NCBI RefSeq assembly: GCF_002694385.1
Contig: NZ_NZMB01000019.1
Span: 37,988-101,987 of the forward strand
Source: Sneathiella sp.
GTDB lineage: Bacteria; Pseudomonadota; Alphaproteobacteria; Sneathiellales; Sneathiellaceae
Direction of reading: 5' to 3'
Length of the DNA: 64,000 bases
Positions 1 to 64,000 of this stretch are shown here, in pieces; positions within the stretch are counted from its first letter, which is position 1, and every line of letters starts with the position of its first letter. The translations under genes and the position numbers were made by a program. The notes under the pieces were generated by a model. The model saw nothing but the letters and a program-made list of their open reading frames with translations, had not been told where the DNA came from and ran no database searches.

Positions 1-107
1 CATTTGCGGCGCCGCAACACGGTCGGGCATGCATAAGGCTGCCGCCTGCAACCGGCGATCGCGGCCATAACAGCCTGCCCGATGGATATCGGAATGACGG
101 AAAGAAG

Positions 108-1259
108 ATGACAGACAGTCAGGATGAAGAGCTGAAACGTTTGGTGGCGCTGTCGCGAGACAGCAGCAATCGCGGCCGCCGTCATCTTCTCGGCAATATC
201 ACCGATCTGTTCCTGAAAGAAGAGGAACGCATGAGTGAGCAGGAGCACTCGCTCGTCCTCGGCATTCTGGGCAAACTGCTTTCCGACATCGAAAGCACCA
301 TCCGGCAGAATCTTGCGGAAGAGCTTGCGGATATGCCCGATGTGCCGCACGGGCTGATCACCCTGCTCGCCAATGACGAGATCGCGGTCGCGCGCCCTAT
401 TCTGTTCAAGAGCCGCCGCCTCGCCGAGCCGGACCTGATAGAGATTATCCAGAATCGCAGCAAGGAACATCTCCTCGCTATTGCCGAACGGGACGACGTG
501 AACCCGACCATCAGCGATCTGCTCATCAGCCATGGCGACGAAGATGTCATTTCCCAGCTTATCGAAAATGGGGATGCCAAGATTTCCCGTAAGAGCATGG
601 AGTATCTGGTCGAGGAATCCCGCCGCATCGACCGTTTTCAGGAACCCCTCATCGCCCGTCACGATATTCCCGCCGATCTCGCCCACAAGATGTTCTGGTG
701 GGTGTCCGCTGCATTGCGGCGCCATATTCTTGAACATTTCGAAATTGACGAACTGGAGCTCAACGAACGGATCGTCAGCGCAACAAAAACTGAATATCGC
801 CATGATGTCGCACCGAAAAGCTCCAGCGCCGATACGCTGATCCGCGAACTCGCCAAACGCAATGAACTCAATGAAAAATTTCTTGTCCAGTCATTGCGCA
901 GCCGGCAGATACGGTTATTCATTCTTGGTCTCGCCGAACTCTCCGGTCTCCATTACCTGAAAATCAGCCGGTTTCTGTTTGATCCCAATCCCGAGGCTCT
1001 GCTGGTTATTCTCAAAGCGCTGGACTTCAGCCGCGCCGCCTTCACCACCGTCTATCTCCTCACCCGCAGCCTGCCGGGCCGCGGCAAGGGAAAAAATACA
1101 ACTAAGCCGGAAGAAATTGAGATTATTATGAAATTTTATGATAAACTTTCTCCGAAGAGTGCCAAGATGACATTACGCTTCTGGCAATTGGAGCGGGATT
1201 ATCTTGAAACCATAGAAAAACTCGACACAGATCTAGACGAAGACCGGGTGTATCTATGA
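108..1259 (+). CDS. DUF2336 domain-containing protein (paralog 1)
   Basis: Intact 383-aa ORF; HEAT-like helical repeats with LLANDEIAVARPIL motif, shared with the ORF at 3100-4209. Confidence 0.8.
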   Translation: MTDSQDEELKRLVALSRDSSNRGRRHLLGNITDLFLKEEERMSEQEHSLVLGILGKLLSDIESTIRQNLAEELADMPDVPHGLITLLANDEIAVARPILFKSRRLAEPDLIEIIQNRSKEHLLAIAERDDVNPTISDLLISHGDEDVISQLIENGDAKISRKSMEYLVEESRRIDRFQEPLIARHDIPADLAHKMFWWVSAALRRHILEHFEIDELELNERIVSATKTEYRHDVAPKSSSADTLIRELAKRNELNEKFLVQSLRSRQIRLFILGLAELSGLHYLKISRFLFDPNPEALLVILKALDFSRAAFTTVYLLTRSLPGRGKGKNTTKPEEIEIIMKFYDKLSPKSAKMTLRFWQLERDYLETIEKLDTDLDEDRVYL

Positions 1260-1316
1260 GTTGGGGAGTAGCGTAATTCAGTATGGGGAACATGCGGCAG
1301 CGCATGGGATAAATGA

Positions 1317-2933
1317 ATGACGGAACGGGGGCAAGGAAGCGTGGTTTCGCTTCATTCGGATCTGAAACAGACAGGCGGCTCGGAATTTCCTCCTGTTCAG
1401 GGGATCGTCAGCCGGGAATTTTTTGATGCCGTTTTTGAACAGGCCCCGCCGATGTATATGGCCCGCCCCGACGGCAGCGTTATTTATACCAACAGCGGAT
1501 ATCGCGATCATTTCCGCCCCGGATCGGCCCTCAGGGTGGAAGACAAAATCCTCCCGTCCCTGCCGCAGGATCACCTCGAAATTGTCCGCCGCATTGCCGA
1601 AACCGGGGAAACTGAAACACGACAACTCGCCCTTCGCTCCAACAAGCAGACGGAATATTTCCTGTCCCGCCATTTCCCCATTTTTGATGAGGATGGGCAG
1701 CTTATTTCGATTTGCGGCAGCTTCATCAACTCCACCCGGCAGGTCAATGCGGAAGTCCGGCTGAAGGAGGAGAAACGCCGTTTTCTGGATATCACCCGTG
1801 CGGCATCCGACTGGATCTGGGAAACCGACGCCGATGGCAATCTCACCTTCGTTTCCGACCGGGTAGTACAGGCGCTGGGCGCGCCGCCGATGCTGCTGAA
1901 AGGCAAACGCCTTGCCGAACTCGGGGTTTTCAAGCCCGAAGCCAACGGCAGCAACAAGGCCGAGGCGGCCATGACGCAACATGTGCCTTTCCGCTCTGTT
2001 CCCCTGGAAATTCAGGATACGGATGGAAACTACAAGATTTTCAACATGTCCGGCGTTCCCGTCTTCAACGAACGGGGTCGCTTCACCGGCTATCGCGGGA
2101 CCAGCGATGACATCACCGCCCGCCTGCTTGCGGAAGATGAAGCCTTATCTTCGAAGGCCGATCTGGAACGGGCCGTGCATGAAATCACCAAGAAAAACAT
2201 GCAGCTCGAAATGACGGCAAAGAAAGCGCTGGAATCAGCGCGGGCAAAGGATACCTTCCTTGCCAATATGAGCCATGAGCTACGCACGCCTCTCAATGCG
2301 GTCATCGGGTTTGCCGAGGTAATCGGCCTTGAAACATTCGGCCCGCTCAATGACAAATACCGCGAATATGTCGGTGATATTCTTAATTCCGGCAAGCATC
2401 TGCTCAGCCTGATCGAAGATATCCTTGATATTGCCCGGATCGAAAGCGACAAAATCCCGATTGAGATTGTCCCCACTCCGCTCGCCGGCATGGTGGCGGA
2501 TGCCTATGTGCTGGTGCAGGGTCATGCGCGAGAGAAAAATCTCGATATGATCGGCATGCGCATCCAGGAGGATATCCAGCTGGCCGTCGATCCGACACGC
2601 TGTCTGCAAATCCTCGTCAATATCATCGGCAATGCCGTGAAATTCACCCCCCGCGGCGGCACAATCGGGCTGGAATATGAGCTGATTGATGACAGCTTCG
2701 TTGATATCACTGTGTGGGATACCGGCCCCGGCATTGCTGAAGAGGATCAGGAAAAGATTTTTGAGGCATTCAAACAGGCTCATGAAGGCATCTATAACCG
2801 CAACGCCGACGGCGTTGGACTTGGGCTCACCCTGTCGCTCAAACTGGCCCGGCTGATGGGCGGCAATATCACGGTGAAAAGCAGCCTCTCCGAAGGCAGC
2901 CGTTTCAAGATCCGCCTGCCAATCGCACAATAG
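1317..2933 (+). CDS. PAS-domain sensor histidine kinase (HisKA + HATPase_c), no obvious TM segment
   Basis: H-box FLANMSHELRTPLNAVIGFAEVIG, N-box NIIGNAVKFTPRGG, G-boxes DTGPGIAEEDQEKIFEAF and GVGLGLTLSLKLARLMGG; two PAS-like segments upstream. Confidence 0.93.
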   Translation: MTERGQGSVVSLHSDLKQTGGSEFPPVQGIVSREFFDAVFEQAPPMYMARPDGSVIYTNSGYRDHFRPGSALRVEDKILPSLPQDHLEIVRRIAETGETETRQLALRSNKQTEYFLSRHFPIFDEDGQLISICGSFINSTRQVNAEVRLKEEKRRFLDITRAASDWIWETDADGNLTFVSDRVVQALGAPPMLLKGKRLAELGVFKPEANGSNKAEAAMTQHVPFRSVPLEIQDTDGNYKIFNMSGVPVFNERGRFTGYRGTSDDITARLLAEDEALSSKADLERAVHEITKKNMQLEMTAKKALESARAKDTFLANMSHELRTPLNAVIGFAEVIGLETFGPLNDKYREYVGDILNSGKHLLSLIEDILDIARIESDKIPIEIVPTPLAGMVADAYVLVQGHAREKNLDMIGMRIQEDIQLAVDPTRCLQILVNIIGNAVKFTPRGGTIGLEYELIDDSFVDITVWDTGPGIAEEDQEKIFEAFKQAHEGIYNRNADGVGLGLTLSLKLARLMGGNITVKSSLSEGSRFKIRLPIAQ

Positions 2934-3099
2934 AGACGGCGTTGCCCAAGATCGGAGCCGCAAAAACCACGCATACCGACAGAGTGACAGATCAAGGGGA
3001 CGCGCTTCACCGAAAGCCACCTGCCTGTATTTAAGAATATCTTAAACAATAACGCGCAAGATTTACGCCAAGATTTTCCAATTCCTGGATTGCTTGCTT

Positions 3100-4209
3100 A
3101 TGAATGCCGCCCGGCAGGAAAATATTCTTGAAATCAAAAGACTGGCCGGGCTGGCCGGAACCAATTCCCGTGAGCAAAGAGAATTTCTCTATAATCGCAT
3201 CGGCCACTTTTTGAATGACGATCAACAGACCTTCTCTTTGTCCGAGAAGGAAATCATGGCCGATATCATCTGCCGCATCACTGCCGATGTGGAAAGATCC
3301 ATCCGCGCCAACTTTGCGAAAAAACTGGCTGCCCGCACCGATGTACCAAAAAGCCTGATGCTGTTTCTCGCCAATGACGAGATTGAGGTTGCGCTGCCGA
3401 TCCTGCGCGATTGCGGCCTGCTTGAAGAACATGACCTGCTGGATATTGTCAAGCATCGCTCACGGCAGCATCGCCTTGCCATCGCGGCGCGGGATAACCT
3501 TGAAGAAACCGTCTGCACCGCCCTCTGCGAGAGTGGAGAGACGGATGTCGCAGTGACGCTGTTGATGAACCATTCCGCGCAAATGCCTTTGATGATGCTG
3601 GAATATCTCGGTGAACAGTCCGAGTATATTCCCGAATATCAACGCCCGCTGCTCGAACGCCCGTTCCTGCCCAAGGAGATCGCCGAGAAAATGTACCGCT
3701 GGGTTTCCATGTCGCTTAGGGAGTTCATCTGCCAGAATTTCGAGGTTGATGCCCGGCTCTTGGAAATGGAACTACAGGACCGGGAGACAACGATCAGCGC
3801 AATTACCATGGAGAATGATCCTTCCGCCCGACTGGTCGAAAAGCTGCATCGCTCCGGCGAGCTGTCACCGCGTTTTATGATCAAATCTCTGCAACAGGGA
3901 GAAGTCGATCTATTCGAATTTGCTTTCGCCCGGCTGCTCGATATGGACATCACCATTGTACGTCAGATCATCTATACGGATAACCCCGAAGTTCTGGCCG
4001 TCGCCTGCCGCCGCCTGGAAATCGACCGGGTCATTTACAAGAATATCCATGATTTGACCGTCTCCATCAGGGCGGAGAGCGCAACCCCCGCCTCGATCAT
4101 CACGCCAGCGCCGCTCGAATTTTATGATCTGCTGACGGCAGAAGCGGTGACAATCGCACTGCAAAATGCCGAATTCATCGCCGGAAAGATCCGCTACGCG
4201 GAAACCTGA
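3100..4209 (+). CDS. DUF2336 domain-containing protein (paralog 2)
   Basis: Shares [14 protein letters not shown]...[20 protein letters not shown] with the ORF at 108-1259; ATG at 3100, six nt inside the ORF-track TTG start. Confidence 0.8.
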
Positions 4210-4301
4210 GCGTCATCCCCTCCCGCCTCACTGCTTGCAAATCATGGATAAAGATATATTTTGAATGCAAAGGGGCGCCTTCTGCAAATCGGAAGAATGA
4301 C

Positions 4302-5294
4302 ATGATCGATCCATTCGGCAGGCATATCAGCTATCTCAGGGTTTCCGTAACGGATCGCTGCGATTTCCGCTGCAAATACTGCATGTCGGAGAATATGACA
4401 TTCCTGCCGAAAAAAGATGTCCTGTCGCTGGAGGAACTGGAACTAGTCAGCGCCGCCTTCATCCGCAAGGGCGTGCGCAAGATCCGCATCACCGGCGGGG
4501 AACCGCTGGTGCGTAAGGATATCATGACTCTGTTCCGCAATCTCGGTCTTTACCTGCAAAGCGGGGAGTTGGACGAATTGACCCTGACCACCAACGGCAG
4601 CCAGCTTGAGAAATATGCGGGCGATCTCTTTGCGGCCGGAGTACGGCGGATCAATGTCTCTCTTGATACACTCAACCCCTACCATTTCCAGGACATCACC
4701 CGCTGGGGCAATTTTGAAAAGGTGATGCGCGGCATTGAGGCGGCCCGCACCGCCGGACTGCATGTCAAGATCAATACCGTTGCCCTCAAGGGCTTCAATG
4801 ATGCGGAGCTTGGCGACATGGTGCGCTGGACCGGGGAGCGGGGCATGGATATCAGCTTTATCGAGACCATGCCGATGGGCGCGGTTGACGGTCTGCGGTC
4901 CGATCAGTATCTGCCGTTATCCGAGGTCAAGCAGCAGCTGGCGCAAAGCTGGACACTGACCCCTTCTGCCTATCGTACCGGCGGCCCGTCGGATTATTTT
5001 GATGTCGCGGAAACCGGCATGCGTGTCGGATTTATCACCCCCCTCACCCATAATTTCTGCGAAAGCTGCAACCGGGTGCGGCTGACTTGCACGGGCATGC
5101 TCTATATGTGCCTCGGTCAGGAAGACAGCGCCGATTTGAGAGCTGCACTCAGACGCGACCCCAGCCGCGCTGCCCTTGATGCGGCCATAGATGAGGCCAT
5201 CGGACGAAAGCCGAAAGGCCATGACTTTATCATTGACCGGCGGCATGATGATCGCCCGGCAGTAAAGCGCCATATGAATGTGACGGGCGGCTGA
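4302..5294 (+). CDS. moaA: GTP 3',8-cyclase MoaA (radical SAM)
   Basis: [15 protein letters not shown] radical-SAM CxxxCxxC, C-terminal [13 protein letters not shown] cluster motif, C-terminal GG. Confidence 0.95.
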
Positions 5295-5300
5295 TATCAG

Positions 5301-6059
5301 ATGAATATCTATTTTACGGCGAGCGAGTCGGACGATGCGCAGACTGCCCTCGAACGGTTGAAGGCGCGCTATCCCCATGTGTCGGCCGAAGAAGCAGACA
5401 TTATTGTCGCCCTCGGCGGTGACGGCTTCATGCTGGAAACCATGCACCGTTTCATGAGCTCAAACCTGCCCATCTATGGCATGAACAAAGGAACGGTGGG
5501 CTTCCTTCTCAACAGCTATCGCGAGGATAAGCTGATCGAGCGGCTGGAAGCCGGGGAAATCACGGAGTTGCACCCGCTTTGCATGACTGCCGTCGATATG
5601 CATGGCGCGCAAATGCAGGCTCTCGCCATCAACGAGGTTTCCCTGCTGCGCGAAAGCCGTCAGACGGCCAAAATCCGCATCTCCATCGATGGACATGTCA
5701 AGGTTGCGGAACTCACCTGTGACGGCGTTCTGGTGGCGACACCGGCCGGCAGTACCGCCTATAATTATTCCGCCCACGGCCCGATCCTGCCGGTCAATGC
5801 AGGCGTGCTCGCCCTTACACCGATCAGCGCCTTCCGACCGCGCCGCTGGCGCGGCGCCATTCTCCCGCGGGAGGCACGCATTGTCCTTGAAATACTGGAA
5901 GCCGCGAAACGCCCCGTCAGCGCCGTCGCCGATGCCGTCGAGGTCCGCGATGTGGCCCGGGTCACGATCAGCGAAAAGCGCGACATCACACTGCGTCTGC
6001 TGTTTGATCCGGAACATAATCTGGAAAAACGCATCCTGGACGAACAGTTTATTCTGTAA
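5301..6059 (+). CDS. nadK: NAD kinase
   Basis: [13 protein letters not shown] motif, [42 protein letters not shown]; starts 6 nt after moaA stop. Confidence 0.92.
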
Positions 6060-6242
6060 GGCTTTAAAAGCCGCCCCTAACAGATTGTAAAATTTTATTA
6101 ATTTTTGGATAAACTTCAATCCGGTTCGTAATTCTCTTTTAAGTTTTCATCGGTAATTTCGCTTCATGAGACACTGGCCGGAGCGACTAAGCCGTTGCTT
6201 CGGGCCTTCCTGTCTCCGGCAGCTATCGGCAGGAGAGTATCG

Positions 6243-6938
6243 ATGAAGGTTATCGCAGTTGCATCCCAAAAAGGCGGTTCGGGCAAGACGACGCTTGCCG
6301 GGCATCTGGCTGTTCAGGCCGAAATGGCTGGACAAGGGCCAGTGGCGCTGGTTGATACCGATCCGCAAGGCAGCCTATCCGAATGGTGGAACGAGCGTGA
6401 GGCGGAAACCCCGTTATTCGCCCGCACGACCGTCGAGCGCCTCGGCGCGGATATCGGCCGCATGGAAAAGATGGGCATCAACCTGTTGTTCGTTGATACC
6501 CCGCCGGCCATTACAACGACGATCGCCAATGTCATCGGCCTGTCTGATCTGCTGATCATCCCGACCCGGCCAAGCCCGCATGATCTGCGCGCTGTCGGCG
6601 CCACGGTAGAGCTTGCTGAAGGGCTTAACACACCCCTCATTTTTGTCGTCAATGGCGCTACGCCGCGCGCCCGCATCACCAGCGAAGCGGCCATCGCCCT
6701 CTCCCAGCATGGGACGCTGGCCCCCTCCATCATTCATCAGCGAGTTGATTTCGCCTCCAGCATGATTGATGGACGCACGACCATGGAGTTGGATCCCGCG
6801 TCGCGTTCCAGCGAGGAAATCAGCAAGCTCTGGACCTATATCGAAGAGCGGCTTTCCCGCATGGACGCCAATCTTCCCATGCCGCCCTCACATCATCTTT
6901 CCGCCTCCCGGGCGAGCAACGGCACAGCCTGGAACTGA
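6243..6938 (+). CDS. ParA/MinD-family ATPase (orphan)
   Basis: Deviant Walker A ASQKGGSGKTTLAGHLA, LVDTDPQGSLSEWW, FVDTPPA; internal ATG at 6243 preferred over 6195. Confidence 0.92.
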   Translation: MKVIAVASQKGGSGKTTLAGHLAVQAEMAGQGPVALVDTDPQGSLSEWWNEREAETPLFARTTVERLGADIGRMEKMGINLLFVDTPPAITTTIANVIGLSDLLIIPTRPSPHDLRAVGATVELAEGLNTPLIFVVNGATPRARITSEAAIALSQHGTLAPSIIHQRVDFASSMIDGRTTMELDPASRSSEEISKLWTYIEERLSRMDANLPMPPSHHLSASRASNGTAWN

Positions 6939-6969
6939 CCCGCGCGCTCGATAAGAAAGAAGAAACGTC

Positions 6970-7578
6970 ATGAAAGCAGCTTTTCTTACCAGTTCCCTGA
7001 TCGCCTCGAAAGGCAAGGCCGTCCCGGCCACGCAGCGGGCGACGCCGCAACATTTGCTGGAGGAGGATGCGAGGCAAACGGCGCATCCGGTCTCCCGCAT
7101 CTATCAACGGGTCCGTGAGTATGCGGAGCCGGAAAAAATTGCCGATACCGCCCCCCACACAATAGATGATCAGCCTCCGGCCTCTGACCTGCCCGATCAG
7201 GACTTTAGGAATGATCCCGCCTTCGGAGGTCTTGACGAAGCAACGCAATCCTCCGTCTCCCGCGAGGTCACCCGTACCCTTGCCGAACAAGTCCGCCCTG
7301 CGTCTGCGCCTGCGACGGCCCCGTCGCAGCTAGACGAAGCCGCCGCGCGCAAGATTGCCGAAGAGGTCGACAGCCTGAAGCGTGACGGACTTGGCCGCAT
7401 CCGCATTTCGGTCCGTATGTCGCCGCGCGATCATCTGCAATTGAAGCTGATCGCCGCCCATACCCAGATGTCGGCGCAATCCATCTTTGAAACGGCACTT
7501 GAGGAATACATAGCCAACCACGGATCAGAAATCCTGCCGCAAAGCTGTAGTTGCGTCCTGGACAAATCGTCATTGTAA
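6970..7578 (+). CDS. Putative ParA partner with C-terminal ribbon-helix-helix-like segment
   Basis: Variable N-terminus; C-terminal RIRISVRMSPRDHLQLKLIAAHTQMSAQSIFETALEEYI resembles RHH strand-helix-helix; immediately downstream of parA. Confidence 0.55.
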   Translation: MKAAFLTSSLIASKGKAVPATQRATPQHLLEEDARQTAHPVSRIYQRVREYAEPEKIADTAPHTIDDQPPASDLPDQDFRNDPAFGGLDEATQSSVSREVTRTLAEQVRPASAPATAPSQLDEAAARKIAEEVDSLKRDGLGRIRISVRMSPRDHLQLKLIAAHTQMSAQSIFETALEEYIANHGSEILPQSCSCVLDKSSL

Positions 7579-7582
7579 GAAA

Positions 7583-8440
7583 GTGACCGGCATGGTTGAA
7601 AATATTGAGGAAAAGCCGGATGGCGGGCTCGATGCGGCGTCACTTTCCCGCATTCGGGTCAGGCGCCCGAAAGGAATGGACAACACGCCACGCAAGGCCA
7701 AAAGCGGGGATATCACCGACCGGTTGCAAGCTCTCGCCGATGAGCTGGAGGCAAGTCGGCCGGATATGCCCCGTAACGGCATGGACACCCCCGCCGCCGA
7801 TACTCCTCCTGCCCGCTCAGCCATGTCTGCCCAGGGAAAGAGTGCCGTAGCCGCCCGCAAACCGCTCAAACAGCGCAAAGCGACTCTCAAACAGGTAATC
7901 GAGCCGGAAATCAGCCATGGCACGGCACGTCCCGAGGAATCGTCAGCGCCCGTTGTCCCCCTCCCGCCGCGTCGGCCAAACCGGGCCCGCCGCGCCGTCT
8001 CCGGATGGCAGAAAAAGATTCCGACACCGGATATCCTGTCCTATTGGATGGGTATTCGCAATGACAAGCGTTATCCCGACTGGCGCAGTCTCGACGCCGG
8101 GATGATCGGTCGCTACTGGCCCAACTGTACACTGGTTCATTGTGATCATACGGGCGGGCGGTTGCAGATTGAAAATAGGTTCGTCACCGCCGTCCGGCAG
8201 GCAACAGATGGCGGCAATCCGGAACGGAATATCAATCCGGATGTGGAATTTTCACCGATGGTTGTCGATTGGGTGCTCAGGCTCGCGCGGGAGGTCGCCA
8301 ATACGGGGAAACCGACACACGGGACGGAATTTTTCCCGGCCAGTTTCGACGAGGTGACCCTTCGATTGATCGCCCTGCCCCTCAGCGAGGATCAGGTCAA
8401 TATCGACCATGTTCTCTGCTATGTGCAAAAGCTGGATTGA
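7583..8440 (+). CDS. PAS-like (PAS_5 type) domain protein with disordered N-terminus
   Basis: C-terminal PDILSYWMGIRNDKRYPDWRSLDAGMIGRYWPNCTLVHC...ITLRLIALPL-type fold; 5 nt after previous stop; ATG alternative at 7592. Confidence 0.6.
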   Translation: MTGMVENIEEKPDGGLDAASLSRIRVRRPKGMDNTPRKAKSGDITDRLQALADELEASRPDMPRNGMDTPAADTPPARSAMSAQGKSAVAARKPLKQRKATLKQVIEPEISHGTARPEESSAPVVPLPPRRPNRARRAVSGWQKKIPTPDILSYWMGIRNDKRYPDWRSLDAGMIGRYWPNCTLVHCDHTGGRLQIENRFVTAVRQATDGGNPERNINPDVEFSPMVVDWVLRLAREVANTGKPTHGTEFFPASFDEVTLRLIALPLSEDQVNIDHVLCYVQKLD

Positions 8441-8449
8441 GGCCGGGCT

Positions 8450-8803
8450 TTAGACCCCCGCCCAATCTTTCAGAACGGCCTTTTCCTTGTCCCCGAACCC
8501 GACCAGATACTTCCCATCCGACACAAATATCGGGCGTTTCATCAGTGTCGGCTGCGCCAGCAAGATCGCAGACGGATCCGCCCCATCCAGCGCCGCTTTG
8601 TCCGCCGCGTCAAGTTGACGATAGGTCGTTCCGCGGCGGTTAATCAACAATTGGCGATCAATGGCGGCAAGCCAGCGCGCCAGTTCTTCTTCCGTGAGGC
8701 CGTCTTTCCGGACATCATGAAAATGATGATCAATCCCTGCGGCATTCAGCCATTTCAGAGCTTTGCGACAGGTATCACAATTCCTTATCCCATAGACAAT
8801 CAC
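8450..8803 (-). CDS. ArsC/YffB-family thioredoxin-fold reductase-like protein
   Basis: VYGIRNCDTCRKALKWLNAAG...DVRKDGLT; GTG start at 8803 preceded by GAGGGG; longer ATG start at 8881 seems unlikely. Confidence 0.8.
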   Translation of the reverse strand: MIVYGIRNCDTCRKALKWLNAAGIDHHFHDVRKDGLTEEELARWLAAIDRQLLINRRGTTYRQLDAADKAALDGADPSAILLAQPTLMKRPIFVSDGKYLVGFGDKEKAVLKDWAGV

Positions 8804-8921
8804 GGCATTCCCCTCTCTGCGTTCATTACGTTCGTTGTAGCGCGTCCCGGTTGGTAAAGACAAGTCCTCCGGCGGGCGCACGTCGCCAAAACGATCACAG
8901 GACGTGCGTCAGTAACGTCCC

Positions 8922-10175
8922 TTGGCGAAGGAGAATAGCATGGGCGTGTCCCGCAAATGGTTTTCATCATCCGGCTCCGGCCCGCATGAAAAGGCGGGAG
9001 GGCAGGTCACGGCGGCCATTCTGTCGCGGGCGCTGATTGATGCCCAGCTTCTTTTGATGATCGCGGCGGAGCGCGGCATACAGCTTGACCCGAGAATCAT
9101 CCGGACCATTCTTGCAACTGAAGACGCCTTTGAAAAAAACCTCATAACCCCTGAACTTGCAAGCAGTTTCTGGTTGGCATATGAAGCCTTGTCGCGGGCT
9201 TTAAGCCCGATTTCCATTGACAGCATCCGCGCCACTCATGATCTGGATCGGCTGAAACCCGGACTGATCGGCTCCCTCAAGGGCCGCAGCAGCGGGCCGT
9301 TTACAAAGAAATCGGTTTTCCATTACAAGCTGCTGGCGCTGGTCACGCTGGTCTCATTGATTATCCTGCAAATCTTCTGGTCCGTCGGTAATAATCTGGT
9401 GACCGATATCAAAGGCCAGACAGACCGCATCGCCTCGATGCAGGCCCAGCTTCTGGCGCTTGACAAACCGGCAGGCGGCTCTGGCGCCCCGACCTCGACA
9501 CAGGCGGAAAGGGAACAACTGCGTGAGCAGATTTCTTCTCTCAAGAACTGGCGGGATGCCGAGATTATGGAGCTTAAAGGCTGGAACCGCATGTGGGGCC
9601 GAATATTGCTGATCGACCGGACACGCATGGACCGCTCCGGCTATGGTACTTTATCAGATGAAGCACAAATCCATATCCACTATGTTTCGGCGCAATATAT
9701 GTTGCATGCCATTTCGGCCTATCTGCTGCCGGTCCTTTATGGCCTTCTCGGCGCATCCTTTTATGTGCTGCGCCAGCTACCGAAAGATATCGAAACCCTG
9801 ACCTTTTCGCTCAATTCGCATATTGAATACAGCCTGCGTATTGCGCAAGGACCGCTGGCCGGGATCATGGCCGGCTATTTCTTCACCAATGCCCCGGCGG
9901 AGTTGCACTCTCTCACGCCGCATGCCTCCTCCCTCTCCAGTCTGAATGACACCGCGACCAGCCTGGTTGATTTCAGCCCGCTTGCTATTGCATTTCTTGC
10001 CGGTTACAGCGTCGAGTTAATCTTTTATGTGATCGAGCGGATCATCTCCGCCGTCACCAATGCTCCGGCCACAACCGCCACGCCGCCCGCAGCGGCAGCG
10101 CCTGCGTCCATTCGCAAGGCAGAGGCGCCGCCCCCAGACAGCAAAGAGAGTGTGGCGAGCGGCAATAAGAGCTGA
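8922..10175 (+). CDS. Conserved membrane protein of unknown function
   Basis: Intact 417-aa ORF (alternative ATG 8940); hydrophobic segments near LLALVTLVSLIILQIFW, AISAYLLPVLYGLLGASFYVL, LAIAFLAGYSVELIFYVI. Confidence 0.6.
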   Translation: MAKENSMGVSRKWFSSSGSGPHEKAGGQVTAAILSRALIDAQLLLMIAAERGIQLDPRIIRTILATEDAFEKNLITPELASSFWLAYEALSRALSPISIDSIRATHDLDRLKPGLIGSLKGRSSGPFTKKSVFHYKLLALVTLVSLIILQIFWSVGNNLVTDIKGQTDRIASMQAQLLALDKPAGGSGAPTSTQAEREQLREQISSLKNWRDAEIMELKGWNRMWGRILLIDRTRMDRSGYGTLSDEAQIHIHYVSAQYMLHAISAYLLPVLYGLLGASFYVLRQLPKDIETLTFSLNSHIEYSLRIAQGPLAGIMAGYFFTNAPAELHSLTPHASSLSSLNDTATSLVDFSPLAIAFLAGYSVELIFYVIERIISAVTNAPATTATPPAAAAPASIRKAEAPPPDSKESVASGNKS

Positions 10176-10221
10176 AATAGCTCAAATGCCTCACCCCGCC
10201 CTGATTTTCGATGGAATCACG

Positions 10222-10264
10222 CCGCCCGCAAAAAAATTAACGTTATGTTAAGAGTTGCGGGCGG
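10222..10264. repeat. Nested inverted repeat CCGCCCGCAA...TTAAC-GTTAT-GTTAA...TTGCGGGCGG
   Basis: 10-bp perfect outer stem with inner TTAAC/GTTAA dyad, between converging ORFs. Confidence 0.6.
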
Positions 10265-10364
10265 ATGATAAAATGGTCCAAGGTTGATCGAAGCTGTTTT
10301 TGCCCCTTCCACCCTCCCCTCTAAGGCAAAGGCGGCTTCGATTATCCCGCGTCGCGGGACATCT

Positions 10365-11495
10365 TTAAACCGGTTCGATATCACCCTGTTCCTGCAAGGC
10401 ATAAAAGTCGAGCGCAAAATCGGCGAGCTGTCCCGCCGCGATCGCCGAGCGCATCCCCGCCATCACATCCTGATAGTAATGCAGGTTATGCCAGGTGAGC
10501 AGCATCCCGCCCAGCATCTCCTTCGCCTTGAACAAATGATTGAGATATCCGCGCGAATAGTTGCGGCAGGCCGGACAGCCGCAGTTTTCATCCAGCGGAC
10601 GCGGGTCATCCGCATGACGCGCATTGCGCATATTGATGGTGCCATAGCGGGTAAAAGCCTGCGCATTACGGCCGGATCGGGTTGGCAGGACGCAATCAAA
10701 CATGTCTATCCCCCGCATGACGGCACCGACGAGATCATCCGGTTTACCGACACCCATCAGATAGCGGGGTCTGTCCTGTGGCATCGCCGGGGTTGTAAAC
10801 TCCAGCGTGCGGAACATTTCCGCCTGCCCTTCTCCGACCGCAAGCCCGCCAACGGCATAGCCATCAAAGCCGGTTTCAGAGAGGGCGGCCACGGATTCAA
10901 GGCGCAAATCCTCAAAGGTGGAACCCTGAACAATCCCGAACAGGCCATAACCCGGCCGCAACTCATATGCATCCCGCGACCGGGCCGCCCAACGCATGGA
11001 ACGGCGCATGGAGCTTGCCGCCACATCATGTGTTGCCGGATAGGGTGTGCATTCATCAAACGCCATGGTGATAGTGGCATCAAGATCATTCTGTATCTGC
11101 ATGGAGCGTTCGGGCGTCAGTTCGAAGCGCTTGCCGTCGATATGGGATTTGAAGGTAACGCCATTTTCGTCAATTTTGCGCAGTTCATTCAGCGACATCA
11201 CCTGAAACCCGCCGCTGTCGGTCAGGATCGGACGTGGCCAGTTCATAAATTTATGCAGACCGCCGAGGCGCTTCACCCGCTCTGATCCCGGGCGCAGCAT
11301 CAAGTGATAGGTATTGCCGAGCAGAATATCGGCCCCCGTCTCGCGCACCGCCTCCACCGTCATGCCCTTCACCGTAGCCGCCGTTCCGACGGGCATGAAG
11401 GCAGGCGTACGGATATCCCCATGAGCGGTTTTCAATGTACCGCGCCGCGCTGCGCCGTCGGTCGCATGAATGGTGAAGTGGAAATCGTCTGTCAT
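10365..11495 (-). CDS. tgt: Queuine tRNA-ribosyltransferase
   Basis: [42 protein letters not shown], zinc ligands [25 protein letters not shown] at 11495 overlapping queA. Confidence 0.95.
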
Positions 11496-12523
11496 GACTT
11501 CGGATATAGCAGCGAACAATCGCCATAGGAATAAAAACGATACTCTGCCGCAATGGCGTGGGCATAGGCGGCCTTCATGGTTTCCAGCCCGGAAAAGGCA
11601 GAGACGAGCATGAACAATGTTGATTTGGGCAGATGGAAATTGGTGATCAGCAGGTCAATGGCGCGAAAGCGGTATCCCGGCGTGATAAAGATATCCGTCT
11701 CCCCCTCAAAGGGATGGATCACCCCCTGTTCATCGGCCGCGCTTTCCAGAAGCCGCAAACTGGTCGTCCCGACCGAGACGAGACGTCCGCCATTGGCCCG
11801 TACCGCATTCATCTTTGCCGCCGCCGCCGCGGTGATAAAGCCGCGTTCCGCATGCATCCGGTGATCGTCCGTATCGGCCACCTTCACCGGCAGGAAAGTC
11901 CCCGCCCCCACATGCAGTGTCGTCATGACGGTTTCAATGCCGCGGGCCCTGAAGGACGCCATCAGTTCTTCGGTGAAATGCAGTCCTGCCGTCGGCGCCG
12001 CCACCGCCCCTTCATCTTTCGCAAAGATCGTCTGATAATCGCGGCGGTCCTGCTCATCCACGGCGCGCTGGCTGCTGATATAGGGTGGCAGGGGAATCTC
12101 CCCCACCTCCATCAGCTTTTCCATCAGTTCCGGCCCCCTGTGAGAGAAGGCGAGCGTCACCTCGCCGCCCGCGAATTTTTCTGAAACCAGCGCATGAAAT
12201 CCATCACCGAACTCTATGATATCACTGATTTTCAATTTCTTGGCAGGTTTCGCGAAGGCCCGCCAACTATCGGCGGAAAGGGTTTTATGCAACGTCACTT
12301 CAATCTTCGCGCCGCGCCGCGCGCCCCGCAGCCGCGCCGGGATCACCTTGGTATCGTTGAAGACCAGCAGATCTCCCGCCCGCAACAGATCCGGCAGATC
12401 GGCGACGGTATGGTCCGACAGCCCGTCCGCGACGCACAAAAGTTTCGCGGATTCGCGGGGGGTGGCCGGTCGATTGGCAATGCGTTCCGGCGGCAGGGTA
12501 AAGTCGAAAAGGTCAACGTCCAT
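11492..12523 (-). CDS. queA: S-adenosylmethionine:tRNA ribosyltransferase-isomerase
   Basis: [72 protein letters not shown]. Confidence 0.95.
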
Positions 12524-12590
12524 AATCTAAACGCAAACGAACGGCCCGGCATGCGGACCGTTCGCGCCCAAAAAAAATGACAGGGTAAAA

Positions 12591-13073
12591 TCAGTCGACG
12601 TCGGCCGCCACCTTCAGGCTGACGATACGGTCCGGATCATTGACGGCACCATTGTTCATGGCATTGCCCTTCTTGATCTTGTGCACGGCATCCATACCCT
12701 CGACAACCTGTCCCCAGATGGAATACTGGCTGTCGAGATGCGGCGCCCGGTCAAACATGATGAAGAACTGGCTGTCACCACTGTCCGGATGGGCCGCCCG
12801 CGCCATGGAGCAAGTGCCTTCCACATGTGCCTCGCCGGAGAATTCAGCCTCCAGTTTTTGACCCGAGCCGCCTGTGCCGGTACCATGCGGGCAACCGGTC
12901 TGCGCCATAAAGCCGTCAATCACCCGATGGAAGACGATCCCGTCATAAAAGCCGTCCCGTGCCAGCTCCTTGATACGGGCAACATGGTTCGGCGCCAGAT
13001 CGGGGCGCATTTCGATGACAACGCGGCCATCCTTCAACTCGAGATACAGGGTATTTTCCGGATCGCGTGCCAT
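12591..13073 (-). CDS. Cyclophilin-type peptidyl-prolyl cis-trans isomerase
   Basis: FYDGIVFHRVIDGFMAQTGCPHGTGTGGSG, DSGDSQFFIMFDRAPHLD, WGQVVEGMDAV. Confidence 0.93.
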   Translation of the reverse strand: MARDPENTLYLELKDGRVVIEMRPDLAPNHVARIKELARDGFYDGIVFHRVIDGFMAQTGCPHGTGTGGSGQKLEAEFSGEAHVEGTCSMARAAHPDSGDSQFFIMFDRAPHLDSQYSIWGQVVEGMDAVHKIKKGNAMNNGAVNDPDRIVSLKVAADVD

Positions 13074-13121
13074 ATATTCTCTCCTTCATGTCGCGAGACT
13101 TATCCTCGCGATTTCTGACAA

Positions 13122-13634
13122 TTATTTGGATTTGCTCCGAATGAACTCAACCCGCTCGACAATTTTTTGCGCGGTGGTCGCCGAGACAAATTTACGGATA
13201 TCCCCGTCCAGCATGGCGATTTCCTTGACCAGGCTCGACGCGATAAACTGATGCTGGTCAGAGGCCATGAGGAACACAGTCTCGATTTCGGAGTTCAGGC
13301 GGCGGTTCATGCCGACCATCTGGAATTCATATTCAAAGTCGGACACGGCGCGCAAGCCCCGGATGATGACGGAGGCACCGACCTCTTCGGCGAAATGCAT
13401 CAGCAGGTTCTGGAACGGGCGCACGACAAAGTTGGTCCCGGGAAATTCCTCGGTCATCTTGGCGACCATATCGACCCGCTCCTCGACCGTGAACAGTGGA
13501 TTCTTGCCGGGATTCATGGCAACACCGATGACCAGCGTATCCACCAGCTTCGACGCCCGGCGGATAATGTCATAATGCCCGAGAGTAATGGGATCAAACG
13601 TTCCCGGATACAGACCTACTCGATTTTTTGACAT
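13122..13634 (-). CDS. coaD: Phosphopantetheine adenylyltransferase
   Basis: GLYPGTFDPITLGHYDIIRRA, VIIRGLRAVSDFEYEFQMVGMNR. Confidence 0.95.
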   Translation of the reverse strand: MSKNRVGLYPGTFDPITLGHYDIIRRASKLVDTLVIGVAMNPGKNPLFTVEERVDMVAKMTEEFPGTNFVVRPFQNLLMHFAEEVGASVIIRGLRAVSDFEYEFQMVGMNRRLNSEIETVFLMASDQHQFIASSLVKEIAMLDGDIRKFVSATTAQKIVERVEFIRSKSK

Positions 13635-13701
13635 GACACGTCCTCTCTTTTCTCGCTACTTCTCTGCGTTAGCTTGCCTGATCTGTCAGTTCCATAATAT
13701 G

Positions 13702-16410
13702 TCAGCCATTCCCGCCTTCATCGGCAAGATCGGCCTCCTCGGCGACGTCATCTTCTGATTTTGATTCTGCGAGCGATGTCACCGACACCACCTGCTCCCC
13801 TTCTGCGGTCTTGAACAGGGTGACCCCCTGCGTATTGCGCCCGGCAATGCGGATATCCACCACCGGGGTGCGGATCAGCTTGCCGCCGTTGGTGACCAGC
13901 ATGATCTGCTCATCCTCCGTAATCGGGAAGGTGGCCACCACATTGCCATTCCGGCTGGATGTTTCAATATTGATAATTCCCTGCCCGCCGCGGTTTGTCA
14001 CGCGATATTCATAGGCGTTGGTCCGCTTGCCATAGCCATTTTCAGTAATGGACAGCAGCACTTCCTCTTCCGCGAGCAACGCCTCATATTGAGCCGTATC
14101 AAGCCCCGCATAATCCGTCACAGCGCCCGTTTCATCAATGGATTTACGCGCTTTCAGGTAAGCATCGCGGGTTTCCGTATCCGCATCCATGGATTTCAGG
14201 ATCGACATGCCGATCACACTATCGCCCTTCGCCAGCTTCATGCCGCGCACGCCACTGGAATCACGCCCTTTAAACAGACGCACATCCGTCGCCTTGAAGC
14301 GGATACATTTGCCGCCCTTGGCCGCCAGCAGCACGTCGGAGTCGGGCGTACATATCTGCACGCCGATGAGCTGATCGTCCTCATCCAGCTTCATGGCGAT
14401 CTTGCCGTTTGATTTCACATTGGAGAAATCGCTGAGCTGATTGCGGCGGACATTGCCCTTGGCCGTCGCGAACATCAGCTCCAGATCGCCCCAGCTTTCC
14501 TCATCCTCCGGCAGCGGCATCAGGGTGTAGATCACCTCCCCCGGTTCCAGCGGCAGCAGATTGATGATGGCCTTGCCCAGGCTCTGCGGGGAGCCGAGCG
14601 GCAGGCGGTAGACCTTCAGCTTGTAGACCCGACCGAGAGAGGAGAAAAACAGCACCGGCGTATGGGTATTGACGACGAAGACCTGCGTAACAAAATCCTC
14701 ATCGCGGGTCTGCATCCCGGCACGTCCCTTGCCGCCACGGCGCTGCGGCCGGTAAGTGGAGAGCGGCACCCGCTTCACATATCCCTTGTGGCTGACGGTG
14801 AGCACCATATCCTCGCGCTGGATCAAATCCTCGATATCATGCTCGAACTCATTTTCCTCGATCAGCGTCCGGCGGGGAACGGCATATTTCTCTTTCATTT
14901 CCAGCATTTCATCGCGGATAATGCCGATCAGGCGCGGGCGGCTGGAAAGAATATCGAGATAATCGAGAATTTTTTCGCCAAGGTCCTTAAGTTCATCGCC
15001 GATTTCATTCTGACCAAGTGCCGTCAGGCGTTGCAAACGCAGGTCAAGGATCGCGCGCGCCTGCGCTTCCGACAGGCGATAAGTGCCATCCTCTCCGATC
15101 ATATATTCGGGATCATCAACCAGTCGGATCAGTGGCGCAACTGTCTCTGCCTGCCAGTTGCGGGCCATCAATTCGGCGCGCGCTGTCGCCGGATCGGGCG
15201 CCCGACGGATCAGGGCAATCACCTCGTCGATATTGGCAACGGCAATGGCGAGGCCGATCAACACATGCGCCCGCTCCCGCGCCTTGCCGAGCAGATATTT
15301 CGTCCGGCGGGAGATGACCTCTTCGCGGAAATCGAGGAAGGCTTCAAGAAGCTGTTTGACGTTCAGCAGTTCAGGCTTGCCGCGATTAAGGGCAAGCATG
15401 TTGACGCCGAAGGAGGTTTGCAGCGAAGTAAAACGGTAAAGCTGGTTCAGCACCACTTCCGCCATGGCCTCGCGCTTGATTTCGATCACGACGCGAACAC
15501 CATGCCGGTCGGACTCATCGCGCAGATCGCCCACGCCCTCAATCTTCTTGGCCCGCACCAGATCAGCAATCTGCTCGACCAGCCGCGCCTTGTTGATCTG
15601 GTAGGGGATTTCACTGACGATCAGCGCCTGACGGTCTTTGCGGATTTCCTCCACATCGACCTTGGCGCGCATGATGACGGAACCCCGCCCCGTGGTCAGC
15701 CCGCTGACGGAGCCGCTGCGCCCCAGAATGATGCCACCGGTCGGAAAATCGGGTCCCGGAATATAGTCGATCAGCTCCTCTACCGCCATTTCCGGCTTCT
15801 CAAGAAGCGCGAGCGCGCCATCAATCACCTCGCCGAGGTTATGCGGCGGAATATTCGTGGCCATGCCGACGGCGATGCCACCTGCGCCATTGACCAGCAG
15901 GTTCGGATAGCGCGCCGGCAGAACAGATGGTTCGCGCTCGCTATCATCATAGTTGTTAACGAAATCGACCGTTTCCTTGTCGATATCATCAATCAGGCTT
16001 TCCGCCGCCTTTTCCAGCCGCGCTTCGGTGTATCGCATGGCGGCGGCCTTGTCGCCATCCATGGAGCCGAAGTTGCCCTGCCCCTCAATCAGGGTGAGAC
16101 TCATGGAGAAATCCTGCGCAAGGCGCACCATCGCATCGTAAATCGCGCTGTCGCCATGCGGATGATAACGACCCATCACGTCACCGACGACGCGGGCCGA
16201 TTTGCGGAACGGCTTGTCAGAGGTATAGCCGTTTTCATACATCGCGTAGATGATGCGCCGGTGCACCGGCTTCAGCCCATCGCGCGCATCGGGAAGCGCG
16301 CGCGACACAATCACGCTCATGGCATAGTCGAGATACGACCGCCGCATTTCCTCTTCGATAGTGATCGGAACGATATGCTTGTCAGCAGGCGGCTGGGTTA
16401 CTTCGCTCAA
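13702..16410 (-). CDS. gyrA: DNA gyrase subunit A
   Basis: [60 protein letters not shown], GyrA-box QRRGGKG; likely TTG start at 16410 behind AGGAAG (ATG alternative 16449). Confidence 0.95.
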
Positions 16411-16595
16411 GGCAGACTTCCTGAATAATCCTGGGGCTAACGGGCTCAACCCGATAGAAAAACAACGGGAAACTCCCCTTTTTCCGAAGCACCGGAAAGG
16501 GTTGCCCTGTTCTACAAGAAATCCCCCCCCGGCGCAACCTCTAGCACCCTTATATTAGCGCCCCGCTGCATCCGGCAACGCCGACCGATACGGGT

Positions 16596-16853
16596 CTAGA
16601 GCGCCGCGCTGTCGAGCGCCTGCTGAGCCGCTGATCCCGTCGGCCGATGGCGGACGCGTCCCGCCCCCATCCGATGGAAAAGATCGGTGATTATGCCGCT
16701 TGCCGTCTTCTCGAAGAGAAAAGGGAAAACCGCATGAAGGGCTGCGCAGATAGCGGCAAGAAATAACCGGAATGCGAAGGAACCGGACATCTCCATATGC
16801 TCCAGATAGCTTTCATTGACCGATGCGGGATGGCCGGTGAAATGTTTCAGCAT
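16596..16853 (-). CDS. DUF6356-like small membrane protein
   Basis: HPASVNESYLEHMEMSGSFAFRLFLAAICAALHAVFPFLFEKTASGII pattern. Confidence 0.6.
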   Translation of the reverse strand: MLKHFTGHPASVNESYLEHMEMSGSFAFRLFLAAICAALHAVFPFLFEKTASGIITDLFHRMGAGRVRHRPTGSAAQQALDSAAL

Positions 16854-16959
16854 GATCCTATTCCTTGTTCCGGGGCGACAGCTTTGTTATGCAACAAGGA
16901 TATAATGACAGAGAATCATGAAATATTTATCCTATATTGTCATACAAAAGCAAAAATTT

Positions 16960-16973
16960 GAAACATATGTTTC
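16960..16973. promoter_or_regulatory. 14-bp perfect palindrome GAAACATATGTTTC upstream of lrp-like gene; candidate operator
   Basis: Perfect dyad in an AT-rich intergenic region about 30 nt before the start codon. Confidence 0.45.
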
Positions 16974-17004
16974 TATTTTTTAATTATTAGTGTAATTATT
17001 TTTC

Positions 17005-17463
17005 ATGGATGAACTGGATCGCAAAATCCTCTCCCGCCTGCAACGGGACAGCCGTATTCCCATCGCTGAACTGGCGGAGGAAGTCGGCGCTTCGCGCACC
17101 GTCTGCTGGCGCCGCATCAAGGCGCTGGAGGAAACTGGTGTCATCCGCGGTCAAGTCGCTCTGCTCGACCGGGGCAAGCTCAACCTTCCCGTCACCGTTT
17201 TTGTCGCCATCAAGACGAGCCGCCATGAGGCCGACTGGCTACAGAAATTCGCGGCGGTGGTGGAACAGTTCCCCGAGATAACGGAGTTCTACCGGATGAG
17301 CGGCGATGTGGATTATCTTCTCAAGGTAGTGGTGCCCGATGTCGCCGCCTATGATCGTTTTTACCAGCGGTTGATCCGCCGCATTGATCTTTCCGATGTC
17401 AGTTCAAACTTCGCCATGGAAGAAATCAAATTCACCACCGCCCTGCCCCTGCAAAATATGTAA
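17005..17463 (+). CDS. Lrp/AsnC-family transcriptional regulator
   Basis: MDELDRKILSRLQRDSRIPIAELAEEVGASRTVCWRRIKALEETGVI HTH plus RAM-like C-terminus (MSGDVDYLLKVVVPD). Confidence 0.93.
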   Translation: MDELDRKILSRLQRDSRIPIAELAEEVGASRTVCWRRIKALEETGVIRGQVALLDRGKLNLPVTVFVAIKTSRHEADWLQKFAAVVEQFPEITEFYRMSGDVDYLLKVVVPDVAAYDRFYQRLIRRIDLSDVSSNFAMEEIKFTTALPLQNM

Positions 17464-17474
17464 GCAGCATAAAA

Positions 17475-17499
17475 AAAGCGACCCGAATTGGGTCGCTTT
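17475..17499. terminator. Bidirectional intrinsic terminator between lrp-like gene and ssb
   Basis: AAAGCGACCC-GAATT-GGGTCGCTTT stem-loop flanked by A-run/T-run between convergent genes. Confidence 0.8.
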
Positions 17500-17530
17500 C
17501 CAAGGGGCGCCTCGCCGTCCAGCACGTCGT

Positions 17531-18025
17531 TCAGAACGGGATATCGTCGTCGAAATCACCGCCCATGCCGCTGCCCGCCGGGCCGCCATAGCTACGGTCA
17601 TTGCCACCGGAAGCACCGCCGCCAAATCCACCCCCTGAGGAGGACCCGCCGCCAAAGCCGCCGCCCTGCCCGCCACCGGCGCTATCCAGCATGGTCAGCG
17701 CGGAATTGAAGCCCTGCAACACAATCTCGGTCGAATATTTGGTGATGCCGTCCTGCTCATACTGGCGGGTCTGAAGCTGCCCTTCCAGATAGATCTTGGA
17801 GCCTTTCTTCAGATACTGTTCCGCAATCTTGCAAAGCCCTTCGTTGAAAATTACGACGCGATGCCATTCGGTGCGTTCCTTGCGGTCCCCGCTCTCACGA
17901 TCCCGCCAGGATTCAGATGTCGCCACACGCAGGTTACAGACGGGCCGCCCGTTGTTCATATAGCGAATCTCCGGATCCGCGCCGAGGTTTCCAACAAGAA
18001 TGACTTTATTAACGCTGCCCGCCAT
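17531..18025 (-). CDS. ssb: Single-stranded DNA-binding protein
   Basis: [28 protein letters not shown] fold, Gly-rich linker, C-terminal DFDDDIPF; start at 18025 rather than 18268. Confidence 0.95.
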
Positions 18026-18220
18026 GGTGTTATCCGCTTCCGATTCTGTATGTCGCAAAAAATCCTGCCAGACAATAACGTGCAACGACGGCTCTGGCCA
18101 GTGCTTTTCGACCAGAATGCCGACCGTGAACAAAGTGAAAACATTTTTTTGGATTGGCACTGGCATTTTTCGCCCCGACCCGATAAATTCCGCACCAGTT
18201 TCATGCTTAACGTCAGGTAT

Positions 18221-21142
18221 ATGATCCGAATGCAGAAAATTCTCAGCATCCGCGGCGCCCGCGAACATAACTTGCAGAATGTGAATATCGATATCCCACG
18301 CGACCAGCTTGTCGTGATCACCGGGCTATCGGGTTCGGGCAAGTCGTCGCTTGCATTTGACACCATCTATGCGGAAGGACAGCGCCGCTATGTGGAAAGC
18401 CTGTCCGCTTATGCGCGGCAATTCCTGGAAATGATGCAGAAACCCGATGTAGATCATATCGACGGCCTAAGCCCCGCCATCTCTATCGAGCAGAAAACGA
18501 CATCAAAGAATCCCCGCTCCACCGTCGGCACGGTGACGGAAATCTATGATTACCTGCGCCTGCTCTATGCGCGCATCGGCGTACCCTACTCCCCGGCGAC
18601 GGGCCTGCCCATTGCGAGCCAGACCGTCAGCCAGATGGTTGATCAAGTCATGGCCATGGGCGCGGGCAAGCGGCTTTACCTGATGGCGCCCATCGTTCGC
18701 GGCCGCAAGGGCGAATACCGCAAGGAATTTCTCGATCTCAGGAAGCGCGGTTTCCAGCGCGTCAAGGTCGATGGCGAAATCTATGATATCGAGGAAGTGC
18801 CCGAACTCGACAAGCAGATCAAGCATCATATTGACGTGGTGGTTGATCGTGTTGTCCTCAATGACGAGATACAGGGGCGCCTTGCCGATTCCATCGAAAC
18901 GGCCCTCGATCTCGCCGACGGGCTGTTTGCGGTGGAGGATGCGGATAGCAAGGAGCGGTCCATGTACTCCTCCAAATTCGCCTGCCCCGTCTCCGGTTTC
19001 ACGATCGAGGAAATCGAGCCGCGCATTTTCTCCTTCAACAACCCCTATGGCGCCTGCCCGTCCTGCGGTGGCCTCGGCAGCGAGATGTTCTTCGACCCCG
19101 AACAGATCGTCCCCGATGTGACGCTTTCTTTACGTGACGGGGCAATTGCGCCCTGGTCCCGCTCCGCCACCCCTGCGCCTTACTATATGCAGACGCTGGA
19201 AGCGCTCGCCAAACATTACGGCTTTTCCACAACCGAACCTTGGGAAGGTCTGTCTGAGGAGCATCAGAAAGTCATCCTGTTCGGTACGGGGGATGACAAG
19301 GTGCAGATCACCTTTGATGACGGTCTGCGCACCTATAAGACCAACAAGCCATTTGAAGGCGTGATCCCCAACATTGAACGCCGCTGGCGCGAAACGGATA
19401 GCGCCTGGGTGCGGGAGGATCTGGAGAAATATCAGGACAAAACCAGCTGCTCCAAATGCAGCGGGTATCGCCTGAAAGAGGAAAGCCTGGCTATCCGCAT
19501 CAATAATCTGAACATTGGCGAGGTCTGCGAAAAATCCATTCTCGATTCCCGCGAATGGTTCGCCAACCTCGCCGGCGTCCTCTCGGAAAAAGATCTGTCC
19601 ATCGCTGAGCGGGTTCTGAAGGAAATCAATGAACGACTTGGCTTCCTCGTCGATGTCGGGCTGGAATATCTCACCCTCTCGCGCGCATCCGGCACCCTGT
19701 CAGGCGGAGAGAGCCAGCGTATCCGCCTCGCCTCGCAGATCGGCTCGGGCCTGACCGGCGTTCTCTATGTGCTGGACGAGCCCTCCATCGGGCTGCATCA
19801 GCGGGATAATGCGCGGCTGCTCAAGACCCTCGTCAACCTGCGCGATCAGGGCAACAGCGTGATTGTTGTGGAACATGACGAGGAAGCGATCCTGACCGCC
19901 GATCATGTGGTGGATATGGGCCCGCGCGCGGGCCGTCACGGCGGCCGCCTGATTGCGCAAGGGACGCCGGATGACATCATGAAAGCCCCCGAAAGCATCA
20001 CCGGCAAATATCTTTCCGGCGAAATGGAAGTTCCGCTGCCCGCCGCCCGTCGGGAGATCAAGGAAAGCCGCCAGATCCGCATCATCGGCGCACGGCACAA
20101 CAACCTCAAACGGGTCAATGTGAATATCCCGCTCGGCACCTTTACCTGCGTGACCGGCGTGTCGGGCGGCGGCAAATCCTCGCTGATTATCGAAACCCTC
20201 TACAAGGCCATCGCCAAGAAGCTGAACAACAACCGCAACCATCCGGGCCCGCATGACCGGATCGAGGGCATTGAATGGCTCGATAAAATTGTTGATATCG
20301 ACCAGTCGCCCATCGGCCGCACCCCGCGCTCCAACCCCGCGACCTATACGGGAGCGTTCACGCCGATCCGCGAATGGTTCGCCGGTCTGCCCGAAGCGAA
20401 GGCGCGCGGCTATAAATCCGGCCGCTTCTCCTTCAACGTCAAGGGGGGCCGCTGCGAAGCCTGTAAAGGCGACGGCGTCATCAAGATCGAGATGCACTTC
20501 CTGCCTGATGTCTATGTGCAATGCGACGTCTGCAAGGGAGAGCGGTATAACCGCGAGACGCTGGAAATCAAATTCAAGGACAAGTCCATTTCCGATGTTC
20601 TCAGCATGACTGTGGATGATGCGGCCGTCTTTTTCAAGGCGGTCCCGGCGGTGCGGGAAAAGTTTGAAACCCTGCAGCAGGTTGGTCTCGGTTATATCCA
20701 GGTCGGGCAGCAGGCGACGACCCTCTCGGGCGGTGAGGCACAGCGTGTCAAGCTGGCGAAGGAGCTTTCCCGCCGGGCGACGGGACGCACCCTCTATATC
20801 CTGGATGAGCCAACCACAGGATTGCATTTTGAAGATGTCCGCAAGCTGATGGAAGTGTTGCAGGCGCTGGTGGACTCGGGCAACAGCGTGCTGGTGATCG
20901 AGCATAACCTTGAAGTCATCAAAACCGCCGACTGGGTGGTTGATATGGGCCCCGATGGCGGCGATGCCGGGGGCTATCTCGTGGCCGAGGGCACACCGGA
21001 AATGGTCGCCGAGGTGAAGGAAAGCTATACGGGACGATATCTGAAGGATATTCTCGCCAAGCGACCGCCCGTGCCACAAGGCGGCACTGAAGATGCCCCA
21101 AAGGCCCGTAAGAAAAAAGCCAAAAAGACGAAGGCAGCGTAA
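18221..21142 (+). CDS. uvrA: Excinuclease ABC subunit A
   Basis: [58 protein letters not shown]; zinc motifs [14 protein letters not shown]...CDVCKG; ATG 18221 or 18230. Confidence 0.95.
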
Positions 21143-22488
21143 TGATAACAATACCCTCGAAACCCGTTCACGTTATCGGCGGCGGCCTTGCGGGGAGTGA
21201 AGCAAGCTGGCAACTCGCACGGGCGGGCGTACCTGTCATTCTGCATGAAATGCGCCCCGTCCGTAAAACCGATGCCCATCTCACCGATGGGCTGGCGGAG
21301 CTGGTGTGCTCCAACTCCTTTCGTTCCGACGATGCGGAAAATAACGCCGTCGGCCTGCTGCACCGGGAAATGCGCGACCTTGACTCCCTGATCATGGAGA
21401 GCGCCGATATCAACCGCGTTCCGGCGGGCGGCGCGCTCGCCGTGGATCGCGTCGGTTTCTCTGACTATGTGAATGAAAAAATCACATCGCACCCGCTGAT
21501 CACCCTCACCCGCGAAGAAATCACCGATCTACCGCCCACCGACTGGGGATCCGTCATCATCGCGACGGGGCCGCTCACCTCCGGATCGCTGGCGGAGGCC
21601 ATTCATGCGGCAACGGGGGCCGATGCCCTTGCCTTCTTCGATGCCATTGCGCCCATCGTCTATAAGGACAGCATTGATTTCGATATCGCCTGGTTCCAGT
21701 CCCGCTATGACAAGGGAGAGGGATCAGACTATATCAACTGCCCGATGACAGAGGAGCAGTATCGCCATTTCATCACCGCCCTGCTGGAGGGCGGCAAGAC
21801 GGAATTCCGCGACTGGGAGAAGAACACCCCCTACTTCGACGGCTGCCTGCCGATCGAGGTGATGGCGGAGCGCGGCCCGGAAACGCTGCGCTTCGGGCCG
21901 ATGAAGCCGGTCGGTCTCACCAATCCGAACAGTTCCGACAAACCCTATGCGGTTGTCCAGCTTCGCCAGGATAACAAGCTCGGCACCCTTTATAATATGG
22001 TCGGCTTCCAGACCAAGCTCACCTATGGGGAGCAGAAACGTATTTTCTCCACCATTCCGGGCCTTGAAAAGGCGGAGTTTGCCCGCCTTGGCGGGCTGCA
22101 CCGCAATACCTTTATCAACAGCCCGGAAGTGCTGGACGGGCAGCTTCGCCTCAAAAATCACCCGCATATCCGCTTCGCCGGGCAGATCACAGGGGTGGAG
22201 GGGTATGTGGAAAGCACAGCCATCGGCCTCATTGCCGGGCGGATGGCCGCCGCCGATATTCTGGGCGGGCAGTTCCTCCTGCCCCCGGTTACGACGGCCA
22301 TGGGAGCCATCCTCGGCCATATTACCGGCGGGGCGGAGTCCAGCAGCTTTCAGCCGATGAATGTCAATTTCGGCCTGTTCCCGCCCCCGGAAGGCCGGAT
22401 CAGAAAGAAAGACCGCAAACAGGCCTATACGTCCCGCGCCGCCGCAGACTTCACGGAGTGGGCGAACGGAAATTCATCTGCCGTATGA
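21142..22488 (+). CDS. trmFO: Folate-dependent tRNA (uracil-5-)-methyltransferase TrmFO
   Basis: [77 protein letters not shown] overlap with uvrA. Confidence 0.95.
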
Positions 22489-22612
22489 AACTACGGCCAG
22501 CAGACGCGTTTTCAACATCCGGTAACCATTTGTATACGATATTTCCCTATCATCCCGGCCATGGGCAAGGCTGATCATATTCCTGTGGGGATGTGAGTGG
22601 ACAGGATCGTTA

Positions 22613-23605
22613 ATGAGCAACATACGCGAAAAACAGGTGGATGCCCCCGAAAAATCGGGCAAGAAGGCGTCAGGCAAGCGCGATCCCAGCGTATATTTTG
22701 CTTTTGAGCACAAGATATTCGGCGTTGAAGGCGCCTATTTCGCGCTGACCCACGACACCAAGGAGCCCTGCTATTTCGTTAATCTCGGGGAGATCAAGGG
22801 CGCGATTCCCACACGATTTTTGAGCAAGGAATTCGGAATCGATCCGAAAAGCTCCGATGCACAGCTTCTCGTTACCATCGACAGCGCGCTGAAATATGTG
22901 CGGGAAATCCGCCCCAATGATTCCATCCCGCGGGAATTGCTGGATGGTTCCGCCTCCTGGACCATCGATGACATCCATAAGGAAATTGCCCGCGGACGCA
23001 TCACCGTACAGCTCATTTCCTGGCTCAGCGGCAATGAGCAGATTGTTCTCAATATCCGCGAGCTGGAAGCCATTTCAAATGATCCGGAAACCAAAAACAA
23101 GGTACAGCAGGCCTTCCGCGATATTGCCCAGAAGCTGGGCATTCGCAGTGAGGATGTGACGGCGAAGATTGATGATGTGGTGCGCGAACTCGCCTATATT
23201 GAGGCGCTGCGCGATTATTATAACAAGATCAGAAAGATCGCGACCAATCTCGGCCGCCTCGCCAGCATCTATAAGCGGGATCGCATGACATCGGAAGAGA
23301 TTAACCGCATGCAGATCCTGATCGAACCGGTGATCAAGAAATTTGACCGCACCTTCATCGAAATTGACGCCCAGACCTGCGAAATGATGGTGATCCTGAA
23401 GAATTTCCAGCCCACAATCAGGACCATCCGCCGGGCGCGTGACGATCTTCACCAACGTTTCATGATCTGGAACGATATGGTCGAAAAATGGGACGGCACC
23501 ATTGTTGAGGAAGGGCCTGTCATGGAAAAGCTGCTCAAGCAGACCTATCAGTTTCTCGCCCGCAATTTCATGCAGTCACAGGCCTGGCGGCTCAGCAATA
23601 TGTAA
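22613..23605 (+). CDS. Hypothetical protein (330 aa), no family recognised
   Basis: Intact ORF in its own transcription unit; Lys-rich N-terminus, long helical C-terminal half. Confidence 0.65.
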   Translation: MSNIREKQVDAPEKSGKKASGKRDPSVYFAFEHKIFGVEGAYFALTHDTKEPCYFVNLGEIKGAIPTRFLSKEFGIDPKSSDAQLLVTIDSALKYVREIRPNDSIPRELLDGSASWTIDDIHKEIARGRITVQLISWLSGNEQIVLNIRELEAISNDPETKNKVQQAFRDIAQKLGIRSEDVTAKIDDVVRELAYIEALRDYYNKIRKIATNLGRLASIYKRDRMTSEEINRMQILIEPVIKKFDRTFIEIDAQTCEMMVILKNFQPTIRTIRRARDDLHQRFMIWNDMVEKWDGTIVEEGPVMEKLLKQTYQFLARNFMQSQAWRLSNM

Positions 23606-23616
23606 TTCGGCTTCCC

Positions 23617-24453
23617 CTAGCGCCCCGTGGCAAGGGCGATAATCTTGCGTACCGCCCCGACATCAAGAGCCGGATGCGCCGGATCATATCCCGCCTTTTC
23701 CAGCCGCCGCAGGTAAAGCGATGTCAAAGAGGATAGCCGGTAATAGGGTCGCTCGGAGCGTGGCCGCGCCTTCACCTGCTGCGCCGCTGCGCGCTGCTGA
23801 TCTCGCGCCAGCACGCCAAGGTCATGGACAATGGCAAAAAATATCTCGCGATTATCACGGATAAGCAGATTGTCCGCCGTGAGGCCCTTTGCTTCAATCA
23901 TCTCCCCCGGAATATGCAGGACATCCTGCCGCACATGATAGGGGATGGAGCGAATCATCCCCGCAAGCGCATAGGCCTGGCCAGTGTGCCGCGCCACGGC
24001 AAGCCCGGCGTCCGTCTCATCTCCCCAAAGGCGGAAGATCAGCCCGGCCAGCAAGCCGCCGGTCGCATCGGCATAAGCGAGCCAGTCTTCTTTCGTGCGA
24101 AAGGGTACGGCATCGAGATCGGCCGCGCGCGCATCCACCATCTGTCGAAACTCTGCAATCGGCAGCCCATAGCTTCCAATCACCCCGGCCAGCCCACTGA
24201 CTACCGGATGCTCGGGCGGGGTGTCTCCATTCGCGATTTTCTCCAGCGCCTCCCGCCACCATTGCAGGCGGATCTCGCCGAGCAGCGGTTCCGATACCGT
24301 TTCCCGAATGCGGGCAATTTCCGCATTGAAGGCAAGCAGCGTAAAAATCGCCTCCCGCGCCGCTGCCGGGGCGAACAGAGCCGTCAGCCAACGGTCATAA
24401 TCATACCGTCTGGCCTCATTGACTATATACTGATCCTGCTCATGTTCCTCCAC
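23617..24453 (-). CDS. Squalene/phytoene synthase-like protein (NDUFAF6-type)
   Basis: YDYDRWLTALFAPAAAREAIFTLLAFNAEIARIRETVSEPLLGEIRLQWWREAL. Confidence 0.8.
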   Translation of the reverse strand: MEEHEQDQYIVNEARRYDYDRWLTALFAPAAAREAIFTLLAFNAEIARIRETVSEPLLGEIRLQWWREALEKIANGDTPPEHPVVSGLAGVIGSYGLPIAEFRQMVDARAADLDAVPFRTKEDWLAYADATGGLLAGLIFRLWGDETDAGLAVARHTGQAYALAGMIRSIPYHVRQDVLHIPGEMIEAKGLTADNLLIRDNREIFFAIVHDLGVLARDQQRAAAQQVKARPRSERPYYRLSSLTSLYLRRLEKAGYDPAHPALDVGAVRKIIALATGR

Positions 24454-24620
24454 AGTTCCCTCGCCTTTTCTATAGAATCATTATAAAAAACTGGAAGCGC
24501 GCCTAAAATCGTATATATCTGTATGGATAGCGATATGCGAGTTCTTTCCCCGATACGGGGCTTGAATTTCCACGGGATTATGAACTGAATATTGACCAGT
24601 AAATTGGCAAGAGGAATATT

Positions 24621-25211
24621 ATGGCTTTCGAACTTCCCCCCCTTCCCTATGAAAGAAACGCACTGGCTCCGCATATTTCGGAGGAAACGCTGAACTTTCA
24701 TTACGGAAAACATCACAACACCTATGTGGTCAATCTGAACAATCTGCTGGGCGAAGACAGCCGCTCGCTGGAGCAAATCATGAAGGATACCGCCGGCGAT
24801 ACCGCCAAGGCCGGCGTCTTCAATAACGCCGCGCAGGTCTGGAACCACACCTTCTATTGGCACTCCATGAAGCCGAATGGCGGTGGCAAACCAACAGGCG
24901 CCATTGCCGACAAGATCAATGCGGATTTCGGCTCCTATGAGAAATTCGCCGAGGAATTCAAAACCGCCGGGGCCACGCAGTTCGGCAGTGGCTGGGCCTG
25001 GCTGGTTCTCGACGGCGGCAAGCTGAAGGTCACCAAGACCGGCAATGCCGCCTGCCCGCTGACCGATGGCGCTACACCGCTGCTCACCATGGATGTGTGG
25101 GAGCATGCCTATTACCTGGATTTCCAGAACCGTCGTCCGGACTATATCGCAACCTTCCTTGACCATCTGATCAACTGGGATTTCGCGAATGAGAATCTCG
25201 CAAAGGGCTGA
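24621..25211 (+). CDS. sodB: Fe superoxide dismutase
   Basis: [70 protein letters not shown]. Confidence 0.95.
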
Positions 25212-25240
25212 TCCGCCTGGATGCGATTTTATGAATGAAG

Positions 25241-25268
25241 AAGGCGCCCATAAGGGGCGCCTTTTTTA
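25241..25268 (+). terminator. Intrinsic terminator after sodB
   Basis: AAGGCGCCC-ATAA-GGGGCGCCTTTTTT. Confidence 0.85.
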
Positions 25269-25301
25269 TTGCTGAATAGCACACCGAAATCGGGCGGCGC
25301 C

Positions 25302-25679
25302 TCACACCGCGATCAGAGCGGCGGCCACCTGACGGCGCTCCAGCAGCAGGACGTTATAGGTGCGTACCGCTGCGCCGGTGCTCATGGCGTCAATCACCAC
25401 CCCTTTGGCCCGGAAAGCAGCGCGAATATCCTCTTCGATAAAGACCATCGCCTCCCCGCAGCCAATCAGCAGGATGTCCATGCCGGATGCCTCGTCCAGC
25501 AGCGCCGACAGGCTGTCCAATTCAAGTGCCGCAATATCGCCAACCGGCCAGGAAGATGTTTTTTCCGGGCGGATCAGGACCGATCCCTCATAGCGCACGC
25601 CACTGACCCGGAAGCCGCCGTCGCCATAACTGTTGATGAGTTGCTGCCCTTCCCGCGGAAGGCCGGATATATCCTGCAT
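25302..25679 (-). CDS. Mth938-like domain protein (NDUFAF3 homolog)
   Basis: INSYGDGGFRVSGVRYEGSVLIRPEK...ILLIGCGEAMVFIEEDIRAAFRAKGVVIDAMSTGAAVRTYNVLLLERRQVAAALI; adjacent to secF. Confidence 0.8.
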   Translation of the reverse strand: MQDISGLPREGQQLINSYGDGGFRVSGVRYEGSVLIRPEKTSSWPVGDIAALELDSLSALLDEASGMDILLIGCGEAMVFIEEDIRAAFRAKGVVIDAMSTGAAVRTYNVLLLERRQVAAALIAV

Positions 25680-25703
25680 GACGCCTCCTTAAGCGGTGCG
25701 TGA

Positions 25704-26675
25704 TCAGTTCTTTTCTTCGATTTCGGCGTCCGTCCGCTCCGCCCCGGCGAAGCCGCCGTCTTCCTCCTCTTTCTGATGCTTGAGGCCGAAGAACATCAGG
25801 ATCGGCGAGGCGACGAAGATTGATGAATAGGTGCCTATCAGAATACCGAAGATCATGGCCGCCGCAAAGCCGCGGATCACTTCACCCCCGAAAATATAGA
25901 GCGCGCCGAGCGCCAGCAGGGTAGTGAAAGAGGTCATGGTGGTGCGGGACAGCGTCTCATTGATCGACAGGTTGATCAGATCCGACACCTCGAGTTTCTT
26001 GAACCGGCGGAAATTCTCGCGAATGCGATCATAAACCACGACCGTGTCATTAATCGAATAGCCGACGATTGTCAGAAGTGCCGCGATCGACGACAGGTTG
26101 AATTCCAGTCCCGTTATTGTGAACATGCCAATGGTGATGATCACATCATGGACAATCGCAAGAATGGCCGCCACCGAATACTGCCATTCAAAGCGGAACC
26201 AGATATAAACAAGCATGGCGAAGACGGCGGCAATGACAGCCTCGATCGCCACGATTACCAGCTCGCTGGACACTTTCGGGCCAACAAATTCGACACGGCG
26301 ATAGGAAACATTTTCTCCATAATCCGCGGCAAGCTGCGCCTTGATACTATCCATCGCCGCTTCCTGCGCGGAGGCATCCCCTTCCTGCCGCTGAACGCGG
26401 ATCAGGATATCCGTATCACTGCCGAAGGTTTGCAGCGCCACCTGCCCAAGACCGAGATTGCCAAGTGCGCTGCGCATTGCGCTTAGATCCGGCGCCTTTT
26501 CCAGCCCGACTTCCATCAGGATGCCGCCCTCAAAATCGATACCCTTGTTCAGACCAACGGTAAAAAACGCCCCGATTGATCCAAGAATGAGAACCGCCGA
26601 CAGCATCAGCGCCATCAGCCGCACCTTCATAAAGGGGAAGTTTGTGTTTTCCGGTATGAACTTGATTTTTCTCAT
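25704..26675 (-). CDS. secF: Protein translocase subunit SecF
   Basis: GLNKGIDFEGGILMEV, FNLSSIAALLTIVGYSINDTVVVYDRIREN. Confidence 0.95.
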   Translation of the reverse strand: MRKIKFIPENTNFPFMKVRLMALMLSAVLILGSIGAFFTVGLNKGIDFEGGILMEVGLEKAPDLSAMRSALGNLGLGQVALQTFGSDTDILIRVQRQEGDASAQEAAMDSIKAQLAADYGENVSYRRVEFVGPKVSSELVIVAIEAVIAAVFAMLVYIWFRFEWQYSVAAILAIVHDVIITIGMFTITGLEFNLSSIAALLTIVGYSINDTVVVYDRIRENFRRFKKLEVSDLINLSINETLSRTTMTSFTTLLALGALYIFGGEVIRGFAAAMIFGILIGTYSSIFVASPILMFFGLKHQKEEEDGGFAGAERTDAEIEEKN

Positions 26676-26687
26676 CGCTCCGGCCCT

Positions 26688-28271
26688 TTATATCTCAAGT
26701 GCTTTCGGCCGCTTGCGCTGCAACCAGAACTCAACCAGCATGCGTGTCAACAGAATTGCCGTAAACATGGAGCTGAGAATACCGATCAGCAGCGTCACCG
26801 CGAAGCCCTTGATCGGCCCGGTTCCCATCACGAACAGGATCACGGCGGCAAGGGCGGTTGTGACATTGGCGTCAATAATGGTGGTGAAGGCGCGATTAAA
26901 ACCGGATTCAACCGCATTCAGCGGCGTTTTCCCCACCCGGATTTCCTCGCGGATACGCTCGAAAATCAGTACATTGGCGTCCACCGCCATCCCGATGGTC
27001 AGCACGATACCGGCAATGCCCGGCAGGGTCAGCGTTGCGCCCAGCACCGAGAGAACCGCCATGATCAGGAATATGTTGATAGCGAGAGAGATATTCGCGA
27101 ACACGCCGAACAGGCCGTAATAGGCGATCATGAAAATAGCCACTGCGACGATGCCGATAATCCCTGCGATTTCACCGGCGGCAATACTGTCCGCACCCAG
27201 ATCCGGCCCGACGGACCGCTCCTCTAGAATATCAAGCGGCGCAGGCAGCGCGCCCGCCCTTAGCAGCAGGGCGAGATCCTGCGCCCCCGCCACATCGAAG
27301 CCACCGGTAATGACGGCAGAACCGCCCAGGATCGGCTCATTAATGCGCGGGGCACTGACCACTTTGTTATCGAGGACGATGGCAAAGGGTTTGCCGACAT
27401 TTTCCGATGTCGCCCGGCCAAACTGCTTGGCGCCAAGGCCATCAAAACGGATGGAGACAACGGGTTGCCCCTGCTGGTAGGTGGCCTGCGCATCCTCCAG
27501 ATTTTCGCCCGACACCATCACCCGGTTCTTGACCACATAACTCCGACCGTCTTCCTCGATAGCGGGCAAGCGTTTAGATCCCGGCGGCACCCGTCCCGCC
27601 GCGCCAAGATCGGCAGTGAGATCAACCAGATGAAAAGTGAGCTGCGCCGTTTCGCCGAGCAGACGTTTGACCCGATCCGGATCATCGACGCCGGGAAGCT
27701 GGACGAGAATGCGATCCTGCCCCTGCCGCTGAATATTCGGCTCATTCACCCCCGTTTCATCCACGCGGCGGCGGACAATCTCGATGGACTGATCGACAGC
27801 CGCGCTGAGACGCGCCGTAATCGCCGCCTCGCTCGGCGTCAGGGTGACCAGGCCGCCCTCGTCAAAGGAGATGACGACATCGCGCTGCCCGTTCGGCATG
27901 ATATTCGATAGATCGGCAAGCCGTTCGCGCGCCTTGGCCTCATCCGCCGGATCGCGCAAAGTGAAGGAAATGACATTGCTGTCATGCTTGAGATCCCGAT
28001 AACCGACATTATCGCCCTGCTGGCGCAGGCTGTCGCGCACCGCATCCACCAGGCTTTCCATCATTTTGAGCTTCACAGCCCCGGCGTCCACCTGCAACAG
28101 GAGATGCGATCCCCCTTGCAAGTCGAGGCCAAGGTTGAGCTGCTTCGTCGGCAGCCAGTCCGGCAATCCGCTGAGGCTGGATTTGCTGACAAAATTCGGA
28201 AGTGTGTAGATAACGCCGAATGCGCAGACGAGCAATACGACGATTATCTTCCACATGGGGAAGCGGTTCAT
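26688..28271 (-). CDS. secD: Protein translocase subunit SecD
   Basis: LNLGLDLQGGSHLLLQVD, TLPGIAGIVLTIGMAVDANVLIFERIREE. Confidence 0.95.
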   Translation of the reverse strand: MNRFPMWKIIVVLLVCAFGVIYTLPNFVSKSSLSGLPDWLPTKQLNLGLDLQGGSHLLLQVDAGAVKLKMMESLVDAVRDSLRQQGDNVGYRDLKHDSNVISFTLRDPADEAKARERLADLSNIMPNGQRDVVISFDEGGLVTLTPSEAAITARLSAAVDQSIEIVRRRVDETGVNEPNIQRQGQDRILVQLPGVDDPDRVKRLLGETAQLTFHLVDLTADLGAAGRVPPGSKRLPAIEEDGRSYVVKNRVMVSGENLEDAQATYQQGQPVVSIRFDGLGAKQFGRATSENVGKPFAIVLDNKVVSAPRINEPILGGSAVITGGFDVAGAQDLALLLRAGALPAPLDILEERSVGPDLGADSIAAGEIAGIIGIVAVAIFMIAYYGLFGVFANISLAINIFLIMAVLSVLGATLTLPGIAGIVLTIGMAVDANVLIFERIREEIRVGKTPLNAVESGFNRAFTTIIDANVTTALAAVILFVMGTGPIKGFAVTLLIGILSSMFTAILLTRMLVEFWLQRKRPKALEI

Positions 28272-28286
28272 GGATCAGGCCGTCAG

Positions 28287-28643
28287 TTACTTTTTGAAAA
28301 GTTTTTTGACCGGGTTCTCACCTTCGGGCTTGTCGCCCTCCGTCTTGTTCTCATCCGCTCCGGCTGCGACCGGCTCGGTCTTGCTCTTGACATCGGCAAG
28401 CGTCGATTTCACCACATCGATGCGGACTTCGGGTGCAATCTCAATCTGGACCACGTTATCATCCCGCACCTTTGTCACCTTGCCCATAATGCCCCCGGCA
28501 GTGACCACGCTGTCGCCTCGGCGAACCGCACCGATCATTTCGCGATGCGCCTTTGCCCGCTTCTGCTGGGGCCGGATGAGAAGAAAATAGAATACGACGC
28601 CGATCAGTACCAGCGGCAGAAGTTGGGCGAGTCCTTGGTCCAT
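28287..28643 (-). CDS. yajC: Preprotein translocase subunit YajC
   Basis: MDQGLAQLLPLVLIGVVFYFLLIRPQQKRAKAHREM...GDSVVTAGGIMGKV; start at 28643, not 28892. Confidence 0.93.
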   Translation of the reverse strand: MDQGLAQLLPLVLIGVVFYFLLIRPQQKRAKAHREMIGAVRRGDSVVTAGGIMGKVTKVRDDNVVQIEIAPEVRIDVVKSTLADVKSKTEPVAAGADENKTEGDKPEGENPVKKLFKK

Positions 28644-28876
28644 TGTTATCGGTCCTTTGGTGCGATATCTGACAATGGGCGGTCCTGTCTCCGCCCTGTT
28701 AATGACTGAACGACTTTTATCTTGTTCTTGCCCCTCAATGCAAGCTGCAATCAGGAATATGAGACATTTGTGAAGCGTCCCCTTCCCTGCGCTGACCGGA
28801 GCGCTTGAACATTCTGCCGTATGGTGGCATTTATGTGCCTGTCCCGTAAGTTGGGGTGTGGCCCCTGTGATTTCAA

Positions 28877-29743
28877 TTGGTGAAAATGACAAACGATCAG
28901 TTACTCGCGCAGCTCACGCGCATTGCCGACAGTCTGGAACGTCTCGCCCCGTCCAGCCCGCCCCCGGTTGATCTTGAAAAAGGCGACGCTTTTATATGGG
29001 AGGCGGAAACGAACCGCCTGCGCCTGGTGCCAAAGGTCAATCATGTGGACATGTCCATCCTGCACGGCATCGACCGGGTGCGTGATATTCTATATGAGAA
29101 TACGCTGCGCTTCGCCAAAGGCCTGCCCGCAAACAATGCGCTGCTCTGGGGCGCGCGCGGTATGGGCAAAAGTTCGCTGGTCAAGGCCTCCCACGCCGAG
29201 GTCAACCAGACGACCGGCAGCCGCCTCGTCCTGATTGAAATCCATCGCGAGGATATCCCCTCCCTCCCCCTGTTGATGCAGCAGCTTCAGGAAACCGACC
29301 GGCGCTGCGTCATTTTCTGTGACGATCTGTCCTTTGACAGCGACGATTCCACCTATAAATCGCTGAAAACGGTGCTGGATGGCGGGTTGGAAGGGCGGCC
29401 CGCGAACGTATTATTCTATGCCACTTCCAACCGCCGCCATATGATGCGCCGCGACATGATCGAGAATGAGCGTTCCACCGCCATCATCCCCTCCGAAGCG
29501 GTGGAAGAGAAAGTCTCCCTCTCCGACCGGTTCGGCCTGTGGCTTGGTTTTCATAGCTGCTCGCAGGATGAGTATCTGGAAATGATTCGCCGATATATCA
29601 AACATTACGATATCCCGATCAGCGAGGAGGCCTTCACCGCCGAGGCCATTGAATGGACGCGGACCCGCGGCTCACGCTCAGGGCGGGTTGCCTGGCAGTA
29701 TATCCAGGATCTCGCGGGACGGACCGGAACAAAAATCACCTGA
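28877..29743 (+). CDS. DUF815-type AAA ATPase
   Basis: NNALLWGARGMGKSSLVKA Walker A, CVIFCDDLSFDSDD, NVLFYATSNRRHMM. Confidence 0.88.
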   Translation: MVKMTNDQLLAQLTRIADSLERLAPSSPPPVDLEKGDAFIWEAETNRLRLVPKVNHVDMSILHGIDRVRDILYENTLRFAKGLPANNALLWGARGMGKSSLVKASHAEVNQTTGSRLVLIEIHREDIPSLPLLMQQLQETDRRCVIFCDDLSFDSDDSTYKSLKTVLDGGLEGRPANVLFYATSNRRHMMRRDMIENERSTAIIPSEAVEEKVSLSDRFGLWLGFHSCSQDEYLEMIRRYIKHYDIPISEEAFTAEAIEWTRTRGSRSGRVAWQYIQDLAGRTGTKIT

Positions 29744-29772
29744 CTTACCTGACTTAAAAGGAAGGACGCAGC

Positions 29773-30411
29773 ATGGACGCGGATTTCTGGCACAGCAAAT
29801 GGGAAAAGAACGAAATCGGCTTTCATCAGAACAAGCCGAATGATCTGTTCCCCCGCCATTTCGATCGGCTTGACCTCACGCCGGGCGCACGGGTGTTCCT
29901 GCCACTCTGCGGCAAGACGCTGGATATCGGCTGGCTGCTGTCAAAAGGCTATACCGTCGCCGGGGCCGAACTGAATGAAAGTGCCATCCGGCAGCTTTTT
30001 GAAGGCCTCAAGTTGACACCCCATGTCTCGGCGGTCGGCCCCCTGATACAGTATAGCGCCCCCGGTATCGACATTTTCGTTGGCGATATATTTGATCTCG
30101 ACGCAAAGCTTCTGGGCACTGTCGACGCGGTCTATGACCGGGCCGCCCTTGTCGCTCTGCCAACGGAAATGCGGGAGAAATATGCCCGCCATCTGCCGGA
30201 AATCACACAAGCCGCGCCGCAACTTCTGATCACGCTGGACTATGATCAGGCGGAAATGAAGGGCCCACCCTTCGCCATTGACGAAGCGGAAGTCCGCCGT
30301 CTTTATTCCGCCGCCTTCCAGATTGACCTGTTGGAGAAGGCGGATGCCAGCGGATCGCTCAAAAAGGATATCAGGGTGCATCAGGCGGCCTGGCATCTGC
30401 AACCCCGCTGA
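29773..30411 (+). CDS. Thiopurine S-methyltransferase family protein
   Basis: FWHSKWEKNEIGFHQNKPNDL, ARVFLPLCGKTLDIGWLLSKGYTVAGAELNESAI. Confidence 0.9.
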   Translation: MDADFWHSKWEKNEIGFHQNKPNDLFPRHFDRLDLTPGARVFLPLCGKTLDIGWLLSKGYTVAGAELNESAIRQLFEGLKLTPHVSAVGPLIQYSAPGIDIFVGDIFDLDAKLLGTVDAVYDRAALVALPTEMREKYARHLPEITQAAPQLLITLDYDQAEMKGPPFAIDEAEVRRLYSAAFQIDLLEKADASGSLKKDIRVHQAAWHLQPR

Positions 30412-30506
30412 GCCCGGGACGGAAACACGCGCTTTACCTTAAAGGTAATTGCCGCCGTTACTGATCGCTGTCATGCTGACCGCCAAACCGACAAGGAGAC
30501 GGACCC

Positions 30507-30920
30507 ATGACAGATAAAGATCTCACCGCCTTTATTCACGAGCGCATGCCGCTGTGCGCCACTCTCGGGATGCGCGCCATAAAGCTGGCCGCCGATGAAG
30601 TGGTCTTCACCCTTGATTGGGCGCCCGGCCTCTGCACCAGCGGTGGCATGATCCATGGCGGCACGGTTATGGCGCTGGCCGATGCGGCGGGCGGGGCCGC
30701 TGCCTTTGCCAATCTGCCGGAGGGGGCAAGCGGCACTTCCACCATTGAATCCAAGACCAACTTCCTCGGCGCCGTGCGGGAAGGCACAGTGAGCGCACGG
30801 GCAAAACCCCTGCATGTCGGCGGTTCCACCATCGTCATCGAGACGGAACTCCGCAATGACGCAGGGAAGCTGATCGCGAAGGTCACGCAGACGCAGACGG
30901 TGCTGCGGCCCCGGACCTGA
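30507..30920 (+). CDS. PaaI-family hotdog-fold thioesterase
   Basis: TSGGMIHGGTVMALADAAGGAAAFANLPEGASG, ESKTNFLGAVREGTV. Confidence 0.85.
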   Translation: MTDKDLTAFIHERMPLCATLGMRAIKLAADEVVFTLDWAPGLCTSGGMIHGGTVMALADAAGGAAAFANLPEGASGTSTIESKTNFLGAVREGTVSARAKPLHVGGSTIVIETELRNDAGKLIAKVTQTQTVLRPRT

Positions 30921-30943
30921 CTGATCGCATAATTTGCGGGAAA

Positions 30944-32191
30944 TCAGTCCAGCATGGCGACGGGATCAACGGCCCGCCCGGATTTACGGATTTCAAAGTG
31001 AAGCTGGCTCTGCGTCACGCTGCCTGATGATCCGGCATAGGCGATGACATCGCCCTTTTTGACCGCATCGCCTTTGGTCACCGCAATCCGGCTGGTATGG
31101 CCATAGGCGGTGACATAACCATCCGCATGGGAAATCAGCAGCAGATTACCAAAGGAGCGCATTTCATTTCCAACATAGGAGACAACGCCGTTTTCCGCCG
31201 CGCGGATGGGCGTTCCCTCCTTCACGGCGATATTAACGCCATCATTATGAAAGCCGGTATCCTTCTTGCCAAAGCCGGAAATTACCTGCCCCTTCACGGG
31301 CCAGGCAAAGGCCTTGCCGCTGCGGGCGGGCGGGGCCTTTGCGGTATATTTGCGGGTCGGCACCGGCGGCAAATCCAGCTTCGCCATCTGATAGGCTGGC
31401 TCTGTCTTTACGGGGGCCGACGCGGGCGGCGATGCGGGCGCCGCGACAGGCGCTGGCGCGGATGCCGGATTGTCCGCCGCAGGTGTCAGTTCCGGCGCTG
31501 ACAATGGCGCACTCAACGGCCCCGAAGAGAGCGGCGCACTGCGGATAACCGACGGGCGTGTCTCCGATGACGGCAGCGCCACCTTTGTGGGCTCGGAATT
31601 GATGATCACGGTCTTGAGCGGCGCATTCGTCTGGCCGGGAACGGTAGGCGCGGGCGCGGGCCAGGCGCTCATATCGTTGGAAGCGACCATCACCTCCGAT
31701 TGTGTCCGGAGGGGGACGCGGATCTCCATCCCCGGTGTCAGTGTATAGGGCGCACTCAGCCCATTGAAATGGGCGACTTCCTGCACCGTCTGATCATAAA
31801 CCCGGGAAATGGCATAGAGTGTCTCGCCGGGGCGCACATCATGACGCTGCACCGTCGGCACCTTGAGCTGCTGGCCGGGATGGATGACATAAGGGGATTG
31901 CAAGCCGTTCAGCGCAATGACAGACGCCGCCGGGACGCTACTGCGGTCCGCAATCTGCGACAGGCTGTCGCCGCGCTGGACGGTCACAAAATGATAGGAA
32001 AGACCCTGATAATTCGGGGCGAAGTTGTCCGCCACCACAACCCGCGAAGGGGTTGGCGCAGGACTTGGCGTGCGGATGGCCTTGGCACTCCGGTTCTGCG
32101 GCAGGTAGACGTCATAAAGACATCCCGCCAGCAGGGGGAGCAGAAGGCTTACGCAGGCAACGCGACTGAAAAAAGATACATACCTCGCCAT
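30944..32191 (-). CDS. LysM / M23 (LytM) peptidase, NlpD-like lipoprotein
   Basis: Lipobox LLAGC; two LysM repeats (VQRGDSLSQIADRS, VRPGETLYAISRVYD); M23 fold with FHNDGVNIAVKEGTPIRAAENGVVSYV and QLHFEIRKSG. Confidence 0.9.
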   Translation of the reverse strand: MARYVSFFSRVACVSLLLPLLAGCLYDVYLPQNRSAKAIRTPSPAPTPSRVVVADNFAPNYQGLSYHFVTVQRGDSLSQIADRSSVPAASVIALNGLQSPYVIHPGQQLKVPTVQRHDVRPGETLYAISRVYDQTVQEVAHFNGLSAPYTLTPGMEIRVPLRTQSEVMVASNDMSAWPAPAPTVPGQTNAPLKTVIINSEPTKVALPSSETRPSVIRSAPLSSGPLSAPLSAPELTPAADNPASAPAPVAAPASPPASAPVKTEPAYQMAKLDLPPVPTRKYTAKAPPARSGKAFAWPVKGQVISGFGKKDTGFHNDGVNIAVKEGTPIRAAENGVVSYVGNEMRSFGNLLLISHADGYVTAYGHTSRIAVTKGDAVKKGDVIAYAGSSGSVTQSQLHFEIRKSGRAVDPVAMLD

Positions 32192-32269
32192 AATGCGCTT
32201 ATATTAAGCATAAATGACGGAAAGTCACAACAAAATTAACCACATACAAGATGTAGTATCGCCTTAAGA

Positions 32270-32911
32270 TTATTCAGCAACCCCTTGAACCATCGGCACG
32301 AATCTGACAGGCAACAGAACCTCCTCTGAGAGATTGCCCGCCTCATCGCGTGTGATCCGCAGGATATGCTGGCTGGTGGAATCCCGCCCCACCGGCAGCA
32401 CCATAATGCCGTCGGGGGCAAGCTGATCTATCAGCGCCTGGGGCACTTCCTCAGCCGCGGCGGTAACCAGAATGCGGTCAAACGGCGCCTGCTCCGGCCA
32501 GCCTTTATAGCCATCGCCGACCCGCGCCGTGATATTGGTGATCTTCAGTTCCTCGAAGGCTTTCTCTGCCGTCTCCAGCAGATTGCGATAACGCTCAATC
32601 GAATAGACCCGGCGGCTGAGCCGCGCCAGGATTGCCGTCTGATAGCCCGATCCGGTACCGATCTCCAGCACCTTGCGCCGCTTGTCGAGATTGAGGAGCT
32701 GCGTCATATAGGCGACGATATAGGGCTGGCTGATGGTCTGGCCGCTGGCAATGGGCAGCGCAATATTCTCATAGGCGCGGTCGCGAAAGGTCGGCGGCAC
32801 GAACACATCCCGCGGCACCCGCTCGACCGCCGACAGTACATCGGTGTTACTGATCCCCTGCCGGCGCAGCTCCATGATCAGACGGATTTTCTGGGCCGGA
32901 TTGTCGTTCAC
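32270..32911 (-). CDS. pcm: Protein-L-isoaspartate O-methyltransferase
   Basis: ERVPRDVFVPPTFRDRAYENIALPIASGQTISQPYIVAYMTQLL, VLEIGTGSGYQTAILA; likely GTG start at 32911 with 4-nt overlap of surE stop. Confidence 0.92.
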   Translation of the reverse strand: MNDNPAQKIRLIMELRRQGISNTDVLSAVERVPRDVFVPPTFRDRAYENIALPIASGQTISQPYIVAYMTQLLNLDKRRKVLEIGTGSGYQTAILARLSRRVYSIERYRNLLETAEKAFEELKITNITARVGDGYKGWPEQAPFDRILVTAAAEEVPQALIDQLAPDGIMVLPVGRDSTSQHILRITRDEAGNLSEEVLLPVRFVPMVQGVAE

Positions 32912-33663
32912 GAGAAGGCCTTTTGCATTTTCTGGGCGAGCGGGATATCCGTCAGGTTCAGCGACAACGGCGTCACCGAGACGCTGCCATTGGCAACGGC
33001 CCACAGGTCTGACCCTTTCTGTGGTGTGCCGAGCGAGGGGCGATATCCGAGCCAGAAATAATCCCGGCCGCGCGCATCGACCCGCGCGTCAATGGACAGG
33101 TTGGACAGATCGCGCTTTCCCTGATGCGTGATATCGACCCCCACAACCTCACCGGGCGGCACAGGCGGGAAGTTGATATTGATCAGGACATCCGGCGCCC
33201 ATTCGAATTTCAGCAACCGGCGAATAATGTCGGGGGCCAGTGATTCCGCCGTTTCCCAGTAAAAGGTATCGGTGTCCAGCAGGCACTGGCTGAGGGCGAT
33301 AGAGCGGATACCAAGCAGGGTTCCTTCGCTCGCCGCCGCGACGGTCCCCGAATAGAGCACATCTTCGCCCAGGTTGCCGCCCCGGTTAACGCCCGACAGG
33401 ATCAGGTCCGGCCTTTCATCCTTGAACAGATAGTTCATCGCCATCATCACGCAATCGGTTGGCGTTCCCTCCACCGAATATTCATGTTCATCATATCGAT
33501 GGACACGCAGCGGATCATGCAGCGTCAGCGAACGCGAGGCGCCGCTCTGCTCTTTCTCGGGGGCGACAATATAGACATCATCAGAAAGCTCTGCGGCGAT
33601 ACGCCGGAGCGTCTGCATTCCCGGCGCGTTGAAGCCGTCATCGTTACTCAGTAAAATTCGCAA
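32908..33663 (-). CDS. surE: 5'/3'-nucleotidase SurE
   Basis: MRILLSNDDGFNAPGMQTLRRIA, VAPEKEQSGASRSLTLHDPLRV, GVNRGGNLGEDVLYSGTVAAA. Confidence 0.95.
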   Translation of the reverse strand: MRILLSNDDGFNAPGMQTLRRIAAELSDDVYIVAPEKEQSGASRSLTLHDPLRVHRYDEHEYSVEGTPTDCVMMAMNYLFKDERPDLILSGVNRGGNLGEDVLYSGTVAAASEGTLLGIRSIALSQCLLDTDTFYWETAESLAPDIIRRLLKFEWAPDVLININFPPVPPGEVVGVDITHQGKRDLSNLSIDARVDARGRDYFWLGYRPSLGTPQKGSDLWAVANGSVSVTPLSLNLTDIPLAQKMQKAFS

Positions 33664-33685
33664 CTTGCCATTCCTTTTCTTATTT

Positions 33686-34960
33686 TCAAGCGGCGCAGAT
33701 TTCCGTGACCCCGCCCATATAGGGAACCAGCACCTCGGGGATCCGGATGGAACCGTCCGCCTGCTGATAATTTTCCATGACCGCGATCAGCGTCCGCCCG
33801 ACCGCCAGGCCTGAGCCGTTCAGCGTATGAACAAAGGCCGTTCCCTTCTCCCCTTCCGGGCGATAGCGGGCCTTCATACGGCGGGCCTGGAAATCGCCGC
33901 AGTTGGAACAGCTTGAAATCTCGCGATAGCTGTTCTGTCCCGGCAACCAGACTTCGATATCATAGGTCTTGCGCGCACCGAAACCGGTATCGCCGCTGCA
34001 CAGCACGACAACGCGGTACGGCAGGCCGAGGCGTTTCAGGATATCCTCCGCACAGGCCGTCATGCGTTCATGCTCGGCTTGCGACTGATCGGGCGTGGTG
34101 ATGGAAACCATCTCGACCTTGGTGAACTGATGCTGGCGCAGCATACCGGCCGTATCCTTGCCCGCCGAGCCCGCTTCGGAGCGGAAGCAGAGCGTATGGG
34201 CGGTAAAGCGCTTCGGCAAGTCGCTCTCGACAAGGATACTCTCACTCACGATATTGGTGAGCGGCACCTCCGCCGTCGGGATCATATATTGATCGTCGGA
34301 GATCTTGTAAAGATCCTCCTCGAATTTGGGAAGCTGGCCGGTGCCATAAAGGGCGCTGCCGCGCACCATGACGGGCGGAGAGACTTCGAGATACCCTTTC
34401 TCCAGCGTATGGACATCCAGCATGAAAGCGCCCAGCGCCCGCTCCAGCCGGGCGATCTGGCCGCTGGTCACGACAAAGCGCGACCCCGACAGCTTCGCCG
34501 CCGTCGCGAAATCCATCAGGCCGAGGGCCTCGCCCAGCTCATAATGCTCCTTCGGTTCGAAATTGAAGGAAGGGGCGTCGCCAACCCGGCGGAGCTCGAC
34601 ATTCTCCGTCTCATCGGCCCCGTCCGGCACATCGGCGTCCAGAATATTCGGCAGCCCGCTGAGCTTCGTGTCAAGTATCTCCTGCAAATCCCGCTCTACT
34701 TTTATGAATCTTTGCGTCTCGTCCTTAAGCTCCGCCACCTCGCGGATCAGCACCTCGGCATCACCGCCGGACGCCTTGGCCTTGCCGATCTCTTTCGCCG
34801 CCGCATTGCGCCGCGCCTGCATATCCTGCAGATGCGTTTGAGTGTCCCGCCAGTTCCTATCAGTCCCGAGTAAATCATCGGACTGCGGCGGCAGGCCGCG
34901 CCGTTTCATTGCCGCATCGAAGTCTTGCGGATTTTCCCTGATCCATTTCAAGTCAAGCAT
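33686..34960 (-). CDS. serS: Seryl-tRNA synthetase
   Basis: [22 protein letters not shown], class II motifs [55 protein letters not shown]. Confidence 0.95.
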
Positions 34961-35089
34961 GTTACGCCATTTCGTTTCCGGGTGGATGTCCTGTGTATAA
35001 GGGCGCAGCCGCCCGACGTCCAGAGGGCTTTCTGCCGCACCGGGTTTTTATCGCAAATTTGTTGTGACGATCCCACAGGGCCGCCGCTC

Positions 35090-35962
35090 TCAGTCGGCGT
35101 CGTCTTCCATTTCCGCCGCCTCGCGCCGTTTCTCGATCATACGGACGCTGATGATGGAAATACCATAAAGCACGATAATCGGTATGGCGAGGGTGATCTG
35201 GCTGAGCGGATCCGGCGGCGTCAAAATGGCCGCCACAATAAAGGCGAACACAACCGCATATTTGAATTTCGACTTCAGCCCGGCGGAGGAAACAATCCCG
35301 ACCCGGCCCAGCAGGGTCAGCAGGACAGGAAGCTGGAAACACAGCCCGAAGGCAAAAATAAGCTGCATGGACAGGCTGAGATATTCACTGACCCGTGTTT
35401 CCGACTGGATCGGCAGGGTTGCCTGTTCCGCCGGTGTCGGCAGATAGCTTGCCATGGCCGGATATTCCGAAACGATGGCCGCAACGGCGCGCGCATAAAG
35501 GCTCAGCCCCCCATTACTTTCAAAGCTGAGCAGGAACTTCCAGGCCAGCGGCATGACGATTTCATAGGCCAGTGCCCCGCCCAGAAAAAACAGGACCGGC
35601 GTTACAATCAGAAAGGGCAGAAAGGCGCGCTTTTCATTCTTATACAGGCCGGGGGCAACGAAAATCCAGATTTGCGACGCAATTATCGGAAAGGAAATGA
35701 ACATGCCCGCGAAAAAGGCGATCTTGATATAGGTGAAAAAGGCTTCATGCAGGCCGGTGAAGATCATCCGCCGCCCTTCCAGATCATCGCCAAGCGCCGC
35801 CACCAACGGCCGCACGAGGAATGCGAACAACTCCTCCGACACCAGATAGCAGAGGATAAAGGCGACCAGAAGCGCCACAACCGAATAGACGAGCCGGTTG
35901 CGGAACTCGATCAGATGCTCCATCAGCGGCGCCTTGTGTTCGTCGATCTCGCTTTCGTTCAC
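35090..35962 (-). CDS. tatC: Sec-independent translocase TatC
   Basis: APLMEHLIEFRNRLVYSVVAL, ALAYEIVMPLAWKFLL, multi-TM. Confidence 0.93.
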   Translation of the reverse strand: MNESEIDEHKAPLMEHLIEFRNRLVYSVVALLVAFILCYLVSEELFAFLVRPLVAALGDDLEGRRMIFTGLHEAFFTYIKIAFFAGMFISFPIIASQIWIFVAPGLYKNEKRAFLPFLIVTPVLFFLGGALAYEIVMPLAWKFLLSFESNGGLSLYARAVAAIVSEYPAMASYLPTPAEQATLPIQSETRVSEYLSLSMQLIFAFGLCFQLPVLLTLLGRVGIVSSAGLKSKFKYAVVFAFIVAAILTPPDPLSQITLAIPIIVLYGISIISVRMIEKRREAAEMEDDAD

Positions 35963-36447
35963 GATGCTTTTGTTTCCGAACTGGACTTGAGGGAGGTGTC
36001 AGAGGTGCTGGAAGAAGCCTTGGACGCAGGAGATGCGTCCGCCGAAGCGGCGGCGCCCTTTTCCGCATTGTCTCCGGAGGGGGTCGTCGCCGTTGCCGTT
36101 GCTGTCGCGCTTGCCGTGACGGCGGCTTTGCCGTTCCCCGACGGCGTGTCTTTTATCTCCGGTTTGATATCGTTGAACATGCCCTGCATGGAACCGGTCG
36201 GGTCAACCGCATCCTCCACCTGCTTCTTGATATTGAAGTCGGTGCTGCTGATATCTTTTTTGATATCATCCAGTTCCGCCTCACGGGCGAGATCGTTGAT
36301 GCCGGATTGGAACTCCCGCGCCATTGCCCGCGCCTTGCGGATATATTTGCCAATGGTGGCAATGGCGCGCGGCAGGTCTTTCGGGCCGACGACCAGCACC
36401 GCGATCACCAGCACAACGACCATTTCCGTCCAGCCAATATCAAACAT
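35959..36447 (-). CDS. tatB: Twin-arginine translocase TatB
   Basis: MFDIGWTEMVVVLVIAVLVVGPKDLPRAIATIGKYIRKAR. Confidence 0.93.
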   Translation of the reverse strand: MFDIGWTEMVVVLVIAVLVVGPKDLPRAIATIGKYIRKARAMAREFQSGINDLAREAELDDIKKDISSTDFNIKKQVEDAVDPTGSMQGMFNDIKPEIKDTPSGNGKAAVTASATATATATTPSGDNAEKGAAASADASPASKASSSTSDTSLKSSSETKAS

Positions 36448-36499
36448 GGCTATTCACATTATCCAAATTGAATGTCACATGAAAAAGGCGGCAGTGCAC

Positions 36500-36727
36500 T
36501 TAGCCCTGAGCCGCCTTGTCCTTGTTTTCCGTCTGCTCGCTTTTGGCAGATTCAAGGGCTTCCGGTTTGGATTCCGCCGCTTTCGGCTCATCCTCCTCAT
36601 TCATGCCCTTTTTGAAATTCTTGATGCCTTTAGCAAGATCTCCGGCAACGCGGGGCAGCTTGCCCGCGCCGAAAATGATCAGCACGATGACAAGGATCAG
36701 AATTATTTGCCACGGACCAATACTCAT
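36500..36727 (-). CDS. tatA: Twin-arginine translocase TatA
   Basis: MSIGPWQIILILVIVLIIFGAGKLPRVAGDLAKGIKNFKKGM. Confidence 0.95.
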   Translation of the reverse strand: MSIGPWQIILILVIVLIIFGAGKLPRVAGDLAKGIKNFKKGMNEEDEPKAAESKPEALESAKSEQTENKDKAAQG

Positions 36728-36877
36728 TTCTCAGCTCCTGTTCCCGTCGCGGGAATTTGTCAATTCATGTATCGTCCACAAATACAAAACAGTTTCCGTA
36801 TCAGGACCTTCTAATACAAACCTCTGAATATCCCTCAACTCATACTATATAAAGGCCGCGTCCCGTTTATACGACAT

Positions 36878-37966
36878 TTAATTTTCATTGGACACGGCTT
36901 TATCGCCGATTTCGTCATTTTCCCGCCCCGGGAAAATAAACACCCCTTCGGGATTGAGCGACAAGGAGCACCGATCCCCCGCTTCTGGGCGGCTGAAGGA
37001 CGCCATGCGCGCGGTCACGCACACTCCGCTCGGGAATTTAAGATCGACAAGGGCATAGGCGCCCAGATTACGGGATAAAATCACCTCTGCCGTCGGCTGG
37101 CTGGGATCCACCACGGGCAGCAGGCGAATCGCCTCCGGCCGGATCAACAGCTCATCGGTCATAATATCCTTCGTTGCCACCGATACCGGGATGCTGCCAA
37201 GGTCCGTTTGAAAAGCATTGTCCATCCGCCGCGCCGGTACCCGGTTCACATCGCCCAGAAATGACGCCACAAAGGCATTGGCCGGATAGTTATAGAGGGC
37301 GCCTGCACTGCCCTGCTGGACAATCCGCCCCTTCTGCATCAGAACAATCTCATCGGCCATGCGCATCGCCTCCTCCGGATCGTGGGTGACCATCAGCACG
37401 GTGGTGCCCATGTCCTTCAGCAGCGCCAGCGTCTCATCTCGCACCCGGTTGCGCAGCACCACATCCAGGCCGGAGAAAGGCTCATCCATCAGGATCAGGC
37501 GCGGGTTCGGGGCCAGCGCCCGGGCCAGCGCAACCCGCTGCTGCTCCCCGCCGGACAGCATATGCGGATATTTCTTCGCCGCATCGACAAGGCGCACCGT
37601 TTCCAGCATCTGCAGGGCACGCGCGCGCCGCTCTCCTGCGGCCAGATCGGACAGGCCAAAGGCGACATTGTCCAGCACCGTCAGATGCGGAAACAGGGCG
37701 TAATCCTGAAACACCAGCCCGACGCGGCGATTTTCCGGCCCAATGAAAACCCGCTCATCGGCCATCACCTCTCCGGCGATATGGATGCGGCCCGCATAGG
37801 GCCTCTCCAGCCCGGCGGCAAGGCGTAATGTCGTCGATTTACCACAGCCGGACGGACCCAACAGGCATACAAGCCGCCCCGTGCCCACCTCCAGACGGTC
37901 GATATCGACGGAGTTGATCCCGTCATACCGGTGACAGACATTTTCAAAGATCAGACTACTCATCAC
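36878..37966 (-). CDS. ABC transporter ATP-binding protein, Fe3+/FbpC type
   Basis: LLGPSGCGKSTTLRLAAGLERP, MLSGGEQQRVALARALAPNPRLILMDEPFSGLD, C-terminal TOBE-like region. Confidence 0.88.
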   Translation of the reverse strand: MMSSLIFENVCHRYDGINSVDIDRLEVGTGRLVCLLGPSGCGKSTTLRLAAGLERPYAGRIHIAGEVMADERVFIGPENRRVGLVFQDYALFPHLTVLDNVAFGLSDLAAGERRARALQMLETVRLVDAAKKYPHMLSGGEQQRVALARALAPNPRLILMDEPFSGLDVVLRNRVRDETLALLKDMGTTVLMVTHDPEEAMRMADEIVLMQKGRIVQQGSAGALYNYPANAFVASFLGDVNRVPARRMDNAFQTDLGSIPVSVATKDIMTDELLIRPEAIRLLPVVDPSQPTAEVILSRNLGAYALVDLKFPSGVCVTARMASFSRPEAGDRCSLSLNPEGVFIFPGRENDEIGDKAVSNEN

Positions 37967-39678
37967 AACCTGCTGTTTGCGGATTTATTCCGGCCGGGTC
38001 GGGAACGGGCAATCGCCCGGCTCAGAATGATCACCGGCAGAATGCCGACGACAACAATGGCAAGTGACGGTGCGGCGGCATCGGAAAGCCGCTCGTCAAT
38101 GGCCAGTTCATAGGCGCGGATGGCCAGGGTTTCGAAGCCGAAAGGCCGCATGACCAGCGTTGCGGGCAACTCCTTCATGACATCGACGAAAACCAGCAGC
38201 ACCGCCGTCATCAGACTGCCGGAGACAAGCGGGATATGCACCCGCAACATCTTGGCCAGACCCGTCACGCCGAGCGTCCGCGCGGCACGGTCCATATTGG
38301 GAGTGACCCGATCGGCCCCCGCTTCCACCGTGTTCAGGGAAATGGCGAGAAAACGGACGATATAGGCAAAGAACAGCGCCGTCATCGTCCCGCTCAGCAG
38401 CAGCCCGGTGGAAATGCCGAAAGCGCTGCGCATCCAGTGATCAATGCTGTTGTCGATAAAACCGAAGGGCAGCATGATCCCGACAGCCAGTACCGGCCCC
38501 GGCACCGCGTAGCCCATGGCCGCAATGCGCAGCGATATCTGTTCCATACGCCCGGGGGCCCGGCTCTCCCGTCGTGTGCCGTAAATCAGCACCAGCGCGA
38601 CCAGCAGGGACAAGCCCGCCGCAACCAGCGAAACGGTGACGCTGCTGATCACCAGGCGCGAAAACCCCGCATTAAAGGCACTGCTGGAATGCAGGATACT
38701 GTCTTTCAGCAGCCATCCCGTCGGCAGAAGAAAGCCGAGAAAGATGGGCAGCAGACAAGCAACAAAGGCCAGAAACTGCCGTCCTGCCCGCATCTGATAG
38801 CGGCTGATCGGCTGATACCGCCCTGTATGATGAAACTTCCGCCGACCGCGATTAAGACGTTCCAGCAGGATCAGCGCAAACACGAAAACCATCAGGATCG
38901 CGGCGAGCTGCGCGGCAGCCGCAGGCTCCCCAAGGCCAAGCCAGGTGCGGTAGATGCCGGTCGTGAAGGTATCAATGGCAAAATACTGGACCGCGCCGAA
39001 GTCACTCAGCGTTTCCATCAGGGCAAGGGCAACGCCAGTAACAATGGCAGGCCGCGCGAGCGGCAGGGCAATAGTGAGGAAACTGCGCCACGGCCCGCGC
39101 CCAAGGGTGCGGCCAACTTCCAGCGCGGCAATGGACTGATCGACAAAGGCGGCGCGGCTCACAAGATAGACATATGGATACAGTACCAGACCGAACATCA
39201 GGATGGCACCGCCAAGGCTGCGTATCGGCGGAAACCAGTAATCCGCCCGTGTCCAGCCAAAGGCATCCCGAAGGGCAGTCTGCACAGGTCCGGCAAAATC
39301 GAACATCCCCGTATAGGTATAGGCGATGATATAGGCCGGCATGGCAAGCGGCAGAAACAGGGCCCAACTGAAAATGCGCCGACCCGGAAAATCGCACATG
39401 GTGACCAGCCACGCCGTCCCCACCCCGATCAGCAGGACAAGCACCGTCACCCCAAGCGCAAGAAAGACGGTATTGGTCAGATAAACCGGCAGGACCGTGC
39501 TGGCCAGATGGGCCCAGATATCGCCCGCAGGGACAAAAACATAACCAAACACCACCAGCACCGGCAGGGCGAGGATCAGCGTCAGGATGAACAGCCCCAG
39601 CATCATTGCCGGGAAACGGCCACGCGGACCGTCCCGCCGCCGCAGGTCTTGCCGATTTTCAATCTGTACAACGCTCAC
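37963..39678 (-). CDS. Iron(III)-type ABC transporter permease (FbpB-like, fused two-half)
   Basis: 571 aa, two permease halves; ALPLARPAIVTGVALALMETLSDFGAVQYFAIDTFTTGIYRTWLG and MTAVLLVFVDVMKELPATLVMRPFGFETLAIRAYE; 4-nt overlap with ATPase gene. Confidence 0.88.
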   Translation of the reverse strand: MSVVQIENRQDLRRRDGPRGRFPAMMLGLFILTLILALPVLVVFGYVFVPAGDIWAHLASTVLPVYLTNTVFLALGVTVLVLLIGVGTAWLVTMCDFPGRRIFSWALFLPLAMPAYIIAYTYTGMFDFAGPVQTALRDAFGWTRADYWFPPIRSLGGAILMFGLVLYPYVYLVSRAAFVDQSIAALEVGRTLGRGPWRSFLTIALPLARPAIVTGVALALMETLSDFGAVQYFAIDTFTTGIYRTWLGLGEPAAAAQLAAILMVFVFALILLERLNRGRRKFHHTGRYQPISRYQMRAGRQFLAFVACLLPIFLGFLLPTGWLLKDSILHSSSAFNAGFSRLVISSVTVSLVAAGLSLLVALVLIYGTRRESRAPGRMEQISLRIAAMGYAVPGPVLAVGIMLPFGFIDNSIDHWMRSAFGISTGLLLSGTMTALFFAYIVRFLAISLNTVEAGADRVTPNMDRAARTLGVTGLAKMLRVHIPLVSGSLMTAVLLVFVDVMKELPATLVMRPFGFETLAIRAYELAIDERLSDAAAPSLAIVVVGILPVIILSRAIARSRPGRNKSANSRL

Positions 39679-39827
39679 GGATATCGCCTGTCCGAATGAT
39701 TATTCCCGCCTTCTTGGCACGGCTCATCCCATCCGTAAATAATAATCACTGGCATTGTCAAACAAAAGCCTGTTTGCGGGCGCCTTCCGCCGGACTGGAT
39801 TACAGCGGAAACCGGGTCAGGAAAGGT

Positions 39828-40427
39828 TCAGATTTCCTCTTCTTCCGGATCAATGGGGTCTTCTTCAGTCGTGGCAAGATCGCTGAAAATACTGCCCGGC
39901 TCCAGATTGAGCAGGCCCGCCGCCTTCATTTCATCAAAGCCCGGCAGATCCTTGATATCATCCAGCCCGAAGTGGATGAGAAAGTCTTCCGTCACCCCAT
40001 AGGTGACAGGACGGCCGGGCGTCCGCCGCCGTCCGCGTGGCCGGATCCAGCCCGCATCGAACAGCACATCCATGGTGCCCCGGCTGAGACCGACACCGCG
40101 GATTTCCTCGATCTCCGCGCGGGTGACGGGCTGGTGATAGGCGATAATGGCGAGGGTTTCAAGGGCGGCACGGCTGAGTTTACGGGTCGTCTCCCGTTCC
40201 ATCTCCAGCAGCCAGGCAAGATCGGGCGCCGTCAGGAAACCCCATTTCCCGGCAAGCCGGACAAGATTCACGCCGCGTCCCTTATAGGTCTCCTCAATAC
40301 TGGCGAGGATGGCGGCAATGTCGGCATCCTCGGGCAGGCGTTCGGCCAGTGTGGCTTCATCCAGCGGCTCGCGGGAGGCGAACAGCAACGCCTCCGCCAT
40401 TCGGACATGTCCGGGATCGACGCTCAT
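39828..40427 (-). CDS. scpB: Segregation and condensation protein B
   Basis: EALLFASREPLDEATLAERLP, LSRAALETLAIIAYHQPVTRAEIEEIRGV. Confidence 0.92.
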   Translation of the reverse strand: MSVDPGHVRMAEALLFASREPLDEATLAERLPEDADIAAILASIEETYKGRGVNLVRLAGKWGFLTAPDLAWLLEMERETTRKLSRAALETLAIIAYHQPVTRAEIEEIRGVGLSRGTMDVLFDAGWIRPRGRRRTPGRPVTYGVTEDFLIHFGLDDIKDLPGFDEMKAAGLLNLEPGSIFSDLATTEEDPIDPEEEEI

Positions 40428-41221
40428 TCCGTGTCTTTCCTCATTTTCACCTGAATGGGGCCAAATGTCTGCCCCTGTCGCAGTTCAAGTCGCCCCTCCT
40501 TCGCCATTTGCAGGCTGGCGAGCAATGTGGACGCCTGCGCCGAACGACGGCTGAAAGGGGTCGCCAGATTATCGGGCAGATAGGACATCAGATCGGTCCA
40601 TTCGGGCAAGGATCCCAGCATCCGTTCGAGCCGGGCTAGCGCCTGCTCTACGGAGAAGACCGCCTCCCGCATCAGGCGGAGGGGATTGGTGATGCCCTTG
40701 CGCTCCTTCTGCGCGGCATAGGCGTGCAGCAATTCGCGCAGCGTACAGTGATACCGGGAATGACGCAGGATACGGATCGCCTCGGGCCGGCCGCGCGCCA
40801 TCCGGTCGCGCCCGGTAATGCGCCCGTCCATCAGCTTGTCCGCCGCGCCGCGCATGGCCTCCAGCTTGCGCAGCATGAACGCGAGCCGTTCGGCAAGTTC
40901 CTCCCCGCTCGGCCCCTCGTCATCCTTTTCCGGCGGCAACAGCAGCCGGGATTTGAGATAGGCCAGCCATGCCGCCATCACCAGATAGTCGGCGGCCACC
41001 TCAAGACGCAGGCTGCGGGCCTGCTCGATAAAAGTGAGATATTGCTCCGCCAACTGCAAAATGGAAATTTTGAGCAGATCGACCTTCTGATCGCGGGCAA
41101 GCAGCAGCAGCACATCCAGCGGCCCTTCATAGCCATCGAGGTCGACCAGCAACGCCTGCACGGGATGCGCAATCACCTCCGGATTTCTCTGCCCGGCCTC
41201 ATCGAAGGAGCCCTTATCCAT
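40424..41221 (-). CDS. scpA: Segregation and condensation protein A
   Basis: VDLDGYEGPLDVLLLLARDQKVDLLKISILQLAEQYLTFI; ATG at 41221 with GAAAGGGG upstream preferred over 41296. Confidence 0.92.
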   Translation of the reverse strand: MDKGSFDEAGQRNPEVIAHPVQALLVDLDGYEGPLDVLLLLARDQKVDLLKISILQLAEQYLTFIEQARSLRLEVAADYLVMAAWLAYLKSRLLLPPEKDDEGPSGEELAERLAFMLRKLEAMRGAADKLMDGRITGRDRMARGRPEAIRILRHSRYHCTLRELLHAYAAQKERKGITNPLRLMREAVFSVEQALARLERMLGSLPEWTDLMSYLPDNLATPFSRRSAQASTLLASLQMAKEGRLELRQGQTFGPIQVKMRKDTE

Positions 41222-41270
41222 TTGACCCCTTTCCTGCCCGTGAATTGACGCCTTTGACCATGGCAAAAAT

Positions 41271-41960
41271 CTAGCCGAGACCGGCCAGCTTGGCAATCAG
41301 ATTGACCACATAGTTAATGGGCGCGCCGAGCAGCCAGCTCAAAGGATTGATTTCACTTCCGAGCTGGCGGGAGATCATCGGCACCAGAAAGATCACGGCG
41401 AGCAGGATCACGAAGCCATAGCGTTCCAGCCGGGCAAGCGGAAGCGCGAGACGATCCGGCAAGAGGCCAACCGCGACCCGCCCGCCATCCAGCGGCGGCA
41501 GCGGCAGAAGATTAAAAACCCCCAGTATCACATTGAGGATAATGCCATTTCTGAAGTTATCGGCGAACCAGAAGGCCATATCACCGGACATATATTGCAA
41601 TGAGTGCACCCCGAGGGCGAAGAGAAAGGCGAGCAGGAAATTCATTCCCGGCCCGGCCAGCGCGACCCAGATCATGTCGCGCCGCGGATTGTTGAGGCGC
41701 GCCACATTGACCGGCACCGGCTTCGCATAACCGAACAGAAACGGCGCCTTCACCAGCAGCAGAAAGCCCGGTATGAGGATTGTGCCGACCGGGTCAATAT
41801 GGCGGAAGGGGTTGAAGGTCACCCGCCCCTGCCGCTTCGCCGTGTCATCGCCAAGCTTCCAGGCAACGAAGCCATGCGCCGCCTCATGCAGCGTGATGGC
41901 GGTCAGCGCCGGGATAATCCAGATGGAAATCTGATAGAGAATGCCCGTTATATCCATCAC
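41271..41960 (-). CDS. Site-2 protease (M50) family metalloprotease
   Basis: ITLHEAAHGFVAWKLGDDTAKRQGRVTFNPFRHIDPVGTI, LNLLPLPPLDGGRV. Confidence 0.92.
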   Translation of the reverse strand: MMDITGILYQISIWIIPALTAITLHEAAHGFVAWKLGDDTAKRQGRVTFNPFRHIDPVGTILIPGFLLLVKAPFLFGYAKPVPVNVARLNNPRRDMIWVALAGPGMNFLLAFLFALGVHSLQYMSGDMAFWFADNFRNGIILNVILGVFNLLPLPPLDGGRVAVGLLPDRLALPLARLERYGFVILLAVIFLVPMISRQLGSEINPLSWLLGAPINYVVNLIAKLAGLG

Positions 41961-43000
41961 ACCGTCTCCCGCGCCAGAATTTCCGCGAGGCGAATGCTGT
42001 CCTCCTCCGGCCGCAGCGCGGTGTCGCCCGCCGCCTGCTGCAATTTTTCCCCATGGGCGATGCGTGCCAGTGTCTTCTCATGGGGCGGCGGGCATTTCCC
42101 GGCCACCTCCCGCATCTCATCGAGCTTGCCGGAGCAATGCAACACGATATCCACCCCGGCGGCCAGCGCCTTCTCCGCCCGCTCCCCCAGCGCGCCGGAA
42201 AGCGCCTGCATATTGATATCATCGCTCAACAGCAGACCGTCGAAGCCAATCTCGCCACGGATCACTTCGTCAATCACGATCGCCGACTGTGTCGCCGGAT
42301 GATGCGGATCAATCTCGTCAAAAACGATATGGCTGGTCATGCCCCAGGGCAGCAGGGAAAGCTGCTGAAAGGGCCTGAAATCCGTCGCCGTGAGTCTATC
42401 ACGCGCCGCGCCCACATGGGGCAATTCCAGATGGCTGTCCACCGTCGCCCGGCCATGCCCCGGCATATGCTTGATCACGGGAAGAATTCCGGCTTTCAGC
42501 ATTTCCTCCGCCACCACGGCGCCCAGACGGGCGATGACCATCGGATCATCGGCAAAGGCGCGATCGCCGATGGCCGCAACCGTTTCCTCAAGCCGGAGAT
42601 CAAGACACGGCGTGCAATCCACCGTGATGCCCGCCGCCTGCAGATCCGCGGCAATCAGACGGGTGGTCAGGCGCAACGCCTCGATGGCGAGGGCCGGATC
42701 GCGGCCATGCAGATCACCAAAAAAGCCGAAGGGCCGCGCCTCGAACCAGTCGGGCGCGCGCAGGCGCTGCACCCTCCCGCCTTCCTGATCAATGAGAATG
42801 GGGACATTGGGCCGATCCGCCACCTCCCGCAGCTCCGCCGTCAGCGCGGCGAGTTGCGCCGGGCTTTGCACATTGCGGGCAAAAAGGATGAAGCCGAAGG
42901 GCTTTTCAGCGGCGAAGAAGTCTCTCTCCGCCGTCGTCAGATGAAGCCCTTCAAAGCCGAAGATAACAGCGCGAAAAGACGCCGGATCATCCGCTGACAA
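41957..43000 (-). CDS. nagZ: Beta-N-acetylhexosaminidase
   Basis: GFILFARNVQSPAQLAALTAELR, LIDQEGGRVQRLRAPDW, VIKHMPGHGRATVDSHLELPHV. Confidence 0.93.
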   Translation of the reverse strand: MSADDPASFRAVIFGFEGLHLTTAERDFFAAEKPFGFILFARNVQSPAQLAALTAELREVADRPNVPILIDQEGGRVQRLRAPDWFEARPFGFFGDLHGRDPALAIEALRLTTRLIAADLQAAGITVDCTPCLDLRLEETVAAIGDRAFADDPMVIARLGAVVAEEMLKAGILPVIKHMPGHGRATVDSHLELPHVGAARDRLTATDFRPFQQLSLLPWGMTSHIVFDEIDPHHPATQSAIVIDEVIRGEIGFDGLLLSDDINMQALSGALGERAEKALAAGVDIVLHCSGKLDEMREVAGKCPPPHEKTLARIAHGEKLQQAAGDTALRPEEDSIRLAEILARETV

Positions 43001-43862
43001 CGAGACAATCCTGCTTCGCGGCCTTCAGATCATTACACAGCTTCGAGGCGGCATCGCGACCAAAGGAACCAAGCTGCAAACGATAATAGGTTTTGCCGTT
43101 GACCTGCACATCCTGCACCCGATACCCGACGCCGGAGAGCAGGGAGCCATGCTTGCCCGTCAGGTTGGACCATTGCTTCTCCGCTGCATCGACGGATCCG
43201 AAGGAGCCGACCTGCACCCAGCTATTGCCGCCGGGCGTCGCCGTTTCCTTGGCAGGGGGCAGAGCCGCCGTCACCGTTTCTTTCGCGCTTTCTTTCACCG
43301 TCTCCGAAGTCTCGGCGACTTTTTCTTCTGCAGCGGCGGCAGTTTCTTTTGCGGCCTCAACGGCTTTTTCAGTGGTGTCACTCACCGCATCGGCAGCCTT
43401 TTCCGCTGTCTCAGTCACCTTGTCGGCGGCCGCCTCACCGTCTTCCGTCGCCTTTTCCACAAGCTGATCCAGCTTGTTTTCATCCGCCGCCTTTTCAGCC
43501 TCGCTCAGCTCCGGCTTTTCCTCGCGGATCGCCGCTTCCGGCGGGGCCATCAGCTTTTCTACCTTTTCCTCTCCCTCACCGGAGTTGAGGACGTTGAAGA
43601 CCTGCTTGTCCTGATTGGGCACTTCCATGCCGCCGGGATCCTCCGGCGCCACCTTCACCGGCGCCTTGTCGGCGCTGATGATCGGCGGGGCGAGTTGCAC
43701 GCCCTTCTTCACGCCCTGATCATAGGCGTACCAGATACCGATGCCGAAACCGAACACGATGAGCAGGGCCAGCGTTGCGCCAATCCATCTCCGGCGGCTG
43801 AAACGCGGTTCATCCTCGCCCTCATAAAAATCATCATCCGGATATTCATCTTCGCGGTTCAC
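42987..43862 (-). CDS. SPOR-domain membrane protein with Ala/Glu/Lys-rich linker
   Basis: One N-terminal TM (WIGATLALLIVFGFGIGIWYAYDQG), low-complexity linker, C-terminal SWVQVGSFGSVDAAEKQWSNL...YYRLQLGSFGRDAASKLCNDLKA; GTG start. Confidence 0.88.
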   Translation of the reverse strand: MNREDEYPDDDFYEGEDEPRFSRRRWIGATLALLIVFGFGIGIWYAYDQGVKKGVQLAPPIISADKAPVKVAPEDPGGMEVPNQDKQVFNVLNSGEGEEKVEKLMAPPEAAIREEKPELSEAEKAADENKLDQLVEKATEDGEAAADKVTETAEKAADAVSDTTEKAVEAAKETAAAAEEKVAETSETVKESAKETVTAALPPAKETATPGGNSWVQVGSFGSVDAAEKQWSNLTGKHGSLLSGVGYRVQDVQVNGKTYYRLQLGSFGRDAASKLCNDLKAAKQDCLVVSG

Positions 43863-44896
43863 TAGCCATACTCCTTTACCATATCGACGCCGAGAGATGT
43901 CATCCCGCCATCCAGAATTGCATCCAGCGCCCCGAGCAGCACTCTTCTTGCGGGCGTCTCCGCCCCTCCCCCAAGATAGTCAGAGGAAATCGGGCGCTCC
44001 GTCTCGAACAGGCGGAAAAATAGCAAGGAAAGGTCCTGGAGGAAAGAGGCGAGATAAAATCCGTCCTGCTTGCGCAGCGTCTCTTCCACCGCCAGCGGCC
44101 AATCCGCCAGCCGCCTCATGAGCGCCCTTTCCTCCCCTCCGTTCAGAAAGGAAAGATCCGCCCCCTCCAGAATGGCCCTCTCTCCCGCCGCCCACGTCGC
44201 GTTTAGCCGCGCCAGCATCATCCGCGCATAGGGAATGGCGAAAACAGGGTTATTATAGCTGCGCTCTGTGGCCAAAATAGGGCTGAACGCCCTCATAAAG
44301 GCGGGCGGATTGGCGATCAGGGCAAATTTCGTGCGTGCCTCCCCGCATCTGGCAATCGCCGCTCCGGCCGGATAACCGCTATCGCTCTCTGTATTCTCCG
44401 CCGCCACCTCGATTATCACGGCCCCTGACTTTTCCGCAAGCCGCCGCAGCACTTGCCCATTCACGTCTTCCCGCAGGCCGCAAAGATCGTGCAGCGAAGC
44501 CGGGCGGCGGACTGTTACTGCCCCCAAACCCGCCGCCAGCCCATCAAGGCCATATCCTGCCCCCTCCCGCAGCAGCAGAGGAAGCTGCGCCTGCCAGAAT
44601 TCCGGCTTATATATCAGATTGATGTAGCCATTTGTTTCATACCGCACTTCTGTGAGATCGGGCAGCGCCTTCAAACGGGAGAGAAGCGCATCAATCCTGG
44701 CGTCTGCCCCTTCCCGGCCCGCCGATGTCAGCAGGATCGCCGCATTAGTGGCCAGATCCGCGACATGTGGCCCCTGCGGCGGGCGGAGGCGTAAATCGGC
44801 GAGAAACCGCGCCGCCGCCATCTCGGTCGCAAAGGCATCGCTTCCCAGCGCCGATAACAGCGCCTCACGGACCATAATATGATAGGATCGGGACAT
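43862..44896 (-). CDS. ArgRS-like protein with N-terminal (Add1) and DALR anticodon-binding domains but no catalytic core
   Basis: VADLATNAAILLTSAGREGADARIDALLSRLKALPDLTEVRYETNGYINLIYKPEFWQAQL matches ArgRS N-domain; NNPVFAIPYARMMLARL...FYLASFLQDLSLLFFRLFE...RRVLLGALDAILDGGMTSLGV matches DALR; no HIGH or KMSK. Confidence 0.85.
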   Translation of the reverse strand: MSRSYHIMVREALLSALGSDAFATEMAAARFLADLRLRPPQGPHVADLATNAAILLTSAGREGADARIDALLSRLKALPDLTEVRYETNGYINLIYKPEFWQAQLPLLLREGAGYGLDGLAAGLGAVTVRRPASLHDLCGLREDVNGQVLRRLAEKSGAVIIEVAAENTESDSGYPAGAAIARCGEARTKFALIANPPAFMRAFSPILATERSYNNPVFAIPYARMMLARLNATWAAGERAILEGADLSFLNGGEERALMRRLADWPLAVEETLRKQDGFYLASFLQDLSLLFFRLFETERPISSDYLGGGAETPARRVLLGALDAILDGGMTSLGVDMVKEYG

Positions 44897-45013
44897 CCCG
44901 CGCTTTCCTTAACAGCGGCCAATTGACAAACAGCAATAGGATTAATACATCATCTATTGTATAGTCACTATAAATCAGGGCGGATTGGCCCTGTCTTTTG
45001 GGTAGATGTTGAA

Positions 45014-45364
45014 ATGTCTGTCATGGATCAAATGGAGCCGCCGGTCAAACTTTCCGATCAGGCCGCGGCGCGCGTAAACACCATTGTCGAGGAAATGAAT
45101 TCCGACAAAAGGATGCTGCGCGTTGCCGTCAATGGCGGCGGCTGTTCCGGCTTTCAATACAGCTTCGATCTTGATGATACGCAGAATCCCGATGATGTCG
45201 TCGTCACCAACAAGGGCGCGACGCTGCTAGTGGACCAGATATCCCTGATGTATCTCGCCGGGTCAGAAATTGACTATGTCGAGGATATGATCGGCGCGTC
45301 ATTCCAGATCAAGAACCCCAACGCGACCGCCTCCTGCTCCTGCGGGTCATCATTTGCGATTTGA
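45014..45364 (+). CDS. erpA: Iron-sulfur cluster insertion protein (HesB/IscA; ErpA-like)
   Basis: LRVAVNGGGCSGFQYSFDLDD, FQIKNPNATASCSCGSSFAI. Confidence 0.9.
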   Translation: MSVMDQMEPPVKLSDQAAARVNTIVEEMNSDKRMLRVAVNGGGCSGFQYSFDLDDTQNPDDVVVTNKGATLLVDQISLMYLAGSEIDYVEDMIGASFQIKNPNATASCSCGSSFAI

Positions 45365-45392
45365 TCGGCCGGTCAAAGATGCTAGAAAAAAG

Positions 45393-45416
45393 GCCCGGTT
45401 CATGCCGGGCTTTTGT
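45393..45416 (+). terminator. Intrinsic terminator after erpA
   Basis: GCCCGG-TTCATG-CCGGGC followed by TTTTGTGTTTTT. Confidence 0.75.
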
Positions 45417-45433
45417 GTTTTTCGGGGGATGAG

Positions 45434-46201
45434 ATGAAAATTGCGAGCTGGAATGTCAATTCCGTGAAAGTCCGCCTGCCGCGGCTGATGGATTATCTGA
45501 AAGACTACGCCCCCGACGTGCTCTGCCTTCAGGAATTAAAGGTCATCGACGAGAATTTCCCCCGTCTGGAGGTGGAGGAACTCGGCTATCATGTGGAAAC
45601 ACACGGCCAGAAAACCTATAACGGCGTCGCCCTCCTTTCCAAATTCCCCCTTGAGGATATCCGTCGCGGTCTGCCGGGCGATGACGCGGATGAGCAAGCC
45701 CGCTATATGGAGGCAACCGTGCAGGGCATACGCATCGCCTCCATTTACCTGCCGAACGGCAACCCCGTGGACAGTGACAAATTTCCCTATAAGCTCGGCT
45801 GGATGGAGCGGCTGATCACCCACGCCAAAGGGCTGCTGGAAAGTGAAATGCCCGTTGTCCTTGCGGGCGATTACAACATTATCCCGCAGGATGAGGATTG
45901 CTATGATCCGAAGGCATGGGAAGGCGATGCCCTGACCCGCCCGGAAAGCCGCAACCGCTTCCGCCAGCTTCTCAATATGGGCTATACGGATGCCTATCGC
46001 GCCTATACCACCGATGTGAATTACACCTATTGGGACTATCAACGGGGCGCCTGGCAGAAGGATCACGGCATCCGCATTGATCATCTCCTCCTCTCCCCGC
46101 AGGCGACGGACCGCATGGGCAAAGTCGGGATAGACAAGGGCCCGCGCGGACAGGACAAACCCTCCGACCACACCCCTATCTGGGTGGAGATTGAGGGTTA
46201 G
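45434..46201 (+). CDS. xth: Exodeoxyribonuclease III
   Basis: MKIASWNVNSVKVRLPRLMDYLKDYAPDVLCLQELKV, LAGDYNIIPQDEDCYD, SDHTPIWVEIEG. Confidence 0.93.
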   Translation: MKIASWNVNSVKVRLPRLMDYLKDYAPDVLCLQELKVIDENFPRLEVEELGYHVETHGQKTYNGVALLSKFPLEDIRRGLPGDDADEQARYMEATVQGIRIASIYLPNGNPVDSDKFPYKLGWMERLITHAKGLLESEMPVVLAGDYNIIPQDEDCYDPKAWEGDALTRPESRNRFRQLLNMGYTDAYRAYTTDVNYTYWDYQRGAWQKDHGIRIDHLLLSPQATDRMGKVGIDKGPRGQDKPSDHTPIWVEIEG

Positions 46202-46230
46202 GAAAACCGCCAAATCATCAATGTAAAGAA

Positions 46231-46260
46231 AAAGCCCGCCTGGGAAAGGCGGGCTTTTTA
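46231..46260. terminator. Bidirectional terminator between xth and ilvD
   Basis: AAAGCCCGCC-TGGGAA-AGGCGGGCTTTTTA between convergent genes. Confidence 0.85.
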
Positions 46261-46285
46261 CATTTCAGTACCGAGCTTAGGGCGT

Positions 46286-48139
46286 TCAGCGCTTTAGCTG
46301 ATCCACATCGCGGACAGCGCCACGGGCGGCGCTGGTGGTCAATGCTGCATAGGCCTTGAGCGCGGCGGAGACTTTCCGGGAGCGTGGCTTGGTCGGCCGC
46401 CATCCCGCAGCCCCCTTGGCATCCATACGGATGCGGCGATCCGCAAGGTCAGCATCGGAAATTTTAAGATTGATGGTCCGGTTGGGGATATCAATTTCGA
46501 TGATATCGCCTTCCTGTACAAGGCCAATGGCGCCGCCCTCCGCCGCCTCCGGCGAGACATGGCCAATGGAGAGGCCAGAGGTGCCGCCCGAAAAGCGCCC
46601 GTCCGTCAGCAGTGCGCAGGCCTTGCCGAGGCCCTTCGATTTCAGATAGCTGGTCGGATACAGCATTTCCTGCATGCCGGGGCCTCCTTTCGGCCCTTCG
46701 AAAACGATGACAACCACGTCCCCTTCCTTGATTTTATCGCCCAAGATGGCGTCAACCGCCGCATCCTGACTTTCAAATAGACGCGCCGGACCGGAAAATT
46801 TCAGGATGCTGGCATCGACGCCCGCCGTCTTCACGATGCAGCCTTCCTCCGCGATATTGCCATAGAGCACCGCGAGGCCGCCATCTTTCGAATAGGCATT
46901 CTCCAGCGAGCGGATGCACCCCTTCTCCCGATCAAGATCAAGGTCGGGATAGCGCTTCGACTGGCTGAAGGCCTCCGTCGTGCGTACGCCGCCGGGCCCC
47001 GCGCGATAGAATTCCTGCACCGTATTGCTGCGGCTCTGCGTCACATCCCAGAGCTGGATGGCTTCGCCCAGGGTCGGAGAATGCACCGTCGGCACCTCCT
47101 CATGCAGCAGCTTTGCCCGGCCAAGCTCGCCCAGCAGCGCCATGATGCCGCCGGCGCGATGCACATCTTCCATATGATAGGTCTGGATGCTGGGCGCCAC
47201 CTTGCACAGATGCGGCACCCTGCGGCTTAACCGGTCAATATCCTTCATGGTGAAGCCAATCTCCCCCTCCTCGGCTGCCGCCAGCAGATGCAGCACCGTA
47301 TTGGTGGAGCCGCCCATCGCGATATCCAGCGACATGGCGTTTTCAAACGCCTTGAAGGAGGCAATTTCGCGTGGCAGCAGGCCCGGTTCATCCATCTCGT
47401 AGTGACGGCGGGTGATATCGACAATGGTTCGCGCCGCATCGAGGAAGAGCTGCTTGCGGTCCGCATGGGTGGCGAGCAGACTGCCGTTGCCCGGCAGCGC
47501 GAGACCCAGCGCCTCGGTCAGACAGTTCATGGAATTGGCCGTAAACATGCCCGAGCAGGAACCACAGGTCGGACAGGCCGAACGTTCAACTTCCGCGACC
47601 TGCTCATCCGTTACATTGGGATCCCCCGCCTGGATCATCGCGTCAATCAGATCAAGGCCAACCACCTTGCCGTCCGCCATGCCCTTGCCGGCCTCCATCG
47701 GGCCGCCGGAGACGAACACCACCGGAATATTCAGCCGCATCGCCGCCATCAACATGCCCGGCGTGATCTTGTCGCAGTTGGAAATGCAGACCAGCGCATC
47801 GGCGCAATGGGCATTGACCATATATTCCACGGCATCGGCAATAATCTCCCGCGACGGCAGGCTATACAGCATGCCGTCATGCCCCATGGCAATGCCATCA
47901 TCCACGGCGATGGTGTTGAATTCCTTGGCGACGCCGCCGCATTTCTCCACCTCGCGCGCCACCATCTGACCAAGATCCTTCAGATGCACATGGCCGGGCA
48001 CAAACTGCGTAAAGCTGTTGGAAATGGCGATAATCGGCTTGCTGAAATCGTCATCTTTCATGCCGGTCGCACGCCACAGCGCGCGCGCGCCTGCCATATT
48101 GCGTCCATGTGTACTGGTTTTGGATCGGTATTGGGGCAT
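46286..48139 (-). CDS. ilvD: Dihydroxy-acid dehydratase
   Basis: [60 protein letters not shown]. Confidence 0.96.
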
Positions 48140-48326
48140 TTTGATCTCTTTCCTGAACTGACTGACATTCTAGTTAATACGAACCGGAGGTCAGGACAAG
48201 TGCAAGCCCGGCATAGCGTGGCTTTTGCGGTTATTTTTTCACGAAATTCAACCTTTAATTGTTATTACCAGTGAAATAGCTACTTAAGGCTTTGCTCATG
48301 CCGCATAACACCGAGAGGCCCGGAAA

Positions 48327-50039
48327 ATGCAATGCGAAGGAATAACGCGCGCCGGAAAGCGTTGCCGCAACAAAGCGCTGGACGATGAAATTTTCTGCGA
48401 GATTCACTTACGGGTCAACCGCACCTACAATCTCGCCCTGCTGATCCCCTTTGCGACGGCCTTGCTGTTTGCCTATTTCTTCCTTTTCGGTCTGTATTTT
48501 GACACCCTGCACTATGGCATTTTCGATTTGCAATATCTGAAATACGCCGGGCTCGATGATTTCTTCATCGGCATGCTGCGCAATGGCGGGATGCTGACAG
48601 CCGTCGTGCTGAAGGCGTGGGCCTTTTACACCTTCCTTGTCGCCGCGGTCTTCACGATATGGCTTCTGGCACGGCTCATTCATGTTACCTCCGGCAAGCA
48701 TCTCAAGCTCGCCACGCGGCTCAAGATGATCGGGCTCAGCCTCGGAATTTTCACTCTGAATGTGCTGCATATGTTTATTTTCATGATCCCGCAGCGCAAC
48801 CGCAAATATCCGGCGCAGATCATGATCGGGCGGGAGCATCTCGCCCTTTCCCTGAACCGCCACCGCAGGACGCTTGCCGACAAGGACGGGCCCGATCCGG
48901 CAGAGATCGCCGGCACACTCTATCGCCGCTTTCTGGCTGTTTCCACCTTCCGCAATCATCGCTTTGCGGTCACGATCCTGCTGCTGACACTGGCCTCCAC
49001 CGCCTCGATCCTCTATGCGGGCTATGAAGCGCGCAAAATGCGCCAGTGTATCATTATGGCAAGCGATGGCCGGATAGTTCCTGCCGAAAAAGATGCCGCC
49101 ACACTCTATCCCGCCCTCAATATGTCCAGCCTCTGCCGCAGCCATCTTGATACCCCGGCGGAGGATATCAGCGTCAGCAGCAAATTCCGCCGCACGTTGG
49201 TCAATTTCTTTAACTTTCCCGTCGTCATGCTGAAACAGGGCCAGGCGGCGAAACCGGTTCTCTATCTTGGTGCCACCTCACGTTTTGAGCTGTTCTTCAA
49301 CGGCGCAACCCGCCTGCCCTTCGCCGTGCCGGTGCAGCATCTCGGCCCCCTCTATGGCTCGCCGCCGATGCGTGATGACAGCCGCATCGCCGGGATTGAA
49401 ACGCGGATGGGCGCGATCGAGGCGCTGGCGCAGGAAAACGGCCGCACCCTTTCGGAAAGCCTGCGCCTCGGTCAGGAGAACAGCAATCTTCTGAAAAGCC
49501 TCGCCGATGCCGCGAAACAACCGGTCACGCCGGATCTTGGCGCGGTCAACCACAAGCTTGCCCGGCTGGAACAGAATGCGGCCGAAACCGCCGCCGCCAT
49601 CGACGGCTTGCAGGAAGGCATGGGCCGCATCGGTCATGCGCTTGGCGAGATCGAGCAGACGACAACCGCCCGCATCGGCGCCAGCGTGCCGGAGGATTGC
49701 TGGGAGATTGACCCGCATCTGATTGTCACCTTCAATGTCGGCTCGACACGGGTGAGCGGCGCTGAAACGCAGGCGCTGATCGCCAGGCTGGCGGAGCATT
49801 TTAAAAAGCGCGAGAAACATTTCATTGTCATCTCCGGCCATTCGGACCCGAGCGGCTCCACCTTCGAGAATTACCGCCTGTCACGTCAGCGCGCCCATGA
49901 GGTCACCAATCTGATGCTGGAGGCCGGACTGGCCAAGGAGGCATTGTTCGTGATCGGCCGGGGCGAGGATGACAGCCCCGACCTGCCGCAGCGGCGTGTT
50001 GAAATCCGCGATTGCAGCGCGCCTGTCCGGGAGGATTGA
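48327..50039 (+). CDS. Multi-TM protein with N-terminal Cys/His zinc-knuckle-like motif and C-terminal OmpA-like domain
   Basis: CEGITRAGKRCRNKALDDEIFCEIH; several TM segments; coiled-coil; FIVISGHSDPSGSTFENYRLSRQRAHEVTNLMLEAGL...RRVEIR. Confidence 0.8.
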   Translation: MQCEGITRAGKRCRNKALDDEIFCEIHLRVNRTYNLALLIPFATALLFAYFFLFGLYFDTLHYGIFDLQYLKYAGLDDFFIGMLRNGGMLTAVVLKAWAFYTFLVAAVFTIWLLARLIHVTSGKHLKLATRLKMIGLSLGIFTLNVLHMFIFMIPQRNRKYPAQIMIGREHLALSLNRHRRTLADKDGPDPAEIAGTLYRRFLAVSTFRNHRFAVTILLLTLASTASILYAGYEARKMRQCIIMASDGRIVPAEKDAATLYPALNMSSLCRSHLDTPAEDISVSSKFRRTLVNFFNFPVVMLKQGQAAKPVLYLGATSRFELFFNGATRLPFAVPVQHLGPLYGSPPMRDDSRIAGIETRMGAIEALAQENGRTLSESLRLGQENSNLLKSLADAAKQPVTPDLGAVNHKLARLEQNAAETAAAIDGLQEGMGRIGHALGEIEQTTTARIGASVPEDCWEIDPHLIVTFNVGSTRVSGAETQALIARLAEHFKKREKHFIVISGHSDPSGSTFENYRLSRQRAHEVTNLMLEAGLAKEALFVIGRGEDDSPDLPQRRVEIRDCSAPVRED

Positions 50040-50150
50040 GCCGCGCCGCCGCCGCCTCCCATGATCCGGACAGGCAGAGACGTTATCCTGTTGTCACCGC
50101 AGCAACTTTGCGCCATGCTGCCGGTCGATAAATAACAATGGCAGGATCAA

Positions 50151-50564
50151 ATGTCAGGCATAACAAAAGAACAGGCACAGAACCACTTCGACAATAATTT
50201 CAATAGCTGGATCCGGGAGATGGGGCTCACCATCGAGGAAATTCGCCCCGATTTCGTCAGCATGCGCATGCCCGTCAGCGAAAAGGTCATCCGCACCGGC
50301 GGCATGATCTGCGGCCAGGCAATCATGGCGCTTGGCGATACGGCGATGGTGTTTGCCGTCGCCGCCTCCGTCGGGCGTTTTGTTCCGATGACGACGGTGA
50401 ATATGCAGACCAGCTTCCTGCGCGCGGCGATGGGGGATGAAATGTTCTGCGACGTGCGCATTGTCAAGCGGGGCAAACGACTGGTTTATGGCGACATGAA
50501 CTTGCATATGGGCGACCCGGAGGTCACCGCCGCCCATGCGACAACCAGCGTCATGTTGCTCTAA
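50151..50564 (+). CDS. PaaI-family thioesterase
   Basis: RTGGMICGQAIMALGDTAMVFAVAASVG, TTVNMQTSFLRAAMGDEMFCDVRIVKRGKRLVYGDM. Confidence 0.85.
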   Translation: MSGITKEQAQNHFDNNFNSWIREMGLTIEEIRPDFVSMRMPVSEKVIRTGGMICGQAIMALGDTAMVFAVAASVGRFVPMTTVNMQTSFLRAAMGDEMFCDVRIVKRGKRLVYGDMNLHMGDPEVTAAHATTSVMLL

Positions 50565-50606
50565 CGGCAGCCAGACCGGACCTGCCCCCGTGGCCCTGCG
50601 CGAGTT

Positions 50607-51035
50607 TTATTTCGGGAGAACGACGCCCGTCCCGTGATCATCAATCAGCCGTTCGGACAATTCCGGCATGGCGAGACGGATTTTCTGAGCGGGCGGGCGG
50701 GCCGGTGGTTCGAAATAAGCATCAGGATCGGCGGCCGGGCGCAGTGACATTTCGGCGCTCGTCTCCCGTCCGGTATCGCCAAGATGCCGGGCCGGGCGAA
50801 ACCCCTGCGCCAGCAGGGAATGGTAATGCCAGGCGTTATAGACGAAAATGAAAACCGGCAGCGACAGGCCAAGCGTCGCAATGTTCATCAGTGTCATGCC
50901 GACAAACCCGAGGATATGTCCCCGGTACAGCGCCGGAAATGGTCCGAAAAGCAGGCAGGTCCAGGAAATGCCGCAATAGGCAATCGCCCGTTTCTGCGTC
51001 TGCGGCTCGATCATCGGAATAGCATAGGCCATCAC
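50607..51035 (-). CDS. DUF2628-like small membrane protein
   Basis: AYCGISWTCLLFGPFPALYRGHILGFVGMTLMNIATLGLSLPVFIFVYNAWHYHSLLAQGFRPA. Confidence 0.6.
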   Translation of the reverse strand: MMAYAIPMIEPQTQKRAIAYCGISWTCLLFGPFPALYRGHILGFVGMTLMNIATLGLSLPVFIFVYNAWHYHSLLAQGFRPARHLGDTGRETSAEMSLRPAADPDAYFEPPARPPAQKIRLAMPELSERLIDDHGTGVVLPK

Positions 51036-51273
51036 TCCCTCCCTTGCCGAATATCCGCTGCCCGGAGGTTTGCATCAATTTCCACTCCGGGAAATGCGAC
51101 CTTTTTTAACCTGTCTGAAGACTAGCAGGTAATTATTGACGAAACCTTGCCAGAACGCCGTCAATTTGCCGAAATTTGTCCGGAGTTTCCCTGCCCGCCA
51201 GCAATATCCTTTTGAATCAGGAGCTTGGCGGAGGCCCACAAAATCGGGCCTTTCTGGACTTGCGCCGTGCCGA

Positions 51274-52737
51274 TCAGCCATAACCCGGCGGCGGGGCGAA
51301 TCCGCCGAATGCTTCCTCTATCAACTGGCAGAATCGCAGGCTGCTGCGGTCCTCCCCATAGGCAGCGACGGCCTGCAATCCGACGGGCAGCCCCGACGGC
51401 GTGATCCCCACGGGCATGACGGTGGAGGGCAGATCGACCATATTCGAATAGCCCGCCCAGAAAAGCTGGTCCGTGGTCGGCTGCGGCCGGCCGTTTATAT
51501 CCAGCATGCGGTCCTGCCGCTCTCCCTTCTGGTTATGGGGAAAGGCGGGTCCGGCCGCCGCCGGACAGATCAGAATATCCCAGTCCTCGAAAAAGGCCTG
51601 CCATTTCTGCGCCATTTTCATTCGCTCATTATGCAGGCGCAGCCATTCCTTATGCGGCATCGTCCCGGCCCGCGCCATCAGGGTCAGGTAGCTTTTGTCA
51701 TCGGCAGGCGCCGACGCCGCAATGGCGCGAAAGCGCTCTAGCTGCGACTCGGTCAACCCTGTCGAGGTGGCAGCGCGCAGCAGCAGGATATAGGTTTCAT
51801 AGGCATCAGAAATGGGGATATCGGGGCGCGCCTCCCGGCTGACGCGCGCGCCCGCGGCCTCCAGCCTGTCGCCGAGGGATGAAAGTGCGGCCTGATAATC
51901 GTCATCCACATCAAACCCCTCCGCCGCCGTCATCAGGGCAACGCGGAAGTCTTTCAAATGGCGGTGTCGCGCCGGGGCAAGCTGCAATTTCCACGCGGCA
52001 TTTTTCGGCTGTGTCGGCCCCGCCATGATATCGAGCGCCAGTTCCAGATCAAAGGCCGAGCGGGCAAGCGGCCCCAGCACCGCGATATCGCTTTCCGCGA
52101 CAATGCCGGGCGGTCGCTGTCCTATACCGGGAATGATGCCGTAACTCGGCTTATGCCCGAAAACGCCGCAATAATGCGCCGGGTTGCGGATGGACGCGCC
52201 AATATCCGATCCGGCCTCCATCCCCGTGAGACCCGCCGCCAGCGCCGCCGCCGACCCGCCGGAGGAGCCGCCCGGAATACGCGCCAGGTCCCACGGATTG
52301 TTTGTCGTGCCATAGATGTCGTTAAAGCTCTGCCAGTCGGCGAGCATGAAGGGCACATTCGTCTTGCCGAAGATATTCGCCCCCGCATCCAGCAGCCGCT
52401 GCACCGCCACGGCATTCTGCGCCGGGAAATTCTCCCGCCACGCCGGATTGCCCCAGGTGGAAGGACTGCCGACAAAATCATAGGATTCCTTGATGGTCAT
52501 CGGCACGCCATGCAAGGGCCCGAGGATATCTCCGCGGAGGCGCGCCGCATCCGCCTCCCGCGCCCGCTTTCGCGCGCCTTTTTCATCCTGCCAGATCACC
52601 GCGTTGACATCGCCGTTATAGCGATCAATCCGCGCCAGATAGTGATCGAGCAGCTCTTCCGCGCCGATATTGCCGGTGGCGATCTCCCGCGCCTGCGCGG
52701 TTGCCGATGCGTAATGAATTTCCGTTATATCCGTCAT
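51274..52737 (-). CDS. Amidase (amidase signature family)
   Basis: GVPMTIKESYDFVG, PGGSSGGSAAALAAGLTGMEAGSDIGASIRNPAHYCGVFGHKPSYG. Confidence 0.93.
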   Translation of the reverse strand: MTDITEIHYASATAQAREIATGNIGAEELLDHYLARIDRYNGDVNAVIWQDEKGARKRAREADAARLRGDILGPLHGVPMTIKESYDFVGSPSTWGNPAWRENFPAQNAVAVQRLLDAGANIFGKTNVPFMLADWQSFNDIYGTTNNPWDLARIPGGSSGGSAAALAAGLTGMEAGSDIGASIRNPAHYCGVFGHKPSYGIIPGIGQRPPGIVAESDIAVLGPLARSAFDLELALDIMAGPTQPKNAAWKLQLAPARHRHLKDFRVALMTAAEGFDVDDDYQAALSSLGDRLEAAGARVSREARPDIPISDAYETYILLLRAATSTGLTESQLERFRAIAASAPADDKSYLTLMARAGTMPHKEWLRLHNERMKMAQKWQAFFEDWDILICPAAAGPAFPHNQKGERQDRMLDINGRPQPTTDQLFWAGYSNMVDLPSTVMPVGITPSGLPVGLQAVAAYGEDRSSLRFCQLIEEAFGGFAPPPGYG

Positions 52738-52930
52738 GAGCTTCCCCCTCCCCCTCGGCCAGTGCCGACGATGCCTTTGTTATGAGAGAAGTCTAATGCG
52801 TTCCTCCTCCATCCCTCAATCAAAAATTGTTTCTTGAGCCCGGACCTTATATTCCGCTATATGAAGCTGTCTGCGGGATTTCCTGAAGATCGGCGTCAAC
52901 TGGCAATAAGATAATTAAATCGAGTAAATA

Positions 52931-53674
52931 ATGACGGATTTGCCCCTGGGCCGACGGCAGGCGGCCGCCCTTTTGATCCTCTGCTATGCGCTGGCGGCGC
53001 TACTGCTTGCCTCCAATTTCACCGGACTTTATGACAGCCTCTGGAAGCCGCTCGACATTGGCACCTTTCGCGCCCTGAACAGCAGCATCGGAGCCGATCA
53101 GCCGCTCACCACCTTCTGGGCCTGGACCAACAGCAAGCTGTTCGATGAACTCACCTTTGTTGTAATGCTGGCGCTCTGCGTCTATCTGGTTTTTTCGAGC
53201 CGACGGGAGGAATGGATCACCACCGCCGCAAAAATCTGGTGTATCGCGCTGCTGATCGGAGTGGCGCTGCTTATTTCCAAGCAAATCTTCAGCGACATGC
53301 CGCATCTCAGCCCGGGCTATGCCTTGCAGCCCTATAACGACCTCAACGAATTTATCAGCGGCTATAGCGTCAAGACGGCGAGCGAGAATTCCTTCCCCGG
53401 AGATCATGCCATGACCAGCGCCCTGTTCGCGGGCGGCCTGATCCTCCTGTTCCGCAACCGTCCCTATGTCATTGCCTTCAGTATTTTGCTGATGGTTTTT
53501 GTCTGCCTGCCCCGGCTTGCGGGCGGCGGTCACTGGCTGACGGATGTGATCATCGGCGGCGCCGCCGCTTCGCTGATCCTGCTGCCCTTTTTGAAAGTGA
53601 CCCCGATGGTCGCCCTTTTCGACCGGCTGTTCCGCGCCATCTGGACCCGGATGATGAAACTGATCGGGCGATAA
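52931..53674 (+). CDS. PAP2-family membrane phosphatase
   Basis: SFPGDHAMTSALFAGGLIL and AGGGHWLTDVIIGGAAASLIL phosphatase motifs in a multi-TM protein. Confidence 0.85.
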   Translation: MTDLPLGRRQAAALLILCYALAALLLASNFTGLYDSLWKPLDIGTFRALNSSIGADQPLTTFWAWTNSKLFDELTFVVMLALCVYLVFSSRREEWITTAAKIWCIALLIGVALLISKQIFSDMPHLSPGYALQPYNDLNEFISGYSVKTASENSFPGDHAMTSALFAGGLILLFRNRPYVIAFSILLMVFVCLPRLAGGGHWLTDVIIGGAAASLILLPFLKVTPMVALFDRLFRAIWTRMMKLIGR

Positions 53675-53701
53675 CCCCGTCCCACGACTTTCCATTATAA
53701 C

Positions 53702-53734
53702 AAAAAGGCCGGGAGCAGGTGCTTCCGGCCTTTT
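53702..53734. terminator. Bidirectional terminator between PAP2 gene and valS
   Basis: AAAAAGGCCGGGAGCA-GG-TGCTTCCGGCCTTTT. Confidence 0.8.
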
Positions 53735-53759
53735 CTGCAAGCTTCCTGTCAGCTTGTCT

Positions 53760-56402
53760 TTAAATTTCGGCGAGGCGATTGGCCGCCTCTTGCAGCCGGG
53801 CAAGCTCCGTTTCGGCGGTGCTGAGTTTTTCACGTTCCCCGGCCACCACTTCTTCCGGGGCATTAGCGACGAACTTCTCATTGCCGAGCTTTTTGTTAAG
53901 ACCCGTGATGTAGCCGGACAGCTTGCCCATCTCCTTGGCGAGGCGGGCCTTTTCCGCGTCCAGATCCACGGCGCCTGCGAGCGGCAGGACAACCGTTGCC
54001 CCGCGATGGACGAATTGCAGCGCCCCCTTCGGCACGGCGGCGTCGAGCGTCTTTTCCTCCAGCCGGGCCATCCGCGCGATGATATCCCAGTGCCTGTCGA
54101 GCCGCGCCTTGTCGTCCGCGCTGCCGTCATTGAAGATAAGCGGGATTTTCGCCCCCGCCGGGACATTCATTTCACTGCGTACCCCGCGGATACCGGTAAT
54201 CAGCTCCTGCACCCAATCCATTTCCTGAACGGCGGCGGCGTTATCAACCGCCGGATAGACCGGCCAGTCAGCAATGATCAGGTCGCTCGATCGCGTGGCG
54301 GCGACGCTGCCCCAGAGTTCCTCCGTCACGAACGGCATGAAGGGATGCAGCATTTTCAGGATCTGATCCAGCACCCAGGCCGCCGTGGCTTGCGTTTCCG
54401 CCTTTGCCGCACCATCCTGCTGGAACGGCAGCTTGGCGAATTCCAGATACCAGTCGCAATACACATTCCAGGTGAAGGCATAGATGGCGTTGGAGGCATC
54501 GTTGAAGCGATAGCCCTCAATCCCCTCACGCACCGCGGCTTCACATTTCACCGTCTCCGCCACGATCCATTGATTGATGGTTTCCGTCACCGTGAAGGGA
54601 TCATACCCATCCGGCACACGGGCGTCATTCATCTCGCAGAAGCGCGCGGCATTCCAGAGTTTGGTGGCGAAGTTGCGATAGCCTTCCACCCGCTGTTCGG
54701 AAAGACGGACATCGCGGCCTTGCGCCGCACTGGTGGACAGGAAAAACCTGAGCGCATCGGCGCCATATTTATCCACCAGCACCAGCGGATCAATGACATT
54801 GCCCTTCGATTTCGACATCTTCGCGCCATGCTCATCGCGCACAATGGCATGAATGTAGACGGTATCGAACGGCACTTCCTTCATGAAATGCAGCCCCATC
54901 ATCATCATCCGGGCGACCCAGAAGAAAATGATATCAAACGCCGTCACCAGTGCATTTGTGGGGTAATAGCGCGCAAGCTCCGGTGTCTGTTCCGGCCAGC
55001 CGAGCGTCGAAAAGGGCCAGAGGGCGGAAGAAAACCAGGTATCCAGCACATCCGTATCACGGTTGAGATCGACCTTTTTGCCGTAATGCGCCTCGGCGGC
55101 GGCAAAGGCCTCCGCTTCCGTTTCCTCGACGAAGATCATGCCGTCCGGGCCGAACCAGGCCGGGATGCGATGCCCCCACCAGAGCTGGCGCGAGATGCAC
55201 CAGGGCTGGATATTGCGCATCCAGTCATAATAGGTGCTGGTCCATTTCTCGGGCACGAATTTGGTCTGCCCGCTCTCCACCGCGCGAATGGCGGGCTGCG
55301 CCAGCGTCGCCGCATCGGCAAACCACTGATCGGTCAGCAGCGGCTCGATCACCACGCCGGAACGATCACCATAGGGCACCGTATGCGGATGCGCGTCGAT
55401 CTTTTCAAGCAGGCCGAGGCTTTCCATCTCGGCGACGACCTTTTTCCGCGCCGCGAAGCGTTCCATGCCCTGATAGGCAGACGGCACCGCGTCATTCAGA
55501 TGCGCGTTTTCGTCCATGATATTGATGACCTCAAGCCCGGCGCGCTTGCCGACCTCGAAGTCATTGAAATCATGGGCCGGGGTGATCTTCACCGCGCCGG
55601 AGCCCTGTTCGGGATCGGCATAGTCGTCGGCGACAATAGGAATGCGCCGCCCGACAATAGGCAGGATCGCGTGCTTGCCGATCAGGTCCTGATAACGTTC
55701 ATCGTCGGGATGCACCGCAATGCCGGTATCCCCCAGCATCGTCTCCGGCCGCGTCGTCGCGACGGTGATGAAACGCCCCTCTTCCCCGTCGATGGGATAG
55801 CGGAAATGCCACATATGGCCTTCCACCTCCCGCTGCTCCACTTCCAGATCGGAAATCGCCGTGTGGAATTTCGGATCCCAGTTGACAAGGCGCTTGTCGC
55901 GATAGATCAGCCCCTCTTTATAAAGCTGGACGAACACCTTGCGGACGGCCTTGGAAAGCCCCTCATCCATGGTGAAGCGTTCGCGGTCCCAGTCACAGCT
56001 CGCGCCGAGGCTTTTGAGCTGTTCAATGATCTGACCGCCGGACTGTTCCTTCCATTCCCAGACCTGATCGATGAATTTGTCGCGGCCGAGATCATGGCGG
56101 GTCTTGCCCTGTTCGCCAAGCTGGCGTTCCACCACCATCTGGGTCGCAATGCCCGCATGGTCGGTGCCCGGCTGCCACAGCACATCCTTGCCACGCATCC
56201 GCTCAAAGCGCACGAGCACGTCCTGCAACGTGTTGTTGAGGGCATGGCCCATATGCAGATTGCCCGTCACATTGGGCGGTGGGATAACAATCGTATAGGT
56301 CTCGTCACTGTCGGCGCGGCCACAGGCAAACGCCCCCTGCTCCATCCAGCGCGAATAGAGCTTTCCCTCGACCTCATCGGGTCGATAAGACTTGTCCAGC
56401 AT
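53760..56402 (-). CDS. valS: Valyl-tRNA synthetase
   Basis: PPPNVTGNLHMGHALNNTLQD (HMGH), GAKMSKSKGNVIDPL (KMSKS), C-terminal coiled-coil. Confidence 0.97.
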   Translation of the reverse strand: MLDKSYRPDEVEGKLYSRWMEQGAFACGRADSDETYTIVIPPPNVTGNLHMGHALNNTLQDVLVRFERMRGKDVLWQPGTDHAGIATQMVVERQLGEQGKTRHDLGRDKFIDQVWEWKEQSGGQIIEQLKSLGASCDWDRERFTMDEGLSKAVRKVFVQLYKEGLIYRDKRLVNWDPKFHTAISDLEVEQREVEGHMWHFRYPIDGEEGRFITVATTRPETMLGDTGIAVHPDDERYQDLIGKHAILPIVGRRIPIVADDYADPEQGSGAVKITPAHDFNDFEVGKRAGLEVINIMDENAHLNDAVPSAYQGMERFAARKKVVAEMESLGLLEKIDAHPHTVPYGDRSGVVIEPLLTDQWFADAATLAQPAIRAVESGQTKFVPEKWTSTYYDWMRNIQPWCISRQLWWGHRIPAWFGPDGMIFVEETEAEAFAAAEAHYGKKVDLNRDTDVLDTWFSSALWPFSTLGWPEQTPELARYYPTNALVTAFDIIFFWVARMMMMGLHFMKEVPFDTVYIHAIVRDEHGAKMSKSKGNVIDPLVLVDKYGADALRFFLSTSAAQGRDVRLSEQRVEGYRNFATKLWNAARFCEMNDARVPDGYDPFTVTETINQWIVAETVKCEAAVREGIEGYRFNDASNAIYAFTWNVYCDWYLEFAKLPFQQDGAAKAETQATAAWVLDQILKMLHPFMPFVTEELWGSVAATRSSDLIIADWPVYPAVDNAAAVQEMDWVQELITGIRGVRSEMNVPAGAKIPLIFNDGSADDKARLDRHWDIIARMARLEEKTLDAAVPKGALQFVHRGATVVLPLAGAVDLDAEKARLAKEMGKLSGYITGLNKKLGNEKFVANAPEEVVAGEREKLSTAETELARLQEAANRLAEI

Positions 56403-56478
56403 CGCTGAACCTTTCTTTATTTATTAGTCGGCAAAATTCGGGAGTAATATAGTCGGCTCACTACCCGGGGGGAAAGAC

Positions 56479-57165
56479 TTAATCTTCTTCGTCCGCCCGG
56501 TCAGCGAGCTTGCTCACTTCGCGCTCCACGATGCGCTGCACGATCTGCGGGAGATTCTGATCGAGCCAGTCCTTCAGAATAGGACGGAGCATATCCTTGA
56601 CCATGTCTTCCAATGTCGCATTCTTACCCATCTGCAATCCTCGTGATGAAGCAACAGCGCCGGCCAGTGAGGCGAAAGCGCTCGTCGTTGCGGCAATAGT
56701 CGGGTCCGCCAGCAGGCTGCTGGTGACTTTATCGGCAGCACTCGCGCCCGCCTCAACCGGCTCTGCCGCCGGTTCCTCTTCAAATTCCGGTTCCATATCC
56801 ATGTCTTCCGGCTCTTCTTCGGCTTCCGCCATAACCTCCGGCGCCGCGTCATCTTCTACGGCATCGTCGAGGGACAGAACCACCTCGTCTTCCTCGACCT
56901 CTTCCGCGACCTCGTCGGTCAATTCCAGAACATCCTCTTCGGGTTCAGGCTCTTCCTCGACTTCCGCCTCAATCTCGGCGGCCAGCTCGTCGGCCATGGC
57001 GTCGACATCGGAGTCATCCGCTGTATCAGGCTCATCGGCTTCCCCGGCTTTCGCCGCGCCCTCGTCCTGCCCCTCGTCACCGTCTTCAGAGATGATGCGC
57101 CGGATGGAGGCAAGAATCTCTTCCATCGTCGGCTCTTGTTCTGTCGTAGGATCGCTCATCGTCAA
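56479..57165 (-). CDS. popZ: PopZ-like polar organizing protein (DUF2497)
   Basis: N-terminal EPTMEEILASIRRIISED helix, long acidic linker, C-terminal LEDMVKDMLRPILKDWLDQNLPQIVQRIVEREVSKLADR. Confidence 0.88.
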   Translation of the reverse strand: MTMSDPTTEQEPTMEEILASIRRIISEDGDEGQDEGAAKAGEADEPDTADDSDVDAMADELAAEIEAEVEEEPEPEEDVLELTDEVAEEVEEDEVVLSLDDAVEDDAAPEVMAEAEEEPEDMDMEPEFEEEPAAEPVEAGASAADKVTSSLLADPTIAATTSAFASLAGAVASSRGLQMGKNATLEDMVKDMLRPILKDWLDQNLPQIVQRIVEREVSKLADRADEED

Positions 57166-57258
57166 TTCACCATAGAAGCCGGAGGGGCCGGATCAACAAA
57201 CACCGGTGTCCCTGTTACACATATATTTCGCACGACCCGGGCCGGTCTCCGGCTCTGA

Positions 57259-58617
57259 CTAATCCAGCCCGCCGTCCGTACCGAACCATTTGTTACGAAC
57301 CCGGTCATAGTTCGCATTCGGATCGTAATAGTCGACATTGAGCGCCAGATCGCGGGCATTCAGCTTGCCGATGGCGGCCAGCACATTATAGATCGCCACA
57401 TACTGGTCGCGGCGGGCGGTGACCAGGTCAACCCGGCTTTGCAGCAGTTCCTGCTCCGCATTCAGCACATCAAGCGTGGTGCGGGAGCCGACCTGGGCTT
57501 CCTGCTCCACCCCTTCAAGGGCGATGGTGTTGGCGCGGACCGCCTCTTCACTCGCGCCGATGCGGGAGCGGGAGGTTTCCAGCAATTCCCAGCTCTGGAT
57601 GACGCTTTCACGGACCGCGCGGACCGTTTCCTCGATCTCCTGCATCCGCTGGCTGTTGATCTGGCGGGCCTGCCGCACCTGGCTGTAGACCGCACCGGAC
57701 TGATAGAGCGGCACCGTCAGCACCGCGCCGATGCGGGCCGTGTCGTTGCTGGAGCTGTAGACAGACAAGTCCTGCCCCGTCGCCAGACGGCCATTGACTT
57801 CGACAGAGGGCAGAAGCTGACCCGATGTTGCGCGGATATCATAACGGGAGCTTTCCTCGTTAAAGCGCGCGGCCAGAATGTCCGGGTGGTTATCAAGGGC
57901 GATCGTCAGCGCCGAGGCTTCGGACTCCGGGAAATCGGAAGGGACCCCCGGCTCCTCCAGGCTGAGCGGCGCGCGGCCGACGATGCGTTCAAAGTTGGCG
58001 CGGGTGGAGCGCAGATTGCCTTCCGCCTGGATCAGATTCGAAATGGAATCCGCGAGACGGGCTTCGGCCTGCGCCACGTCGGTTCGGGTGATTTCCCCAA
58101 CCTGGAAGCGGTCGTTGGCGGCATCAAGCTGGCGACGCAGAACAACGCTGTTGTTGCGATTGAGATCAACCAGCGCCTCATCCCGCAGCACATTCATATA
58201 GGCCGCAACCGCATCCCGAAACACGCCCTGCTCGGTCGATTCAAGGCCGGAGCGGGCCGCCAAAACTGTGGCTTCCGCCGCCTTGGTGGAGGCAACCGTC
58301 TGGCCGCCGGTATAGATCGGCTGGGAGACCGTCAGCGCCGCTTCGCGCGGGTTGCTGTTTTTGTCTACCCCCGGCACATTGGTGTCATGACTCTGCGCCG
58401 CAATCTCGCCAGTGGCGAAAACCTGCGGCCGCCAGCCGGACAGCGCCTGCGGCACCTGTTCATCCACGCCGCGAACATTGGCACGACGGGCCTTGAGAGT
58501 CGGGTTGTTGTCATATGTGGACGCCAGAACATCCTGCAGCGTTTCGGCATGAACGCCGGTGATCGGCATCATGACGGCCAACACAGATGCAACTGTCAAA
58601 GCTACTTTTCTCATCAA
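57259..58617 (-). CDS. tolC: TolC-family outer-membrane efflux protein
   Basis: Signal peptide; ETLQDVLASTYDNNPTLKARRANVRGVDEQVPQALSGWRPQV, VGEITRTDVAQAEARLADS, VGSRTTLDVLNAEQELLQSRVDLVTARRDQYVA. Confidence 0.93.
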   Translation of the reverse strand: MMRKVALTVASVLAVMMPITGVHAETLQDVLASTYDNNPTLKARRANVRGVDEQVPQALSGWRPQVFATGEIAAQSHDTNVPGVDKNSNPREAALTVSQPIYTGGQTVASTKAAEATVLAARSGLESTEQGVFRDAVAAYMNVLRDEALVDLNRNNSVVLRRQLDAANDRFQVGEITRTDVAQAEARLADSISNLIQAEGNLRSTRANFERIVGRAPLSLEEPGVPSDFPESEASALTIALDNHPDILAARFNEESSRYDIRATSGQLLPSVEVNGRLATGQDLSVYSSSNDTARIGAVLTVPLYQSGAVYSQVRQARQINSQRMQEIEETVRAVRESVIQSWELLETSRSRIGASEEAVRANTIALEGVEQEAQVGSRTTLDVLNAEQELLQSRVDLVTARRDQYVAIYNVLAAIGKLNARDLALNVDYYDPNANYDRVRNKWFGTDGGLD

Positions 58618-58818
58618 TTCGCCTTCCGACCCCTCTTGCAGGGCAAACAGTAATTAACCATAGCCGAATTTAGTCCCGATAGCGGTTTCAATCAACAATT
58701 TTAACGAATCATATGATTGACAGCCGATATTGACACCAAAATCCTGTTTATTGTCCTCTATCTGCCAATCATAGCAGGCAAATCGTGACAAATTTGTTAC
58801 TTCCGCGCCGACCTCCGG

Positions 58819-59475
58819 TCAGAATTTGAAGGCGGCCGCGCGGGTCAGTTCCGGCAGCGGCGGCACCGATGCGTCAAAGGCCGCGCGGGGAAAGAAACTT
58901 TCTCCCCGACGGCGATAGACAGTGGCGACCCCCGGGTTCGTGCCGAGAACGCAGATCAGCCGGCCATCTTCCGCCAATTGGTCCAACAGGCTCTGCGGCG
59001 CTGTCGAGATTGACCCGTTGATATGAATGACGTTATAGGGCCCCTGCTTGACATTGCCCTTGTCCAGCGCGCCTTCGATCACGGCCACATTGTCGCATTC
59101 GAGCCGCGTCAGCGTCTCGCTCGCCTGTGCCACCAGCTCCGCATCGCTTTCAACGGCAACAACGGCCTGAGCGAGCTGCCCCAGCACGGCGGCGGAATAG
59201 CCCGTGCCGCAGGCGATATCAAGCACGATGTCGGTCGGCGCAACAGCCGCTTCCTGCAACAGCCGTCCGAATACCCGCGGTTCAATGAGATAGCGCCCTC
59301 CGGCAACCTCCAGATCCTCGTCCAGATAGGCAACGCCGCGCAGATTGCGGGGCACAAATTCCTCGCGCGGGACGGTTTCCATGGCATCGGCGATGCGATC
59401 ATCGGTAACCCGGTTCGGCCTGAGCTGGCTCAGCACCATATGGCGGCGCGCCTCGGCATATTTTTCAGCAATCAT
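58819..59475 (-). CDS. Protein-L-isoaspartate methyltransferase family protein
   Basis: VLSQLRPNRVTDDRIADAMETVPREEFVP, DIVLDIACGTGYSAAVLGQLAQAVVAVE. Confidence 0.88.
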   Translation of the reverse strand: MIAEKYAEARRHMVLSQLRPNRVTDDRIADAMETVPREEFVPRNLRGVAYLDEDLEVAGGRYLIEPRVFGRLLQEAAVAPTDIVLDIACGTGYSAAVLGQLAQAVVAVESDAELVAQASETLTRLECDNVAVIEGALDKGNVKQGPYNVIHINGSISTAPQSLLDQLAEDGRLICVLGTNPGVATVYRRRGESFFPRAAFDASVPPLPELTRAAAFKF

Positions 59476-59591
59476 GATGTTCCGGCCATTCCTTTTCGAA
59501 AACTTCGCTGGTTATACTGAATTACCGCCTTGATACGCAAGCCATAACACATTCCGAACGGGGAAAGGCAAAGGCTGCCTCCTGCCTGCGC

Positions 59592-60323
59592 TCAGAAATG
59601 AAAATCCGGGAGCGAGCGGAAGGCTTCCTTCAGCGCCTCCCCCCAGCCTGTCGAGATCAGGTTGTAATAGGCATCGTCAAGCGGGATGCGCTGTTCATGG
59701 CTGATCAGAAAGCTGTCATTCTCATAGACCTGCAAATCGAGCGGCAGGCCGACCGATAGATTGGCCTTGATGGTCGAATCGAACGACACCAGCATCAGCT
59801 TCACCGCATCCTCAAAACTCATGTCCGGATCATAGGCGCGCACCAGAATGGGCCGACCGTATTTCGTCTCGCCGATCTGAAAGAAGGGGGTCTCGCTCGA
59901 CGCCTCGATAAAATTGCCTTCGGGATAGACCATGAACAGGCGCGGCGCGCTGCCCCGGATCTGGCCACCGACAATGATGGTCGCGTTAAAGGCGGCATCG
60001 GCCCTCTGCCCTTCCAGGCTGTGGCTGCGGATTTCCTCGCGCACCGTCTCGCCGACCAGCCGCGCCACCTGGAACATGGACGGCGCCTCCAGAATGGACG
60101 GCTTGCGGTCCGCTGGCGCCTTGGTACGCTCATCCAGCATGCTGATGATCGCCTGCGTCGTCGCCAGATTACCGGCGGTCAGCATGGTGATGACCCGTTC
60201 GCCGGGGACGACCCAGCTATGCATCTTCTTAAAGACGGAGACATTGTCGATGCCCGCGTTAGTGCGCGTGTCCGACATGAAAACGAGGCCCTTGTTCAGC
60301 CTCAGACCGACACAGTATGTCAT
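59592..60323 (-). CDS. Anbu-type proteasome-like N-terminal nucleophile peptidase
   Basis: MTYCVGLRLNKGLVFMSDTRTNAGIDNVSVFKKMHSWVVPGERVITMLTAGNLATTQAIISML; adjacent to transglutaminase/alpha-E/ATP-grasp genes. Confidence 0.88.
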   Translation of the reverse strand: MTYCVGLRLNKGLVFMSDTRTNAGIDNVSVFKKMHSWVVPGERVITMLTAGNLATTQAIISMLDERTKAPADRKPSILEAPSMFQVARLVGETVREEIRSHSLEGQRADAAFNATIIVGGQIRGSAPRLFMVYPEGNFIEASSETPFFQIGETKYGRPILVRAYDPDMSFEDAVKLMLVSFDSTIKANLSVGLPLDLQVYENDSFLISHEQRIPLDDAYYNLISTGWGEALKEAFRSLPDFHF

Positions 60324-60356
60324 GCTCGTTACTTCAGACCCCGAACCATGGAACGT

Positions 60357-61160
60357 TTATTGTTGCTGAACCTGCAAGGATACATCCAGAAACTCCCCCC
60401 CGTGCCCAACACGCAGGCCCGAGATGGGCGCCGCATCCTTGTAATCAAGCCCTGTCGAGACGCGGACGTAGCGCTCATCGGGCGAAATGCCATTTGACAC
60501 ATCAAAACCGACCCAGCCGATATCGGGCAGGTAGGCCTCCGCCCAGGCGTGAGTCGCCTCCTGGTGAATACGGTCGTCCATCATCAGATATCCGCTGACA
60601 TAGCGGGCGGGAAAGCCAAGCTGTCGCACCACTGAAATGAAGATATGCGCATGATCCTGACACACCCCATTGGCGGTGGCAAGGGCCTCCTCCGCCGTTG
60701 TTTCCGCATGGGTTTCTCCGGTCCGATAGGGAACGCTCTTGGCGATCAGCAGGGATAATTCATGCATCATGGCAACATCGGAGGCATAGTCGCGGCCAAG
60801 CTCGCGGATCAGCTTGCCGATCCGCACACCCGGCTTCGTCAGCGGTGTCTCGCGCAGGAAAAACCACAGCGGCGCAAACCCGCTGTTCACTCCGATAATG
60901 CCATGCAGGTCCGTGGTTTCCACCTCCCCCTCGCAGCGGATCGAAATTTCGGTTCCCTCCGGATTCGTGCTGACCAGCATAACATGATTGTTGAACTGGT
61001 CGTCAAACTCCAGCTCGCGCGCGCCGCCCTCCAGCGTGACATCCCAGCGCAGTACCGTTTGCCCGACGCCGGTTTTCGGCATCAGGCGAAGTTGCTGCAA
61101 TACGTAACGCACGGGATGCTCATATCGGTATTTGGTGAGGTGAGAGATTTTCAGAAGCAT
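60357..61160 (-). CDS. Transglutaminase-like family protein
   Basis: MLLKISHLTKYRYEHPVRYVLQQLRLMPK, ATANGVCQDHAHIFISVVRQLGFPARYVSGYL, HAWAEAYLPDIGWVGFD (Cys-His-Asp); start 61160 rather than 61280. Confidence 0.92.
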   Translation of the reverse strand: MLLKISHLTKYRYEHPVRYVLQQLRLMPKTGVGQTVLRWDVTLEGGARELEFDDQFNNHVMLVSTNPEGTEISIRCEGEVETTDLHGIIGVNSGFAPLWFFLRETPLTKPGVRIGKLIRELGRDYASDVAMMHELSLLIAKSVPYRTGETHAETTAEEALATANGVCQDHAHIFISVVRQLGFPARYVSGYLMMDDRIHQEATHAWAEAYLPDIGWVGFDVSNGISPDERYVRVSTGLDYKDAAPISGLRVGHGGEFLDVSLQVQQQ

Positions 61161-61164
61161 GGCA

Positions 61165-62106
61165 TCATCCGCTGAACCGATAGTCTTGTTCGATCTGCGC
61201 GCCGAGATCGATATTGTCGCGGATGAAGGTGGTGATGAATTCATGCAGCCCGTGATCGAAAATGGTGGTGATCGAGGCATCCTTCAGCCGCTTGAGAATG
61301 GGCATAGCCTTGTCATGGCAGTCAAGCCGGAGGCCGTAATCCTCCTCCAGATAGCCGAGATTATCGACAATCTTGGAATAGCAGAAGACCAGCGAGCGCG
61401 GCAGCCGCCGGTCAAGAATAAGAAATTCCGCAATGCTCATGGGATTCACCTCTCCGGGGTTGAGCCAGCGGAAGGCGCGCTGCGCCGAGACCGAGCGCAG
61501 GATCGATTCCCATTGCACATTATCGAGCGAGGAACCGACGAAAGAGGCCGATGGCAGCAGCACATAATATTTCACATCAAGAATGCGCGCCGTATTGTCC
61601 GCACGCTCCAGAAAGGTGCCGAGGCGGGCAAAGTCGAAAATGTCATTGCGCAGCATCGTGCCATGCAACGCCCCGCGCACCAGCGCGCTCTGCTGGCGAA
61701 TGCTGCCCAGGACATCGGGCAGGTCCCGCTCCGACACCGGATGGGACAACAGGTCGCGCAGCGTCATATAACATTCATTCGTCGCCTCCCACACCTCGCG
61801 GGTCAGGGCCGTCCGCACCATGCGGGCATTGTTGCGCGCCGCCTCGATCACGGACCAGACGCTGGACGGGTTCGTTCGGTCGCGCAGCAGGAAGTCAATG
61901 ACGTTGCGGGCGACATACTGATCATATTTTTCCAGATAGTTGCGACTGACCCCGGCCGTGGCGACGACCGACGCCCATTCATTCTCCGCCGCACTGGAGC
62001 GGGTCAGCGCGATACGGAACCCGGCGTCGAGCAGACGGGCGGTATTCTCGCTCCGTTCAAGGTAGCGGAACATCCAGAACAACCCTCCTGCGGTTTTGCC
62101 CAGCAT
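61165..62106 (-). CDS. Alpha-E domain-containing protein
   Basis: MLGKTAGGLFWMFRYLERSENTARLLDAGFRIAL; LERADNTARILDVKYY internal repeat. Confidence 0.9.
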   Translation of the reverse strand: MLGKTAGGLFWMFRYLERSENTARLLDAGFRIALTRSSAAENEWASVVATAGVSRNYLEKYDQYVARNVIDFLLRDRTNPSSVWSVIEAARNNARMVRTALTREVWEATNECYMTLRDLLSHPVSERDLPDVLGSIRQQSALVRGALHGTMLRNDIFDFARLGTFLERADNTARILDVKYYVLLPSASFVGSSLDNVQWESILRSVSAQRAFRWLNPGEVNPMSIAEFLILDRRLPRSLVFCYSKIVDNLGYLEEDYGLRLDCHDKAMPILKRLKDASITTIFDHGLHEFITTFIRDNIDLGAQIEQDYRFSG

Positions 62107-62113
62107 CGCGCCG

Positions 62114-63541
62114 CTACTCCTCCAGTACCCAGGTGTCCTTGGTGCCGCCGCCCTGGCTCGAATTAACGACCAGCGAGCCCGCCTTCAGCGCGACGCGCGT
62201 CAGGCCACCGGGTGTAATATTCACCTGCCGCGGGGACACCAGCACGAAGGGCCGCAAATCCACATGCCGCGGGGCCAAGCCCTTTTTCGTCAGGATCGGC
62301 ACCGTTGAGAGCGCCAGCGTCGGCTGGGCGATATAATTGCCGGGCCGGGCCTTCAGCTTGGCGCGGAAAGCGGCCAGCTCCTTCTTGCTGGCGGCCGGAC
62401 CGACCAGCATGCCGTAACCGCCCGAGCCATGCACTTCCTTCACCACCAGCTCGGTGAGGTTATCCAGCACATAGGCGAGAGACTCCGGCTCCGCACAGCG
62501 CCATGTCGGCACGTTTTTCAGCATCGCCTTCTCACCGGTGTAAAATTCTACAATCTCCGGAATATAGGAGTAGATCGCCTTGTCATCGGCAATCCCTGTC
62601 CCCGGCGCGTTGGCAATGGTGATGCCGCCCGCGCGATAGACATCCATGATCCCGGCCACGCCGAGCTGCGACTGGGAATTGAAGGTCAGCGGATCGAGGA
62701 AATCGTCATCGACCCGGCGGTAGAGCACATCAATAGGGTCATAGCCGCGCGTTGTCCGCATGGCGATGCGCCCGTTAATGACGCGCAGGTCATGCCCTTC
62801 CACCAGCTCCGCCCCCATCTGATCGGCGAGGAAGCTGTGTTCGAAATAGGCGGAGTTGTAAATGCCGGGAGTGAGTACCGCAATCACCGGCTTGCCCTCG
62901 CACGCTTCCGGCGCGCATTCGCCAAGCGACCGGCGGAGGTTCTTCGGATAGTCACTGACCGTGCGCACCTTCACCTCGGCGAACAGCTCGGGGAACATAT
63001 GCAGCATGGTCTCGCGATTTTCCAGCATATAGGAAACCCCGGACGGCGTGCGGGCATTGTCCTCCAGCACGTAAAACTCATCTTCCCCCGTGCGCACCAG
63101 ATCGGTGCCGACGATATGGGTGTAGACATTGCCGGGCGGGGAAACGCCGATCATCTGCGGCAGGAACGCCGCGTTATTGGCGATGATGTCGAGCGGAATG
63201 CGGCCCGCGCGCAATATTTCCTGCCGGTGGTAGATATCATGGAGAAAGGCGTTGATGGCGCGCACCCGCTGCTCGATCCCGCGTTCCAGCCGCGCCCATT
63301 CCCGCGCCGATATCACCCTTGGAATAATGTCGAAGGGAATCAGCCGCTCCGCCGCTTCTTCGCGGCCATAGACATTGAAGGTGATCCCCGTTCTGCGGAA
63401 AAAGGCTTCCGATGCCGTGGATTTGCGGCGCAACCGCGCCGGGTCCTCCGTCTCCAGCCATTTCTGATATTCCGCGTATGGATAGCGGACGCCGCCCGCC
63501 TCCCCATGCATTTCATCAAAAATCTGTTTGCTGTCCTCCAT
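62114..63541 (-). CDS. Circularly permuted ATP-grasp type 2 protein
   Basis: RTGITFNVYGREEAAERLIPFDIIPRVI, PPGNVYTHIVGTDLVRTGEDEFYVLEDNARTPSGVSYMLENRE, GSGGYGMLVGPAASKKEL; MEDSKQIFDEMHG start at 63541. Confidence 0.92.
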   Translation of the reverse strand: MEDSKQIFDEMHGEAGGVRYPYAEYQKWLETEDPARLRRKSTASEAFFRRTGITFNVYGREEAAERLIPFDIIPRVISAREWARLERGIEQRVRAINAFLHDIYHRQEILRAGRIPLDIIANNAAFLPQMIGVSPPGNVYTHIVGTDLVRTGEDEFYVLEDNARTPSGVSYMLENRETMLHMFPELFAEVKVRTVSDYPKNLRRSLGECAPEACEGKPVIAVLTPGIYNSAYFEHSFLADQMGAELVEGHDLRVINGRIAMRTTRGYDPIDVLYRRVDDDFLDPLTFNSQSQLGVAGIMDVYRAGGITIANAPGTGIADDKAIYSYIPEIVEFYTGEKAMLKNVPTWRCAEPESLAYVLDNLTELVVKEVHGSGGYGMLVGPAASKKELAAFRAKLKARPGNYIAQPTLALSTVPILTKKGLAPRHVDLRPFVLVSPRQVNITPGGLTRVALKAGSLVVNSSQGGGTKDTWVLEE

Positions 63542-63862
63542 GACAAACAGAGTAGAGTAAATGTGTTGCAGCGCAACAGAAAAATGCAGGGGCCGCGTTC
63601 GGCTCCGCGCCGCCGCGACGGGGCGGCCGGATTGCCTTTTCCCGCTGCCTTTCTGCCTCCTTATCCGCCCTTCTTGTCGCCCCGTTCTCCGTGCGGCCAT
63701 TCCGCTCTTGCCCCTCTCCGCCGCGGGAAAGGCTTTATCGTGGCCGCAAAATCGCGCCCGCGCGCGGAAACTTTGAAAGCGGACTTGACAGCCAGCCGCC
63801 TCGCGTTGCATATGAGCGATCTGTCGGCGCCGTCCTGCGGCGGCCGATACACCACAGAGTGA

Positions 63863-63936
63863 GGCCTGGTGGCGGAGTGGTGACGCAGCGGATTGCAAAT
63901 CCGTGTACACCGGTTCGATTCCGGTCCAGGCCTCCA
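63863..63936 (+). tRNA. tRNA-Cys (GCA)
   Basis: GGCCTGG...CCAGGCC-T-CCA acceptor, anticodon loop TTGCAAA, T-arm GGTTCGATTCC, encoded CCA. Confidence 0.96.
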
Positions 63937-64000
63937 TCCTTTATCCCCGCATCGAACTTCCGCCGATTTGCAGCGCGCGCCGCGATCCATGGCCCGTCCC

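Follow-up and report, generated by a model that had tools for sequence, protein, structure and literature searches.

The window, a 64,000-nucleotide stretch of contig NZ_NZMB01000019.1 from a Sneathiella sp. whose close relatives are S. chungangensis, S. litorea, S. sedimenti and S. chinensis, carries on its minus strand an uninterrupted open reading frame (ORF) of 344 aa at positions 43862-44896, with an ATG start, no internal stops and its stop codon at 43862-43864, exactly where the initial annotation had placed it. By ORF analysis, Pfam matches, phylogeny and synteny, its product is an ArgRS-derived protein without the catalytic core, to which we refer as the stump. The stop codon overlaps by one base (TAGTG) the start of a gene for a SPOR-domain protein on the same strand (42987-43862; ORF, Pfam), which is followed by nagZ (41957-43000, minus strand; Glyco_hydro_3 in Pfam) and by a conserved syntenic neighbor (40424-41296, minus strand; ORF, synteny) that we take, from the established alphaproteobacterial gene order, to be an scpA homolog. 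Between nagZ and scpA lies a predicted membrane protein with a HEAAHG motif (site-2-protease-like; 41271-41960, minus strand), and an ORF resembling it occupies the equivalent place in locus L098 of another alphaproteobacterium (G246). On the plus strand, the stump is flanked by a divergent erpA-like Fe-S_biosyn gene (44957-45364; Pfam, synteny) and a conserved xthA-like exonuclease III gene (45413-46201; ORF, synteny).

At the domain level, the stump joins the two ends of an ArgRS, as first proposed. Residues 1-125 (44522-44896, minus strand) correspond to the N-terminal (Add1, tRNA D-loop-binding) domain and residues 214-344 (43865-44257, minus strand), beginning at NNPVFAIPYAR, to the DALR-type anticodon-binding domain (ABD). 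In the window protein itself DALR_1 scores 25.4 bits in Pfam against a cut-off of 22.3, Arg_tRNA_synt_N matches weakly and below its cut-off (E 0.11), and tRNA-synt_1d does not match; among 20 Sneathiella homologs, all 20 match DALR_1, 17 match Arg_tRNA_synt_N (best 7.6e-9) and none matches the catalytic-domain model. PDB ArgRS N-domains align to positions 10-164 of the stump profile, and the AF2 model is compact (pLDDT 88, pTM 0.89), with ArgRS structures making up all of its best 20 Foldseek matches in the PDB at query-length-normalized TM scores of at most 0.66. Of the parts of a functional ArgRS, the N-domain and the DALR domain are thus present and a catalytic domain with HIGH and KMSK or KTR motifs is absent.

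The loss of the core is not quite as complete as the initial annotation had it: no tRNA-synt_1d domain is left, but some 40 aa around the HIGH site and the post-KMSK segment persist. Residues 126-165 (44402-44521, minus strand) are a remnant of the first Rossmann part, comprising a mutated HIGH site and then the helix LRRLAEKSGAVI, and residues 177-213 (44258-44368, minus strand) represent the post-KMSK segment, with CGEARTKF as the GKDVVRF equivalent and the derived invariants C184 and S205. The deletion junction occupies residues 164-176 (44369-44407, minus strand): aligned with KMSK-type ArgRS, 236-243 residues, which include the remaining Rossmann fold and the KMSK loop (VKMSKRAGTFV), are reduced to about 13 aa between the post-HIGH helix and the post-KMSK segment. 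The HIGH region itself has changed from NPTGPMHVGHCRG in ArgRS to PASLHDLCGLRED in the stump, SLHDLCGLRED standing in the alignment for PMHVGHCRG, with H137 replaced by D and H140 by S or G. The segment LRRLAEKSGAVI, initially read as sitting at the KMSK position, aligns instead with ArgRS VLANLLSKAGYDV, the helix after HIGH, which rules it out as a KMSK relic and leaves the KMSK loop within the deletion. By this alignment the stump is shown to lack the residues that define catalysis, the HIGH site being destroyed and the KMSK loop deleted; the deletion removed the catalytic domain from where the HIGH half ends up to and including the KMSK loop, and the HIGH motif mutated away.

The position of the gene points to its ancestry. 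In the 16 loci compared, the order in Sneathiella is xthA-erpA/stump-SPOR-nagZ-scpA wherever contigs are long enough to show it (L032 starts right at the stump and L036 ends within it), and L098 has xthA-erpA/argS-SPOR-nagZ-scpA with an intact, 618-aa, KMSK-type argS at the identical position, which bears out the initial assignment to the alphaproteobacterial argS slot. Across a class sample of 289 alphaproteobacterial genomes, the stump profile matches about 240 KMSK-type ArgRS as two pieces, 1-164 and approximately 174-339, within frames of 570-620 aa. In a tree built on 319 shared columns, 21 stumps, including one from a sister genus of the same family (G025), group as a single clade (98/99) that falls inside the alphaproteobacterial KMSK-type ArgRS. 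The branch of the sister-genus stump is very long and its exact place in the tree is unsure; its homology is settled by the shared slot. The genome’s only tRNA-synt_1d match is a 590-aa ArgRS at another locus, the full-length second synthetase that the initial annotation had anticipated, but of the KTR type (HVGHLR and GKPLKTR). KTR-type ArgRS are separated from the stump and KMSK-type group (100/100), and mean stump identity is 25% to KMSK-type vs 18% to KTR-type enzymes; tree and identity together rule out an origin as a duplicate of the genome’s own KTR-type argS. Taken together, the tree, the slot and the full-length ArgRS of the other type elsewhere show, at the level of sequence comparison, that the stump is the resident alphaproteobacterial KMSK-type argS minus about 240 codons, lost in frame, as had been suggested. 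The collapse predates the split of Sneathiella from the sister genus, the stump having been retained since.

Whether such a protein could still bind tRNA can be approached through its residues (numbered as in the window protein, whose own residue 46 is A). KMSK-type ArgRS share 18 conserved N-domain positions, of which the stumps retain only G46, D47, N51, G90 and N93, and all five lie at the GDYQ/GFxN pocket for the tRNA D-loop (A20). Residues 45-51 (44744-44764, minus strand) form the equivalent of the GDYQ motif, [WY]GDL[CS]TN and here VADLATN, with D47 in 21/21 stumps and N51 in 20/21, and residues 87-93 (44618-44638, minus strand) end in GYIN, where Y91 and N93 align with F82 and N84 of E. 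coli ArgRS. In the E. coli enzyme, F82 stacks on and N84 hydrogen-bonds with A20 of tRNA-Arg (PMC8975779). Position 91 is aromatic in 18 of 21 stumps, and all four tRNA-Arg genes found in the genome carry A20. Comparison of the ABD with 54 ArgRS shows the stumps to have lost Y220 and the C-terminal Met (343), which all 54 share, and half of the stumps to have lost the equally universal R227, and the basic residues R268, H280, R281, H294 and R307, conserved in the KMSK type, have become hydrophobic or aromatic; because of both losses, ArgRS-style anticodon recognition is doubtful. The initial notion that both tRNA-binding ends were retained consequently stands for the domains and is uncertain at the residue level, with Y220, Met 343 and R227 as the ABD positions in question. 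The D-loop side of the stump looks preserved and its anticodon side remodeled, as far as aligned residues can tell. Near-invariant residues that are new to the stumps and absent in ArgRS comprise C184, S205, P206, Y214, L291, L292, F294, S304 and Y307. C184 (44345-44347) is Cys in 20/20 Sneathiella stumps, where it replaces a Val invariant in the ArgRS compared, and is lacking in the sister genus. The stumps are acidic, with net charges from -3 to -25, but KMSK-type ArgRS range from -15 to 0 over the same columns, and as a hint of tRNA binding charge is uninformative for most stumps.

On this evidence we lean, tentatively, toward an adaptor or chaperone that is catalytically dead and binds tRNA, rather than a scaffold. 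The pocket argument behind this choice is post hoc and draws on few positions, and the stump operon contains no tRNA-modification gene. The competing idea, a repurposed protein-protein module that has kept the fold, lost tRNA binding and acts as a scaffold or partner, perhaps tied to the envelope and chromosome operon, is a serious possibility that we nonetheless consider rather unlikely. The derived near-invariant residues, mostly non-polar or aromatic, the loss of ArgRS-universal ABD residues and the overlap of the stump stop with the SPOR gene start would all fit it, but within the N-domain it is the tRNA pocket that has kept its ArgRS residues best, and, because the operon position is the ancestral argS position, the neighbors of the stump are uninformative on its function.

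Other uses of the stump can be weighed against the biology of the replacement enzyme. KTR-type ArgRS occur in roughly 45 of the 289 sampled alphaproteobacteria and are nearly mutually exclusive with the KMSK type, which suggests repeated displacement. One further alphaproteobacterium (G280; L193:2846-7846) has a 1667-aa frame combining a KTR-like ArgRS (tRNA-synt_1d, DALR_1), a partial aldehyde dehydrogenase and a GNAT acetyltransferase, and also matches the KMSK-type profile. If the sole ArgRS of a cell is essential, the only viable order would have the KTR-type enzyme arrive before the collapse. No stump was found at the erpA-SPOR slot in 33 regions from KTR-type genomes, some of them cut by contig ends; in six of seven erpA-SPOR gaps read in such genomes, the slot holds a dGTPase-like (dgt) frame, recognized by eye from HD-type motifs, and in the seventh (L130) the longest frame is uninformative. 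A dgt-like gene is absent from the Sneathiella slot (window 44897-44956 and loci L025-L040). Among the lineages inspected, the Sneathiellaceae are the only one seen to keep a stump.

That every stump-bearing Sneathiella genome except the draft G019 has an ArgRS catalytic domain (PF00750 search) would suit a non-catalytic heteromer partner of the KTR-type ArgRS that raises its affinity for tRNA, as animal SLIMP does with SerRS2alpha. SLIMP, an animal mitochondrial SerRS paralog with an ablated active site kept beside a functional synthetase, is the precedent (PMC10570016), and the stump is likewise a dead synthetase derivative beside a functional ArgRS. Unlike the stump, SLIMP is a SerRS duplicate with its domain structure kept and an obligate subunit, and its partner has lost the domain that SLIMP supplies, a loss not seen here. 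The KTR-type ArgRS of this genome retains its own N-domain and DALR domain, and other alphaproteobacteria use KTR-type enzymes with no stump in the erpA-SPOR slot; for these reasons it needs no helper, and we regard a heteromer as improbable.

The stump is also too well maintained to be read easily as debris. Stop-free homologs are present in 22 of 25 Sneathiella genomes and in 18/18 near-complete ones, at identities of 30-50%; an alignment of 20, at 28-50% identity to the window protein, has 27 invariant columns. The divergent relative in the sister genus was missed by a single-sequence search and found through its erpA-SPOR interval; it matches Arg_tRNA_synt_N and DALR_1 above their Pfam cut-offs and has no catalytic domain. 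Among the 289 genomes of the class and 398 of the phylum that were sampled, no other core-less ArgRS appeared as a full-length match, and a short frame in G312 was rejected because it is a fragment at a contig edge whose KMSK is intact. In one genome, G004 (L018, L093, L094), the stump and the functional argS both look frame-broken in their 5' parts, probably through an error-prone assembly. For the closest pairs, dN/dS of the stump is 0.24-0.37, alike across three regions (0.28, 0.23 and 0.27), whereas functional ArgRS from these genomes give approximately 0.03-0.08; the stump evolves much faster than ArgRS and is under purifying selection weaker than that on the functional enzyme. These values and the genus-wide stop-free homologs accord with the long-term retention that the initial annotation had assumed, and neither the frameshifts or stops nor the dN/dS near 1 of a decaying pseudogene are seen in the genus matches, which excludes that reading. 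A slowly decaying remnant that serves as a leader and preserves transcription/translation coupling of SPOR-nagZ-scpAB would account for a dN/dS several-fold above that of functional ArgRS and for the very divergent sister-genus version, but it is largely refuted, and in our view highly improbable, given amino-acid constraint throughout, the 27 residues that stay invariant at 28-50% identity, the confident AF2 fold and the lack of a stump in the slot of other inspected KTR-type lineages. A deletion created by misassembly of an otherwise normal argS, conceivable at first sight from one genome, is refuted and has a negligible probability, as independent Sneathiella genomes, both isolates and MAGs, show the same architecture with different sequences.

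Core-less ArgRS-like proteins are already known as a kind, in DALRD3 and NrtL. The NrtL family (NCBIfam NF045898, ArgS-related anticodon-binding protein) has about 330 aa with an N-part, an ABD and no core, like the stump, which aligns end to end over residues 34-338 with positions 30-322 of the 327-position NrtL model. The stump scores 53.8 bits against a family cut-off of 340 and is therefore a non-member; on the same model, other stumps reach 52-61 bits, the sister-genus stump 62.7 and a real KMSK-type ArgRS 148. NrtL is actinobacterial and lies in an argS-like slot near lysA. The stumps sit in the alphaproteobacterial argS slot and nest within alphaproteobacterial ArgRS in a tree of stumps and KMSK- and KTR-type ArgRS; slot, tree and scores disfavor an NrtL import as the origin. 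The stump is probably a separate, convergent case. Its direct ancestor, the alphaproteobacterial KMSK-type ArgRS (TIGR00456, argS), shares its slot, N-domain and ABD and differs by the approximately 240 aa, HIGH and KMSK missing from the stump, which scores 19.5 bits vs the argS cut-off of 261.65. We found no functional paper on NrtL and no paper on the Sneathiella ArgRS-like protein in the literature. Vertebrate DALRD3 shares with the stump an ArgRS-type DALR domain and the lack of a catalytic domain, but it differs in an N-terminal part without recognizable motif, a separate origin and a eukaryotic m3C methyltransferase as its partner. DALRD3 serves METTL2 as an adaptor, guiding it to the arginine tRNAs that DALRD3 binds (PMC7237682).

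For the tRNA-binding adaptor that we tentatively favor, we infer tRNA binding, a partner and a physiological role as follows. The stump would dock on tRNA, most probably tRNA-Arg, mainly where its N-domain forms the D-loop (A20) pocket, and its remodeled C-terminal domain could contact an altered part of the tRNA or else a partner, for which the KTR-type ArgRS and a tRNA-modifying enzyme are candidates. Its mode of action may resemble that of vertebrate DALRD3, bringing arginine tRNAs to a methyltransferase. A broader proposal, speculative and not one we would call probable, is that argS was displaced by a foreign ArgRS and stripped in place to an adaptor or sensor that binds tRNA-Arg and would be the bacterial equivalent of DALRD3, and that core-less ArgRS arose repeatedly, in the Sneathiellaceae, NrtL and DALRD3.

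The Sneathiellaceae show with unusual clarity what can remain of an essential enzyme gene at its own locus once another enzyme has displaced it. Relatives have an intact argS in the slot, this one family has a stump under selection, and the other KTR-type lineages inspected have retained nothing of the gene there; the leftover protein is kept by selection, presumably for a second job. If core-less ArgRS did arise repeatedly, a protein that binds tRNA-Arg without charging it would seem to be of general use. Should the stump bind tRNA-Arg, how a cell benefits from an ArgRS relative that does not charge tRNA would become a question testable in cultured marine bacteria.
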